Source: Candidatus Desulfatibia vada (lineage in GTDB: Bacteria; Desulfobacterota; Desulfobacteria; Desulfobacterales; UBA11574). From it: 39,819 nt of DNA. The translations under genes were made by a program, and so were the position numbers. The stretch's first letter is position 1, and each line of letters begins with the position of its first letter. Under the pieces are notes generated by a model. That model was not told the DNA's origin and made no database searches. It was given only the letters and a program-made list of their open reading frames with translations. The stretch spans positions 1 to 39,819 of the forward strand of contig JACNIG010000447.1 of assembly GCA_014383215.1 (NCBI GenBank), written 5' to 3'. Positions 1 through 39,819 of this stretch are shown here, in pieces.

Positions 1-413
1 ATTAAAGAGGGTTTTTCAATCCATCTCGAATTAAATACGTTTCAAATTATTAGAGAGTGTACGTTCCGGCAGAAACTATCGGAATGGGGGAAAACCGGGC
101 CGCGGGATGGAAGACAAAAGGAATTAAAAGGATTTTTTTAATCCTTTAGGAAGGAAATGGAATCAAATGGAAATTAAATCACAAAACATAATTAAATTGG
201 CAACATAAGTCTGACAGATCCGAGCTTGGCCCTGATTGAATATAGCTGAAAGATTATCAGATGGCGGAACATCCTCATCAGAAAACTTCAAAATGGGAGC
301 AAGGCCAAAGGGAATCGCATTTTACGTTTTGAGGCCCAATTTCTAATGTAGAAAAATGTGGAGTTCTAAAGATCCTTGAAGGCAAAATTGCGGATCAGAT
401 ATTTTTTAACACC
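1..413. other. Left-edge region without a recognisable gene
   Basis: I see no convincing reading frame on either strand here. The stretch is AT-rich. It contains one small palindrome at about 127-147 (AAAGGATT, a T-rich loop, then AATCCTTT) that could be a weak terminator. It lies downstream of the degraded toxin gene on the minus strand and may hold further decayed sequence from that locus. Confidence 0.4.
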
Positions 414-564
414 CTATCGATTTTTTCTAAACTCCCGCACATTTAACGCCTTCCATTCAAGCAGGGGATGTCTTCTGATACGATCCTGCAGATCCTCATC
501 GGCGGTCACTAATTCGGGGTTGATTTCTCCCTTGGATGATCAGCATTTCAGAGGATATCCTCAC
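414..564 (-). pseudogene. Relic of an AbiEii-type toxin gene (start and C-terminal tail only)
   Basis: Directly after the antitoxin gene, a GTG codon (564-562) overlaps the antitoxin stop as GTGA, the usual coupling in abiE operons. It begins a frame reading MRISSEML, which resembles the N-terminus of AbiEii nucleotidyltransferase toxins. After about ten codons that frame loses its sense. A second frame, open from 539 to a TAG at 416-414, reads like a protein tail: EINPELVTADEDLQDRI, then HPLLEWKALNVREFRKN. The simplest reading is an internal deletion that removed roughly the central 200 codons, including the nucleotidyltransferase motif (GS...D), and fused the two ends out of frame. The assignment to AbiEii rests on position, the GTGA overlap and a faint resemblance of both ends, so it is inference. 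It could instead be unrelated sequence that is open by chance. Confidence 0.45.
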
Positions 565-1367
565 CACGATTCCTCCCATGACCGACGGATGATTTCTTCG
601 GGAACAATCAGGTTCCAGGCTGAAACGAAGCGACCGAATTTCCGCCGGCTTCGCTCCATGTAGTGGGGTCGCCGCGGGCAAAGATCATGGAAAGTCTTTA
701 AATGTGTGTCTTCAACCATCAGAGATTCCCGGTGCTGTTCCAGGAAAAAACCCACTTTCGCGGCGGTAGTGGCGTTTTCCAAAAGCAATGTATATTCCGT
801 GACCTTATCGAGATCGAAATACTCAACGGTTTCCAAGGACCGCCATATTTCTTCCCAGCTTCCCGACAGGTCGGGACGGCTCAAGACATCCACGAAGGTC
901 CTCTCAAGCCCGGTTATGCGTATTGCCATTCCCGAACGATCGGCTTTTATCACGTCAAAAGATTCCGCCTTCTTTCGCAAGAGGGCCAGCGGAAATCTTG
1001 CCCCTTTGAACAAATGAGAGCGAAAGGTTATGAGGGGTATGGGTTTGCTGACGAGATAAGTGAAGTGTTCATACACTGAATAGGCCTTTCCATGAGCCTC
1101 CAGCGCCGTATGGTAAGCCAGAATAGCGTCTTTCGATATTCGGGCGGCAAGGAGGAATGGGTCTATGGGGAAGTTTTCCGGCGATGCCCCTGGGGGAACG
1201 GATGCATAGAGCCCACGGCGGACCCGGACAATATTACCCGCTTTCACATGGTAGGAAAGGAGAGACTCCTGGGTTCTTACGTTATGAGTTCCATCGGAAG
1301 ACAGAAAACCGGCAAAGTCCTCGACGGTAAAAACAGGATGTGTGTGGAAAAAAGCCCTCAACTTCAT
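561..1367 (-). CDS. AbiEi-family antitoxin / transcriptional regulator (type IV TA)
   Basis: A 268-residue protein of the AbiEi antitoxin type. Known family members are winged-helix DNA-binding proteins that repress their own operon and counteract the AbiEii nucleotidyltransferase toxin. The N-terminal 55 residues form a winged-helix-like unit (FTVEDFAGFL, then LLSYHVKAGNIVRVRRGLYA), with the wing tip 'RRGLYA' typical of the group. The middle carries the family-like segment ISKDAILAYHTALEAHG, followed by the C-terminal 'ITGLERTFVDVL' stretch. The ATG at 1367 lies downstream of two repeated promoter/operator units. The toxin that should follow is reduced to a fragment, so this is an orphan antitoxin. 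It may persist as a plain regulator, or protect against an AbiEii toxin encoded elsewhere or arriving on a mobile element. Family assignment is firm; present function is inference. Confidence 0.85.
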   Translation of the reverse strand: MKLRAFFHTHPVFTVEDFAGFLSSDGTHNVRTQESLLSYHVKAGNIVRVRRGLYASVPPGASPENFPIDPFLLAARISKDAILAYHTALEAHGKAYSVYEHFTYLVSKPIPLITFRSHLFKGARFPLALLRKKAESFDVIKADRSGMAIRITGLERTFVDVLSRPDLSGSWEEIWRSLETVEYFDLDKVTEYTLLLENATTAAKVGFFLEQHRESLMVEDTHLKTFHDLCPRRPHYMERSRRKFGRFVSAWNLIVPEEIIRRSWEESW

Positions 1368-1394
1368 TATCGATCACTTTTGACATTTATTCGT

Positions 1395-1436
1395 ATAACC
1401 CGCAATTATTTAACGTGTAACAAAATATATTGTCAA
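1395..1436 (-). promoter_or_regulatory. Proximal promoter/operator of the antitoxin gene
   Basis: On the minus strand TTGACA (1436-1431) is followed after 18 bases by TAAATA (1412-1407). A 26-bp sequence at 1395-1420, of the form ATAACCCGCAATT-N5-ACGTGT, covers the -10 box and is repeated upstream at 1482. A repressor site over the -10 fits the known autorepression of abiE operons by AbiEi. The -35 is a perfect match, the -10 is weak, and the operator role is inference. Confidence 0.55.
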
Positions 1437-1481
1437 GTCGATTCTTGAGACCCGCCAAACTTAAACTTGATTCAGATTGCC

Positions 1482-1523
1482 ATAACCCGCAATTTCTTTA
1501 CGTGTTATGAATAGAATCGTCAA
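1482..1523 (-). promoter_or_regulatory. Distal promoter/operator copy
   Basis: This is the second copy of the 26-bp repeat (1482-1507). It again overlaps a minus-strand promoter: TTGACG (1523-1518), a 17-base spacer and TAAAGA (1500-1495). Position and orientation relative to the repeat are the same as in the proximal copy, 87 bp away. Both units face the antitoxin gene, so the arrangement looks like a duplicated promoter with its operator. Confidence 0.5.
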
Positions 1524-1612
1524 GAATTTTCCAGACTGACCGTAAAAACGAGGCGCTCAACAAGGATTTCTACTTAATAAGGCGTAATGTGATTGTCGCT
1601 GTTAGACTTTGG

Positions 1613-2803
1613 CTAACGCCCCGTATCAATAAGTTCAGGCCTGCGGGCGTCCATCAACTGGAAGCCTTTAAACAGCAATCCTCCGCCAAGGGCGATAAAG
1701 CCGCTGATAAAAAATAACATGAAAGAACCCAGGCTTTCAAAAAAAAGGCCGCTGATAAAAAAACCGACCATCAAGCCCAGCCCGTAGGTTACGGCGTTAT
1801 TGACAGCCTGCCCCAAAGTTTTGGCCTCAGCCGGTGTCAGCGAATCGATGTAAAGAATACTGGCTACATGAAACGTGCCGTAACTAAAGGCATGCAGCAA
1901 CTGCAGTAGCAGGATTGCCGCCGGTGATTTTGCAAAAAAAAGTGCAAACCATCTGAGCGCCGCCACCATGAACGAAAAGACCAGAACATTTTCCATGGAA
2001 AAGCGCTTGAATATCCGGTCCGATTTGATCATAATCAGAATTTCGGAGATCGTCGCCAGAGCCCAGGCAATACCTATAAATGTTTTGCCGTAGCCCATAT
2101 CTTCAAGATGGATGGAAAAGAAACCATAATAGGTTCCGTGGCTTGCAAGCATTAAAAAAGCACAGAACAGAAAAACGATAACGCGCCTTTTAACAAGTAC
2201 CTTGGCTTTAATAGTAAATGATGCATAGTTTTTTATCCGTATGCCGGGAACTTTGATGGAAATAGCGGCTTGAATCAAAGACCCTAAAAAAATAAGGCCG
2301 ATAATTATGTCTATGGAGTACAAGTCGATGACTCGGCCGAGCACAACGACCGTGATGACAAAGGCCAGGGAGCCCCACACCCGGAGCCGGCCGTAGCTTT
2401 TCTTCTCCTCGCCCAGCACATCCATGGTAAACGCTTCCAGAAAAGATATGATCGGCGCATAAAAAAGAGCGTAAAAAACAGTAATGGCCAGCATGCTCCA
2501 GAAATCGGTGGAAAAAAAGAACAAAGCCCATATCGCTGTACTGACAAAACTACATAGAATATACAGCGGTTTCCGGATTTGAAAGCGGTCTGCCAGAACG
2601 CTCCAGATGAGAGCGAACAGAATCATGACAACAGACCTTAAAGCCGAGAGACTGCCGATTTGAAAACCGCTGAAATCGAGATGGTAGCAGTATAGATTAA
2701 AATAGGGCAAAAAAATGCCCATAACGCCGAAGTATAAAAAGTACTGGGAACCGATAACAAATTTGAATGCATGTTTGGAAGCTTTATCCATAGTCCGTGT
2801 CAT
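1613..2803 (-). CDS. Major facilitator superfamily permease, PPP/LacY-like (MFS_1-like) family
   Basis: A 12-transmembrane-segment permease of about 396 residues. The N-terminal stretch QYFLYFGVMGIFLPYFNLYC, then 'GFQIGSLSALRSV' and 'WSVLADRFQIRKPLYI' (the DRF-x2-RK loop after the second helix), match the phenylpropionate/nucleoside/lactose-permease branch of MFS. The substrate cannot be told from sequence. Members of this branch in Desulfobacterota are mostly uncharacterised. The first ATG (2803) is used; a TTG at 2827 and another ATG at 2791 are possible, and none has a clear ribosome binding site. The gene stands alone, divergent from hsp20 across about 140 bp. Its stop lies about 90 bp beyond the antitoxin promoter region. 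Confidence 0.8.
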   Translation of the reverse strand: MTRTMDKASKHAFKFVIGSQYFLYFGVMGIFLPYFNLYCYHLDFSGFQIGSLSALRSVVMILFALIWSVLADRFQIRKPLYILCSFVSTAIWALFFFSTDFWSMLAITVFYALFYAPIISFLEAFTMDVLGEEKKSYGRLRVWGSLAFVITVVVLGRVIDLYSIDIIIGLIFLGSLIQAAISIKVPGIRIKNYASFTIKAKVLVKRRVIVFLFCAFLMLASHGTYYGFFSIHLEDMGYGKTFIGIAWALATISEILIMIKSDRIFKRFSMENVLVFSFMVAALRWFALFFAKSPAAILLLQLLHAFSYGTFHVASILYIDSLTPAEAKTLGQAVNNAVTYGLGLMVGFFISGLFFESLGSFMLFFISGFIALGGGLLFKGFQLMDARRPELIDTGR

Positions 2804-2943
2804 ACGGCATTTGCCGGCAAAATACAATCTGGTTAGATTTTCTTTACAAATTCCTGTAATAGTGATAGTTTATTGCAACGTTTAACGAGTTTGACGGAGG
2901 CAAGAGTAACACAGCTATCAGCATCAAAATGCAGGAGCCCCAA

Positions 2944-3390
2944 ATGGACTACATTAAAATTAGATTCACTAAAGACGTTGACCGGCCCGGTTCTGAGTTC
3001 GAAAAAACCTTTGAGGAGATGTTTAGAGCGATCAATCCCATGTTCACCCTTTCAGAAAGGACATGGAAACCTCAAATGGACATCTATGAAACCCCGGATG
3101 AGATCATAATTCTGGCAGAAATGGCCGGGGTTAAAAAAGAGAATCTCGAACTGGAAATCAGCAGTAAAGCCGTCAGGATTTATGGTAATCGCACGGAATT
3201 CCCCAAGATAGAAAACGCCACCTACAGGCTGGCAGAAATCCAGTACGGCCAATTTGAGCGTATCCTGTTTCTCCCGGCTCCTATTGATCCTGAAGTGGTG
3301 TCGGCGTCCTATTCAAACGGCTTTCTCCAGGTCCGTCTTGCCAAACTTATGCTTAATAAAACCCACAAAGTGCAGATTACAGACGGATAA
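2944..3390 (+). CDS. Small heat-shock protein, Hsp20/alpha-crystallin family
   Basis: A 148-residue holdase-type chaperone that binds unfolding proteins without ATP. The alpha-crystallin domain spans roughly residues 44-140: 'DIYETPDEIIILAEMAGV', a beta-strand pair around 'LELEISSKAVRIYG', 'GQFERILFLPAPIDPEVV' and the signature 'YSNGFLQVRL'. A short C-terminal 'VQI' resembles the IxI motif used in oligomer assembly. The start is set at ATG 2944 because AGGAG (2933-2937) lies six bases before it; the upstream ATG at 2929 would place that sequence inside the gene. It sits about 100 bp before lon, so chaperone and protease may be expressed together. No CIRCE element was seen. Confidence 0.9.
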   Translation: MDYIKIRFTKDVDRPGSEFEKTFEEMFRAINPMFTLSERTWKPQMDIYETPDEIIILAEMAGVKKENLELEISSKAVRIYGNRTEFPKIENATYRLAEIQYGQFERILFLPAPIDPEVVSASYSNGFLQVRLAKLMLNKTHKVQITDG

Positions 3391-3401
3391 TTGTAAAGAA
3401 T

Positions 3402-3426
3402 CCTGGCCCTGAGGACCAGGCTTTTC
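3402..3426 (+). terminator. Weak stem-loop between hsp20 and lon
   Basis: CCTGG (3402-3406) and CCAGG (3416-3420) form a five-base-pair stem with a nine-base loop, followed by CTTTTC. The stem is short and the T-run poor, so it may attenuate rather than end transcription into lon. Confidence 0.3.
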
Positions 3427-3494
3427 AGGACTAAATAAATGCCGCCGGATACTGGTAAAAAGGCTGTTTTCAGAAACAGACTCAGGAGGTAAAT

Positions 3495-5843
3495 ATGACC
3501 CAGCAGCAGTCGCCCATAGCTTTCAGCGCGAAGAAAATGCCCAAAATTTTGCCCATTCTGCCTTTGTTTGATGTCGCACTTTTCCCTAAAATGGTCCTGC
3601 CCCTGGTTGTCATGCAGAACGTGTCAATTCAACTCGTCGACGAAGCCATGTCACAGAATCGAATTATAGGGCTTATCGTCTCAAAAGAACCGATCAAAGA
3701 AAACGGTTACACACCTAAAGACCTATACACCGTGGGTACCAGCGCTATGATCCTTAAAATGGCAAAAACTGAGGACGACAAAACCCAGCTGCTGGTTCAG
3801 GGCTTAGGCAGATTTAAGGTGCAAAAGTATATCAAAGGCAAGCCGTATCTCCAGGCCCAGGTGGAACATGTTGAGAGCATTGAAAAAATTGACAAGAAAC
3901 TCCAGGCCTTGGTGGCCAATTTGATCAGTCAGTTTTCTCGAGTTGCCGATCTTTCTCCCGGCTTGCCCCCGGAAATCGCCGTCATGGCCAAGACAATACA
4001 AGAACCCGGCATACTGGCCGACATGATCACTTCTACAATCAATTCCAGCCTTAAGGAGAAGCAGACCGTTTTGGAAATGCTCAATGTAAAAAAGCGATTA
4101 CAAGAAGTTACCCGACTGGTTAACTATCAGCTGGAAGTGCTGGAGCTCGGCAACAAGATCCAATCTCAGGTAAAAGGAGACATGGACAAACGGCAAAGAG
4201 AATATTTTCTGCGCGAACAGCTCAAGGCGATTAAGGAAGAGCTTGGTGAAAAGGATCAGGCCACGGTTGAAGTCGACGACTACCGGGCAAAAATCGAGGA
4301 AAAAAATCTTCCCGAAGAAGCCCGTAAAGAGGCTGAGCGTGAACTCGACCGCCTGGCCCGCATGCATCCCTCTTCGGCCGAATACACGGTGGCCTCAACC
4401 TATTTGGACTGGCTGACGGCGCTTCCATGGCATGCAAGCACCACCGACAACCTGGACATCAAAAAGGCCCGCAAAATTCTGGATTACGACCATTTCGGTC
4501 TTGCAAAGGTCAAGAAACGAATTCTGGAATACCTGGCCGTACGCAAGCTGAAGCCGGAGTCAAAGGGCCCGATTCTATGTTTTGCCGGCCCGCCCGGTAC
4601 CGGCAAAACATCCTTGGGGCGCTCCATCGCCCGGGCTCTGGGACGCCAGTTTTTCCGTATCTCTCTGGGGGGTGTCAGGGATGAGGCTGAAATCAGAGGA
4701 CATCGGCGCACCTATGTCGGGGCTCTTCCCGGACGGATAATCCAGGGAATCCGGCGATCCGGATCAAATAATCCGGTTTTTATGCTGGACGAAATCGACA
4801 AGGTAGGCAGCGATTTTCGCGGAGATCCTTCATCCGCCCTGCTGGAGGTACTGGATCCCGAGCAGAACTTTTCGTTTTCAGATCACTATCTGGATGTCCC
4901 TTTTGACCTGTCCAAGGTAATGTTTATCACCACGGCCAATATCCTCGATCCCATCCCTCCTGCTCTGCGGGACAGAATGGAAGTATTGATGCTTTTAGGC
5001 TACACGCTGGATGAAAAAATCAAAATCGCCAACCGCTACCTCATCCCCCGCCAGCGGGAAGCCCATGGCCTCAAAGCGAGCCAGATATCTTTCACCAAAG
5101 GCACGGTGAAATATATCGTTGCCGGTTATACCCGCGAGGCGGGCTTAAGAAATCTTGAGCGGGAAATAGCGAACATTTGCCGCGGAGTAGCTGCCAAAAT
5201 TGCAGAAGGTATTGAAGCTTCCGTTAAAATAAAGATAGAAAAAGTTTCCGAGTATCTTGGCCCCGTAAAAATGACATCCGAGGCCAAGGATAGAATCTCT
5301 ACGCCCGGCGTGGCCATGGGGCTTGCCTGGACTCAGACCGGCGGCGAGCTGCTCTTCATAGAAGCCACTGCCATGCCGGGGAATAAGGGGCTGACTCTGA
5401 CCGGTCAATTAGGAGATGTCATGAAGGAATCGGCAACGGCAGCCTTGAGCTTCATTCGAAGCAACGCAGCCTCTTTTGGGATTTCTGAAGATTATTTTCA
5501 AAAGCATGATATTCATATTCATGTGCCGGCCGGTGCCATCCCCAAAGACGGTCCTTCCGCCGGTGTCACCATGTTAACGGCCTTGACTTCCCTTTTTACC
5601 AATCAAACCATTAAAAAAGATCTTGCCATGACCGGTGAAATTACATTAAGGGGGCAGGTCCTGCCGGTCGGCGGTATCAAAGAAAAAGTTCTGGCCGCCC
5701 ACCGGGCAGGCATTAAAACGCTTATTCTTCCAAAATGGAATGAGAAAGATCTGGAGGATATACCCCAAGAAGTTCGGGATAAAATCGAATTTCACTTCGT
5801 CGACAAAATGAAGAATGTCTTAAATATCGCATTTAAAACCTAA
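3495..5843 (+). CDS. lon: ATP-dependent protease La (Lon)
   Basis: A 782-residue cytoplasmic AAA+ serine protease that degrades misfolded and regulatory proteins. Domain order is complete. The N-terminal substrate-binding LON domain spans about 15-210 and a coiled helical region about 211-310. The AAA+ module has Walker A GPPGTGKT (365-372), Walker B VFMLDEID (428-435) and 'RDRMEVL' near 492. The C-terminal protease domain has the Ser-Lys dyad at S688 (KDGPSAG) and K731 (GGIKEKVL). Length is normal for bacterial LonA. The ATG is preceded by AGGAGG about seven bases upstream. Lon follows hsp20, and rlpA starts six bases after its stop, suggesting read-through into the cell-envelope gene. Confidence 0.98.
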
Positions 5844-5849
5844 TAAATT

Positions 5850-6626
5850 ATGATGGCTTTTAAGTCAGGAAAGACAACCTTTCTTGTAAATATCTTTCTT
5901 ATAGTTGTTTGCGGTCTGCTTCTGCTTTTAATTTTCGGTTGTTCAACGCCCGGCCCCCCTCCAACGCCACGGGGACACCCCAAGCCTTACCGTATTGGTA
6001 AAAACTGGTACCGGCCGTTGCCCCACGCTCAGGATTTCAGGCAGCGTGGCAAAGCATCCTGGTACGGCAAAAAATTTCACGGCCGGAAAACGGCCAACGG
6101 CGAGATTTATAATATGTATGCTATGACTGCTGCCCACAAAACCCTGCCCCTCGGCACTTACGTCAGAGTGGAAAATCTTAACAACAATAAAAAAATCGAG
6201 GTGCGTATCAACGACCGGGGGCCTTTTGTTCGTGGCAGAATCATCGACCTTTCCTATACAGGGGCGAAAAAACTGGGTGTAGTGGGCCCGGGCACAGCTC
6301 CGGTTGAAGTCGTGGCCCTCGGTACCGCCTCAAAAACGAAAACGCCGGGCAATAGCGGCCGATCATATGTCCCCATAGACTATTACAAGGGAAATTTTAC
6401 CGTGCAGGTGGGCGCTTTCAGCGACCGCAAAAATGCCGAAAGATTGCAGCAAAAACTTGATAAGGAGTATAAAGGTGCCCATATTGCCGCCTATAATGAC
6501 GGCAATGCGACCTTGTACAGGGTGCGGGTGGGCCGGTGTTCAACCCTGGAGCAAGCCGAAAAATATGAAGAAATCATGATTCAAAGAGGATTTGAGGACG
6601 CTTTTGCCATCGCCGAAGACCAGTAA
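5850..6626 (+). CDS. rlpA: RlpA-like septal ring lytic transglycosylase lipoprotein with SPOR domain
   Basis: A 258-residue envelope lipoprotein. The first 30 residues form a signal peptide ending in a lipobox-like 'LIFGC', with C31 as the probable lipidated cysteine. A double-psi beta-barrel follows (about 65-157: GKASWYGKKFHGRKTANGE, 'AAHKTLPLGTYVRV', 'RINDRGPF' with D122, 'IDLSYTGAKKLG'). A C-terminal SPOR domain (about 182-255: 'FTVQVGAFSDRKNAERL', 'LYRVRVGRC') binds denuded peptidoglycan at division sites. Some RlpA proteins cleave denuded glycan strands; activity here is inferred from family. It starts six bases after lon without a strong ribosome binding site, which suggests coupling. 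Confidence 0.92.
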   Translation: MMAFKSGKTTFLVNIFLIVVCGLLLLLIFGCSTPGPPPTPRGHPKPYRIGKNWYRPLPHAQDFRQRGKASWYGKKFHGRKTANGEIYNMYAMTAAHKTLPLGTYVRVENLNNNKKIEVRINDRGPFVRGRIIDLSYTGAKKLGVVGPGTAPVEVVALGTASKTKTPGNSGRSYVPIDYYKGNFTVQVGAFSDRKNAERLQQKLDKEYKGAHIAAYNDGNATLYRVRVGRCSTLEQAEKYEEIMIQRGFEDAFAIAEDQ

Positions 6627-6644
6627 AAGTTTGGAAAAAAACTA

Positions 6645-7220
6645 ATGGATCAAGAAAAAATATCCCCAAAGGTTGTTTTTCTGGATAGGGACGGTGTTAT
6701 CAATCGGGATTCTTCTAATTACATCAAAAGCTGGCCGGAATTCGAATTTATTCCCGGAAGCATGGAGGCCATAAGACAACTGACGCTGAAAGGATTTGTA
6801 ATAATCATTATTACGAATCAATCGGTGATCAACCGCAACATGGTATCTAAAAAGGATCTGGAACATATTCACACTATGATGAAGACAGACATTCGGTCCC
6901 ATGGAGGAGAGATTAAAGACATCTTTTTTTGTCCCCATATTCCCAAAGATCAATGTGACTGCCGCAAACCGGAGCCGGGATTAATTTATCAGGCCGCACA
7001 AAAGCATCAGGTAGATATTAAAGCGGCGGTCATGGTCGGCGACAGCACCAAGGATATTGAGTGTGCCCGCAACGCCGGATGCAAGCATACAGTTCTGGTC
7101 CAAACCGGCAACGGAGCAGCAGCTGAAAAAATTCTTAAAGCCAAAAAGATATTCCCGGATTTTGTGGCCCGGGATCTTCTCCATGCCACCGAATGGATAT
7201 TAGCCATCCATGAGAACTAA
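6645..7220 (+). CDS. gmhB: HAD-superfamily phosphatase, D-glycero-D-manno-heptose-1,7-bisphosphate 7-phosphatase type
   Basis: A 191-residue HAD-IIIA hydrolase. The catalytic motif FLDRDGVIN gives nucleophile D14 and acid/base D16; 'TNQS' (57-60) is motif II and 'MVGDSTKDI' (about 130-138) motif IV. A zinc-binding loop typical of GmhB is present at C96, H98, C104 and C106. The expected role is removal of the 7-phosphate from heptose bisphosphate in lipopolysaccharide core precursor synthesis. Some relatives act on histidinol phosphate, so the substrate is family inference. No other heptose genes lie nearby. Its last codons overlap the start of recD2 by 11 bases. Confidence 0.88.
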   Translation: MDQEKISPKVVFLDRDGVINRDSSNYIKSWPEFEFIPGSMEAIRQLTLKGFVIIIITNQSVINRNMVSKKDLEHIHTMMKTDIRSHGGEIKDIFFCPHIPKDQCDCRKPEPGLIYQAAQKHQVDIKAAVMVGDSTKDIECARNAGCKHTVLVQTGNGAAAEKILKAKKIFPDFVARDLLHATEWILAIHEN

Positions 7221-9402
7221 CTTATCCGGCCCCTTAACAACCCTTGAGGGCCGTCTTGAAAGAATCACCTATTATAACGAAGAGAACCACTATACCATCG
7301 CCAGATTAAAGACCGACTCTACCCAAACTCTTGTGACGGTTGTCGGTTACATGCCGGCTGTCAGTCCGGGTGAAGCCCTTAAAATCAAAGGCACCTGGGA
7401 GACCCATCCCAGATACGGCCAGCAGCTTAAAATTCAGTCCTATGAAGTAACCCTGCCGGCGTCTGTTGACGGCATAAAGAATTACCTGAGATCAGGCTTT
7501 ATAAGGGGAATCGGCCCTGCAATGGCGGATAAGCTGGTTAATCACTTTAAGGAACACACCCTCGAAGTTATCGAAAAAAATCCGTCAAAACTGCTGGAAG
7601 TTTCAGGTATCGGGAGAAGCAAAGCCGCTTCAATAACCCAAGCCTGGAAGGAACAGCATGCGGTTCGGGGCCTTATGCAGTTTCTGCAGGAATATGGGGT
7701 CAATACGTCCTATAGTGGGAAAATACTCAAAGCATACGGCCTGGATGCGGTCAATGCCATCCAAAGTAATCCATATCGCATGGCGGTTGATATACCCGGA
7801 ATCGGTTTTCATTTAGCGGATACCATTGCATTGAAAATGGGTGCCGCTGAAGACGAGCCTGCCAGAATCAAAGCCTGTATTATCTTTCAAATGCTACAGT
7901 TCGCTGATGATGGGCACATTTTTGCTTATGAGGATGAGCTGCTGCAAATCTGCGCCAAGCTTCTTAAGATTGAAAGCGAAAATATCAAATCTATCCTCGC
8001 AGTTCTTGCAGATGAAAAAGAGATCGTTGTGGAGAAAATGCCTCAAGATCCTGATGCAACGATCATTTACACCAAAGCGCTTCACGAGGCAGAAACCGGT
8101 ATTGCCAACAGGCTGCAAGCCATGTTGTCCGTGCCCGTAACAACCGCTGCCCTTGATCAGGAGCAGATTACGACGGAAATTGTAGAAAAGCTCGCCATTA
8201 AACCTTCTTCCGAGCAGCTCAGCGTCCTGGAAGAGATCCTTTCCCACCGGGTTTCCATTATTACCGGGGGTCCCGGAACCGGCAAAACGACCCTGATCAG
8301 ATCGGTTACCGCTATATTTGAAAGCATGGGCAAAGCGATCCTGTTAGCGGCGCCTACCGGACGGGCAGCCCGCCGTCTGTCAGAGGTTACCCGCAGAAAA
8401 GCGTCTACCATTCACAAACTTTTAGGATACAATTTTAACATCAACCTTTTTGAAAAGAATCAGGACAATCCTCTGGATGCAGATGCACTAATTGTCGACG
8501 AAGCCTCCATGGTGGACACTGCGCTGATGTTTCATCTGTTGAAAGCGCTTCCAATGACATCAACGCTAATTCTGGTTGGTGATATTTTCCAGCTTCCGTC
8601 GGTCGGGCCCGGCAATGTTCTTGCGGATATGATCGCATCAAAAAGAATACGTACATTCGAGCTAAAAAAGATTTTCAGGCAGGCCAAAGAGAGCCCCATT
8701 GTTCTCAATGCCCATAAGGTTCGCCGTGGGGAAACACCCGACCTGACAAGTATCGACAACACGGAAGGCCTCTCCGAATTCTACTTCATCGAACAGCGCA
8801 ACCCTGACAAGGTGCTAAAGACAATCGTTGAATTATGTAGCGAAAGAATTCCCCGGCGATATAAATTTGATCACGTGAATGATGTTCAGGTTTTAACGCC
8901 CATGCACAAAGGTGTCGTGGGTACAATTAACCTGAACCAGGTGCTTCAAAAGGTGCTGAACCCGAGCCCGGCGGACACCAAAGCCAAAGGCATCGGTTTC
9001 AGGTCGGATGATAAAGTCATGCATTTGAAGAACAACTATCAGAAAGAAGTCTTTAACGGCGATATCGGAACCGTCATATCGGTTGACGCGGAACAAAAAC
9101 AACTGTCCGTAGACTACTATGGAAGACCCGTTAATTACGATTTTGCAGAACTGGATGAACTATCCCTGGCATACGCCATATCAGTACATAAATCCCAGGG
9201 TTCGGAATATCCTGCCGTGATTGTACCCATTTTGACACAACATTTTTTTCTTCTCCAACGCAACCTGCTTTACACGGCTATTACGCGAGGTGCAAAACTG
9301 GTAATCCTGATCGGTACCCAAAAAGCCCTGACAATTGCCCTAAAAAACAACAAACCCCACAAGCGTCTTACAGGTCTTGCTTTCAAGCTTCAGGACGGCT
9401 AA
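7210..9402 (+). CDS. recD2: RecD2-type DNA helicase (RecD/TraA family, RecBC-independent)
   Basis: A 730-residue 5'-3' superfamily 1B helicase. A RecD2-type N-terminal extension comes first: an OB-like segment (about 10-80), then helix-hairpin-helix repeats ('GFIRGIGPAMADKLV', 'LLEVSGIGRSKAASI', 'DIPGIGFHLADTIALKMG'). The helicase core has Walker A GGPGTGKT (353-360), motif Ia 'APTGRAARRL' (381-390), Walker B 'LIVDEASMVD', 'VGDIFQLPSVGPG', 'AISVHKSQGSEYPAVI' and the C-terminal 'NLLYTAITRGAKLVIL'. This architecture occurs in bacteria without RecBCD partners and is tied to tolerance of DNA damage. The start overlaps the preceding phosphatase gene, so the two are translationally coupled, although their roles are unrelated. 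Confidence 0.95.
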   Translation: MRTNLSGPLTTLEGRLERITYYNEENHYTIARLKTDSTQTLVTVVGYMPAVSPGEALKIKGTWETHPRYGQQLKIQSYEVTLPASVDGIKNYLRSGFIRGIGPAMADKLVNHFKEHTLEVIEKNPSKLLEVSGIGRSKAASITQAWKEQHAVRGLMQFLQEYGVNTSYSGKILKAYGLDAVNAIQSNPYRMAVDIPGIGFHLADTIALKMGAAEDEPARIKACIIFQMLQFADDGHIFAYEDELLQICAKLLKIESENIKSILAVLADEKEIVVEKMPQDPDATIIYTKALHEAETGIANRLQAMLSVPVTTAALDQEQITTEIVEKLAIKPSSEQLSVLEEILSHRVSIITGGPGTGKTTLIRSVTAIFESMGKAILLAAPTGRAARRLSEVTRRKASTIHKLLGYNFNINLFEKNQDNPLDADALIVDEASMVDTALMFHLLKALPMTSTLILVGDIFQLPSVGPGNVLADMIASKRIRTFELKKIFRQAKESPIVLNAHKVRRGETPDLTSIDNTEGLSEFYFIEQRNPDKVLKTIVELCSERIPRRYKFDHVNDVQVLTPMHKGVVGTINLNQVLQKVLNPSPADTKAKGIGFRSDDKVMHLKNNYQKEVFNGDIGTVISVDAEQKQLSVDYYGRPVNYDFAELDELSLAYAISVHKSQGSEYPAVIVPILTQHFFLLQRNLLYTAITRGAKLVILIGTQKALTIALKNNKPHKRLTGLAFKLQDG

Positions 9403-9514
9403 CCCGGATATTCCTTGACAATCCTCATTGTATCAATTACTTAAATCCCAACTTTTGAGCCAGAATGGCAATTTCAAGAATATATTTATAATACATCTAT
9501 TTAGGAGATTTCTA

Positions 9515-9694
9515 ATGGCAGTGCCAAAACGCAAGACATCCAAATCAAAGCGCAATAAACGACGAACCCACCAGAGGGTCGTGGGGACAAACCTGTCGGC
9601 CTGCCCCCAGTGCGGGGAGGCCGTGCTTTCTCACCATGCCTGCTCAAGCTGCGGAACTTACAAGGGCCGCAGCGTCATTGATATCGAACAGTAA
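9515..9694 (+). CDS. rpmF: 50S ribosomal protein L32
   Basis: A 59-residue ribosomal protein starting MAVPKRKTSKSKRNKRR, followed by the four-cysteine zinc ribbon CPQC...CSSC that marks the zinc-containing form of L32. The ATG at 9515 is chosen because AGGAG (9503-9507) lies seven bases upstream and the usual MAVPKRKTS start falls there. A TATAAT at 9487-9492 could be its -10 box. In many bacteria, including relatives such as Geobacter, rpmF is followed by plsX and fatty acid synthesis genes. Here rpiB follows after 12 bases. Confidence 0.97.
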   Translation: MAVPKRKTSKSKRNKRRTHQRVVGTNLSACPQCGEAVLSHHACSSCGTYKGRSVIDIEQ

Positions 9695-9706
9695 AGGGAT
9701 AACATC

Positions 9707-10156
9707 ATGGAAGCAGACAAGACCCCGATTATCATCGGATGTGATCATGGCGCATATGATTTAAAGGAGAAACTCAAAACGTTCATCGCTGAAAAGGGTA
9801 TCGAGGTTGAGGATGCCGGCACTCACAGCCAAGATTCAGTCGATTATCCGGACTTTGGAGCAAAGGTTGCCTCTCTGGTTTCAACCGGAAAATTCAAGCG
9901 CGGCATACTCCTTTGCGGCACCGGAATAGGCATGTCCATGGTCGCCAACAGATTCCCGCACGTACGGGCGGCGCTTTGCAGCGACCTTTTTAGCGCGATT
10001 ATGAGCAGGCGTCACAACGATTCCAACATACTGGTGCTGGGCGGGCGTGTTATCGGAGAAGGACTTGCCCTGGAATTGACAAGAGCATGGCTGGAAACAC
10101 CGTTTGACGGCGGACGTCACCGGATGCGCATAGAAAAGTTCGATCAGCTGGACTAA
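9707..10156 (+). CDS. rpiB: Ribose-5-phosphate isomerase B
   Basis: A 149-residue LacA/RpiB-family isomerase that interconverts ribose 5-phosphate and ribulose 5-phosphate in the pentose phosphate pathway. Diagnostic residues are present: D13-H14 in 'IGCDHGAYDLK', the catalytic C70 in 'GILLCGTGIGMS', 'NRFPHVRAALC', and 'SRRHNDSNILVLGGRVIG' near 100-117. The length is normal. It lies between rpmF and glyA in a gene order common in Desulfobacterota and Geobacter relatives. It can supply ribulose 5-phosphate, a riboflavin precursor used by ribBA downstream. Confidence 0.95.
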   Translation: MEADKTPIIIGCDHGAYDLKEKLKTFIAEKGIEVEDAGTHSQDSVDYPDFGAKVASLVSTGKFKRGILLCGTGIGMSMVANRFPHVRAALCSDLFSAIMSRRHNDSNILVLGGRVIGEGLALELTRAWLETPFDGGRHRMRIEKFDQLD

Positions 10157-10204
10157 TAAAGGCGCTCTGCAAATTTATAAAATGTCATCCACGGTATTAA
10201 AGGG

Positions 10205-10234
10205 TTGGACATCTTGTGTTTCTTTTTGTATAAG
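10205..10234 (+). promoter_or_regulatory. Candidate promoter for glyA
   Basis: TTGGAC (10205-10210) and TATAAG (10229-10234), separated by 18 bases, form a plausible sigma-70 promoter about 50-80 bp before glyA. A small inverted repeat, ACCAT-CAT-ATGGT, follows at about 10237-10249 and could be an operator. No further support. Confidence 0.4.
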
Positions 10235-10282
10235 AGACCATCATATGGTATGAACATCCTAATTTATCTAAACCTCAATTAG

Positions 10283-11557
10283 GTGTTATTCGTTACAGAG
10301 AGGTACAAAGATTTGTACGCAAAGCTTATTGAGCAAATAGATCCTGATATTGCCGGTGCCATTGAACGTGAACTTGCCCGGCAGGAAGGCACGCTGGAAA
10401 TGATCGCATCGGAGAATATTGCCAGCCGGGCGGTTATGGCTGTTCAGGCCAGCGTTCTAACAAATAAGTATGCCGAGGGTTATCCGAGTAAGCGCTACTA
10501 TGGCGGATGCGAATACGTTGATGTTGCCGAAAAACTTGCTATTGATCGCGCCAAAGAACTGTTTGATGCTGCTTACGCTAATGTTCAGCCGCACTCGGGG
10601 TCACAGGCTAACATGGCTGTCTATTTTGCTCTGCTGGAGCCGGGGGATAAGGTGCTTGGGATGGAATTATCCCATGGAGGGCATCTTACACACGGAAGTC
10701 CGGCCAATTTTTCAGGAAGGCTTTACAACTTCTGTTCCTATGGCGTCAACAAAGAGACAGGAACCATCGACTATGATGAAGTGACGCAGCTGGCACGCAA
10801 GCACAAACCTAAAATGATCGTTGCCGGAGCCAGCGCCTACCCGCGCACAATTGACTTTAAAGCCTTTGCCCAAATAGCCGAATCGGTTAATGCCTATTTA
10901 ATGGTGGACATGGCACATATCGCCGGCCTGGTGGCGGCAAGAATTCATCCGTCTCCAACACCGTTTGCGGATGTTGTCACTTCGACAACGCACAAGACAT
11001 TGCGAGGACCACGCGGGGGCCTGATTTTAGCTAAAGAAGATTACACTGATGTCTTGAACAAAGAGATATTCCCTGGAATTCAGGGTGGACCGCTGATGCA
11101 TGTCATTGCCGCAAAGGCTGTCGCATTCAAAGAAGCACTGGATGAATCATTCATAGATTATCAGGTAAATATTGTAAAAAATGCCAAAGCCTTAGCAATG
11201 CATTTGATGGACGCAGGCTTAAAACTAATCTCCGATGGTACTGATAACCACATGATCATTGTGGATCTGAGAAATTTGAATATAACCGGAAAAGAGGCTG
11301 AGGACACTCTGAGCCGTTCCGGAATTACCATCAATAAAAATTCTATACCGTTCGAGGAATTAAGCCCTATGATAACGAGTGGTATCCGCATTGGCACACC
11401 TGCCATAACTACACGCGGCATGCGAGAGGCGGAGATGGCAATTATCGCCGGGCTTTTTGTTGATGTCCTTCGAAACATAGCTGATGAAAGTCTTATTGCG
11501 ACTACACGAGCAAAGGTTAGCGAACTCTGCAATGCTTTTCCAATGTTCAAAGATTGA
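10283..11557 (+). CDS. glyA: Serine hydroxymethyltransferase
   Basis: A 424-residue PLP enzyme converting serine and tetrahydrofolate to glycine and methylenetetrahydrofolate, the main one-carbon supply for purines, thymidylate and methionine. Family landmarks are '[10 protein letters not shown]', '[20 protein letters not shown]', '[10 protein letters not shown]', and the PLP-binding lysine K238 in '[15 protein letters not shown]'. No ATG is available at the N-terminus. The frame opens at GTG 10283, which has no ribosome binding site. A TTG at 10313 sits nine bases after AGAGAGG (10297-10303) and may be the true start, giving about 414 residues. The stop codon is the first part of an intergenic palindromic element that recurs after nrdR. 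Confidence 0.95.
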
Positions 11558-11678
11558 TGAATTCGTAAAAGGCCGAATTCATCAGGTGTTTGGTGTTTAG
11601 TATTTAGTGTTTTGTTTCAAATATATGCTGACATACCAGACTGTTAAATAACCAAACACTAAACACCAAATACAAAAC
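11556..11678. repeat. Palindromic repeat element, copy 1 (after glyA)
   Basis: A 123-bp element repeated at 12786-12908 with about 10 differences. It has two parts. A perfect 10-bp hairpin comes first (GATGAATTCG and CGAATTCATC, 11556-11583). Then come a word-iterated arm based on GTGTTTGGTGTTTAGT and its complementary arm (CAAACACTAAACACC) at the far end. The first base pairs fall on the glyA stop codon, so the element supplies a tandem TGA TGA. It probably also serves as the end-of-gene hairpin for glyA. Confidence 0.85.
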
Positions 11679-11770
11679 ACTCTCGCAAAAAATTAAATAT
11701 TTTCCTTTTTGCGAAACCGTAAGAATTAGTCCGTGAGAAACCTGGGTTATGGTAAGGAGGTTGAATATAA

Positions 11771-12223
11771 GTGTCAGGTGAAAGTGGCCGCCCTTCATGG
11801 GAAACTTACTTTATGGATATTACGTTTTTGGTGGCCAAACGCACCACGTGCCTCAGGCGTGCGGTCGGTGCTATCATCGTAAAAGATAAAAGGGTTCTTG
11901 CCACCGGCTATAACGGAGCCCCCACCGGTATTGAACACTGCAGTGAGGTAGGTTGCCTGCGTGAGCAATTGAATGTGCCATCGGGGAAAAACCATGAATT
12001 GTGCCGGGGCATACATGCTGAACAGAATGCAATTATTCAGGCCGCACTTCATGGTGTTTCCATTAAGGGGGCCACGCTTTTCTGTACAAATCTGCCATGT
12101 TCCATATGTGCAAAAATGATCATAAATGCCGGTATCTCAAAAATCTATCACCAATCCGGATATGCCGATGCCATGTCCGGTGAGATGCTGGAAGCCGCCG
12201 GCATTGAAGTTATAAAACTATAA
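11771..12223 (+). CDS. Deoxycytidylate (dCMP) deaminase, ComEB-like
   Basis: A 150-residue zinc-dependent deaminase that converts dCMP to dUMP for thymidylate synthesis. Zinc and catalytic residues are H82 and E84 (IHAEQNA) and C110/C113 (LPCSIC). The long insert '[20 protein letters not shown]' before the HAE motif is typical of dCMP deaminases and adds a second group of cysteines. The start is GTG 11771, ten bases after AAGGAGG; there is no ATG nearby. It lies between glyA, which makes the methylene donor for thymidylate, and nrdR, the ribonucleotide reductase regulator, so the three share a dNTP-supply theme. Confidence 0.93.
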
Positions 12224-12331
12224 TCTTCGTGCCTTTGTGGCTAAACTATTACATTTTTTTTACTATCAACCCTTGATGAATTCGGCTTTTTACGGATTTA
12301 TCACGTCTTAAACCGCAGACAGGGAGGATTC

Positions 12332-12787
12332 ATGAAGTGTCCATTTTGTGGCGAAATTGACAACAAAGTCATCGACTCCAGGTTAAGTAAAGATGGGAAT
12401 GCCGTCCGCAGACGCAGGGAATGCATTGTTTGCACCCGGCGCTTTACAACTTACGAGCATATCGAAGAAGTTGCTGTTATGCTTATTAAAAAAGATGGGC
12501 GCCGCGAAGTTTTTTCCCGCGAAAAGGTCCGAACAGGGATAAAAAAGGCCTGCGAAAAGCGGAACATCAGTGTGCATGTTATCGACCAATTTCTCGACGA
12601 ACTGGAACGCGACCTCAGGGAGACCGGTGAGAAAGAGATACCTTCCCACCAACTTGGCGAAAAAATTATGATGAAACTTCATGATTTAGACGATGTCGCC
12701 TATGTAAGATTTGCTTCGGTTTACAGAGAATTCAAAGATGTTAACGATTTTGTCGCTGAACTTAAAACTCTGTTGAACAAACATTGA
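12332..12787 (+). CDS. nrdR: Transcriptional repressor NrdR
   Basis: A 151-residue repressor of ribonucleotide reductase genes. A zinc ribbon at the N-terminus ([17 protein letters not shown], then '[16 protein letters not shown]') binds NrdR boxes. An ATP-cone domain (about 49-139: '[17 protein letters not shown]'-type start, '[11 protein letters not shown]', '[16 protein letters not shown]') senses the ATP/dATP balance. The ATG is preceded by AGGGAGGA. The gene is a usual neighbour of ribD in this phylum. Its stop codon lies inside the second copy of the 123-bp palindromic element. Confidence 0.97.
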
Positions 12788-12908
12788 TGAATTCGTAAAA
12801 AATTGAATTCATCAGGTGTTTGGTGTTTAGTATTTTGTGTTTTGCTTCAATTATATGCTGACGTACCAGCTTGTTAAATAACCAAACACTAAACACCAAA
12901 TACAAAAC
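12786..12908. repeat. Palindromic repeat element, copy 2 (after nrdR)
   Basis: This is the second copy of the 123-bp element found after glyA, about 92 percent identical. It likewise begins on the TGA of the preceding gene. In the first hairpin the loop-side bases GGCC are replaced by AATT. The distal arms with the iterated GTGTTTGGTGTTTAGT word and its complement are almost unchanged. The roughly 180 bp between this element and ribD show no FMN riboswitch. Confidence 0.85.
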
Positions 12909-13086
12909 CACCAACATTAATCCGGCTATTTTACACAAAACTTAGTTAACCACTTAATTTATATGTTAATTTATAGGCACTTCGCTCTGTGACAAATTAT
13001 CTGCATTGTTTTGGTTAAAACTTATCAAATTGTTCACCCTTTGGATTAGCCTGGATAATGCATGAAAGATATCGGTTGAGGCGAAA

Positions 13087-14196
13087 ATGGACGACGAACA
13101 TTTCATGAAAATAGCCCTTGAACTGGCTGAAAAAGGACGGGGCTTTACGTCACCCAACCCCATGGTCGGCGCTGTCATCGTAAAAGGCGGCAAAATAGTC
13201 GGCAAGGGGTATCACCAGGCCGCCGGCAGTGCCCATGCTGAAGTCAATGCCATTGATAATGCCGGAATCCATGCAAAAGACGCAACGCTTTATGTCAACC
13301 TCGAACCCTGCAACCATACCGGAAAAACACCGCCTTGTACCGCAAAAATCCTCGACGCCGGCATCAGTCGGATTGTTATCGCTATCAAGGATCCCAACCC
13401 CGATGTTCAGGGCGACGGCATGGATTATTTAAAACACCGCGGCATAAATATTACCTTGGGGGTTTGTGAAGACGAAGCAAGGAAACTGAACGAAGTTTTT
13501 ATCAAGTACGTTAAAACAAAACAGCCGTTCTCAATTATTAAATGTGCTGCCACGCTGGACGGCCGGATTGCAACCAGAACCGGTGATTCCAGGTGGGTTA
13601 CCGGTGAAGAATCGAGGCAGTTCGTTCATCGACTCCGGCATGCTGCAGATGCTATCATGGTCGGAATTGACACGGTCATCAGGGATGACCCCCATTTAAC
13701 AACCCGGCTGACCGGCGCCATGCAGCAAAAGGGCCGGGATCCTGTAAGGATTATTCTTGATTCCCGCCTGCGAATTCCAGAGACTGCGAAATTGTTGCGG
13801 CTTGATTCTGATTCTGATACACTCATTATAACCGGCCCTTCTGTTTCTGAGGATAAAAAGTCGAAAATAGAAAAAAGGGGCGCCAAGGTTATAGAATCTC
13901 CTGTTAAAGACGATCTGATAGATCTTGACAAGCTTATGGCGCATCTGGGTGCTTTGGGTATAACCAGCCTCCTGATAGAAGGAGGCAGCCGGGTGATTGC
14001 ATCCGCTCTTGCAGCGGATATCGTTGATAAAATCGCCTTCTTTTACGCTCCCAAGATTATGGGTGGAGATGACGGCGTTCCTGTATGCCGGGGACCGGGA
14101 CCGGAATTGATGCAAGAGTGCCTGACGGTTAGAGATATTAACGTCAGGCAATTCGGCGATGATGTCATGATCGAAGGTTATATTGACAAAAGATAG
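13087..14196 (+). CDS. ribD: Bifunctional diaminohydroxyphosphoribosylaminopyrimidine deaminase / 5-amino-6-(5-phosphoribosylamino)uracil reductase
   Basis: A 369-residue enzyme for the second and third steps of riboflavin synthesis from GTP. The N-terminal deaminase domain (1-145) has the zinc site H50-A-E52 and C75/C84 ('NLEPCNHTGKTPPC'). The C-terminal reductase domain (about 148-365) shows 'KCAATLDGRIATRTGDSRW', 'DAIMVGIDTVIRDDPHL' and 'LLIEGGSRVIAS'. The ATG follows a GAGG-containing site by about six bases. It is the first gene of a ribD-ribE-ribBA-ribH-nusB run but is separated from ribE by a word-iterated palindrome. Confidence 0.97.
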   Translation: MDDEHFMKIALELAEKGRGFTSPNPMVGAVIVKGGKIVGKGYHQAAGSAHAEVNAIDNAGIHAKDATLYVNLEPCNHTGKTPPCTAKILDAGISRIVIAIKDPNPDVQGDGMDYLKHRGINITLGVCEDEARKLNEVFIKYVKTKQPFSIIKCAATLDGRIATRTGDSRWVTGEESRQFVHRLRHAADAIMVGIDTVIRDDPHLTTRLTGAMQQKGRDPVRIILDSRLRIPETAKLLRLDSDSDTLIITGPSVSEDKKSKIEKRGAKVIESPVKDDLIDLDKLMAHLGALGITSLLIEGGSRVIASALAADIVDKIAFFYAPKIMGGDDGVPVCRGPGPELMQECLTVRDINVRQFGDDVMIEGYIDKR

Positions 14197-14335
14197 ATAC
14201 TTGATGCTGGATACTTGATTCTGGATGCTTGATTCTGGATGCTGGATGCTTGATTCTGGAAGCTGGATACTTGATTCTGGATACTTGATACTTATCTTAT
14301 TTTTCATTTTTATCCAGTATCGAGTATCAAGCATC
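14195..14335. repeat. Word-iterated palindromic element between ribD and ribE
   Basis: A 7/14-bp word of the form GATACTTGATTCTG is repeated about seven times from 14195 to about 14290 with small changes (GATGCTTGATTCTG, GATGCTG, GAAGCTG). At 14311-14334 the complement appears (ATCCAGTATCGAGTATCAAG), so the transcript can fold into a hairpin with many alternative registers. It starts inside the last codon of ribD. It resembles the other word-iterated elements of this window in build but not in the word used. Confidence 0.8.
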
Positions 14336-14410
14336 TTTTCCGACGATTGGGAGCAAGTACTTATAGACTAGTAAATTGTTAAATCAAAAATATTATCATA
14401 CAGTCATACG

Positions 14411-15073
14411 ATGTTTACTGGTATCATAGAAGGTCTCGGTACTATTAAAGAGATACAGCCTGCCGGTCAGGGCAAACGCTTCACCGTGGAAGCAGATATA
14501 GTTCTTGATCAGACCAAGATCGGCGACAGCATTGCAGTCAACGGTGCCTGTTTGACAGCGGTTGCAATCGACGGAAAACGTTTTAAATTAGATGTGTCTC
14601 CCGAGACTTTGGCAAAAACCACCTTGGGAAAGGCTAAAATCGGGGAGCGTGTTAACCTTGAGCGTGCCCTGCGCCTTGGCGACCGTCTTGACGGCCACCT
14701 GGTTTCCGGGCATATCGACGGTATGGGGGTCGTCAAACGGAAAAAACCGGAAGGCAATGCCGTTGTTGTTACTATCGGAATACCGGAATCCCTGGCGCGC
14801 TATATAATAGTAAAGGGTTCGGTTGCTGTGGATGGTATCAGTCTTACCGCCAATAACTGCGGTCGGGACAGTTTTGAAGTCAGTATTATTCCGCATACCG
14901 CCAGGTTGACTACTATCGGCTTTAAGAACATAGGTACTCCGGTCAATATTGAAACCGACATGATCGGCAAATATGTTGAACGTTTTGTTACGGAAAAACG
15001 GCATCCCGATAATAATGATACCGGTGAATCCTCGATTGACATGCAGTTTTTAGCAAAAACCGGTTTTATATAA
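14411..15073 (+). CDS. ribE: Riboflavin synthase, alpha chain
   Basis: A 220-residue enzyme that dismutates two 6,7-dimethyl-8-ribityllumazine molecules to riboflavin. It contains two tandem lumazine-binding barrels: the first starts MFTGIIEGLGTI and includes 'SIAVNGACLTAV'. The second, from about residue 98, includes 'HLVSGHIDGMG' and 'VDGISLTANNCG'. The start and length agree with the family, plus a C-terminal extension of about 20 residues. Known as ribE in many bacteria and ribC in E. coli. It is followed after 30 bases by ribBA. Confidence 0.96.
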   Translation: MFTGIIEGLGTIKEIQPAGQGKRFTVEADIVLDQTKIGDSIAVNGACLTAVAIDGKRFKLDVSPETLAKTTLGKAKIGERVNLERALRLGDRLDGHLVSGHIDGMGVVKRKKPEGNAVVVTIGIPESLARYIIVKGSVAVDGISLTANNCGRDSFEVSIIPHTARLTTIGFKNIGTPVNIETDMIGKYVERFVTEKRHPDNNDTGESSIDMQFLAKTGFI

Positions 15074-15103
15074 TAATATATAAAGGAAAGGTTACATAGA
15101 AAA

Positions 15104-16318
15104 ATGCCACAACTAACCATTGAAGAAGCTATCAAAGAGATACGGGAAGGGCGCATGGTCATTCTGGTTGACGATGAAGACCGTGAAAATGAAGGCGATC
15201 TGTGCATAGCAGCGGAAACCGTCACCCCTGAAGCCATAAATTTTATGGCGAAATATGGGCGCGGACTGATCTGCATTTCAATGACCGCCGCAAAAATAGA
15301 CAGCCTGGATCTTCCATTGATGGTCGATCACAACACGTCACCGTTTCAAACCGGTTTTACAGTTTCAATTGAGGCGAGATGCGGTGTAACCACCGGCATT
15401 TCTGCCGCCGACCGTGCCACTACCATACTGGCCGCCGTGGCTGAAGATGCCAAGCCCCGTGATCTTGTACGACCGGGACACGTTTTCCCGTTACGGGGAC
15501 GGGACGGTGGTGTGATGGTGCGTGCCGGACAGACCGAAGGTTCTATAGATATGGCACGTCTTGCCGGTTTAAAGCCGGCCGGTGTAATTTGTGAGATCAT
15601 GGACGAAGACGGCACCATGGCCAGGATGCCGGCCCTCGAAAAGTTCAGTGAAAAACATGGTATCGGCATATGCACCATCGCCGATCTGATCAAATACCGC
15701 ATGCGCACCGAATCATTTGTGAAAAGAGCGGCCCAGACCATTATCCCCACTGCTATCGCGGGAGAATTCAAAGCAATTGTTTATGAAAATGATGTTGATG
15801 ATTTACTGCACGTGGCCCTGGTCAAGGGTAATATCGACCCGGAAAAACCAACCCTTGTGCGGGTTCACTCAGAGTGCCTGACCGGAGATATTTTCGGTTC
15901 ACTCCGCTGCGATTGCGGCGAACAGCTGCATGCGGCGCTGGAAATGATTGACCAAGAGGGTTGTGGTGTTTTGCTTTATATCCGGCAGGAAGGACGCGGC
16001 ATCGGTCTGGTTAACAAGATAAAAGCCTATGCGCTTCAGGAGCAGGGTCTTGACACAGTGGAGGCCAACGAAAAACTTGGATTCAAAGCGGATATGAGAA
16101 ATTACGGTATAGGTGCACAGATCCTGGTCGACATCGGCGTGAAAAAAATGAAGCTCATTACCAACAATCCCAAAAAAATGATAGGACTTGAAGGTTATGG
16201 CCTCAGTGTTTTGGAACAGGTATCGACTGAAACCGAGCCGAATAAACACAACAGAGGTTACCTTGAGTGTAAAAAATTCAAGATGGGACATCTGCTAAAT
16301 ATTGATGCAGTACCTTAA
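15104..16318 (+). CDS. ribBA: RibBA: 3,4-dihydroxy-2-butanone-4-phosphate synthase / GTP cyclohydrolase II
   Basis: A 404-residue fusion providing both precursors of riboflavin. The N-terminal domain (1-200) forms dihydroxybutanone phosphate from ribulose 5-phosphate and has the acidic loop '[11 protein letters not shown]' (23-33). The C-terminal domain (about 205-404) opens GTP and has the zinc cysteines C258, C269 and C271 ('[18 protein letters not shown]') and '[18 protein letters not shown]'. Both active sites look intact, so this is not one of the RibBA proteins with a degenerate cyclohydrolase half. AAAGGAAAGG precedes the ATG. Confidence 0.97.
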
Positions 16319-16365
16319 TCCGGATAAACCGGAAAGCACAATGATTTAAAACGGGAGGGACATCG

Positions 16366-16839
16366 ATGCCGAAAATTCTTGAAGCCAATCTTCTGGCAGA
16401 AGGCAAAAAGTTTGCAGTGATTGTGAGTCGATTTAACGATTTTATCACCGACAGGCTGCTTGGAGGAGCCGTTGACGCTCTTATACGATCCGGTGCCAGG
16501 GACGAGGATATTGAAGTCGCCAAGGTTCCCGGCGCATTTGAAATACCGCTCATCGCCAAAAAGATGGCCCAATCTGGCCGTTATAACGCTGTTATCTGTC
16601 TGGGGGCGGTGATTCGCGGGGCAACACCGCATTTTGATTATGTGAGTGCCGAAGTGTCCAAAGGAATCGCTGTGGCCGGCCTGGAATCCGGAGTTCCTGT
16701 AATCTTTGGGATAGTAACAACTGATACTATCGAACAGGCCATCGAACGTGCCGGTGCCAAGTCCGGAAATAAAGGATGGAATGCGGCCGTAAATGCCGTG
16801 GAAATGGCAAATTTGATTGAGATAGTCGATCAGGCATAA
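16366..16839 (+). CDS. ribH: 6,7-dimethyl-8-ribityllumazine synthase
   Basis: A 157-residue lumazine synthase that condenses dihydroxybutanone phosphate with the ribitylamino-pyrimidine. Characteristic segments are '[20 protein letters not shown]', '[15 protein letters not shown]' and the catalytic region '[14 protein letters not shown]' with H89. The family usually forms 60-subunit shells or pentamers. The ATG is preceded by GGGAGGG. Its stop and the GTG start of nusB are two bases apart, so ribH and nusB are coupled. Confidence 0.97.
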
Positions 16840-16841
16840 TC

Positions 16842-17294
16842 GTGGGCAACCGACGCAAATCACGAGAGCTTGCCATGCAGGCCCTCTTTTCTATGGATAT
16901 GAGCCAAAACGGCTCAAAAGATATACTGGAGCGTTTTTGCGACAATTTTACGCCTTCAGGTAAAACACTTTCTTTCTTTCTTAAACTGGTGCAAGGTGTT
17001 TTACATACCAAAACTGAGATTGACGCTGTCATTGAGCGCTTCTCCAATAACTGGAAACTAAGCCGGATGTCCTGTGTTGACAGAAATATCATGCGGGTGG
17101 CAGTTTATGAATTGCTCTGCTGCCAAGACATTCCGCATAAAGTGTCCATAAACGAGGCCATAGACATCGGGAAAAAATTCGGCACTGAAGAATCCGGTGC
17201 CTTTATCAATGGGATCCTCGACAGCATTCGTCTGGCAATGGAAAACAAGGATGTTGACGTAAAGATCATTTTTCCCCAAAACACGGCAGAATAA
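16842..17294 (+). CDS. nusB: Transcription antitermination protein NusB
   Basis: A 150-residue all-helical RNA-binding protein. With NusE (S10) it binds BoxA in rRNA leaders and prevents premature termination. Family motifs are 'SRELAMQALFSMDMS' at the N-terminus, 'SCVDRNIMRVAVYELLCC', 'HKVSINEAIDIGKKFGTEES' and 'FINGILDSI'. The start is GTG 16842, right after ribH; the gene pair ribH-nusB is common across bacteria. A C-terminal tail of about 15 residues extends past the usual end. Confidence 0.96.
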   Translation: MGNRRKSRELAMQALFSMDMSQNGSKDILERFCDNFTPSGKTLSFFLKLVQGVLHTKTEIDAVIERFSNNWKLSRMSCVDRNIMRVAVYELLCCQDIPHKVSINEAIDIGKKFGTEESGAFINGILDSIRLAMENKDVDVKIIFPQNTAE

Positions 17295-17309
17295 AAACAG
17301 GAGGGTGAT

Positions 17310-18686
17310 ATGGAAGTTAGAAAGGTTCTTTTGACGGAAGACGAGATGCCCAGACAATGGTACAATATTCTTGCCGATATCAAGATGAATCCGCCGCTGG
17401 GTCCTGACGGGAAACCGGTTGGGCCGGATGCTCTGGCACCGGTCTTTCCAATGAATCTGATAGAACAGGAAGTCAGCTCCGAAAGATGGATCGACATCCC
17501 CGAAGAGGTGCTGAACGTCTTGACTATCTGGCGGCCATCTCCACTTGTCAGGGCCCTTTCCCTTGAAAAGGCCCTTGATACCCCTGCCAGAATATACTTT
17601 AAAAACGAAGGCGTCAGCCCTCCCGGAAGCCACAAACCCAATACAGCCGTTCCCCAGGCATATTACAACAAGGTTTTCGGAATTGAAAAAATTACTACTG
17701 AAACCGGTGCCGGTCAATGGGGAAGCGCCCTCTCCTTTGCCTGCTCCCAGTTCGGACTTGAATGCAAGGTTTTCATGGTCCGGATAAGTTTTGACCAAAA
17801 GCCTTATCGCAAATCAATGATGGAAACCTGGGGCGGCAAGTGTATTGCCAGTCCCAGTACGGAGACCAAAGCCGGGCGTGATGCCCTGGAAAGGGATCCT
17901 GAAACACCCGGAAGCCTCGGTATCGCCATCAGTGAGGCCATTGAAGCGGCAGTCACCGATGAGACCGGTAAAACGCGCTATTCATTGGGAAGCGTTCTAA
18001 ATCATGTGATGCTGCATCAGACCATTGTCGGTCTTGAAGCCAAAAAGCAACTTGATAAAATCGGGGAATACCCTGATATCATAATCGCGTGTGCCGGCGG
18101 CGGAAGCAATTTTGCGGGCATCGCTTATCCATTTGTCCTTGACAAAATTAACGGGAAAGAAATTGATATTTATCCGGTGGAACCGGCGGCCTGCCCGACC
18201 TTGACAAGAGCTCCGTTTGTATATGATCACGGCGACACCGCCAGATACACGCCGCTTTTGCCCATGTACAGTCTCGGGCATGCGTTTGTTCCGCCCCCGG
18301 TGCATGCCGGCGGACTCCGATATCATGGTATGTCTCCTTCCGTGAGCCAGCTTGCAACCGAAGGGATTATCGAACCCAGAACCGCCACCCAGCTTGATGC
18401 CATGAAGGCCGGAATGATTTTTGCAAGAACAGAAGGTATGATATCGGCTCCGGAAACCAACCATGCGCTGGCCTGTATCATCGATGAAGCCCAAAAGGCC
18501 AAAGAAGAAGGCAAAGAAAAAGTGATCCTTGCCAACTGGAGCGGTCACGGACTTATCGATCTTGTGGCTTATGATAAATATTTTTCCGGTGAACTGCAAA
18601 ACTTTGCCCTGACGGATGAAGAGTTGTTAGATTCGCAAAAAGTATTTGAAAATTTTCCAAAGCCTGAGTTGCTTAAAAGCCGTTAA
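17310..18686 (+). CDS. trpB2: Tryptophan synthase beta-like protein, TrpB2 type
   Basis: A 458-residue PLP enzyme of the TrpB2 group, which joins serine and indole to tryptophan. It is longer than TrpB1, with an N-terminal extension and an insert. The PLP lysine is K109 in '[14 protein letters not shown]', followed by '[20 protein letters not shown]'; '[15 protein letters not shown]' forms the phosphate-binding loop. TrpB2 proteins lack the residues for tight TrpA contact and probably salvage free indole; this is family knowledge. No trpA or other trp gene is adjacent. AGGAGGGTG lies before the ATG, 15 bases after nusB, so it is probably the last gene of the riboflavin-nusB transcript. Confidence 0.93.
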
Positions 18687-18720
18687 CTTGGCAAAAAGTT
18701 AATTTTCCTTACGGTTGAAT

Positions 18721-18778
18721 ATTCCTCGCAGCCCCGATTAGCGGGATCTTTGTTGCGCTACGACAAGCTGCGGGGAAT
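18721..18778. repeat. GC-rich hairpin element (family member 1)
   Basis: ATTCCTCGCAGC (18721-18732) pairs with GCTGCGGGGAAT (18767-18778) in a 12-bp stem with one T-G wobble. The loop holds a smaller CCCG-ATTA-GCGGG hairpin. It lies after trpB2 and may end its transcript. The 3' half is similar to a hairpin at about 28600-28635 (shared GTTGCG-TnCGA-AA...GCGG-G-ATTCA), which suggests a dispersed repeat family. Confidence 0.6.
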
Positions 18779-18827
18779 TCATATTTTAAAATATCCGAGC
18801 CAGTTCTTTAAAAGTTCGGGTTAGACA

Positions 18828-19103
18828 ATGGATGAAAATAAAGACCATCTTGAGCAACGATGCCCCCGTTTAGGCGGCCAGGTTTCATTTGGCTACTGTC
18901 GAATGGGCACTGACGACGGTTCGGCTTGTTGGAAGATTTTTGACTGCTGGTGGGAATACTTCGATGTTGTCGAATATTTGAAAAAACACCTGCCTGAGGA
19001 ACAGTTTAACGCTCTTGCAAGTGCCAGGCCCCAGCCCAAGATGGCAAGCCTTGTTGATTTGATTCAGCAGGCAAAAAAGCGCACGGCCGCAGGCGATGGT
19101 TGA
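18828..19103 (+). CDS. Conserved small four-cysteine protein of unknown function
   Basis: A 91-residue protein that I do not recognise by function. The N-terminal half has four cysteines (C12, C24, C34, C40) in 'RCPRLGGQVSFGYCR' and 'GSACWKIFDCWWEYFDVVEY', a spacing suited to a metal site or two disulfides. The aromatic cluster WKIFDCWWEYF is striking. The C-terminal half is helical and charged. Similar short proteins occur in Desulfobacterota genomes, as far as I recall, with no assigned role. The ATG at 18828 has no strong ribosome binding site. It follows trpB2 after a hairpin and could share its transcript. Confidence 0.65.
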   Translation: MDENKDHLEQRCPRLGGQVSFGYCRMGTDDGSACWKIFDCWWEYFDVVEYLKKHLPEEQFNALASARPQPKMASLVDLIQQAKKRTAAGDG

Positions 19104-19450
19104 TGAATTTTAATTTTAGGAATTTTCTTTTTTTAAGTCCCGTTCTAAGGGGGACGTTGTATAAATCGCAAATTCCAAGCACCCCGCCAAAAAGACGGCG
19201 GGCAGGCAGATTACAAATAAATTCCAAATTCCAATATTCAATCGTTCGACCTAGAGGCTCTCGACAGGTGACCAAACCTTCCAGACCGAGATAATGTTTG
19301 GATTTTTGAATTTCGGTTATTGTAATTTGTTTGATATTTGTTATTTGGAATTTGGAATTTAACTTACTACACTTTAGATAGGTGCGCCCCTATGGGGTGA
19401 AATCAAAGCCTGGTCCTCTGGGTCAGGATTCTTTACTATGGGAGGTTATC
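19104..19450. repeat. Gene-free stretch with a word-iterated palindrome (AAATTCC words)
   Basis: This gap contains AAATTCCAAATTCCAA at 19219-19234 and its exact complement TTGGAATTTGGAATTT at 19345-19360, plus a single AAATTCCAA near 19169. The flanks carry further variants (ATTTGTTTGATATTTG). A separate GC-rich hairpin, CCCGCC...GGCGGG, lies at about 19183-19202. The build is the same as the other word-iterated elements here: a short word repeated in one arm and its complement in the other. No coding frame is convincing. Confidence 0.65.
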
Positions 19451-20080
19451 TTGATTATCAAAGAACTTGTTGTTGGACCGCTGATGTCAAATTGTTTTAT
19501 TTGCGGGTGTGACAAAACAAAAGAAGCGGTCGTAATTGATCCCGGCGGTGATACCGATAAAATCCTGTTGTTGTTGGCCGATTCAAATTTAAAGGTAAAG
19601 TATATCATCAATACTCATGGCCACTTCGACCATGTCAGCGGCAACGGCAAAATGAAGGATGTGACCGCTGCCGACATTTTGATCCATCCCCTTGATGCTG
19701 ACATGCTGGGTATGCTTTCTTCCAACGCCGCTATTTTTGGAATTTCAGTGGAAAATTCTCCACCGTGTGATCGCACTATAGAAGAGGGTGATAAGATTTC
19801 CTTTGGAGAGATTACTTTAGAAGTTATTCATACCCCCGGGCATACTCCGGGCGGTATCTCCCTTTTTACGAATGGGATTGTTTTTGTGGGAGATACGCTC
19901 TTTGCCGGCTCCATTGGACGCACTGATTTCCCCGGCGGTGATTTTGACACCTTAGTATCGAGCGTACAGAACAAACTCTTTAAAATGGACGACGACGTTA
20001 GGGTTCTTTCAGGACACGGTCCCGAAACGACAATCGACAGGGAAAAGCGCTTTAACCCTTTTGTAGGACAATTTTCATAA
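19451..20080 (+). CDS. Metallo-beta-lactamase-fold hydrolase, glyoxalase II-like
   Basis: A 209-residue MBL-fold hydrolase. Metal ligands are visible in 'NTHGHFDHVSG' (HxHxDH), 'HTPGHTPGGISLF', 'FVGDTLFAGSIGRTDFPGG' and 'LSGHGPETTI'. This matches small glyoxalase II-like hydrolases (YcbL/GloB2 type) acting on thioesters or similar; the substrate is not known. The start is TTG 19451, five bases after GGAGG (19441-19445); the reading frame is open further upstream but has no signal there. It is convergent with the next gene, sharing a bidirectional terminator. Confidence 0.9.
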   Translation: MIIKELVVGPLMSNCFICGCDKTKEAVVIDPGGDTDKILLLLADSNLKVKYIINTHGHFDHVSGNGKMKDVTAADILIHPLDADMLGMLSSNAAIFGISVENSPPCDRTIEEGDKISFGEITLEVIHTPGHTPGGISLFTNGIVFVGDTLFAGSIGRTDFPGGDFDTLVSSVQNKLFKMDDDVRVLSGHGPETTIDREKRFNPFVGQFS

Positions 20081-20099
20081 AATCGTTTCGCGGTTTTAT
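20077..20099. terminator. Bidirectional terminator between convergent genes
   Basis: ATAAAATCG, the five-base loop TTTCG and CGGTTTTAT form a nine-base-pair stem with one T-G wobble, with T-runs on each strand. It spans the stop codon of the MBL gene and reaches the stop of the convergent gene at 20099-20101. Similar ATAAAATCG-type palindromes occur near 28513 and 37586. Confidence 0.6.
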
Positions 20100-20533
20100 C
20101 AGAATGCGCCAATCTGGCAGGGCTTAATCTTTACTTTCAGGGTTTCGCAGGCGCCGCCGACAGCCATCTTACGGATGCTAAAACGTGATGCGATTTCCCA
20201 GGCACTTTTGCACGGCAGCTGTTCATTGATTAGAGCCTCTGAAATAGCATTTTTTAAGTCCGAGTCTACCTGAGTATGAGGCGTTATCATCTTTTTCTTG
20301 GGATAATAACCGAACAAACCCAACTGGCATTTAACAAGGCTGAAATTAATAAGATCGGCGGTCATTCCGACCAGACCGGCTGCAATTCCAAGATCTTGTG
20401 CAATCTCAAAGGCAACGGCACAGGGGAGTGCATTGTTTTTGGCATGTTTTAAAATTTCGGCCTGAATCAGACTGTCCGGTTTTGCATGGGGCCCGTGTTT
20501 TTCTGCAAATTTTTTGCTTCTCCTACGTGTCAT
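20099..20533 (-). CDS. Internally duplicated protein of unknown function (LPC / KxCQxGxF repeats)
   Basis: A 144-residue protein built from two copies of a unit of about 50 residues, offset by 70. The first has LPC at 36-38, 'AFEIAQDLGI' and ends 'KCQLGLF' (68-74). The second has LPC at 106-108, 'AWEIASRFSI' and ends 'KPCQIGAF' (137-144). Each copy carries one LPC cysteine and one CQ cysteine; the second has an extra C129. The helix-turn-helix-like middle (A-x-EIA...GI...VG) could be DNA-binding, but this is a guess. I do not recognise the family. AAGGGA lies about ten bases before the ATG. It stands alone upstream of two large inverted repeats. Confidence 0.7.
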   Translation of the reverse strand: MTRRRSKKFAEKHGPHAKPDSLIQAEILKHAKNNALPCAVAFEIAQDLGIAAGLVGMTADLINFSLVKCQLGLFGYYPKKKMITPHTQVDSDLKNAISEALINEQLPCKSAWEIASRFSIRKMAVGGACETLKVKIKPCQIGAF

Positions 20534-20594
20534 TTTTATATCCCTTTCTTACATGAAGTATTTTCAGGTAACTTCTCAATAACCTCGGGGAAAA

Positions 20595-20780
20595 GGGCTT
20601 CAGGGTTTTTCAAAAAAGGTGATATCCTGGTCGTCTGCCATGGCATCTCACGGTGACCAAATATTTATGATTGCTGCCGAAACGTTTTACAACTTCTCGA
20701 ATAATTTGACAAATCATAAATATTGGGTCACCCTTAGACAGCGTAGTTGATAGCGCCTTTTTTGAAAAATTCTGAAGCCC
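20595..20780. repeat. Long inverted repeat A (186 bp)
   Basis: The ends pair over 25 bases with two mismatches (20595-20619 with 20756-20780; GGGCTTCAG...TTTTTCAAAAAAGG). Inside, 20652-20672 pairs with 20712-20732 over 21 bases with one mismatch (GGTGACC, then AATATTTATGATT). The arms between these blocks have diverged, leaving internal loops. There is no coding frame. The element could be a remnant mobile hairpin (MITE-like) or a structured RNA. Confidence 0.85.
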
Positions 20781-20947
20781 GACGATTTTCTAAACTCTAA
20801 CTTATTGATAAGTTACATTTTTAGGCGATAACGCTTTGATTATAAAGTGTTTTTAACAGACATCCTTTTGCCCGTCAACCCTTCTGTTTGGTTAATTTAT
20901 AATTTACTTTTTCGCTGCTCCAGCCGTGTTCAATTTTACTTCAATTG

Positions 20948-21262
20948 TATATACTCAAGTTTCGCACCCCATACTCTAACGATGCTCTTTACTCGTAAAG
21001 GTTGGATGGTGTTTTTTAAAAGGTAAAATATCTCGACAACTGCGCAAAAAGTTATGTTCTCACAATCCAACCAGGCCAGGCGCAACGACAGCGTTTATCG
21101 AAGTTTTGTATTCTATTCAGTATGATAAAATGATATTTTATATCTAGGCGCCGTCAACAAAGCGAAAACGCTCTGTTTATATTTTGCCTTTTAAAAAATA
21201 TCATCCAACCCTTGGCCGCTAAGGATTTTCATATAAATCAGGGTGCGAAACTTGAGTATATA
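20948..21262. repeat. Long inverted repeat B (315 bp)
   Basis: The terminal 22 bases are perfect inverted repeats (20948-20969 and 21241-21262; TATATACTCAAGTTTCGCAC...). An inner block of 32 bases (21000-21031 and 21179-21210; GGTTGGATG...TTTTTTAAAAGG) pairs with three mismatches. A central region of about 147 bases holds a small AGCG-AAAA-CGCT hairpin. The ends begin and finish with TATATA. There is no coding frame. It lies 90 bp before ispG, so that gene's promoter is either beyond or within the element. Confidence 0.87.
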
Positions 21263-21350
21263 GTTAAGGTTTCTCTTGAACAAAAGGTGGCTGTTTGCTA
21301 TTTATATAGGTTCCGGCTGTCATAGCCCTAATATTTAATGAAAAAAACAT

Positions 21351-22430
21351 ATGTCTTTTTTGATAAAACGAAAAAAAACACTTCAAATCAAAGTCGGGAA
21401 TGTTAAAATCGGCGGTATGGCTCCGATTGCCGTCCAGTCCATGACCAACACACGTACTCAAGATGTCGCCGCGACGGTATCACAAACAAAGCGTCTTGAA
21501 AAAGCAGGATGTGAAATTGTCAGAGTGGCTGTCCCCGACCAGGAAGCTGCTGAAGCAATCTCTTCGATAAAGGATCAGATTTCAATCCCTTTGATCGCCG
21601 ATATACATTTTGACTACCGCCTGGCCATCTCCGCAGCCAGGGCGGGTGCTGACGGTCTTAGAATCAACCCCGGGAATATAGGAAGCAAACAAAAAGTAAA
21701 AGCTGTTGTTGATATCGCCACCGAGTTTAATATACCGATTCGCATCGGTGTTAATTCAGGCTCCCTTGAAAAGGATATCCTGAAAAAATACGGCGGCACA
21801 TGTGCCCAAGCAATGGTGGAAAGTGCCTTGCGACATATCGAACTCTTAAAGTCATTCGATTTTCACAACATTAAGGTTTCAATAAAGGCATCTGATGTTC
21901 ATCGCACCATAGATGCTTTCCGGCTGTTTGCATCAAAAACCGACCTTCCGCTACATGTGGGGGTAACCGAAGCCGGAGCCCTTTACCCCGGAATCGTTAA
22001 ATCCTCCCTCGGTATTGGAATGCTCCTTGCAGAGGGTATCGGCGACACCATTCGCGTCTCTTTGACCCGCGATCCGGTTGAAGAGGTGCGGGTCGGCTAC
22101 GAAATTCTCAGGGCGCTCGGTATTAGGCAACGTGGGCCCGAAATTATTTCCTGCCCCACCTGCGGCCGTTGTAATATCGATCTGATTGATATCGTTGAGC
22201 AGGTTGAAAAGAGTCTATTACTAAATCCGTTGCCGCTCAAGCTTGCCATTATGGGCTGCGTGGTAAACGGTCCGGGAGAAGCCAAAGAGGCCGATATCGG
22301 TATAGCCGGCGGTGATGGTACCGGGATACTTTTCAAAAAAGGAAAAGTGATCAAAAAGTTTCCCCAGGAGAAACTCGTCGAGGTATTACTAAAAGAGGTC
22401 GCTAAATACGAAAAAGATACGACCATATAA
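21351..22430 (+). CDS. ispG: 4-hydroxy-3-methylbut-2-en-1-yl diphosphate synthase (IspG/GcpE)
   Basis: A 359-residue iron-sulfur enzyme of the MEP isoprenoid pathway that reduces methylerythritol cyclodiphosphate to HMBPP. The N-terminal TIM barrel shows 'IAVQSMTNTRTQDV', 'ADIHFDYRLAISAARAGADG' and 'RINPGNIG'. The [4Fe-4S] ligands are in 'ISCPTCGRCNIDL' and 'IMGCVVNGPGEAKEADIGIA'. It is the compact bacterial form. The ATG at 21351 has no clear ribosome binding site. It starts the ispG-proS-relA run on the plus strand. Confidence 0.96.
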   Translation: MSFLIKRKKTLQIKVGNVKIGGMAPIAVQSMTNTRTQDVAATVSQTKRLEKAGCEIVRVAVPDQEAAEAISSIKDQISIPLIADIHFDYRLAISAARAGADGLRINPGNIGSKQKVKAVVDIATEFNIPIRIGVNSGSLEKDILKKYGGTCAQAMVESALRHIELLKSFDFHNIKVSIKASDVHRTIDAFRLFASKTDLPLHVGVTEAGALYPGIVKSSLGIGMLLAEGIGDTIRVSLTRDPVEEVRVGYEILRALGIRQRGPEIISCPTCGRCNIDLIDIVEQVEKSLLLNPLPLKLAIMGCVVNGPGEAKEADIGIAGGDGTGILFKKGKVIKKFPQEKLVEVLLKEVAKYEKDTTI

Positions 22431-22448
22431 AATTAAAAAGGAAGGTAC

Positions 22449-23969
22449 ATGGCAAAATCGACAAAAACTGCGATTACTCCGACAAGGGCCCAAGATTATC
22501 CGGAATGGTATCAGCAGGTGGTGAAAGCCTCGGATATGGCGGAAAGGTCGCCGGTCAGAGGCTGTATGGTTATAAAGCCGTGGGGCTACGCTCTATGGGA
22601 AAACATTGTGGGCGTGCTCGACGGCATGTTCAAAGCAACCGGGGTTAAAAATGCATATTTCCCTCTTTTTATTCCCCTCTCTTTTCTAGAAAAAGAGGCC
22701 GAGCATGTCGAAGGTTTTGCCAAAGAATGTGCGGTTGTTACCCACCACAGGCTCGAAAAAGGAGCCGACGGCGGCCTTGTGCCGGCAGGGAAGCTCACCG
22801 AGCCCTTGATTGTGCGCCCTACCTCCGAGACGATTATCGGAGACTCTTTTTCCAAGTGGGTCAGCAGCTATCGTGATCTCCCGATACTGATCAACCAATG
22901 GGCCAATGTGGTCAGATGGGAGATGCGAACCCGTCTCTTTTTAAGGACAACTGAATTTTTGTGGCAAGAAGGGCATACCGCCCATGCTTCGGCCCAAGAA
23001 GCCATAGAACGTACACAAATGATGCTTGACGTTTATGCCCGCCTGGCAGAAGAGTATCTGGCCATGCCGGTTATCAAGGGTAGAAAAACAGCAGCAGAAA
23101 GATTTCCCGGAGCGGTCGATACCTTGTGCATTGAAGCCATGATGCAGGACAGGAAAGGGCTTCAAGCCGGTACCTCGCACTTTTTGGGGCAGAATTTTGC
23201 CAGGGCCTCTGATATCATATTCCAATCCGCCCAGGAGACAGAGGAGTATGCCTGGACAACCTCATGGGGCTCATCCACCCGTCTTATCGGGGGCCTTGTC
23301 ATGACGCACGGTGATGACGACGGTATCATACTGCCGCCGAAAGTGGCATCCTCCCATGTGGTTCTAATGCCCATTACCAGAAAGGCAAAGGATAAAATGG
23401 ATGTAATGACGTTTACCGAAAGCCTGGCCAATGAACTGAAAGAAAAAAAATATCATAACCGCCAACTTGAAGTGGAGATTGACGACCGGGATATAGGCGG
23501 TGCCAGAGGATGGGAGTGGATCAAAAAAGGGATACCGCTGCGTGTTGAAATCGGCCCCAGAGACATTGCCGAGAATTCCGTATTTGTCGCCAGAAGAGAT
23601 AAAGGACATCAAGAAAAAGCGTCATTAAAAAGAGATTATTTTGTTGGAACAATAACCAATCTTTTGGACGAAATGCAGCAGAATCTTTTTGAGCGTGCCC
23701 TGTCGTTCAGAAAAACACATACCGTAATCATTGAAAACCGGGATGATTTTTATGATTTCTTTACGCCGCAAGATATGGAGAAACATGAAATTCATGGTGG
23801 TTTTGCGTTATCCGGTTGGTGCGGGGCGCAGGAATGTGAATCAAAAATAAAAGAAGATTTAAGTGTTACTATCCGGTGCATCCCTTTTGATGATGAGACC
23901 CCCAAAGGCGAATGCATCTGCTGCCGCAAGCCCGGCGACACCCGGGCAGTATTTGCCAAGGCATATTAA
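22449..23969 (+). CDS. proS: Prolyl-tRNA synthetase, archaeal/eukaryote type (ProS type 3)
   Basis: A 506-residue class II synthetase that charges tRNA-Pro. It is the short form without the editing insertion of the E. coli enzyme: 'MVIKPWGYALWENI', 'YFPLFIPLSFL', 'LIVRPTSETIIG' (motif 2 region), 'INQWANVVRWEMRTRLFLR', 'WQEGHTAHAS' and 'GLVMTHGDDDG' (motif 3 region). The C-terminal zinc-binding-type domain has cysteines in 'GWCGAQECESKI' and 'GECICCRKPG'. Archaeal-type ProRS is scattered among bacteria, and trans-editing factors then handle mischarging; none is nearby. AAGGAAGG precedes the ATG, and relA follows after three bases. Confidence 0.96.
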   Translation: MAKSTKTAITPTRAQDYPEWYQQVVKASDMAERSPVRGCMVIKPWGYALWENIVGVLDGMFKATGVKNAYFPLFIPLSFLEKEAEHVEGFAKECAVVTHHRLEKGADGGLVPAGKLTEPLIVRPTSETIIGDSFSKWVSSYRDLPILINQWANVVRWEMRTRLFLRTTEFLWQEGHTAHASAQEAIERTQMMLDVYARLAEEYLAMPVIKGRKTAAERFPGAVDTLCIEAMMQDRKGLQAGTSHFLGQNFARASDIIFQSAQETEEYAWTTSWGSSTRLIGGLVMTHGDDDGIILPPKVASSHVVLMPITRKAKDKMDVMTFTESLANELKEKKYHNRQLEVEIDDRDIGGARGWEWIKKGIPLRVEIGPRDIAENSVFVARRDKGHQEKASLKRDYFVGTITNLLDEMQQNLFERALSFRKTHTVIIENRDDFYDFFTPQDMEKHEIHGGFALSGWCGAQECESKIKEDLSVTIRCIPFDDETPKGECICCRKPGDTRAVFAKAY

Positions 23970-23972
23970 TTT

Positions 23973-26117
23973 ATGATTCGTATCAACGACATACTTGACA
24001 AGGTTTCCAATTATAACCCGGAAGCGAATCTGGATATTATTGAACGTGCTTATATTTATTCGGCCAGAGTACATGAAGGCCAGATTCGATTATCCGGCGA
24101 ACCATATCTGTCTCACCCCCTTGAAGTAGCCGGCATTCTCGCCGATATGAAACTTGATGCCGTCAGTGTTGCCGCCGGGATACTCCACGACGTGATCGAA
24201 GACACCCATGCGACAGCCCAAGAAATAATGGAAATATTCGGAGAGGAAATTACGCATATCGTCAACGGAGTAACCAAACTGAGTGCCCTCTCCTTTGGCA
24301 GTTCCCAGGCCCGCCAGGCTGAAAATATCAGAAAGATGATCCTTGCCATGGCGGATGATATACGCGTCATCCTGATTAAGCTGGCTGACCGGCTCCACAA
24401 TATGGTGACGTTAAATTTTCATTCTGAAGACAAAAGATTGAAAATCGCCCAGGAAACCCTTGACATCTATGCGCCTATTGCTGCACGTCTCGGTATTTAC
24501 TGGATAAAAAAGGAACTTGAAGATACTTCTTTTATGTATCTCCAACCCGAGGAATATGCAAAAATCAAAGAATTTGTCAGTACCAACAGAGAAGAACGCG
24601 AAAAATATATTGAAACCGTTAAAAGTTTCATCGAAAAGAAAATGGATGAAGCCAATCTGAAATGCGAAGTTATGGGCAGATTCAAGTATTATTACAGTAT
24701 TTATCAGAAGATGATCAAACAGGGCCTGGCATTTGAAGAAGTATACGATATTATTGCTTTCAGGATAATTCTCGATACAATCCCCAAGAGCTATGAGGCA
24801 CTAGGAATCGTCCATTCTCTTTGGAAGCCGGTCCCTAAAAAATTCAAGGATTATATTGGAGTCCCCAAGCCCAACATGTATCAATCCCTCCACACAACAG
24901 TAATCGGTCCTTATGGTGAACGCATTGAAATTCAGATTCGGACCCGCGAAATGGATAAAGTCGCCAAATCCGGCATTGCTGCTCACTGGAGTTATAAAGA
25001 AGGTAAACGCTCTGATGAACAGATTAGAAAGACATTCGCCTGGATTCAAAACTTGGTCGAAAACCAGGAAAATATCGGGGATCCCGATGAGTTTTTAGAA
25101 AATGTTCGCATCGATCTCTTTCCGGATGAAGTTTACGTTTTTACGCCTCGCGGTGAAATAAAATCGGTTCCCCGGGGGGCTACGCCGGTTGATTTTGCCT
25201 ATTTAATCCATACGGAAGTAGGCAATCAGTGTGCCGGCGCCAAGGTAAGCGGGCGCATTGTCCCCTTGCAATATGAATTAAAAACCGGCGATACCGTTGA
25301 AATAATAACAAATAAAAAAGGACATCCCAGCAAAGATTGGCTTAATTTTGTCAAATCGGTAAAAGCGCGTTCCAGGATCAGACAATGGATCAAAACCGAG
25401 GAAAAAGAACGCAGCCTCACCTTGGGCCGGGAAATGTGTGAAAAGGCCTTCCGCAAAGATCGACTGAATTTTAATACACTTTTGAAATCAGAAGATATGG
25501 GGAAGGTTGTCGAATATTTCGGCTTTAAGACCATTGATGATCTGATAGCAAGCGTCGGTTACGGCAAAATTACCCCTCTGCAGATTATACGCAAAATCAC
25601 TCCCAAACCCGAGCCGGATGAAAAACATGAATCGATTTTAGAAAAAATTATCAGCCGGGTGCGCAAGAAAAAACCAAAAGCGGGCATCGTCGTAAAGGGG
25701 GTTGACGACATCCTGGTAAAGTTCGGCAAGTGCTGCCAGCCGGTTCCCGGAGATCCGATAACCGGCTATATCACCAGAGGTTATGGTGTTACCGTTCACC
25801 GCACCCGTTGTGTAAATGCTTTGAAAATGAGTCCCGAAAGACAGATCGATGTGCAGTGGAACCTGGATCTTGTCGATACATATCCGGTAAAAATACGTGT
25901 TCGTTCCTACGACAGGGTGGGAATGTTGGCGGATATTGCAGCTACTATCAGCAAAAACGGTGCCAATATTGTAAGTGCAAGTACAGAAACCCGGGAAAGC
26001 AAAATTGTCGACAGTTTTTTTACGATAGCGGTTGAAGATACCAATCATTTAAAAAAAGTTGTATCGGCAATCAGGAAGATAAGTAACATTCAGGAAGTAA
26101 AGCGGATTGACCGTTAG
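23973..26117 (+). CDS. Bifunctional (p)ppGpp synthetase/hydrolase, RelA/SpoT family
   Basis: A 714-residue stringent-response enzyme. The hydrolase HD domain is intact: 'EPYLSHPLEVAGIL', 'ILHDVIEDT' (H72-D73) and 'IKLADRLHNMVTL'. The synthetase domain has 'KFKDYIGVPKPNMYQSLHTT' (290-309); the basic xFKD form of that loop is typical of bifunctional Rel enzymes, not of synthetase-only RelA (acidic ExDD). TGS (about 392-452) and a C-terminal ACT domain (about 640-714: 'VKIRVRSYDRVGMLADIAAT') complete the regulatory half. With no second homolog visible in the window, it is probably the single Rel of this organism. It is three bases behind proS. Confidence 0.96.
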   Translation: MIRINDILDKVSNYNPEANLDIIERAYIYSARVHEGQIRLSGEPYLSHPLEVAGILADMKLDAVSVAAGILHDVIEDTHATAQEIMEIFGEEITHIVNGVTKLSALSFGSSQARQAENIRKMILAMADDIRVILIKLADRLHNMVTLNFHSEDKRLKIAQETLDIYAPIAARLGIYWIKKELEDTSFMYLQPEEYAKIKEFVSTNREEREKYIETVKSFIEKKMDEANLKCEVMGRFKYYYSIYQKMIKQGLAFEEVYDIIAFRIILDTIPKSYEALGIVHSLWKPVPKKFKDYIGVPKPNMYQSLHTTVIGPYGERIEIQIRTREMDKVAKSGIAAHWSYKEGKRSDEQIRKTFAWIQNLVENQENIGDPDEFLENVRIDLFPDEVYVFTPRGEIKSVPRGATPVDFAYLIHTEVGNQCAGAKVSGRIVPLQYELKTGDTVEIITNKKGHPSKDWLNFVKSVKARSRIRQWIKTEEKERSLTLGREMCEKAFRKDRLNFNTLLKSEDMGKVVEYFGFKTIDDLIASVGYGKITPLQIIRKITPKPEPDEKHESILEKIISRVRKKKPKAGIVVKGVDDILVKFGKCCQPVPGDPITGYITRGYGVTVHRTRCVNALKMSPERQIDVQWNLDLVDTYPVKIRVRSYDRVGMLADIAATISKNGANIVSASTETRESKIVDSFFTIAVEDTNHLKKVVSAIRKISNIQEVKRIDR

Positions 26118-26282
26118 ACTGCTACAGATACCAAAAATGGTCTTATTGGGAGCTTTTCACTTCTTTTACGAGATGATGATTGTCATGCGTAAACAGTCAT
26201 TTGTCACTTGTCATTAGTCATTTGCAAAAAGAGACCATTGCAAAACATCCCCTTTTACACCGTTTGAGCCAATATTGTAGAA

Positions 26283-26474
26283 TTAAGACGCTTTGACGAC
26301 GTGACCGGATTTTATACAACTGGTGCACACCTTCATCCGCTTGACCCTTCCGTTTTGAACCGCCCGCACTCGCTGAAGGTTTGGGTTAAAACGGCGTTTG
26401 TTTAAATTATGGGCATGACTTACGTTATGACCGGACATCGGTTTTTTCCCGCATATATCACACATCTTGGACAT
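26283..26474 (-). CDS. rpmB: 50S ribosomal protein L28
   Basis: A 63-residue ribosomal protein, '[20 protein letters not shown]' at its start, with the zinc-binding pairs C5/C8 and C49/C52 ('[10 protein letters not shown]'), so it is the zinc-containing form. The start is placed at the ATG at 26474, with GGAG nine bases upstream; an upstream in-frame ATG at 26489 includes that site and is less likely. The segment just upstream carries the dispersed word TTTTACGAATTCAT (26489-26502). The gene stands alone on the minus strand, about 100 bp after bamD. Confidence 0.96.
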
Positions 26475-26572
26475 GATTTGTTTCTCCATTTTACGAATTC
26501 ATTGATTCCGACTAAATCATACCTAAAGACGGAACCTGGTTGTTTACAATAATTTGTTTGGGGTGTAAAGAA

Positions 26573-27229
26573 TTATTTTACCGCTGTTTCTTTGAGCTTC
26601 TCCTCACACTGCATAATATATTGAAGCGCCTTTTGGTGCACACCTACATCCGGGTAGTTGGTAAGTACGTTTTTGAAACGCTGCAGGGCAGCTTTGTAGT
26701 GCTTGCTTTTGTAATAAAAAAGGCCCACATAGAAATCATGCCCGGCCAGGCTTTTTTGACAGTTTTTGATATTTTGTTCAGCCTTGATCGAATATGGATC
26801 GTTGGGGAACTGTTTTCTTAGACTCTCAAAAGTCTCTAAAGCCTTTTGGGCTGTGCTTTGGTCTCGGTCGACGGTATCGATACGTTCGAAATAACAGAGT
26901 CCGGTCTGGTAGATCACATAAGGTATCGCTTCGTTACGGGGATGCAGATTTTCAAAATCTTCATAAGCAGCGATGGCATCTTCGTACTCTTCCAAATGAT
27001 AATGAGCATCGCCGATTTTTAGTTCCGCAAGGATAGCGTATTGGCTGAATGGGTACCAGTCTTTCAGCTTTCCAAAAGATTCTATGGCGTCTTTGTAATC
27101 TTTGTCATTGTACTGCTCCATACCGTCATTTATTAGTTCCTGTGCGGTTTTTTCTTCCTCGGTTTGGAACCATGCACAGCCCGAATATGCAAACATTGCA
27201 ATCAGACCCAAGAGTACAAAACGTTTCAT
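26573..27229 (-). CDS. bamD: Outer membrane assembly lipoprotein BamD
   Basis: A 218-residue lipoprotein of the BAM complex that helps insert beta-barrel proteins into the outer membrane. Its signal peptide ends 'AYSGC', with C18 as the lipidated residue. Five TPR-like repeats follow: 'AQELINDGMEQYNDKDYKDA', 'AILAELKIGDAHYHLEEYED', 'VIYQTGLCYFERI', 'AEQNIKNCQKSL' and 'GLFYYKSKHYKAALQRFKNV'. The ATG overlaps the trxB stop as ATGA, so trxB and bamD are translationally coupled. The pairing with a thioredoxin system is a useful local hint of shared envelope stress needs, but that is inference. Confidence 0.94.
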   Translation of the reverse strand: MKRFVLLGLIAMFAYSGCAWFQTEEEKTAQELINDGMEQYNDKDYKDAIESFGKLKDWYPFSQYAILAELKIGDAHYHLEEYEDAIAAYEDFENLHPRNEAIPYVIYQTGLCYFERIDTVDRDQSTAQKALETFESLRKQFPNDPYSIKAEQNIKNCQKSLAGHDFYVGLFYYKSKHYKAALQRFKNVLTNYPDVGVHQKALQYIMQCEEKLKETAVK

Positions 27230-28155
27230 TCTTTTACATTCTGGAGGTAGTGTTCTGCTGAAAATGCAGCGATGGCGGCATCGCCAACAGCAGTTGCAAT
27301 CTGACGCAAGGGAGTGCTCCTCACATCACCGGCGGCGTATACCCCCGCCACCGAAGTCTGCATGTTCGCATCGACTATAATAAAACCGTATTGATCCAGT
27401 TCGACAAGCTCAGGCAAAAATTCCAAATTGGGAAGGATGCCTACCCAAATAAAACATCCGGCTACGGCAATCTCTTTGGTATCACCGGTCTTTAAATTTT
27501 GAACCGAAATTTTTTCAACGTCGGTTAAACCCTGAATGCCGGTTAATACAGAGTCCCATAAAAATTCGATTTTTTCGTTGGCCAGTGCCCGTTCCTGAAG
27601 AATCGCTTCGGCCCTAAGCTGATCCCTGCGGTGAATCAGATAGACCTTTTTGGCAAATTTTGTCAAAAAAAGACTTTCCTGTACAGCCGTATCTCCCCCT
27701 CCGACTGCAGCAACAACACTATCCTTGAAAAAAGGTCCGTCACAGGTTGCACAGGCAGATACACCCTTACCGTAAAAAGTATCTTCACCCGGCACACCCA
27801 GTTTTTTAGGAGATGCCCCGGAAGCGATAATGATCGCATGGGTTGTGATCACCCTGTCGCTGAGAGTGATCTTTTTGATCGGTTCGGATAAATCCATGGA
27901 AACGACCGCGTTCGTTTCTATATTCAGATCAAATTTTTGGACCTGTGCGGTCATCTTCTGTACCAGATCAGGACCTGAAATTCCTTCAGGAAAGCCGGGA
28001 TAATTTTCGACCCAGTCGGTTGTAACAACCTGCCCGCCGGGCACGATTTTTTCAATCAGAATCACATTTAAACGGGCACGGGCTGCATAAAGACCAGCGG
28101 TGAGCCCGGCAGGGCCACCGCCGACAATTACAAGATCGTAGTCAACATTTTTCAT
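27226..28155 (-). CDS. trxB: Thioredoxin reductase
   Basis: A flavoprotein of about 309 residues that reduces thioredoxin with NADPH. The FAD-binding motif GGGPAG is near residues 12-17, the redox pair is C135/C138 in 'SACATCDGPFF', and the nucleotide fold has 'GGGDTAVQESLFL' followed by 'LIHRRDQLRA', whose HRR fits NADPH. The C-terminal 'GVYAAGDVRSTPLRQIATAVGDAAIAA' is typical. The ATG at 28155 is used, ten bases after AGAGG; a TTG two codons upstream is an alternative. It sits between trxA and bamD. Confidence 0.96.
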   Translation of the reverse strand: MKNVDYDLVIVGGGPAGLTAGLYAARARLNVILIEKIVPGGQVVTTDWVENYPGFPEGISGPDLVQKMTAQVQKFDLNIETNAVVSMDLSEPIKKITLSDRVITTHAIIIASGASPKKLGVPGEDTFYGKGVSACATCDGPFFKDSVVAAVGGGDTAVQESLFLTKFAKKVYLIHRRDQLRAEAILQERALANEKIEFLWDSVLTGIQGLTDVEKISVQNLKTGDTKEIAVAGCFIWVGILPNLEFLPELVELDQYGFIIVDANMQTSVAGVYAAGDVRSTPLRQIATAVGDAAIAAFSAEHYLQNVKE

Positions 28156-28168
28156 TGCCAAAAGGCCT

Positions 28169-28492
28169 CTATACTTTGTTTAACATTTCCTCGAGTTTTG
28201 ATTTGGCAACTATGCCGATAACCTTATCGATAATCTCTCCGCCATCAAATAAAATGAGGGTGGGAATGGATTTAATCCCGAATTTTCCAGGTGAAACCGG
28301 ATTATCATCAACATTGCATTTGGCAAATTTGATTTTATCGCCAAAGGTACCGGCAAGCTCTTCAACAACGGGAGCGATGGCCCGGCAGGGGCCACACCAC
28401 GGAGCCCAGAAATCGACCAAGACCGGTTTCTCAGACTGCAACACTTCGGCCTCAAAATTGCTGTCTTCAATTTCCAAAACACCTTCTGCCAT
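28169..28492 (-). CDS. trxA: Thioredoxin
   Basis: A 107-residue thioredoxin that donates electrons to ribonucleotide reductase and other targets. The active site is C33-G-P-C36 in 'LVDFWAPWCGPCRAIAPV', with 'KCNVDDNP' and 'GIKSIPTLILFDGGE' (cis-proline loop) following. The ATG is preceded by AAAGGA at about eight bases. It is first in the trxA-trxB-bamD set; seven to thirteen bases separate it from trxB. Confidence 0.97.
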   Translation of the reverse strand: MAEGVLEIEDSNFEAEVLQSEKPVLVDFWAPWCGPCRAIAPVVEELAGTFGDKIKFAKCNVDDNPVSPGKFGIKSIPTLILFDGGEIIDKVIGIVAKSKLEEMLNKV

Positions 28493-28512
28493 AATATTAA
28501 TCCTTTCTCAAA

Positions 28513-28640
28513 ATAAAATCGTTTTAACGATTTCATGAAACGCGGCTACGCCGCTTAAAAATTGAATTCATCCCTCCCTGCTCTGCTACGGCGAAATCTA
28601 CGTTGCGTTCCGAGAAACAGCGGAGGATTCAAATTTAAAA
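28513..28640. repeat. Cluster of small palindromes upstream of trxA
   Basis: Three stem-loops stand side by side. AAATCG-TTTTAA-CGATTT (about 28515-28534) resembles the ATAAAATCG palindromes at 20077 and 37586. GCGGC-TAC-GCCGC lies at about 28551-28563. A longer hairpin from TTGAATTCATCCCTCCCTGC (28562) to AACAGCGGAGGATTCAA (about 28616-28632) has a 3' half similar to the hairpin after trpB2. The trxA promoter must lie within or upstream of this cluster. The last hairpin touches the end of the small gene at 28635. Confidence 0.55.
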
Positions 28641-28817
28641 TAAAACCGCAATATAGTAATATGGATCAGCATTGTCAACCTTGGAACTGTTTGAAAAATG
28701 GTAACGTTTGTCTCTCCCACCGCATATAAAGTCATAAATTTCGCCCGGATCGATATCATAATCCCACATTATTTTTTTAAGGATCATATGTGCTTCATTT
28801 TTATCACTTTTATTCAT
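28635..28817 (-). CDS. Small hypothetical protein, possibly truncated
   Basis: A 60-residue frame that looks coding up to about residue 40: 'KKIMWDYDIDPGEIYDFICG', then 'GRDKRYHF'. This W-DYDI-P-E-hydrophobic pattern is familiar to me from short Desulfobacterota proteins that often precede nucleotidyltransferase-type genes, though I cannot name a family. The last 20 residues run into the palindrome cluster and look non-native, so the gene may have been cut by insertion of a hairpin element. The ribosome binding site is poor. It could be a relic. Confidence 0.4.
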   Translation of the reverse strand: MNKSDKNEAHMILKKIMWDYDIDPGEIYDFICGGRDKRYHFSNSSKVDNADPYYYIAVLF

Positions 28818-28977
28818 TTTTAGTCTTTTCTGTCGAATTTATAATTCCCAAAACATTATGTATTTGATATCAATCTAAAGTACAAGCAAAACTTATGGGC
28901 TTCGACCCAATTGGAACAACGGATTTAATGGAAATTGGCGGATTTGTAAAATTAGCAATTCGTCTCTAAATTGCAAT

Positions 28978-29006
28978 TTGATTTTCTCGCTTTGGCGGGA
29001 TAATAA
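28978..29006 (+). promoter_or_regulatory. Candidate purN promoter
   Basis: TTGATT (28978-28983) and TAATAA (29001-29006), spaced by 17 bases, lie about 35 bases before the purN start. The match to consensus is moderate and nothing else supports it. Confidence 0.3.
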
Positions 29007-29040
29007 TTTTAAGACGCTTGACATATTAGGGAGCCATGCT

Positions 29041-29850
29041 ATGGACCGTAAAATTCGTATTGGGGCGCTGATATCAGGGGGCGGCAGCAACCTTCAGGCC
29101 ATCATGGACGCCTGCGAGGAAGGAATGATCAGCGGTGAAATAGTCTTTGTGGGTGCGGATAATCCGGCTGCAGGCGGTCTTGAAAAAGTACGCAGCAGAG
29201 GAATACCAACATTTGTAGTCGATTACGTATCAATCATAAAACAGTTCAAAAAGGGACAGGGCAAGGCCGTGCTGCCTGAGGATTTCGATCTTGACGACGT
29301 CCTGGCAAAGCAATCTCTGTTCGCGGCGGATTCCGATCCCGAAAAAGTCAGAAACTTCATAATGACCCGGGCGGTGGCTGAAGCTAAATTACTTGAAGCG
29401 ATGGAGCCTCACCCCTTCGACTTGCTGGTGCTGGCAGGCTTTATGAGAAATCTAACACCGTATTTTATCGACCGGATAAATACGGTCCCCGGCAGTCTCC
29501 GCATCATGAACATCCATCCGGCGCTGTTGCCCGCATTTCCCGGAATTGACGGTTATGGGGATACTTTCAGGTACGGCTGCAAGATCGGGGGGTGTACGGT
29601 ACACTTTGTCGATTACGGTGAAGATTCCGGCCCGATTATCGGTCAAAAGGCTTATGAAATAACTGCAGATGATACCATCGAAACCATTCGCGCAAAGGGC
29701 CTCAAGCTGGAGTGGTCCCTATATCCGGATTGTGTGCGGCTGTTTGCCGAAGGCCGTCTGCAAACGGTTCGGATGACCTATCCGTTAAAAAGCGGCAAAA
29801 CCTACGAAGGGACCGTGGTGAAAATAACCCCGCCGCCAGAAACCTTTTAA
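29041..29850 (+). CDS. purN: Phosphoribosylglycinamide formyltransferase-like protein (PurN) with an insertion
   Basis: A 269-residue formyltransferase-fold protein expected to transfer formyl from 10-formyltetrahydrofolate to GAR in purine synthesis. Catalytic residues align: N158 and H160 in 'MNIHPALLPAFPG' and D195 in 'DYGEDSGPII'; the phosphate loop is 'GALISGGGSNLQAI'. It is about 55 residues longer than E. coli PurN. About 40 of these lie between 'GIPTFVVDY' (about 55-62) and 'FDLLVLAGFM' (about 126-135), in a helical charged stretch. The start is ATG 29041, seven bases after GGGAG; an upstream extension is open but unsupported. Whether the insertion changes the substrate is unknown. 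Confidence 0.88.
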   Translation: MDRKIRIGALISGGGSNLQAIMDACEEGMISGEIVFVGADNPAAGGLEKVRSRGIPTFVVDYVSIIKQFKKGQGKAVLPEDFDLDDVLAKQSLFAADSDPEKVRNFIMTRAVAEAKLLEAMEPHPFDLLVLAGFMRNLTPYFIDRINTVPGSLRIMNIHPALLPAFPGIDGYGDTFRYGCKIGGCTVHFVDYGEDSGPIIGQKAYEITADDTIETIRAKGLKLEWSLYPDCVRLFAEGRLQTVRMTYPLKSGKTYEGTVVKITPPPETF

Positions 29851-30232
29851 GCCTTCCAGCTTTTCCATAAATCAGAATAAATCTGACACATTTTTTTCAA
29901 TTAACGGTCGTTCTGTGTGACGGTTGTAACCATGATGGCCGCTATCTACTAGATTTTTTTGGTGCTCCCCAAGATACGATACAATCGCATTCTTGTATGA
30001 TTTACGATTTTCTTGTGTGTTTTGTGTAAAGCTGATACCCATTCCCCGGGTAACGATTTTATCATCAGGGACGTTGCTATTGGACCAGACTACCTCGGGT
30101 ATGTTCCCGTCTTTCTTGAGGACCTTATTGTTTTTTATCGGTCTATCTGTAAAAAACTTAAGTCAAAAAAGATTAAAGTTTTTATTGATACGGTCGATAA
30201 GAAATTAAACATACAACAGATTTGATTTGCTG
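29851..30232 (+). other. Intergenic region before the riboswitch, no firm gene
   Basis: A frame ending at 30225 reads plausibly in its last part ('YVPVFLEDLIVFYRSICKKL', then 'KIKVFIDTVDKKL') but has no good start or ribosome binding site. I do not recognise it. It may be the tail of a decayed gene. No clear promoter for the riboswitch was found; TTGATA at 30185-30190 is the best -35-like sequence. Confidence 0.3.
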
Positions 30233-30313
30233 AAGGGCAAACCTTCCGAAAGGTAGGGGCGCAAAGCTTCCGGTCTAAGTCCGTTTCAAGCGGATAAGAT
30301 AGCGGGGTTGCTA
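30233..30313 (+). promoter_or_regulatory. Cyclic di-GMP-I riboswitch aptamer (GEMM-I)
   Basis: The sequence follows the GEMM-I consensus closely. It has the core AGGGCAAACC (30234-30243), then P2 as CCTTCC-GAAA-GGTAGG with a GNRA tetraloop. GGCGCAAAGC comes next, then the CTTCCGGTCTAAG tetraloop receptor, P3 as TCCG...CGGA, and the closing AGCGGGGTTGC (30301-30311). Compared with the Vibrio Vc2 aptamer, the ligand-contacting position in AGGGC is G, which predicts c-di-GMP rather than the A seen in cyclic AMP-GMP sensors. GCGGGGTTGCTA (30302-30313) can pair with TAGCAACCCGC (30325-30335) as an antiterminator that excludes the terminator downstream, so ligand binding should turn transcription off. 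The next gene in the same direction is over 2.3 kb away. Confidence 0.92.
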
Positions 30314-30330
30314 AGCCAAGGAAATAGCAA

Positions 30331-30361
30331 CCCGCTTCTCTTCTCGGAGGCGGGTTTTTTT
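30331..30361 (+). terminator. Riboswitch-controlled terminator
   Basis: CCCGCTTC and GGAGGCGGG form an eight- to nine-base-pair stem with a short loop, followed by seven T residues (30355-30361). Its left arm, CCCGC, is shared with the antiterminator that uses the 3' end of the aptamer. It lies only 24 bases from the stop codon of the oppositely oriented traB-like gene. In the reverse direction there is no T-run, so it is not built to end that gene. Confidence 0.88.
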
Positions 30362-30384
30362 ATTTAAATTTTCATATGCAAAAG

Positions 30385-31548
30385 TTAGAGGACTTTCACC
30401 ATTAAAGGTATCGCCACAAACGTCCCTATGGAACTGCCCAGATTGGTAAATACCACTACCAGCAGGATGCGGGTTACCTTGTTTTTCCAAAAGCCCCTGA
30501 TGGAAAGAATGTCCTCCGACAGGTTTTCAAAATCCCTTACCTTGGGTTTGCGGGAAAAGGCTTCCACCAGCCCGGAAACCCAGCCGGCCGCAATCATGGG
30601 GTTCAGAGAAGTTAAAGGAGCCGCCAGAATCGAAGAAAGGATTGTCAGAGGGTGAGCCAGGGCGATGACGGCACCCAGGCCGGCCAGAATACCATTGGCC
30701 AGAATCCACCATACGATCATATCCTTGCCTGCGTGGGAACCGCCCTTATAAAAGCCCGCAACAATCAGTATTATTATGGCCACAGGGATCATCCATTTAA
30801 AAACAACCGATGCTTTTCCTTTGGGCGGAATTTGCTTGAGGGCCTCAAAATCTATGTCTTTGTTCCAGTTGTTCTTGATACCGGGCACATGACCGGCACC
30901 GACGACCGCAACGATTTTTTTGCCGGGAGCCGTGCGGATTCTGTGGGTCAAATACAGGTCTCTTTCATCGATCAGGATATCTTTTAAGACCGGCAGTGAT
31001 TTGCCGACATCGGCGAGCAGAGACTGGAGCACATCTTCTTGCTTCATCTTCTCAATATCTTCTTCGCTGATATCTTCAATTTGTCCAAGCGACAAAAGGA
31101 ATTGAAACAAAAGTTTGAGTTTGCTCCACAGTCCCATAACGCGCCAGGTCTTCAGCAGAGTGATACGGATATCCCGGTCGGCAAGGTGTATGGACGCGCC
31201 AACAGCCTGGCCGGCTTCAATGGACTTTATCATCTCCTCGCCGGGTTTGATGTCAAATTTTTTGGCTATCCGTTTCTGAAGTGATGCCAGCAGGAGATTC
31301 GAAAGCAAAAGGAAGGATTTTTTCTCCTTGATAACTTTGACGATATCCATCTCCCGCCAAAGCTCTTTCTGACTGATAGTCTGATACCTGGATTCGCACA
31401 GTTCAACGCAGACTGTGTCCGGTTTTTCTGTTTCGATAACCTGGACCGCCAGCCGGGCACTTTCACTGGAGACGTGGGCGGTCCCTACGAGAATGACCTC
31501 TTTGTCTTCAAATACTAAACGATCTATGTTATTGGTGTTGTTAATCAT
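30385..31548 (-). CDS. TraB/PrgY/GumN-family membrane protein
   Basis: A 387-residue protein with the TraB fold: 'VILVGTAHVSSESARLAVQV' at the N-terminus, 'TVCVELCESRYQ', and 'IVAVVGAGHVPGIKNNW' near 215-230. The C-terminal third has several membrane segments ('WMIPVAIIILIVAGFY', 'WILANGILAGLGAVIALAHP', 'ILLVVVFTNLGSSIGTFVAI'). Bacterial and archaeal members are poorly characterised; Enterococcus TraB/PrgY blocks a pheromone peptide, and the conserved GxxH motifs suggest a metal-dependent hydrolase. The ATG at 31548 lacks a clear ribosome binding site. It follows the NorQ-like ATPase by about 90 bases on the same strand. A riboswitch on the other strand points into its 3' end. Confidence 0.85.
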   Translation of the reverse strand: MINNTNNIDRLVFEDKEVILVGTAHVSSESARLAVQVIETEKPDTVCVELCESRYQTISQKELWREMDIVKVIKEKKSFLLLSNLLLASLQKRIAKKFDIKPGEEMIKSIEAGQAVGASIHLADRDIRITLLKTWRVMGLWSKLKLLFQFLLSLGQIEDISEEDIEKMKQEDVLQSLLADVGKSLPVLKDILIDERDLYLTHRIRTAPGKKIVAVVGAGHVPGIKNNWNKDIDFEALKQIPPKGKASVVFKWMIPVAIIILIVAGFYKGGSHAGKDMIVWWILANGILAGLGAVIALAHPLTILSSILAAPLTSLNPMIAAGWVSGLVEAFSRKPKVRDFENLSEDILSIRGFWKNKVTRILLVVVFTNLGSSIGTFVAIPLMVKVL

Positions 31549-31642
31549 CAAAATTCGTTATATAATTCCAATTCGAGTTACGGGTTTTTAGCGATAGATA
31601 ACCATAACTATCACATTGGCCATGTCAATACAAAAGGAAAGA

Positions 31643-32461
31643 TTAGAATATGTCTTCGATCAAATCGCTGAGCGTCTCTTGCAGGCGGGCATCATCGGTC
31701 AGCGGCAGGCATATGGCCGAGCGGCAAGCCCGGTGGACCGGAATGCCTCGCCGGATCATCTGGGCGGCATAAATCAAAAGGCGCGTGCTGGCTCCTTCGG
31801 TCAGGCCGTGTTCACGAATGTTGCGGATTTTAGCAGCCAGAGACACCAACTTTAAAGCGCTTTGGGAGTCGATATTCCCTTCATGGGCGACGATCTCGGC
31901 TTCTTTTTCAGCTGCGGGATAATCGAATTGGATGGAAACAAACCGCTGGCGCGTGCTCTGCTTGAGATCTTTTAATACGGATTGATATCCGGGGTTATAG
32001 GATATCACTACCATGAAATCGGGATGGGCCGGGATGATCTCGCCTTTTTTGTCGATGGATAGAGTCCGGCGCATATCGGTCAAGGGGTGGATCACCACGG
32101 TGGTATCCTTGCGGGCTTCCACAATCTCGTCCATATAACAGATGGCGCCCATCCGCACGGCCCTCGTCAAGGGGCCGTCCACCCATATGGTTTCATCCTT
32201 TTTCAAAAGGTAACGTCCCAGCAGATCGGATGCAAACAGGTCTTCATGGCAGGCCACCGTGATCAGGGGACGCGTTAACCGATAAGACATGTATTCGACA
32301 AAGCGGGTCTTGCCGCAGCCGGTCGGCCCTTTGAGCATCACCGGCAGCCTGGCGTCATAGGCGGCCTCAAACAGGCTGATTTCGTCACCGGCAGACAGAT
32401 AATACGGTTCTTTTTCTATGAAATAGCTACTGGTACCGGGTTGTTTTTTTTCAATGGTCAT
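31643..32461 (-). CDS. AAA+ ATPase of the NorQ/CbbQ/GvpN (MoxR-like) family
   Basis: A 272-residue ATPase of the type that activates or remodels metalloenzymes together with a VWA partner (NorQ-NorD, CbbQ-CbbO). Walker A is GPTGCGKT (45-52), Walker B '[16 protein letters not shown]' (about 107-122), sensor 1 is '[13 protein letters not shown]' and the arginine-finger region '[15 protein letters not shown]'. The C-terminal lid includes '[18 protein letters not shown]'. The gene faces away from a NorD/CbbO-like gene, although such pairs are usually codirectional. No nitric oxide reductase or RuBisCO gene is in the window, so its client is unknown. Confidence 0.93.
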
Positions 32462-32583
32462 TGGTCACTCTTTTCAATAATAACTGCTTCATTGATATAG
32501 TTTGGCTTTAACTTTATCAAGAAAATTATCATAGGCGCTTTTTTTTGCTAACGCCGGTGGTTACGTTCTAAGGCCTTTTCCTT

Positions 32584-32676
32584 TTGACATCATTACGTTT
32601 TTATCGTAACTATCTTAAAATGAAATAGATCTAAATTTTCCTATAAAGAATCCCCCCTCTCTCCCCTTGAGGGGAG
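32584..32676 (+). promoter_or_regulatory. Upstream region of the VWA gene: -35 box, small operator-like palindrome and leader hairpin
   Basis: TTGACA (32584-32589) is followed by the inverted repeat TTACG...CGTAA (32593-32609) and a weak -10-like TAACTA at a 17-base spacing. Nearer the gene, CTCCCC-TTGA-GGGGAG (32661-32676) forms a perfect six-base-pair hairpin. Its 3' arm is the only Shine-Dalgarno-like sequence before the ATG at 32690, 13 bases away. Hidden in the stem it could dampen translation. The promoter call is weak. Confidence 0.35.
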
Positions 32677-32689
32677 AAAACTTAGTATT

Positions 32690-35524
32690 ATGCCCCATCG
32701 TAACAATAAACATCTAAAGCAGCTGGCGATTGCCGATCCGGATCTGGCCGGAGAGGTTCAAAGCATCCTTGCACAAAAAACGTCTCCGGCTTCTGATCGT
32801 GACATCGCCCTGCTGGTAGACGAGACCCTGTGGGCGCTCTCTGAGGAGATATCTTTCGGCCGGGAGGTAGCCTTGGGTTATGCCGGCCTTAGCGGCGAAG
32901 CCGACGCGCAGATGATAGCGCGATACCGTGATCTGGTTCGCGAATTCGGCCGCAAAGGACCGACGATGGGACGGATCATGGCGACCCATCTGGTGCCGGT
33001 GTGCAAATACGGCGACAACCGGCTTCTTAAACATTTTCTACACACCCTTGACGTTATGCAATCCAAGGGTTCCTATACCCTCAAAGATCCCCTCGAAGCA
33101 TTGTCGGAGTTATTAAACTCCCAAGACCGTGAATCGGCATCCGCTTACCTTCAGCTGCTGGCCGATACCTTTGCCGGGGAGCTGTCCTATGTTCAATGCC
33201 AGCATTTTGCCCACATTCTGCCCAGAGCCGTGCTGGGCTTTGCCCCCTTAAGGCGTATATGGCAAATGGAACAATTGCGGCGCGTCGTCAAGACCGATGT
33301 TCGTCTGACCGACTCCTTGCTGGACGGCCTTGAAAAAGGGCTCCATCTGCTTTCCAAAGATTCTTTAAACCGCTTTGTAGCGCTTGGTCTCGATAAGCTG
33401 AAGCGCAGCCGCAAGTCGGCGGCAAAATTTCTGTCATTGGAATCAAAGCTTGGTGCTGATACTTTCGCACAGATGCAGGTGGTTGTTCCTTTTTCACATC
33501 TTCAGGCACAGTTGAACCGTTACGTGCGTGCTCGTACCGGCCTGGCGATATCCGTACGGCCGCTGTCGGATCTGCCGGAAGCATTGTTGAAAGCGGACAG
33601 GCAGAGAGCCCTGGCGTGTTCAGACGGCAAATTTATTTATCTGCCCGCTGAGATCAGCACGTTTCCCGACAAGGAAGAAAACATAAACCTTTTCAAATGT
33701 CTCACCAGGCTGGAAGCCGGTCTTTATGAATGCAACACCTTCGACTTTGACTTGGAAAAAGCTTTGGAACGCTGCCAGTCGATTGTGGATTGCGGATTGA
33801 GGATTGCGGATTTGAATGCGTTGAATATTGCGCCCGATTTTGTCCAAAATCTAAAATCCAAAATCCAAAATCAGAAAAACCTGTCCGATCTGGAGCGTTT
33901 TTTCGATTTATTTCCGATCCCGGAGCTGGCTGCCGACCTTTTTACGGTTTTCGAACACGGACGCCTAAAGATCATGCTCGGCAAACTATATCCGGGCCTT
34001 ATCCGGCAAACATTGCCCCTGCTATGCCGGGAAGCCATGCGCATGCTGAATACGGCAACACCCGTGGGCCTCGTTACTCTCCTGTATCTGTGGATCGCCC
34101 TTGAGATTGATGTTCAAAAAAAGCTGGACGTCGAAAAAGTACTTATCGATCACGCCGCTAAGATTTCAGCACGGTTTGAAGAGGCGATAGCTGTCGATGA
34201 TACGGTGGAGACCTGTGCTGAAATGGTAGCTGCCGGCTATAAGGATGTGGAGAGGCTTTTACAGCAAACCGCACCGGACAAAAGGCTAAAAGAATGTTAC
34301 GAGTCGATGCTGACGCCCTTCGGCCGCAGGTTAAGACCCGATCTTTTTTTCTCAACCTACCGGCATTTTGAGAAAATTGCAGTCAAATTGAAAGCTCAGC
34401 TTAAAGACAAAGAACTGCGGGTTTATAAATCGGACATCCGTCGACACCTGATCGCCGCAAATGGTTCCATTTCCCGTGAAGACCTTCAGGCGATGATCCT
34501 CAGCCCGAAAAAAGATCAAGAGGCCGGCGCACAACATGTTCAACAAACCGTGGACCTGTCCTGGCTCGATCTTTCCAAAATCTTTGGCCCCCGGGATCCG
34601 GTGTCGGTTGTCGGCGATGACGTCACCGGGCCTGTTTTCTGGTACCCCGAATGGGACTGCGGCCTGCAGGATTATCTTGCAGCTCACGTGAGGGTGCTGG
34701 ATAGAAATTTACCCATGGTAGAGGGCGACTTTTATTGCAATACCCTCACAAAACACGCAGGATTGATAAAAATCATCCGCTATGCCTTTGAACTTTTAAA
34801 GCCCGAGGGCCTTGTCAGATTACGACAGTGGGTCGAAGGGGATGAGTTCGATTACCGGGCGCTTTTGGATTTTGCCATGGATAAAAAAGCAGGCCGAATA
34901 CCCTCTGATCGACTCTATATCAAGCGCATCAAACAAGTGCGCGATGTTGCCGTGCTGCTTTTGGTCGATCTTTCGCGCTCAACCGCCAACACCGTGAACG
35001 GCTCGCAGGCAACGGTGTTGGACGTTGAAAAAGAAGCCATCGTCCTGTTCTGTGAAGCTCTTGAAGTTGTGGGAGACGCTTTTGCCATTGCCGGATTTTC
35101 CGGCACCGGCCGCCTGGGGGTTGATTACTTTCGTGTCAAGGGATTTGATGAAACCATGAATGATACCATTAAACAACGCATCAATGCCGTTGCTCCACAA
35201 CGCAGCACCCGGATGGGGGGTGCCATCCGGCATGCGACCTGCCAGCTGGAGAAGATGGCTGCAAAAGTTCGTTTGCTGATCATTCTGGGCGATGGTTTTC
35301 CAAACGATGTTGACTACAAACGAGACTATGCCATTTTAGACACCGGCAAAGCCATCTTCGAAGCACATTCCAAAGACATCTACACCCATGCCATCACCGT
35401 TAATATGGCATCAGACCCTAAACTTGATGATCTTTTCGGAAATGTTCGCCACAACGTCATATCCGATGTCCGTGAACTGCCCGACAAACTGCTGCGGATC
35501 TATGGGGAGCTGACCCGGCATTAA
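32690..35524 (+). CDS. Large VWA-domain protein of the NorD/CbbO type
   Basis: A 944-residue protein with a long helical N-terminal part and a C-terminal von Willebrand factor A domain (about 750-944). The MIDAS is D760-L-S762-R-S764, followed by 'GFSGTGRLGVDYFRVKGFDE', 'APQRSTRMGGAIRHA' and 'KVRLLIILGDGFPNDVDY'. Proteins of this class pair with NorQ/CbbQ AAA+ ATPases to insert metals into or reactivate enzymes; the divergent neighbour at 31643-32461 is the obvious partner. Residues about 365-396 are encoded by a word-iterated palindromic element inserted in frame. The two-component reading is family knowledge; the target enzyme is unknown. Confidence 0.9.
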   Translation: MPHRNNKHLKQLAIADPDLAGEVQSILAQKTSPASDRDIALLVDETLWALSEEISFGREVALGYAGLSGEADAQMIARYRDLVREFGRKGPTMGRIMATHLVPVCKYGDNRLLKHFLHTLDVMQSKGSYTLKDPLEALSELLNSQDRESASAYLQLLADTFAGELSYVQCQHFAHILPRAVLGFAPLRRIWQMEQLRRVVKTDVRLTDSLLDGLEKGLHLLSKDSLNRFVALGLDKLKRSRKSAAKFLSLESKLGADTFAQMQVVVPFSHLQAQLNRYVRARTGLAISVRPLSDLPEALLKADRQRALACSDGKFIYLPAEISTFPDKEENINLFKCLTRLEAGLYECNTFDFDLEKALERCQSIVDCGLRIADLNALNIAPDFVQNLKSKIQNQKNLSDLERFFDLFPIPELAADLFTVFEHGRLKIMLGKLYPGLIRQTLPLLCREAMRMLNTATPVGLVTLLYLWIALEIDVQKKLDVEKVLIDHAAKISARFEEAIAVDDTVETCAEMVAAGYKDVERLLQQTAPDKRLKECYESMLTPFGRRLRPDLFFSTYRHFEKIAVKLKAQLKDKELRVYKSDIRRHLIAANGSISREDLQAMILSPKKDQEAGAQHVQQTVDLSWLDLSKIFGPRDPVSVVGDDVTGPVFWYPEWDCGLQDYLAAHVRVLDRNLPMVEGDFYCNTLTKHAGLIKIIRYAFELLKPEGLVRLRQWVEGDEFDYRALLDFAMDKKAGRIPSDRLYIKRIKQVRDVAVLLLVDLSRSTANTVNGSQATVLDVEKEAIVLFCEALEVVGDAFAIAGFSGTGRLGVDYFRVKGFDETMNDTIKQRINAVAPQRSTRMGGAIRHATCQLEKMAAKVRLLIILGDGFPNDVDYKRDYAILDTGKAIFEAHSKDIYTHAITVNMASDPKLDDLFGNVRHNVISDVRELPDKLLRIYGELTRH
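33782..33877 (+). repeat. Word-iterated palindrome inserted in frame in the VWA gene
   Basis: The left arm repeats a GGATTGC-like word four times (GATTGTGGATTGCGGATTG...). The right arm repeats its complement-like AAAATCC word (CCAAAATCTAAAATCCAAAA...). The arms match at about 21 of 29 positions. Translated in the gene's frame the element gives 'CGLRIADLNALNIAPDFVQN', then 'LKSKIQNQKN', a peptide type seen where such repeats fall in coding sequence. It has no stop codon and keeps the frame on both sides. Confidence 0.8.
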
Positions 35525-35603
35525 AAACTGCAAAGCCATATCGACCAAATTTTCTCGATATTTATCATATATGTATTATAGTATGCAGAATAAAAGTGAA
35601 CTA

Positions 35604-35728
35604 AAGTTTAAAGTGCCTAAAGTGAGCTAAAGTTGTGGAACTCACCTTTTCGGCGAGACCAATTATTATAAATTTGACAGAATACCTTAATTTTAGGCAC
35701 TTTAGATCACTTTAGGCACTTTAAACTT
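35604..35728. repeat. Word-iterated palindrome after the VWA gene (AAAGTG words)
   Basis: Thirty bases at 35604-35633 (AAGTTTAAAGTGCCTAAAGT...) pair with 35699-35728 with a single mismatch. The arms consist of AAAGTGCCT/AAAGTGAGCT words. A loop of 65 bases holds a minor CTCACC...GGCGAG-like pairing. At RNA level this is a very stable hairpin and may end the VWA transcript, though there is no T-run. Confidence 0.85.
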
Positions 35729-35809
35729 GTAATATGACTCAATCAAGATCCAGAGAGTATGTAAAAAAAGAACTTAGTAGTAATCCTTTCAAATTTGAGT
35801 GAGGACCTT

Positions 35810-36223
35810 ATGCTAATACACGATGATATCTTTGAATGGAGCGGATGGGGCGGCAGACTCAGCCTTGGCAGCGGAAAGTGCCGGCTTCGGATCTATGATC
35901 TTAAAGAGACAGGTGCAAAAAGCCCGTCGCATCTGCACCATACTATCGTTATAGTTACTGATGTACCCAACAACAACAGATCAGTTAAAAGTAGTACCAG
36001 TCATGTTGCCACTCAGGTCGTAAAAGAATTTAACCTCAATCCCCAGCGCACGTTGTGGATTGAATATTATCCCGAGAGTAAATACGGCGTGGACAGCGAG
36101 CATGTTATGCCGGAAAGATTCGAGGCGGTCGAATTTACCTGGCATGCAGAGAGTGCCATCAAGCCGCAATGGCGGGAATTAAAACCACCGCTTTTAGACG
36201 AAATCAAGAAACTGATAAGGTAA
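35810..36223 (+). CDS. Conserved hypothetical protein
   Basis: A 137-residue soluble protein I cannot assign. Notable segments are 'WSGWGGRLSLGSGKCRLRIY', 'SHLHHTIVIVTDVPNN', 'HVATQVVKEFNLNPQRTLWI' and 'EYYPESKYG'. The central histidines (SHLHH) could bind metal, but that is only a possibility. There is no signal peptide and no membrane segment. The start is ATG 35810, five bases after GAGG; a TTG at 35795 is in frame but lacks a signal. It converges on prmA with about 50 bases between stops. Confidence 0.7.
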   Translation: MLIHDDIFEWSGWGGRLSLGSGKCRLRIYDLKETGAKSPSHLHHTIVIVTDVPNNNRSVKSSTSHVATQVVKEFNLNPQRTLWIEYYPESKYGVDSEHVMPERFEAVEFTWHAESAIKPQWRELKPPLLDEIKKLIR

Positions 36224-36275
36224 ACCCGTCATCATATCGGCCGGGGAACCTGACAGAACCGCTCTTTTCTGAACA

Positions 36276-37205
36276 CTATCGTGACACCCTAATCCTCCCG
36301 GCAACTACGACCCAATCTTCTTTGGCACGGGTATCGATGATTTCAAATCCAAGGCTTTTCATTTTTTGAACAACATCTATTTTATTTTTTTCAACAATAC
36401 CCGCGCATATAAATATGCCTTTTTGAGTCAGAACGTCGCTGATGCTGTCCAGCAGTTCTAAAACAGCAGCGGATGAAATATTGGCGACAGCCAGATCAAA
36501 TTGTTCATCTACCCCATCGACCAGGTTGCCGGTTGTTATCTTGAATATTTCGCTTTCAATGCTGTTTTGCAGCATATTCCGGTGGGCTATTTTTACAGCT
36601 TCCTCATCATTATCGATTCCCACCAGCTTGGCGGCACCTAACTTTGCTGCCGCGATCATCAGTATGCCAGAACCGGTACCCACATCAAGAAATGAATCCC
36701 CCTTAGCCAAATAAGATGCAATCATCTCTATACACAACGTCGTAGTCGGATGGGTGCCGGTCCCAAACGCCATGCCCGGATCGATCTCTAATACGATTTC
36801 GCCTGCGGATCGAGAGTATTCTCGCCAGGTCGGCTTGACGACAATAGCAGCTCCGATTTTTTCGGGCCAGAAATAAGACTTCCACGCTTCAGACCAGTCG
36901 GCTTCATCCATTTGAGAATAAAAAATGCGGCTTTTAATGCCAATGGCTTTTTCCAGTCTTTGAAGCTTTTGCTCAAGAATCCGACACCGTTTTGCAGCTT
37001 TGTCATCTTCCCGGAAATATCCGATCACCGCATTCTGTTCCGGCAAATCAACGGCATCTTCTCCCCAGTCTTCTTCAGGATCGATCTCGGGGTCCTCAAT
37101 GACAACTCCTTGCAGCCCGAACTCATGAAAAAGGTTTGCAATCAGATCCACTGCCAGCTGCCTGTCATCAAAATCAATTACAACCTTGGCTTCGATCCAT
37201 TTCAT
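36276..37205 (-). CDS. prmA: Ribosomal protein L11 methyltransferase
   Basis: A 309-residue SAM-dependent enzyme that trimethylates ribosomal protein L11. The N-terminal substrate-recognition domain (about 1-95) is followed by a linker and the methyltransferase domain. Hallmarks are 'IDPGMAFGTGTHPTTTLCIE' (141-160), the SAM loop 'FLDVGTGSGILMIAAAKLG' (172-190) and 'AVANISSAAVLELL' (the N-[IL]-x-motif position). AGGA lies seven bases before the ATG. It is on its own on the minus strand, with a long inverted repeat upstream. Confidence 0.95.
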   Translation of the reverse strand: MKWIEAKVVIDFDDRQLAVDLIANLFHEFGLQGVVIEDPEIDPEEDWGEDAVDLPEQNAVIGYFREDDKAAKRCRILEQKLQRLEKAIGIKSRIFYSQMDEADWSEAWKSYFWPEKIGAAIVVKPTWREYSRSAGEIVLEIDPGMAFGTGTHPTTTLCIEMIASYLAKGDSFLDVGTGSGILMIAAAKLGAAKLVGIDNDEEAVKIAHRNMLQNSIESEIFKITTGNLVDGVDEQFDLAVANISSAAVLELLDSISDVLTQKGIFICAGIVEKNKIDVVQKMKSLGFEIIDTRAKEDWVVVAGRIRVSR

Positions 37206-37288
37206 AATTTTTCCTCTTAAATACGCGCTTTGGGGTGAATTCGTAATTGGTTGTTTTAACTTACTAAGACTTAGTTATATGAGCAATA

Positions 37289-37547
37289 GGGGAGTTTTTT
37301 TATAAAGTTTCGTCTGGTAGCGGAATGGATGATCATATTTTAAAGCGTGTGCTGTTTGAGTGTATTAAGGATCGTTAGAAAGAACAGACAATCTGTGGAA
37401 ATGTTTTCTGAGCAGGAGAACCGGCCGCTTGCCAAACCTGTTGTATTAATTGCAAAAACATCTGTTCTTTTTTACGAGCCTTTATGCACGAGTTCACACG
37501 TTTTAAAATATGATTATCCATGCAGCGATCTGGAACGAAAACTCCCC
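37289..37547. repeat. Long inverted repeat C (259 bp)
   Basis: The outer stem is GGGGAGTTTT (37289-37298) with AAAACTCCCC (37538-37547). The next block, 37325-37351 with 37495-37521, pairs over 27 bases with two mismatches (ATGGAT-ATCATATTTTAAA-CGTGTG). The inner block is AAAGAACAGA (37379-37388) with TCTGTTCTTT (37461-37470). A loop of 72 bases remains. The build is like the inverted repeats at 20595 and 20948 but the sequence differs. Short open frames inside are by-products. It lies between prmA and the radical SAM gene, both leftward, and could end or process a transcript. Confidence 0.87.
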
Positions 37548-37585
37548 GACCCCTCAGTTATATGAAAGAGAGAAAAAATAAATCT

Positions 37586-37608
37586 ATAAAATCGCGCAGC
37601 GATTTTAT
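37586..37608 (-). terminator. Terminator of the radical SAM gene
   Basis: On the minus strand ATAAAATCGC-TGC-GCGATTTTAT is a ten-base-pair perfect hairpin that overlaps the stop codon (37607-37605) and is followed by AGATTTATTTTTT. It belongs to the same small-palindrome type as those at 20077 and 28513. Confidence 0.6.
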
Positions 37609-38927
37609 TTGAACTTTTCTTTGGGCGGATTAAAGTAACCGTATTTTACATCCGGAAACAGTTTTTGAATACGATACAGGACCTTTTGCATGCCCACGGG
37701 TTTTCCGTGTTGGGCAACACTCTCCATAATGCTCCAGTACCTGAGCGGGTCAAAGTTAAGGTTGCGCCACTGGATCATGTTGATGCGATGCTGCCGGATA
37801 AAGGCGATCAGGGCGTCTAACTCTTGCGGAGTATCGGTAAAACCCGGGCTGTTCAGATAGTTTATGGCTACAAATTTCTTGCGGCTTATCGCAATGTCAA
37901 TACTTTTGATCACATCATTGAAATCATAGCCCTTTGGCTGAAAGTAGATATCGTAACATTCTCGACGGATGCTGTTCAAACTGATGCGGATGCTGTCGAG
38001 ACCGGCATCAAAAAGTCTTTTAAGGGTATCGGGGCGGCTGCCGTTGGTGTTCATGTTGATGGTTCCGCGGGAGGTAACCGAACGTATCTTTGCTATGGCC
38101 GGCGCGATAACATCCGCCGCCAGCAGGGGATCGCCTTCACACCCCTGCCCAAAACTGACAACGCTCTTGTTTACCTTCCGGATGTGCTGCAGGGCGATTT
38201 CGGCGATTTCCGCTGAAGTCGGCTGAAAAGCGATCCTCTCCTGACTGATGGAAATCTTGCCGCTTTTTTGAAAAGACAAACACCCCAGACACCGGGCATT
38301 ACAATGTCCGGACGTCGGCAGCGGCGCCTCATACCTCCCCAAAAAGAAATTCTTGGCCGCCGGACATCCAAATTTCAAGGCGCATTTTTCGAGGTGTTTT
38401 CTCAACCGGTTGTCCGGCATCTCCTTTTGCATTTTATGAATTCCAACGGCAACATCCTCGGTTTTCATCAATCTCAAATCCTGACGCCTTTCGCGGTCTA
38501 CCCGAATCACAGCGGATCTGAACTTGTCTTTATGCCACCCAACCGCACCATATGAAAAAAGGGGCAGATACCCGGCCTCCTTATCTTCACTATAAGCGCC
38601 GGCATACATCGTAACGTAGCCGGGCGAATTAAAAGCAGCCACCGGGTATATCTGCTCGCCGGGTATATACGGATTCACTTTGAGCGTTTCTAGCAGACCT
38701 GTTTCCATGTTAAACACCACGGGTCTTCTGTCCGGCAGCAGCATCAGTTCCCCGCCATAGGGCATGTTGATGGTTTGATCCAATGTCAGCGGCCTGCGCA
38801 ACGATCCTGCCATGCCCACGGCGGCATACCCTTCAAGTTCAAAGATCTCACCGGCCGCATTCGCCACCACGGCCTTGATGAGCGTACTTTTTATCCGGCC
38901 CGATTTAGTGATCTTTAAGGGAGTCAT
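37605..38927 (-). CDS. Radical SAM protein with a 200-residue N-terminal domain
   Basis: A 440-residue protein. The radical SAM [4Fe-4S] motif is C209-x3-C213-x2-C216 ('SGHCNARCLGCLSFQKSG'). It is followed by barrel elements such as 'SFGQGCEGDPLL' (the GGE-like position), 'INMNTNGSRPDTLKRLFDAG' and 'DSIRISLNS'. Two more cysteines (C182, C188) lie just before. The first 180 residues form a beta-rich domain of unknown role ('LPDRRPVVFNMETGLLETLK'). It looks like an uncharacterised family related to pyruvate formate-lyase-activating or MoaA-like enzymes. The product is unknown. The ATG at 38927 has a weak ribosome binding site. There is no obvious peptide substrate next to it. Confidence 0.85.
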   Translation of the reverse strand: MTPLKITKSGRIKSTLIKAVVANAAGEIFELEGYAAVGMAGSLRRPLTLDQTINMPYGGELMLLPDRRPVVFNMETGLLETLKVNPYIPGEQIYPVAAFNSPGYVTMYAGAYSEDKEAGYLPLFSYGAVGWHKDKFRSAVIRVDRERRQDLRLMKTEDVAVGIHKMQKEMPDNRLRKHLEKCALKFGCPAAKNFFLGRYEAPLPTSGHCNARCLGCLSFQKSGKISISQERIAFQPTSAEIAEIALQHIRKVNKSVVSFGQGCEGDPLLAADVIAPAIAKIRSVTSRGTINMNTNGSRPDTLKRLFDAGLDSIRISLNSIRRECYDIYFQPKGYDFNDVIKSIDIAISRKKFVAINYLNSPGFTDTPQELDALIAFIRQHRINMIQWRNLNFDPLRYWSIMESVAQHGKPVGMQKVLYRIQKLFPDVKYGYFNPPKEKFK

Positions 38928-39187
38928 CGATATCAGTATTTTTTAATTATAATCGTCTTCGTTGTATTGATTATGTAACTTTGGAGTTTTGCCCGCAAGT
39001 TAAACTTCATCACATTGAAAAAGCACTTCATGAAGTAAATATAACATGAAAAAACAAACATCAATAGCCCGGATATTTTGATTCGATGTGCATGTTTAGA
39101 ACATCGCAACATAATATGGATGAATTTCAATAAAAACTATGATAAAATCAGATGTTACCTGAATCTTGCATATGTGAGGAGCAACCC

Positions 39188-39604
39188 ATGAAAAGCTATC
39201 GCAAAGAATTGTGGTTTGAGGTGCCGACCCGGCGAGCACTTATCAACATTACGCCACAGATTGAAGATTGCCTGAAGGAAAGCGGCATCAAAGAAGGATT
39301 GGTGCTGGTCAATGCCATGCACATCACGGCCTCTGTGTTTATAAACGACGACGAGGCGGGTCTGCATCACGACTATGAAATCTGGTTGGAGAAACTGGCA
39401 CCCCACGCGCCGGTTTCTCAGTACCGGCACAATGTGGGCGAAGACAATGCCGATGCGCACATGAAAAGACAGATCATGGGGCGTGAAGTGGTTGTGGCCG
39501 TCACTGACGGCCGTCTTGACTTCGGCACCTGGGAGCAGATATTTTACGGCGAGTTTGACGGGGGAAGACGTAAAAGAGCCCTGGTAAAAATTATTGGCGA
39601 GTAG
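39188..39604 (+). CDS. YjbQ/UPF0047-family protein (secondary thiamine-phosphate synthase type)
   Basis: A 138-residue protein of the YjbQ family. Conserved features are '[17 protein letters not shown]', '[14 protein letters not shown]', '[20 protein letters not shown]' and the C-terminal '[20 protein letters not shown]'. The histidines and acidic residues form a probable metal site. E. coli YjbQ shows weak thiamine-phosphate synthase activity, but the physiological role is unsettled. The start is ATG 39188, six bases after GAGGAG; the upstream frame extension is not supported. It lies divergent from the radical SAM gene. Confidence 0.92.
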
Positions 39605-39819
39605 CTGCAAAGTTAGCAGTTGTTTTCAAAGCTCATAAGTGGGGCTGTCAATAAACGAAGCTGATTTGACAACTGCCAAATTTGAGATTTATCTGACTTT
39701 ACAAGCTACTCTCGAAATTGTATTGATCTAGCCAAGGACTATTTCAATATACCTCATCATACTGAATTAACGTCTAAAATGCGATACGATTAACATGTCT
39801 CAGCAGGATAATGCGCAGG
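39605..39819 (+). other. Right-edge region; possible start of a gene at the very end
   Basis: GCAGTTGT (about 39617-39624) and ACAACTGC (about 39671-39678) form a loose hairpin after the YjbQ gene. An ATG at 39795 starts MSQQDNAQ and runs off the window, so it might be a gene start, but there is no ribosome binding site and only eight codons to judge. Nothing else is supported. Confidence 0.25.

Follow-up and report, generated by a model that had tools for sequence, protein, structure and literature searches.

Within a 39,819-nt stretch of the genome of Candidatus Desulfatibia vada (Desulfobacterales; referred to here as the window), we found a c-di-GMP-I (GEMM-I) riboswitch of the OFF type behind a sigma-28 promoter, which we think was orphaned by a rearrangement in which the gene it controlled was lost (a reading to which we give a probability of about three in four). 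The riboswitch points at the 3' end of an oppositely oriented traB-family gene, an arrangement that looks like an accident of a single genome and not like conserved antisense control. The original prediction for this locus had proposed antisense control of traB and had named a remnant whose gene was lost as the alternative; a leader remnant past the terminator, a cut PilZ gene and the gene-bearing paralogues of the switch lead us to favour the latter.

A cmscan search against Rfam returned RF01051 (GEMM-I) as the sole family matched in the window, at 76.1 bits (cut-off 35 bits; E-value 2.3e-13) and over model positions 1–87, the full length of the model. This confirms the aptamer proposed originally, which was placed with its start at 30233; the true start lies 7 nt earlier, giving an aptamer at 30226–30315 on the plus strand. 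The base equivalent to reference GEMM-I nucleotide 20, taken as RF01051 model position 11 by our own mapping, is a G, as in the c-di-GMP type. As an A20G swap turns GEMM-I selectivity from cGAMP to c-di-GMP (PMC6456294), specificity for cGAMP is ruled out by this base. Within the expression platform, GCGGGGUUGCUA (30302–30313) pairs with UAGCAACCCGCU (30325–30336) to form an antiterminator (30302–30336, plus strand; −16.4 kcal/mol for the region 30300–30338), which competes with an intrinsic terminator at 30329–30361 on the same strand (stem 30329–30356, T run to 30361; −17.5 kcal/mol). Together, the cmscan match and the folding energies bear out the claim that aptamer, antiterminator and terminator are all complete. 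Because the antiterminator pairing uses up the 3' aptamer strand, bound ligand would favour termination, and the OFF-type logic suggested for the element was right. With a score above the curated cut-off, a full-length aptamer and a linked expression platform, the element belongs to RF01051 and is, by aptamer and platform sequence, a c-di-GMP-I riboswitch. The antiterminator pairing is kept in the copy on contig G000:C320 despite base changes on both sides. Swapping arms between copies hardly altered the mean pairing energy (−12.6 versus −13.3 for own arms), so covariation support is confined to individual copies such as that one. Cd1 of Clostridioides difficile, an OFF switch used here for comparison (PMC9262584), is likewise a transcriptional GEMM-I riboswitch with a full-length aptamer, G20 and an antiterminator on the 3' aptamer strand; unlike riboswitches of the Cd1 type, the window copy is followed by no gene in the sense direction.

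Directly 5' of the riboswitch, positions 30174–30200 of the plus strand read TAAAGTTTTTATTGATACGGTCGATAA, a sigma-28/FliA promoter consisting of TAAA, 15 bases and GTCGATAA, in which a single −10 base deviates from the consensus TAAA-N15-GCCGATAA; 0.11 such sites would be expected in the window. This promoter, together with a fragment of a PilZ gene upstream, had been overlooked when the riboswitch itself was recognised. Among 17 GEMM-I copies aligned from this and related genomes, 16 have a sigma-28 element at approximately the same distance, versus 0.04 expected by shuffling, and the lone copy without one stands second in a tandem pair. The genome also carries two genes of the FliA family that exceed the curated cut-off (TIGR02479, 269 and 264 bits), and thus has both the promoter motif and the FliA gene by which membership of a FliA regulon was judged. 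It holds 12 GEMM-I riboswitches, eleven besides that of the window. Among the genes behind the promoter-riboswitch units are those for a flagellar rod/hook-type protein, for response regulators and for small proteins that are uncharacterised; in a sister species (G001) fliA itself lies behind such a unit, which suggests c-di-GMP feedback onto the sigma factor. Judged by these shared parts, the window riboswitch is one unit of a set predicted to be controlled by FliA plus c-di-GMP.

Several other arrangements were seen in the course of this comparison. The FliA-promoted c-di-GMP-I set recurs in the same genome and in relatives (e.g. loci L001, L003, L005, L007, L008, L010, L011 and L031). On G000:C320 (13944–14196; L005 and L006), a tandem of two complete GEMM-I riboswitches, with one terminator each, shares a single sigma-28 promoter and stands 5' of a secreted-protein-like gene. 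Tandem arrays of c-di-GMP-I riboswitches are usually reported as pairs; a longer array, on G032:C109 (690–1206; L247), has six c-di-GMP-I-type aptamers in a row over ~520 nt, four of them listed above the gathering score, and precedes a 201-aa ORF whose N-terminus is signal-like. The window itself has a second sigma-28-like site, TAAATATCGAGAAAATTTGGTCGATAT, at 35538–35564 on the minus strand, which is directed antisense into the 3' end of a 944-aa ORF (32690–35524).

That 944-aa ORF is the first plus-strand ORF of gene size past the riboswitch terminator, which upholds the statement that no plus-strand gene follows for 2.3 kb. The ORF has only a weak DUF58 match and adjoins, in divergent orientation, a minus-strand gene for a CbbQ/NirQ/NorQ-type AAA ATPase (the two spanning 31643–35524), a combination that resembles a MoxR/VWA-type pair. 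Immediately downstream of the switch lies the traB-family membrane protein gene (30385–31551, minus strand; PF01963 128.6 bits, TIGR00261 355 bits), and read-through would enter it at its 3' end, just as the geometry had been described. From the end of the aptamer to the 3' end of traB the distance is 70 nt, within the survey limit of 500 nt for an antisense-acting riboswitch. Control in cis of a downstream sense gene, which is usual but not required in RF01051, was not found here. Two small plus-strand ORFs were rejected as genes: one past the terminator (30428–30655) was dismissed as a shadow ORF of traB, and another of 70 aa (30013–30225) has no Pfam match and overlaps both the PilZ fragment and the promoter.

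When the next gene was scored for ~30 GEMM-I copies in this and related genomes (~10 further loci, in which the core pattern was not found, being left out), it lay on the opposite strand only for the window copy, setting aside the uninformative calls at L004 (misplaced by the script) and at L123, L128 and L147 (short minus-strand ORFs overlapping the aptamer). The other scored copies are followed by a sense-strand gene, usually ~0–470 nt away and in one case at 696 nt. The closest copy, on G006:C281 in another genus of the same family, is identical to the window copy at 87 of 90 bases in the aptamer and 28 of 33 in the terminator; its next gene, of 107 aa, begins 92 nt past the aptamer. The best match to this 107-aa protein in the present genome is a weak one, encoded behind another riboswitch on contig C203. 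Since G006:C281 represents a different genomic setting, in which the switch adjoins what we read from the translation as an apparent AbiEi-type regulator, its switch is a homologue and not a positional orthologue. A plus-strand gene right after the terminator in related genomes, which the original prediction had named as evidence against its own reading, is therefore what the closest copies of the switch possess, albeit at another chromosomal position.

Traces of rearrangement were found on both sides of the unit. Between the terminator and the traB stop codon, positions 30362–30384 (plus strand) match the leader of paralogous genes at 18 of 23 bases in register (none of 200,000 shuffles was as good) and the leader of another copy at 17 of 23 (4 of 200,000 shuffles), consistent with their being what is left of the leader between the terminator and a downstream gene since lost. 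On the other side, the PilZ-domain gene (29875–30102, minus strand) is a C-terminal fragment corresponding to residues 117–192 of a 192-aa ORF in the sister species, with the N-terminal part gone; it is 96% identical to that intact gene (G001:C570; PF07238 43.8 bits), which likewise lies beside purN. Identity between sister and window is ~99% from purN to 30098 and ~90% over the promoter region, which in the sister also adjoins the PilZ gene and has an altered sigma-28 site. The sister contig then ends within a repeat just past the promoter region, and for this reason we do not claim that the sister species has lost the aptamer. The repeat (G001:C570 1–73, with copies in G000, G001 and G006) is a short element with terminal TTTGATTTGGGCAACAGCCCGTCAAG, probably a MITE, often found as inverted pairs ~150 nt apart.

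The surroundings of traB in other genomes were then compared with those in the window. The purN gene (phosphoribosylglycinamide formyltransferase; 28978–29850, plus strand; TIGR00639 161 bits) is the ancestral convergent neighbour of traB: the two lie close together in 61 of the traB loci that were examined, and in 48 of these 61 they are convergent. Because this neighbourhood is found in many relatives, the flanks of the window locus are ancestral and the riboswitch unit sits inside them. For the same reason, and with both genes present here, an assembly chimera is an unlikely source of the junction. By cmscan, GEMM-I was found beside traB at none of 60 loci, made up of 18 traB loci of relatives plus two sister contigs, 20 from a wider genome collection and 20 more, some of these loci coming from one and the same genome listed under different names. 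When the traB 3' flanks of 110 loci were searched for the core motif, nothing was returned besides the window and a single further site, which cmscan failed to confirm. The last 104 bases of the sister traB are 95% identical to those in the window, and are followed by a repeat and then by other genes, with no switch. An HDOD gene beside traB in the sister was considered as an informative junction and set aside: in this genome the orthologue lies on a different contig, which makes the sister junction itself a rearrangement. The conservation of riboswitch, orientation and traB on which the original prediction would have been checked was thus not seen at the loci scanned, and neither a conserved arrangement with the target nor a ligand-related target, as looked for in an antisense-acting riboswitch, was found. 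As far as can be seen, the riboswitch-traB arrangement is private to this genome.

Taken together, these data point to the following history. Units in this lineage are ordered as FliA promoter, GEMM-I aptamer, antiterminator/terminator, leader and gene, and appear to gate flagellar and other genes: FliA would start the transcript, and binding of c-di-GMP would stabilise the aptamer, free the terminator and end transcription. One such unit, with an adjoining PilZ gene on the opposite strand, probably once lay between convergent purN and traB, until a rearrangement left only the C-terminal part of the PilZ gene and fused the leader past the terminator with the traB 3' end. A gene presumably followed the switch at this position; the intermediate, with switch and gene between purN and traB, is seen in no genome and the sister contig ends in the repeat, so we infer the lost gene from the paralogues. 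The promoter is presumed to be in use. If it works, FliA-active cells with high c-di-GMP would make a terminated RNA of ~155 nt, and low c-di-GMP would yield read-through antisense to traB, any such remaining transcription presumably being a by-product. With aptamer, antiterminator and terminator intact and the promoter near consensus, present activity is possible. The intact terminator logic had also been taken as a sign of recent or present use, which is a weak argument given a sister that is ~99% identical next to the locus. At that identity, the switch has probably been an orphan for too short a time to show decay: ~1% divergence would predict one or two changes in the switch, so intactness cannot separate a remnant from a functional element.

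Readings in which the geneless RNA has a function of its own were weighed against an orphaned switch. In its general form, such a reading has the flagellar sigma factor and c-di-GMP jointly control this RNA, which would silence traB at low c-di-GMP or act as a short, c-di-GMP-buffering RNA in motile cells at high c-di-GMP; we regard this as unlikely. The buffering version by itself, a stand-alone c-di-GMP-binding small RNA of ~155 nt from FliA promoter to terminator that would serve as a sink or reservoir, draws on a proposal made for merRNA of Bdellovibrio bacteriovorus, a c-di-GMP riboswitch RNA that lacks a conserved downstream ORF and comes from an organism whose FliA regulon is large (PMC3627812). 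The window RNA has the same parts and likewise lacks a conserved downstream ORF, and at this locus the FliA promoter motif is explicit. However, merRNA is 445 nt long, extremely abundant and not listed with a FliA promoter (PMC3627812), whereas the window RNA is short, predicted from sequence and derived from a recently orphaned unit. With the orphan state not conserved, and eleven other GEMM-I aptamers in the genome, a stand-alone role seems quite improbable.

The silencing version requires that, in motile cells (FliA active, low c-di-GMP), read-through past 30361 lowers TraB and that the terminator relieves this when c-di-GMP is high. Promoter, aptamer, antiterminator and terminator are complete and correctly oriented for such control. 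The original prediction had called riboswitch-controlled antisense RNAs rare, which needs qualifying, as c-di-GMP shows the strongest enrichment of any riboswitch class in antisense orientation (152 cases; PMC9943018). The same survey holds precedents for other ligands, namely the antisense-acting S-box of Clostridium acetobutylicum and cobalamin/pocR of Listeria, which also lie at the 3' end of an opposite-strand gene and act by terminator-controlled read-through (PMC9943018). In contrast to these, the window switch is not conserved with its target and no relation between ligand and target is known. It fits instead the fortuitous cases adjoining rearranged genes in that survey, in which riboswitches near transposases and pseudogenes were judged to be of this kind (PMC9943018). 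The junction occurs in this genome only, the sister traB precedes a repeat, and both the leader remnant and the truncated PilZ gene indicate rearrangement. TraB-family proteins are not known to be linked with motility or c-di-GMP, which also counts against a regulatory role. Antisense control of traB as the function of the switch is therefore unsupported, and we consider it decidedly unlikely. That a mobile or duplicated copy arrived geneless, so that no gene was ever lost at the site, would suit the abundance of similar paralogues on different contigs and in different genera, and the repeat-rich neighbourhood, but sits so poorly with a leader homologous to those of gene-bearing copies, and with a promoter region shared with the sister species and likewise beside a PilZ gene, that we hold it to be highly improbable.

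An orphaned switch at this locus would mean that an antisense-looking riboswitch can arise through loss of its sense gene, which calls for caution in surveys that count antisense-oriented c-di-GMP riboswitches as regulators. The locus also brings out a broader pattern within this Desulfobacterales family, in which many c-di-GMP-I riboswitches lie behind sigma-28 promoters, so that FliA and c-di-GMP seem to gate late flagellar and associated genes together.
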